Shown here: positions 1-11,938 of the stretch, one piece after another
How positions within the stretch are numbered: position 1 is the stretch's first letter
How the letters are laid out: every line of letters starts with the position of its first letter
Assembly (NCBI GenBank): GCA_021204375.1
Contig: JAJPZL010000366.1
Location: 1-11,938, forward strand
DNA from: Bacteroides sp.
GTDB taxonomy: Bacteria; Bacteroidota; Bacteroidia; Bacteroidales; Bacteroidaceae
Length of the DNA: 11,938 bases
Direction: 5' to 3'
The notes under the pieces: generated by a model
What the model was told of the DNA's origin: nothing
The model's input: only the letters and a program-made list of their open reading frames with translations
Databases searched by the model: none
Program-made: the position numbers and the translations under genes

Positions 1-10
1 AAATATAACT

Positions 11-1585
11 GTGACAAGCGAACTAGTAGTTGATGTACAGCCGAAAGAGGTCTCGATAGCGTTGTTAGAGGACAAAAGTCTGGTCGAACTTCAACGGGAG
101 GGCAAAACAGCCTCCTTTTCAGTCGGTAACATGTATCTGGGCCGCGTCAAAAAATTGATGCCCGGTCTGAACGCCTGTTTCGTGGATGTCGGTTATGAAA
201 AAGATGCATTCCTACATTACCTGGACCTCGGTCCTCAATTTAATTCTCTCCAAAAGTATGTAAAGCAAACACTGAGCGACAAAAAAAAGCTGACTCCTGC
301 TTCCAAAGCTACCATTCTACCCGACCTGGATAAGAACGGAACCATTGCCGATGTACTTAAATTCGGTCAGGAGATAGTCGTACAGATTGTAAAAGAACTC
401 ATTTCGACCAAAGGACCCAGACTCACTTCCGAGATATCTTTTTCCGGAAGATACCTGGTGCTTATTCCTTTCAACGAAAAGGTATCTGTTTCTCAAAAAA
501 TTAAATCAGGTGAAGAGAGAGCACGCCTGAAACAACTTTTGCAAAGTATTAAACCCAAACATTTCGGGGTTATAGTACGTACAGTTGCCGAAGGAAAGCG
601 TGTAGTTGAGCTTGATGCAGAACTGAAGATCTTATTAAAACATTGGGAAGAGAGTATAACCCGGGTGCAAAAAGCAACAAAGTATCCTACTCTTATTTAT
701 GAAGAGACGAGCCGGGCAGTCGCCATGCTACGGGATCTTTTCAATCCTTCTTTCAAGAACATTTATGTAAACGACAGTAAGGTCTACGAAGAGATCAGGG
801 ATTATGTGGGTCTTATCGCTCCTGAAAGGGCGGGCATTGTGAAGTTATACAAAGAACAACTTCCGATTTTTGATAATTTCGCCATTACCAAACAAATTAA
901 ATCCTCTTTTGGCAAAACAGTATCTTATAAAAGCGGTGCCTACCTCATTATCGAACACACAGAAGCCCTCCATGTGGTCGATGTAAACAGCGGTAACCAT
1001 GCAAAAAATGCCAACGGACAGGAAGCCAATGCACTGGAAGTAAATCTGGGAGCTGCCGATGAACTGGCACGCCAGCTCAGACTGAGAGATATGGGAGGTA
1101 TCATTGTGGTGGATTTCATTGATATGAATGAAGGTGAGAACCGCAAGAAACTTTATGAACGTATGTATGCTAATATGCAGAAAGACAGGGCACAGCACAA
1201 CATTCTTCCACTCAGTAAGTTTGGTCTGATGCAGATCACCCGGCAGAGAGTACGGCCGGCTATGGATGTAAATACCACAGAAAGCTGTCCGACCTGTTTT
1301 GGGAAAGGTACTATTCAGTCTTCCGTACTTTTCACCGACACTTTAGAGAATAAAATTGACTACCTGGTAAATAAACTGGGAATTAAAAAGTTTTCATTAC
1401 ACATCCATCCGTTTGTAGCGGCCTTTGTTAATCAGGGTGTCCTCTCCCTGAAACGTAAGTGGCAGCTCAAATACGGTTTCGGAATAAAAATTATTCCGAG
1501 TCAGAAACTGGCCTATCTGGAATATATCTTTTATGACTCCCAGGGTGAGGAGATCGACATGAAAGAAGAACATGAGATAAAATAG
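11..1585 (+). CDS. rng: Ribonuclease E/G family protein (RNase G)
   Basis: This is a cytoplasmic endoribonuclease that cuts single-stranded RNA in rRNA maturation and mRNA turnover. The protein has 524 residues, the usual length for the Bacteroidales form, and is uninterrupted. An S1-like RNA-binding region covers about residues 38-130. The DNase I-like catalytic part carries D324 in VVDVNSG and D368 in VVDFIDM, the two metal-binding aspartates expected in RNase E/G. C426 and C429 in CPTC form the zinc link. The start is a GTG at position 11, chosen because the family N-terminus (MTSELVVDV) begins there; upstream sequence is almost absent. A terminator follows 5 bases after the TAG stop, so it is not cotranscribed with the pump gene. 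From memory of homologues, P is expected at residue 130 (L here) and R at residues 330 and 395 (H and Q here). Confidence 0.96.
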   Translation: MTSELVVDVQPKEVSIALLEDKSLVELQREGKTASFSVGNMYLGRVKKLMPGLNACFVDVGYEKDAFLHYLDLGPQFNSLQKYVKQTLSDKKKLTPASKATILPDLDKNGTIADVLKFGQEIVVQIVKELISTKGPRLTSEISFSGRYLVLIPFNEKVSVSQKIKSGEERARLKQLLQSIKPKHFGVIVRTVAEGKRVVELDAELKILLKHWEESITRVQKATKYPTLIYEETSRAVAMLRDLFNPSFKNIYVNDSKVYEEIRDYVGLIAPERAGIVKLYKEQLPIFDNFAITKQIKSSFGKTVSYKSGAYLIIEHTEALHVVDVNSGNHAKNANGQEANALEVNLGAADELARQLRLRDMGGIIVVDFIDMNEGENRKKLYERMYANMQKDRAQHNILPLSKFGLMQITRQRVRPAMDVNTTESCPTCFGKGTIQSSVLFTDTLENKIDYLVNKLGIKKFSLHIHPFVAAFVNQGVLSLKRKWQLKYGFGIKIIPSQKLAYLEYIFYDSQGEEIDMKEEHEIK

Positions 1586-1590
1586 AAAAG

Positions 1591-1626
1591 ATGGCCGTGT
1601 ATAGTTAAATATACGGCCGTTTTTTC
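1591..1626 (+). terminator. Intrinsic terminator after rng
   Basis: A 12-bp stem (1591-1602 with 1609-1620, two G-U wobbles) encloses a 6-base loop and is followed directly by a run of T (1620-1625). It begins 5 bases after the rng stop codon. This is a classical rho-independent terminator and separates rng from the MATE gene. Confidence 0.88.
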
Positions 1627-1668
1627 TTACCATCCTTTACACTCTCTTACTTTTTTATTTTAAATATG

Positions 1669-1676
1669 TACTTTTG
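1669..1676 (+). promoter_or_regulatory. Bacteroidetes-type -7 promoter box upstream of MATE gene
   Basis: TACTTTTG matches the Bacteroidetes primary sigma factor -7 consensus TAnnTTTG exactly. No convincing -33 TTTG is visible; the upstream part is T-rich. The box ends 5 bases before the MATE start codon at 1682, so transcription would begin at or next to the ATG and the mRNA would be almost leaderless. The call rests on the consensus match and on the position just after a terminator. Confidence 0.55.
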
Positions 1677-1681
1677 CATGT

Positions 1682-3055
1682 ATGGAACCAAAAACAAACC
1701 TGACTTATAAAAGTGTCTGGACAATTGTCTACCCTATTCTGATCAGTCTTTTGATGGAACAATTGATCGGTATGACCGATACAGCCTTTCTGGGACGTGT
1801 AGGAGAGATTGAATTGGGTGCTTCTGCACTGGCAGGTGTATATTACCTGGCTATATTTATGCTGGGATTTGGTTTCAGTCTGGGAGCTCAGATCCTGATA
1901 GCACGCCGTAACGGAGAAAAAGAGTACAAACAGATCGGGCAAATATTTTACCAGGGTACCCTTATGCTGCTGATAATGGCTGTCTGCATATTCATCTTAT
2001 CGTAGATCTTTTCCCCCCGCATCCTGAAAGGCATTATCGAATCGGAAGCTATTTATGAATCTGCCCTTCAATACATCAACTGGCGTATCTACGGATTCTT
2101 TTTCTCTTTTATCGCGGTTATGTTCCGGTCATTTTTTGTAGGCACGACCCAGACCAAGACCCTGACAGCCAATTCATTGGTAATGGTAGCCTTAAACATC
2201 CTGTTCAACTATATACTGATATTCGGAAAATTTGGTTTTCCGACATTAGGCATTGCAGGAGCTGCCATCGGTTCTTCATTGGCGGAGTTAATGTCCGTAC
2301 TCTTTTTTATTATCTATACCATTCGGAAAGTGGATATTCGCAAGTACGGGCTGAACATATTCCACGGTTTGCAGAAACGGGTGATCAAACAGATCCTCAA
2401 TGTCTCTTTGTGGACCATGATCCAGAACTTTACCTCCCTCTCTACCTGGTTTCTCTTCTTTATTGCTGTAGAGCACCTGGGAGAACGCCCACTGGCCATT
2501 ACTAACATCATCCGCAGTCTCTCTTCGGTGTTATTTACCATTATGATCGCCTTTGCTTCTACGTGCGGTTCCCTGGTAAGTAACTTTATCGGTGCGGGTG
2601 AAAGCAACAAAGTATTTCAGGTGATCATGATCCGTATAAAAATAAGTTATATGATACTGGTCCCCTTGGGAATACTTTTTACCGTTTTTCCCGAAACAGT
2701 GATCCGTATCTATACCAACAATACGAAACTCATTTCGGCAGCTGTTCCCTCTTTGTGGATCATGTGTACGGCTTATATCTTCCTGATACCAGGAAATATT
2801 CTATTCCAGTCTGTCTCGGGAACCGGCAATATCAGGACAGCCTTCCTGCTGGAGATCATTACCATGGTGATATATGTCCTGTATGTAACTTATATGATCT
2901 TCTACCGGAAAATAGATGTAGCTCTTTGCTGGACAACCGAACATGTCTATGGTTTTACTATTATGACGGCCTGTTACTGGTATCTGAAAAAGGGCCACTG
3001 GCAAGATAAAAAATATAAATTTATTCAGAAGAACAAGCCCCGGAAAACCCTGTAA
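1682..3055 (+). pseudogene. MATE family multidrug/cation efflux transporter, interrupted by an in-frame TAG
   Basis: This is an inner-membrane Na+- or H+-driven exporter of the MATE family. Read through the stop it gives 457 codons, normal MATE length, with about twelve hydrophobic segments. The N-terminal half has EQLIGMTDTAFLGRVG and GFGFSLGAQILIARRNGE; the region FRSFFVGTTQTKT and the loop FGKFGFPTLGIAGAAIGSS are typical of Bacteroidales MATE proteins. A TAG at 2003-2005 (codon 108) splits the gene in helix 3-4. The reading frame is otherwise identical on both sides and no second lesion was seen. The downstream part could in principle restart at 2120, but that would lack the first three helices and is unlikely to work. 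The gene is flanked by a terminator and its own promoter upstream, and its stop codon lies in the loop of a long hairpin. I infer a recent pseudogene; substrate unknown. Confidence 0.87.
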
Positions 3056-3074
3056 TTTTCCGGGGCTTGTTCTT
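3029..3074 (+). terminator. Perfect 19-bp hairpin at the end of the MATE gene, probable terminator
   Basis: Positions 3029-3047 pair without mismatch with 3056-3074 around an 8-base loop (3048-3055). The stem includes the GC-rich core GCCCCGG/CCGGGGC. The left arm is coding sequence for the last residues of the MATE protein and its TAA (3053-3055) closes the loop. No T run follows the stem on either strand beyond TTCTT within the arm, so termination strength is uncertain. A mRNA-stabilising 3' hairpin is an alternative. Confidence 0.7.
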
Positions 3075-3186
3075 CCGGTATACCTCCGTTAATATTTCCC
3101 TGTTCCGGTCAACACTTTCAGGTTTTATCTGTTTACTATAATATCCTTTTACGGAACAGTATAATATAAAACCTAAAATTTTCAAT

Positions 3187-4881
3187 ATGGATTGGATTAT
3201 TAGTCAACTCCGTACATATCCGGAGCTTGCTATTTTTCTCACACTTTCCCTGGGATTCCTGATAGGAAAAATAAAGATCGGTATGTTCAGCCTGGGTACT
3301 GTTACCAGTGTACTACTGGTTGGAGTACTGGTAGGGCAGCTTAATATTCCTATTACCGGCCCCCTTAAATCTGTTTTTTCCCTGCTCTTTCTATTTGCCA
3401 TCGGTTATAAGGTAGGACCCCAATTCTTCAGAGGGTTGAAAAAGAACGGCCTTCCCCAGGTACTTTTTGCAGCCATCATGTGTATATTCTGCCTGATCGT
3501 TCCCTAGATCCTTGCTAGAATAATGGGTTATAATGCGGGAGAGGCAGCCGAACTTCTGGCAGGTTCGCAAACCATTTCAGCAGTGATCGGTGTAGCCGAT
3601 GATACCATCAAAGGATTGAACCTGACGGATACCGAAAAGACCAACATGATCAATATTATCCCGGTAGCTTACGCAGTAACCTATATCTTCGGGACAGCAG
3701 GTTCTGCCTGGGTCCTTGCCACCTTAGACCCTAAAATGCTGGGAGGTCTTGATAAAGTAAAAGCAGCCTGCAAAGAGCTGGAAGGAGAAATGGGAAGTTC
3801 AGAAGCCGATGAACCGGACTTTGTACACGCCTTACGGCCGGTCGTTTTCCGTTCCTACGAAATACAGAACGATTGGTTTAACGGAGGTAAAAAGGTGAGT
3901 GAGTTAGAACAATATTTCCTGCAGGACGGCAAGCGCATCTTTGTAGAACGAATACGGACAAACGGAAAGATCCAGGAGGTGACTCCGGATACCGTACTGA
4001 ATAAAGGAGATGAGATAGTCCTGAGCGGACGACGCGAATTTGTCATAGAAGAAGAGACCTGGGTGGGACCTGAGGTCACCGACGACCAGCTACTGGATTT
4101 CCCGGTAGAATCCATTCCGGTCATGGTAACTAAAAAACATACGCCGGCCGCAGCGTAGCAGATATCCGACAGGATAAAACCATGCACGGAGTCAGTATAT
4201 CTTCTATAAAACGTGCGAGTATTGATATTCCGGTTTTAGCTAAAATAGTCGTTGATGCCGGCGATATGCTCCAGATCACCGGTTTAAAACAGGAGGTGAA
4301 CGAAGCCGCTAAACACCTGGGTTATGTGGACCGTCCTTCCAACCAGACCGATATGGTATTTGTAGGCCTTGGTATCCTCCTAAGCGGATTATTCGGTGCA
4401 CTGGCTATTCATATAGGAGGGGTTCCTATTAGTTTAAGTACAAGTGGCGGTGCTCTTATATTCGGACTTATATTCGGTTGGTTACGCAGCAAACACCCAA
4501 CGTTCGGAGGGATTCCTGAGCCGGCTATCTGAATACTGAATAATGTAGGGTTGAACATGTTCATTGCCGTAGTGGGAATCACAGCAGGTCCCAGTTTTAT
4601 ACAGGGATTTCAACAGGTAGGTGTAAGTCTTTTCCTGGTAGGAGCATTAGCTACGGCCATCCCCCTTATTCTTGAACTGCTGATGGCACGCTATCTCTTT
4701 AAGTTCCATCCGGCCCTATGTCTGGGATGTACCGCAGGGGCCCGTACCACGACCGCTGCGTTAGGGGCTATACAAGATACCGTAGAGAGCCAGACCCCCT
4801 CGCTGGGATATACCGTTACCTACGCCGTAGGCAATATACTGCTTATTATCTGGGGGGGTAGTGATCGTCCTCCTTATGTAA
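3187..4881 (+). pseudogene. aspT: Aspartate:alanine antiporter (AspT, AAE family), multiply disrupted
   Basis: AspT exchanges external aspartate for internal alanine across the inner membrane. The order is family-typical: an N-terminal membrane half ([12 protein letters not shown], then [22 protein letters not shown]), two TrkA-C/RCK_C domains in the middle (around 3840-4060 and 4145-4320), then a second membrane half with [18 protein letters not shown] and [14 protein letters not shown]. About 564 codons, normal length. Four lesions: TAG at 3505-3507 (codon 107, probably Trp); a one-base loss in the A run 4132-4137, since seven As would restore [22 protein letters not shown] at 4530-4532, where Trp is expected before ILNNVGLN; and one extra G in 4852-4858, since six Gs restore the end WGVVIVLLM and TAA at 4879-4881. 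The two indels cancel in length. The gene precedes aspD by 30 bases. The AT-rich upstream region (3075-3186) has TATAAT-like words but no clear TAnnTTTG box. Confidence 0.9.
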
Positions 4882-4911
4882 TCCATAAAAATAACAATTT
4901 AAATTCACTAT

Positions 4912-6585
4912 ATGAAAGAAAAAGAAGAAAATGTTCTCAACAGAAAGTTTCTGGAAGGAATGGAGAAGATCAGCCCGTTTGAATTAAAGAACAAACTCAT
5001 TGATATGGCTGATGAGAGTATACGGAAATCAACCCATATTATGTTGAACGCCGGTCGGGATAATCCCAACTGGATCAGTACCGTACCCCGCGAAGCATTC
5101 TTCCTGTTGGGTAAGTTTAGTATTGAAGAGTGTAAACGGGTGATGGATCTCCCCGAGGATATAGCAGGTATTCCCGAAAAAGAGGGGATCGCCTCCTGTT
5201 TTGAAGCATTTCTGAAAAAGAATGAAAGTGAGGCAGGAGCAGAATTATTAAAAAACTCCTATAACTATACGCTGATGAAGCATGCGGTTGATCCGGATAG
5301 CCTGGTGCACGAATGGGCCGAAGGAGTGATCGGCGACTAGTACCCGGTTCCGGACCGTATCCTGCAATATACAGAGATCATTGTGCAGGATTACCTCGCC
5401 CAGGAAATGTGTGATAATAATCCTCCTCCCGGAAAATACGATCTGTTCGCAACCGAAGGGGGAACAGCAGCCATGTGCTATATTTTTGACTCTCTGCAGG
5501 AGAACTACCTGTTAAATAAAGGAGACCGTATTGCACTAATGGTCCCCACCTTCACTCCCTACATTGAAATACCCGAACTGAAACGGTATAGTTTTGATGT
5601 AACCCAGATCCATGCCGACCAGATGACCCGGGACGGATATCATACCTGGCAATATAACGAAGAAGAGATTGATAAGTTACGGGATCCCGACGTAAAAGCG
5701 CTCTTTGTGATTAATCCCAGTAATCCTCCCAGTTATGCGCTTAGTCCTAAAACGGTGAAACATATTGTGGATATTGTAACAAAGAACAATCCCAATCTGA
5801 TGATCATTACAGACGACGTATACGGTACCTTTATATCCAACTTCCGTTCCCTAATGGCCGATCTGCCCCGCAATACCCTGTGTGTTTACTCCTTCTCCAA
5901 ATACTTCGGAGCTACCGGATGGCGTACAGCTGTTATTGCCCTCCACCAGGACAATATATACGATAAACAACTATCCCGCCTCACCCAGGAGCAGAAACTC
6001 AGCCTGACCAGAAGATACGGTTCGCTGGGAGTAAATGCAGACAACATGAAACTGATCGACAGGATGGTAGCCGACAGTCGTCAGGTAGCTCTTAACCATA
6101 CCGCAGGGCTCTCTTTGCCCCAACAAACCCAGATGAGCCTTTTTGCACTTTATGCATTGCTCGATAAGAAGAATGTATACAAAGAAAAAATGCACGGGAT
6201 CATCCGTTCGCGCTTGTCTGCCCTTTGAGAGAATACAGGATTTACCCTCCTGAAAGATCCTTTACGCGCAGGTTATTATGCAGAAATAGATATGCTGATA
6301 TGGGCGGAGAAATTCTACGGAAAAGAGTTCGTCAATTTCCTGAAAGGACATTTCGATCCGTTGGATGTAGTATTCCGGCTGGCTAACGAGACCTCCATCG
6401 TATTGCTGAACGGAGGAGGATTCGGAGGTCCTGAATGGAGTATCCGGGCCTCACTGGCTAATCTCAACGAAAGCGACTACATAGTGATCGGAAAAGCTAT
6501 CCTGAAGATCCTTGAAGAGTATGCATAGGAATGGCAGAATAGCGAAAGTCCGGAGAAAAGCCGTAAAAAAAGTACTAAGAAATAG
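4912..6585 (+). pseudogene. aspD: Aspartate 4-decarboxylase (PLP-dependent, bifunctional with aspartate aminotransferase), three in-frame stops
   Basis: This fold-type I PLP enzyme converts L-aspartate to L-alanine and CO2, consuming a proton. Read through the stops it has 557 codons, normal for the family. The PLP-binding lysine is K330 in YSFSKYFGATGWR; TDDVYGTF, NPSNPPSYALSP and the C-terminal FGGPEWSIRASLANL (substrate-carboxylate Arg) are all present. The breaks are TAG at 5338-5340 (codon 143, before YPVPDR; Gln from CAG is likely), TGA at 6226-6228 (codon 439, where Trp is expected before ENTGFTL), and TAG at 6526-6528 (codon 539), after which EWQNSESPEKSRKKSTKK and a second TAG (6583-6585) form the ancestral end. 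The last stop alone would trim only 19 residues; the others abolish the enzyme. GRDNPNW (residues 48-54) probably was GRGNPNW. It follows aspT, its antiporter partner. Confidence 0.92.
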
Positions 6586-6634
6586 TCCGTTATACATCAA
6601 TTCTGTTTATAAAGGCAAAATAATCTCCTTTCAT

Positions 6635-6669
6635 CTTTTTAAGCCGGACAACTTGCCCGGCTTAAAAAG
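6635..6669. repeat. 13-bp inverted repeat between aspD and the porin gene
   Basis: Positions 6635-6647 pair perfectly with 6657-6669 around a 9-base loop. The arms are CTTTTTAAGCCGG and its complement. The GC core AAGCCGG/CCGGCTT resembles a terminator, but on both strands the T tract is at the 5' side of the stem and the A tract at the 3' side, the reverse of a normal intrinsic terminator. A T5 run appears a little later at 6674-6678. It may be a weak terminator for the aspT-aspD transcript or a leader hairpin for the porin gene. The rest of 6586-6728 shows nothing else clear. Confidence 0.6.
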
Positions 6670-6728
6670 AAAATTTTTAGCTACACTCCTACTGCACACA
6701 CTTTCCATACCCTTAAGAAAGCTACACC

Positions 6729-7802
6729 ATGAAACAACGCCTTATCTTATGCTGTATATTCTCCTTTGCTGTAGGAAAATTGCTCTACAACCAGGATCAG
6801 TTACTGAATTTCGGAATTGATTTCCGGACCGATTACGATACCCGCATCAATAATCACCAACCGGATGTGAGCGATATCAGACTTCAGACACTCAGCCTTT
6901 TGTTTTTCGGAGAACTATATCCCGGCATTACCTATTGCTTAGAAGAGAAACTCAATAACACAGGACCCCTGACTGTAGACGAATATATGGGGAGTACAGC
7001 CAATGCGTAGATAAATTTCGCTCCCCGTAACTGGAGGTGGAGTTTCACAGTAGGTAAACAGGATATCATGTTCGGTTCTTTTGAAAGTGATTACGATTCC
7101 AGCGATCTGTACCTCACCTCTATGGTCTTTGATAACTTTACCCGTAGCCAGGTAGGGGTTGCCGCTAATTATTACTATCACAATCAATTTCTATCGATGC
7201 AGGTATCTAACATAACAGGTCAGCAACTCTCTTATGATGAAAACCACTCTTTCGCTTACACCCTGAACGGAAAGGGTAATTATTTTAAAGGGATGATCCT
7301 GGTCTCCCTCTCCTATACATTGGTACAAAGCGGACATGGAAAGATCTTTCACTGGGCCTCTCTGGGTACACAGATCCGTGCCGGAAACTTTTTCACCGAG
7401 ATTGATGCTTATGCCGGACGTTACAGGCAGAATATGACCATAGATAGTAGTCAGAGCAATTACCGGGAAGCAGACAACCTCTCGGTTTCCATCAGCGAAA
7501 GTTTCTGTTTCGGAAAGTTCCGGCCTTTTGTAAAATTAGCCGCTAACTGGCAGGAAGATGTAGAAACTAGTACACTAAGCCGCAGAAGTTACGGAGGAGC
7601 AGCCGGATTAGAGTATTATTCCATCCGGGGAGAAGATTTCCGGATACACATTGTATACCAAAACCACCGGAACCGTTACGGAGAGATGTGGTTAGACAGG
7701 GAAGGCACAGAGAAAATCAATATCATTACTGCCGGAATGAAGTGGAAGCTTACCATCGGTTCGCTGGTAACCAAGGCCAAAGAGCTGATCACCGGAAAAT
7801 AA
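6729..7802 (+). pseudogene. Porin-like outer-membrane beta-barrel protein, interrupted by an in-frame TAG
   Basis: This is probably a phosphate-selective-porin-like (porin O/P type) barrel, 357 codons if read through. The N-terminus MKQRLILCCIFSFAVG looks like a signal peptide, though no clean A-x-A cleavage site is seen. The body shows alternating polar/aromatic strands and repeated aromatic-ended segments. The stretch around codons 94-120 (INFAP, FTVGKQDIMFGSFESDYDSSDLY) resembles the family motif with GKQ, a glycine-rich turn and an acidic patch before DLY. A TAG at 7008-7010 (codon 94) precedes INFAP; Trp (TGG) is likely the original residue. No other lesion was seen. It lies 143 bases after aspD in the same direction and may have supplied outer-membrane passage for aspartate, which is inference. 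Its stop is 7 bases from the convergent kinase gene. Confidence 0.75.
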
Positions 7803-7809
7803 AAACTAC

Positions 7810-9099
7810 TCAGAAACTGATCCGGAACCGGGTCAGGCCATCACTACCGGTACGAAGAGAAAAATTACAATGGTGCCGTTTAAGTATCTCCCTGATCAGA
7901 ATAAGTCCGATCTCCTGTCCGTTAGGTTTGGTAGAGAAGAAAGGAGTAAAAAGTTTCTGTTCGGCCTCCCGGGTTATACTCGGGCCATTATCAATGACCT
8001 CCATTCCCAAAGGAAGAAAAGTTCTCACCCGGATCTCCCCTTCTCTCCCAATACTCTCAGCAGCATTTTTTAGAATATTCACCAGAACCTGTTCAAACAG
8101 AGAAGCATCCATCCATACCAGGGGAAGATCTGCGGTAAATTCGGTTTTCAGGCTGATCCCCCGTTCTAGGCAGCTGCTCTCCATAAAACGGCAACAGGAG
8201 CGGGCCAGTTCATTCAGGTCTACCCAAGTGAGAACAGGATCAGGTATTTTCACCATATCTGCAAAACGTACAATGAAATGACTCATTTTATAACAGCGTT
8301 CCATACACACCTGCATCACATCGCATATATCTTCCATTTCCTCCGCCTCTTCCATAGCCGATAAAACCGTATCCAGTGAGGAAGTAATACCGGCAACCGT
8401 ATTATTTACCTCGTGGACAATCATCCGGATCACCTTCTCATAAGCTTTCTTTTTCGCCCTGAGTACTTCGTCTGTTACCATCTCGATCAGATATAACGGA
8501 TGAGGATAACCTTTATCAATAAAAGAACGATGGCTACATTTATAGATATTAAAATCACTTAAACAAATAGTACGCGAAGTCTCAGGAGGAAGTGTGACCA
8601 GTTCGGCAGCCAAGGAAGATTCCAATCTGGAAAGTTTATTCCCGATCACCTCCTGGGAAGAGGCATTGAGCATACGGAGCACAGTAGGGTTTACCTGGGA
8701 TACTCTTCCCTCTCCCGAAAGAATAATGACCCCCAAAGGAGAGGCATTGATCAGCAGATTCATAAAATGGCGCTGCTCCCGGAGTTGCAACCGTTCCTCT
8801 TTCAATTGCTCCATCATCCGGTTAAAGATCTCCACAATGCGGTCTGCCTCCGTTTGTTCCACCTTGACCAGCCGGCTGCTGAAATCCTGCTCCCGGAGCA
8901 GGTCCATACCGGAACCAATGATATCCAACGGCTGCACCACCTTCCGGTAAAAGAAAATAATATAACAGAGGTTCAACACCCCCGCTCCTTCTACTCCCAG
9001 CAAAAGTTTTTTACCGGGATCCACTGCATACTAGGTGATCATCACCAGCAAACCGACAAACAGGCCCATTAATAAGATAAAATAGTAGCGGACTTTCAT
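7810..9099 (-). pseudogene. Two-component sensor histidine kinase (HAMP-PAS-HisKA-HATPase), interrupted by an in-frame TAG
   Basis: This is the membrane sensor partner of the NtrC-type regulator upstream. The ancestral start is the ATG at 9099, giving MKVRYYFILL and a first transmembrane helix; 13 bases separate it from the regulator stop. Then come a second helix (about 32-50), a HAMP-like region (QPLDIIGSGMDLL), a PAS domain (about 105-210), the phospho-acceptor H229 in MIVHEVNN, and the N box with N345. Length is 429 codons, normal. TAG at 9031-9033 (codon 23) ends translation inside the first helix; an in-frame GTG at 9024 could restart but would lose helix 1. In the ATP lid, DNGPSI has S where G is expected (codon at 7978-7980), and GQEIGL has E where G is expected (7912-7914). 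Both fit G-to-A changes, so even a restarted protein would probably bind ATP poorly. Confidence 0.85.
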
Positions 9100-9112
9100 T
9101 AGGTACGGATCT

Positions 9113-10468
9113 TTACTCCTTAGGAGTTATATTATACTTTTTAAGCCTCCTGTACAGGGCAGCCCTACTTAATCCTAGCTCCAGAGAAGCTTTACTCATA
9201 TTTCCCCCGCATCGCTCCAGCGTATCCAGGATCGTGCGTTTTTCGATCTCTTCCAGAGTAAGGCCCTGCAGAGAATAATTTCCCGCAGGAGTTGCAGAAG
9301 AGGTTTGTATCACATAGGGTTCAAAATGAGAAACGTTCAATCTCCCTCCTCCACTGATAAGGATGGCCCGTTCCACCAGATTTTTCAGTTCCCGGATGTT
9401 TCCCGGATAAGAAAGCCCGCACAGGAACCGCATTGCTTCTCCCTCTATCTCTATCGGCTGCAGATTATTCTTTTTCACTACTTTGTCTGCAAAGTGACGC
9501 ACCAAAAGCGGAATATCCTCCCGTCGCTCCCGAAGAGAGGGAAGACGCAAAGTGATCAGATTAATACGGTAAAAAAGATCCTCCCGGAACCCTCCTTCTC
9601 TTACCCGAACCGGCAGATCAGCATTGGTTGCCGATACCACCCTTACATCGGTTTTACGGGGGATACTATCTCCCAGTATTTCATACGTCTGATCCTGTAG
9701 AATACGCAACAATTTTACCTGGCAGGAGAGATCCAGATCCCCAATTTCATCCAGAAAAATAGTTCCTTTATCAGCCAGCGTAAAACGTCCTGCCCGGTCG
9801 GTCGTGGCATCCGTAAAAGCCCCTTTTTTATGACCGAACATTTCACTCTCAAAGAGCGACTGAGAGATACCTCCCAGATTAACCTTCACGAAAGGGCCTC
9901 CTGTACGGGTACTATTCCGGTGGATAGCTTCTGCGATCAACTCCTTTCCGGTACCACTCTCTCCCGTAATAAGTACCGAAGCATTGGTACGGGCTACCCG
10001 CTTTACCGTATTCAATACTACCATCAAAGCCCCGGAACGCCCTATGATCCCACTACGGTCAAACAGATCTTCTTCCTGTTCCGTGGGTATAGTTACCGTA
10101 CCTGTAAGCTCAAGAGCCGTCTCAATACGTTGCAACAAAGCAGTATTGTTCCAGGGTTTGGTCATAAAATCAAAAGCTCCTGCCTGCATTCCTTTTACCG
10201 CCAGATCAATACTTCCACAGGCAGTCATCAGAATGACCGGGACATCCGGTATAAATATCTTAACCTGTTTCAACAGGGTAATCCCCTCTTCACCGGACGT
10301 AGAAAGAGAAAAGTTCATATCCATCAGGATCAATCGGGGAGCGTGGTTCCGGACCACCTCCATAGCCTCTTTAGGCCCTGAGACAGTAACAACCTCATAA
10401 CCAGCCCTTTTCAGCATAAAGTTAAGAGAAGAACGGATGGCAGAATCGTCGTCAATTACCAGTATCAT
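9113..10468 (-). CDS. NtrC-type sigma-54-dependent response regulator (receiver, AAA+, HTH)
   Basis: This transcription factor opens sigma-54 promoters when phosphorylated. Its 451 residues are uninterrupted. The receiver domain (1-115) has the acidic pocket D6-D8, phospho-acceptor D50, T82 and K104. The AAA+ domain has Walker A GESGTGKE (169-176), the sigma-54 contact loop GAFTDA (216-221, instead of the usual GAFTGA), Walker B GTIFLDE (235-241) and YPGNIRELKN near its end. A Fis-type helix-turn-helix lies at about 415-448 (GNMSKASLELGLSRAALYRRLK). It sits between a TolC-type gene upstream and the histidine kinase downstream, so it probably controlled the efflux operon, which is inference. 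A -7 promoter box lies 24 bases upstream. It is the only intact gene of this - strand group; with kinase and efflux genes broken it may be freshly orphaned. Confidence 0.95.
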   Translation of the reverse strand: MILVIDDDSAIRSSLNFMLKRAGYEVVTVSGPKEAMEVVRNHAPRLILMDMNFSLSTSGEEGITLLKQVKIFIPDVPVILMTACGSIDLAVKGMQAGAFDFMTKPWNNTALLQRIETALELTGTVTIPTEQEEDLFDRSGIIGRSGALMVVLNTVKRVARTNASVLITGESGTGKELIAEAIHRNSTRTGGPFVKVNLGGISQSLFESEMFGHKKGAFTDATTDRAGRFTLADKGTIFLDEIGDLDLSCQVKLLRILQDQTYEILGDSIPRKTDVRVVSATNADLPVRVREGGFREDLFYRINLITLRLPSLRERREDIPLLVRHFADKVVKKNNLQPIEIEGEAMRFLCGLSYPGNIRELKNLVERAILISGGGRLNVSHFEPYVIQTSSATPAGNYSLQGLTLEEIEKRTILDTLERCGGNMSKASLELGLSRAALYRRLKKYNITPKE

Positions 10469-10492
10469 TATCGCACTTGTTGTTTACTTCAA

Positions 10493-10500
10493 CAAATATA
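10493..10500 (-). promoter_or_regulatory. Bacteroidetes-type -7 promoter box for the response regulator
   Basis: On the - strand TATATTTG matches TAnnTTTG exactly. It lies in the 48-base gap between the TolC-type gene stop (10517-10519) and the regulator ATG (10468), with 24 bases to the start codon. No clear -33 TTTG is seen. It would let the regulator and kinase be expressed apart from the upstream efflux gene. Confidence 0.55.
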
Positions 10501-10516
10501 CTATTTTTTCATCATT

Positions 10517-11938
10517 TTACCTTACCAGTTCTTTTTCATCAAATGCAAGAGGAAGCTCTACTTCGAAATCCCACAACGTAAGACTCCGTATCTGATAATA
10601 ATACCAGTACATATAAATCTCAGAGATCAGCTTTTCACGGGCACTATCCTTGCTGGTCTGTGCATCTGCCAGATCCAGGGTATTGATCTTCCCGATCAGG
10701 AATGCCTCCACACTGGTATCATACCGTTTCTGTGCGATCAGGTCGGCCTCCCGGGCAATATGCAACTGGGCAGCCTGGTTATTGAAACGTTCGGTAAGCA
10801 GGAAGATATCCTGGTTAAAGTTCAACTCCTCCTGGCGGATACGGGAACGCACTACATCCCGGTTACTTTCGGCTACCTTCACATTGCCCCGGCGTTTCCC
10901 CCAATCCAGTAAAGGGATCTTCACCCCTACCTGTACAACCTGATTATTAATCAAATCCTGGTAAGAAGTCCTGAGTTCATCACTACTCCCCGTATATCCG
11001 ATACTGGCAAAAAGATTAATACTCCGCAGGTTCCCCTTTGCAGCTGCCACCGCATAGTCTGACTCTAACTGCCTTCTGCGTATATTCCGGGAAAAAGAGT
11101 TGTTCTCCAAAGCTTTACCCAGTACCCGCTCAAAATCTATCCGGGTAACAGGAACCTCATCCGGCATCTCGGCTACTATCACAACCTCCTCTCCCAGATC
11201 CAGGTGTGCCCGCAAAGTAAACATACTGGAGTTAAGGGCACTCTCCGAATCGGTAAGCGCAGCCTGCGCTTTTAAAGCTGAAAGTTTCAACTGCAGCAGT
11301 TCATTTTCAGAGATCTATCCCATATCTCTCCGGGCCTGGGCCACCTGGTACAGATGTTCTGCATTCTTCAGGTTCTGTTGTGCTATCTTCAGGCTCTCTG
11401 TAGAAAGCAATAGACCAAAATAGTAAGAGATCGTATTTAAAGTCACTCTTTCCGTCGCAGTGACATAAGCCGCTTTAGCCTCTTCATAACGAATGGGCTG
11501 AATACGCCTGTTCCATTTCAACGAATTGACCCCGAACACAGGCTGTGTTAACTTAAGGCTCACCGGTACACTCATAAACTGCCTGGTCCCTCCTGTAGTA
11601 AGTTGTTTGAAATAATCCAGCGAAGAGGTAAGCGAAAGCTGCCCGCCCGTCAACCAGATATTCTGGTCCACCGATAGTTCTCCCTGTATATTCATGGTGT
11701 TATTCCTGACGAAAATATAAGATCCGTTCAATTGAAGCAGGGAGCTGTAGCTTCTTTTATAACTGGGTACAGTACCGGTAAAATTCACTTCAGGAAGCAG
11801 ATCAGCCCGGAAAGTTCTATACTCCCAATAAGAGGTTTTTAACTCATTCAGTGCCACCGCTGCATCTACACTTTGCAGACGTGCCAGTACAATAGCTTCC
11901 TGAAGAGTCATTTTCTTTTGTGCCTGTGCATGTAGCCC
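10517..11938 (-). pseudogene. TolC-type outer-membrane efflux protein, interrupted by TAG and cut by the window edge
   Basis: This is the outer-membrane channel of a tripartite efflux pump. The visible reading frame is 474 codons and continues past the window end: the first codons give GLHAQAQKK, the end of a signal peptide, before MTLQEAIVLARLQSVDA, the usual start of the mature TolC/OEP fold. The two OEP repeats and coiled-coil helices are visible (for example LKIAQQNLKNAEHLYQVAQAR and the region around LLDWGKRRGNVKVAE). The protein is therefore probably secreted, and the ATG at 11911 is not the true start. TAG at 11315-11317, between RRDMG and ISENELLQL, breaks the first helical hairpin; the frame is unchanged on both sides and no other lesion was found. 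The pump subunits (adaptor and ABC or RND component) would be expected outside the window. The regulator gene follows after 48 bases. Confidence 0.86.

Follow-up and report, generated by a model that had tools for sequence, protein, structure and literature searches.

The stretch of DNA analyzed here (the window) is one whole contig of 11,938 nt from a Bacteroides assembly (506 contigs totalling 3,300,552 bases, with 79% completeness and 1% contamination). Very probably it is an ordinary piece of a Bacteroides genome in early erosion, in which dispensable genes have been broken very recently while growth genes remain clean. The gene loss, which affects a young clade of two Bacteroides species, is best read as recent and mostly independent between the two sisters.

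Interrupted genes of the window

The first-pass annotation reported nine in-frame stops and two indels in six of eight genes, with rng and a response regulator left open. Open proteins of congeners could be aligned (by tblastn) through all eight genes, and these alignments confirmed both the number of lesions and their distribution. The genes are as follows:

2..1585, + strand: rng (RNase E/G family), truncated at its 5′ end by the contig start and otherwise open; PF10150, E = 1.9e-98
1682..3055, + strand: MATE-family transporter, TAG at 2003-2005; PF01554 on both pieces
3187..4883, + strand: aspT-like aspartate:alanine exchanger, TAG at 3505, TGA at 4530, two frameshifts; PF06826 on four pieces
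4912..6582, + strand: aspD (aspartate 4-decarboxylase), TAG at 5338, TGA at 6226, TAG at 6526; PF00155 on the middle piece
6729..7802, + strand: porin-like outer membrane protein, TAG at 7008-7010; no Pfam hit
7810..9099, − strand: PAS/HAMP sensor histidine kinase, TAG at 9031-9033 near the N terminus; PF02518, PF00989 and a weak PF00672
9113..10468, − strand: NtrC-type sigma-54 response regulator, open, no stops; PF00158, PF00072 and PF02954
10517..11938, − strand: TolC-like outer membrane efflux protein, TAG at 11315-11317, 5′ end cut by the contig end; PF02321 on both pieces

The nine independent in-frame stops are located in the genes for MATE (one), aspT (two), aspD (three), the porin (one), the kinase (one) and TolC (one), and both frameshifts are in aspT, the first within a run of A near 4131-4137 (approx. 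position 4136) and the second at a run of G near 4858. A further TAG in aspT, at 4156, was left out of the count because the first frameshift shifts the reading frame. The last stop of aspD (6526) lies approx. 18 codons ahead of the end of the sister gene. The name of the porin is that of the initial sequence reading, since Pfam gave no match. The rng gene, which is 87.6% identical to that of a congener, contains no stops.

The corresponding genes of other Bacteroides are open: the MATE gene in five congeners, the columns of the aspT and aspD stops in all nine congeners compared, and the kinase stop column in each of the six (of ten) congeners that align there. The porin is 48% identical to an open copy in one congener. 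A lone stop was also seen in a congener, within the regulator gene of G076. The aspD fragment that ends at position 6225 has an identical protein record on a 3,312-base contig, with the same stop; therefore, a second assembly, perhaps from the same sample, carries this stop.

A search of 158 genomes of the same genus (the window genome, assigned to Bacteroides, included) revealed one close relative, G120 (4.0 Mb in 430 contigs, 84% complete), with 90-91% DNA identity over nearly the entire window. In a tree of rng proteins the window groups with this one sister (support 100/99), and the pair falls within a set of Bacteroides whose branching is poorly resolved. The sister has seven of these eight genes open (rng, MATE, split into two contig pieces, aspD, porin, kinase, regulator and TolC), while its aspT carries two frameshifts, of which one sits in the A run (approx. 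4136) that is also hit in the window. The lesions reported in the window are thus real, but they are not all private to this genome, as this frameshift is common to both sisters.

Decay beyond the window

The first-pass annotation had named genome-wide decay as a likely cause of the lesions, which the rest of the assembly supports. Among receptors with a plug domain (mostly SusC/TonB), the open frame was shorter than 650 aa in 15 of 23 here and in 21 of 41 in the sister, compared with none of 54 in G014 and none of 32 in G035, a 240-contig draft (all counted among the matches listed, 150 of 290). A few of the short frames start or stop at a contig edge. Internal stops or frame changes were found in 13 of the 15 listed short receptors here, all of which were checked, and in 13 of the 15 checked (out of 21) in the sister. 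All three stop codons, as well as frameshifts, are present in these genes, and several of the receptors carry three to five stops.

For a broader survey, 184 kb were aligned with the sister, yielding 148 gene models (part of one aligned locus, L139, has 80% identity). A model was scored as cut when its open part was below 80% of its length. By this length test, 44 of the 148 models are cut here and 11 of the 148 in the sister, compared with 2 of 55 models in control pairs of congeners, one of the two in the pair with G076. Models were obtained from eight control pairs, with the loci L111 and L114 each used twice; a ninth pair yielded none. The length test misses late stops, and it flags only five of the ten window models here. 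Interrupted genes are also found well outside the window: when only even-step contigs were considered, 13 of 61 models were cut here and 4 of 61 in the sister. This sample comprises the 9 of 20 even-step contigs with sister loci, and it is not strictly random, as these loci had originally been fetched for receptors, GTPases and one direct search.

A laxer count, of any stop or net indel in an aligned model, flagged 58 of 143 models here and 22 of 143 in the sister. In the controls, 14 of 53 models were flagged as well (clean in the seven pairs: 5/5, 6/7, 6/6, 12/13, 6/13, 2/5 and 2/4), and because of this noise (only 39 of the 53 were clean) our conclusion rests on the length test. Five of the 148 models, each with more than four indels, are left out of the laxer count and of the stop-step and missense counts given below. 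One-base indels between the two genomes lie in runs of at least five bases in 30 of 81 cases, compared with approx. 4% of random positions.

Coverage by open reading frames of at least 300 codons was 0.573 for the window plus 20 even-step contigs, compared with 0.652 (sd 0.031) for length-matched congener DNA; eight loci of the sister reached 0.746, and no decay is visible there by this measure. G156, G163 and G157, suspected of decay on account of low completeness, had a group coverage of 0.659, compared with 0.686 in uncut congeners, and were rejected as candidates; both G156 and G163 have open aspT-aspD loci. A codon-usage scan for interrupted frames proved too weak, and simply counting neighboring open segments failed because antisense frames dominated the tally. 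No recA or MutS1 gene was found in this 79% complete assembly, and the 3.8 kb around recA of the sister likewise had no match in it, so that the missing genes need not reflect loss. A dispersed hairpin repeat was also seen in the genome.

The prominence of TonB/SusC-type receptors, MATE and TolC among the broken genes raises the question of adaptive loss, i.e. that inactivation of surface receptors and transport was favored, for example by phage or by cost. Stops also seem to be in excess of missense changes, in the broken genes only (54 stops, with 21 missense changes expected per neutral stop). However, this apparent threefold excess is best explained by the selection of the genes, since only those with a stop were counted. 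Selection for a first loss does not explain the three to five stops in several receptors, and genes of other kinds are broken too, which makes adaptive loss an improbable cause.

Housekeeping genes and the origin of the stops

No stop was found in the 9,291 codons of 20 housekeeping genes of the same assembly, which offer 493 chances for a stop by a single C>T or G>A step. The set comprises rpoB, rpoC, infB, fusA, lepA, three tRNA synthetases and twelve ribosomal proteins, some of them cut at contig ends; we take them to be these genes from their sequence, length and operon order. They were located by searches that read through stops, with the exception of five taken as open frames; four of these five are bounded by stops and have the length of their relatives, and ileS is open up to the contig end. 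At the rate of the window (8 stops in 3,783 codons, with 6526 excluded) 17 to 20 stops would be predicted, and the probability of finding none (P0) is 3e-8 to 3e-9. The even-step contigs are a fairer yardstick, because the window was chosen for its lesions. Their rate (13 stops in 17,443 codons of gene models, infB included) predicts approx. 7 stops, with P0 of approx. 0.001.

The infB gene and a suf-like cluster on contig L132 are clean throughout, and rpsG, whose gene model has an 8-base gap relative to the sister, aligns in frame without stops. The gene for ribosomal protein L9 does contain an in-frame stop, and a gene for an EF-Tu-type GTPase, perhaps release factor 3 judging by its length, is broken. 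L9 is dispensable in Escherichia coli. Thus, not all conserved genes have been spared.

These data bear on the second cause that the first-pass annotation had offered, namely that the stops are false and result from base damage (cytosine deamination, as in old DNA) or from consensus errors at low coverage. Comparison of the 54 stops with the sister codons gave 35 that differ by a single C>T or G>A step, as damage would produce, and the window has T or A at 429 sites where the sister has C or G, compared with 351 sites of the reverse kind. However, nine other stops are one G>T step and one is a T>G step from the sister codon (the remaining nine require more than one step), so deamination alone cannot be the cause, provided that the sister codons represent the ancestral state. 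In the broken window genes the excess of C/G to T/A does not exceed that in the open ones, and private substitutions at sites invariant among congeners revealed no clear excess of C>T/G>A. Ancient or damaged DNA should carry lesions that are independent of gene function and of the C>T/G>A type only; here the lesions avoid the 20 housekeeping genes and are of mixed types. The identically ending aspD fragment on a second contig and the decay of the sister's receptors, with lesions of their own, also argue against artifacts. We therefore reject this cause, to which we give hardly any weight.

Reassignment or efficient read-through of TAG and/or TGA, which would leave the genes working, could account for the low dN/dS on both sides of the stops (see below) and for the lead of TAG among the interior stops of the receptors (16 of 27), but it is just as implausible as damage, given that a reassigned codon should turn up inside essential genes but the 9,291 housekeeping codons contain no stops of any kind, all three stop codons and frameshifts occur in the broken genes, the residues of relatives at the TAG sites differ from one another, and none of five tRNA genes (in 49 loci, a small part of the genome) has a suppressor anticodon.

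Selection and timing

The dN/dS values of the interrupted window genes relative to the sister are low (aspT 0.05-0.06, TolC 0.06, aspD 0.09, MATE 0.09, porin 0.10, kinase 0.13) and resemble the 0.09 obtained for each of the two open genes, rng and the regulator. They stay low on both sides of the stops, with 0.05-0.06 in both halves of aspT. Such values count against decay unless it is very young; they therefore indicate that selection acted throughout almost the whole period after the sisters diverged and that inactivation is very recent. The receptors agree with this timing. A sister ortholog with a frame was found for 8 of 16 receptors, and not one of the 20 stops found in these eight pairs is common to both genomes; each sister is thus decaying through lesions of its own. 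The earlier description of the lesions as very recent events therefore holds.

The ratio of missense to synonymous changes is 0.40-0.41 in genes with a stop here and 0.29 in clean genes. This fits a recent onset of neutrality, although housekeeping functions are probably also better represented among the clean genes. Polarized missense changes in aspT, aspD and the kinase number 40 here and 21 in the sister, compared with 17 and 14 in rng and the regulator; these counts, given without a significance test, point toward relaxed selection. The aspT frameshift common to both sisters, which stands beside strong conservation of the gene, may reflect a repeated slip at the base run or may be tolerated.

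Early erosion thus remains the preferred reading, under which the genes are recognizable from end to end despite their point lesions, housekeeping genes are spared (with the exceptions of L9 and the GTPase), and the copies of congeners are open. Purifying selection on many dispensable genes would have weakened or ceased very recently; nonsense mutations, for the most part products of C:G to T:A transitions, and single-base slips within base runs would then have been kept, with growth genes staying clean. Such erosion usually results from restriction to a host combined with small population size, and a narrow, probably host-restricted life of this kind may be the cause here. More tentatively, the two sister Bacteroides may be losing glycan-receptor and transport genes independently and at the same stage, as an incipient obligate symbiosis in which the imprint of selection has hardly faded; some base-run frameshifts, such as those of aspT, may be tolerated through slippage.

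Comparison with known systems

Bacteroides are best known as versatile feeders on gut glycans. To our knowledge, early genome erosion has rarely been caught, and mostly in Proteobacteria. The open-licence literature, as far as it was accessible, contained no description of an eroding genome within Bacteroides; the process itself is well known, and this lineage seems to be a new example of it. An eroding sister pair accompanied by many open congeners would make it possible to measure directly how fast and in which order genes are lost, and which functions go first. Completeness scores of such genomes may understate their quality, since real pseudogenes could lower the scores.

The secondary symbiont of tsetse, Sodalis glossinidius, is described as carrying recent pseudogenes on a large scale, in which frameshifts and premature stops inactivated the genes as the bacterium began to depend on its host (PMC3091646). 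The genome studied here resembles it in that many genes are inactivated by frameshifts and premature stops, but it belongs to another phylum, and the present decay involves a pair of sister species whose lesions differ. Closer in taxonomy and similar in genome size is Synergitannerella mixotrichae, a Bacteroidales ectosymbiont of a termite flagellate with 3.16 Mb and 100 pseudogenes; the main text of the paper names no Bacteroides or Bacteroidaceae (PMC12483993). Its association is stated to be obligate, whereas for the present genome we infer host restriction. Parallel reductive evolution in related lineages has been described for the Desulfovibrio ectosymbionts of Trichonympha (PMC7608387), which differ from the present pair in belonging to a different phylum and in that their association is known.

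Frameshift and in-frame stops

A run of A residues at positions 4131-4137 of the window marks a frameshift in aspT that is common to the Bacteroides sp. assembly under study and its sister species. Despite the frameshift in both genomes, the gene halves on either side show dN/dS values near 0.05. The common lesion may reflect a repeated slip at this site or tolerated slippage.

Single features in two other loci were as follows:
L139 (contig C201 of the study assembly), 660-1133, ribosomal protein L9 gene with an in-frame stop
L167 (contig C1 of the congener G076), 3629-4966, response regulator gene with a single in-frame stop

The L9 stop lies at residue 36, numbered on the sister's frame. G076 is otherwise open, yet its response regulator carries this one lone stop. 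A response regulator, P0122 (93% identical, 353 residues only), is encoded on a 7,687-base NCBI contig whose source may be a third member of the clade; the short protein may be broken or cut by the contig end.

A search of the whole study assembly, itself incomplete, found neither recA nor MutS1; recA is open in the sister.

Hairpin repeat

L139, 6795-6884 and 7158-7294, dispersed repeat, strong hairpin former

This repeat had no matches in either congener searched (G014 and G076), whereas 34 were found in the study assembly and 55 in the sister. It is possibly a clade-specific miniature element or a REP-type repeat.
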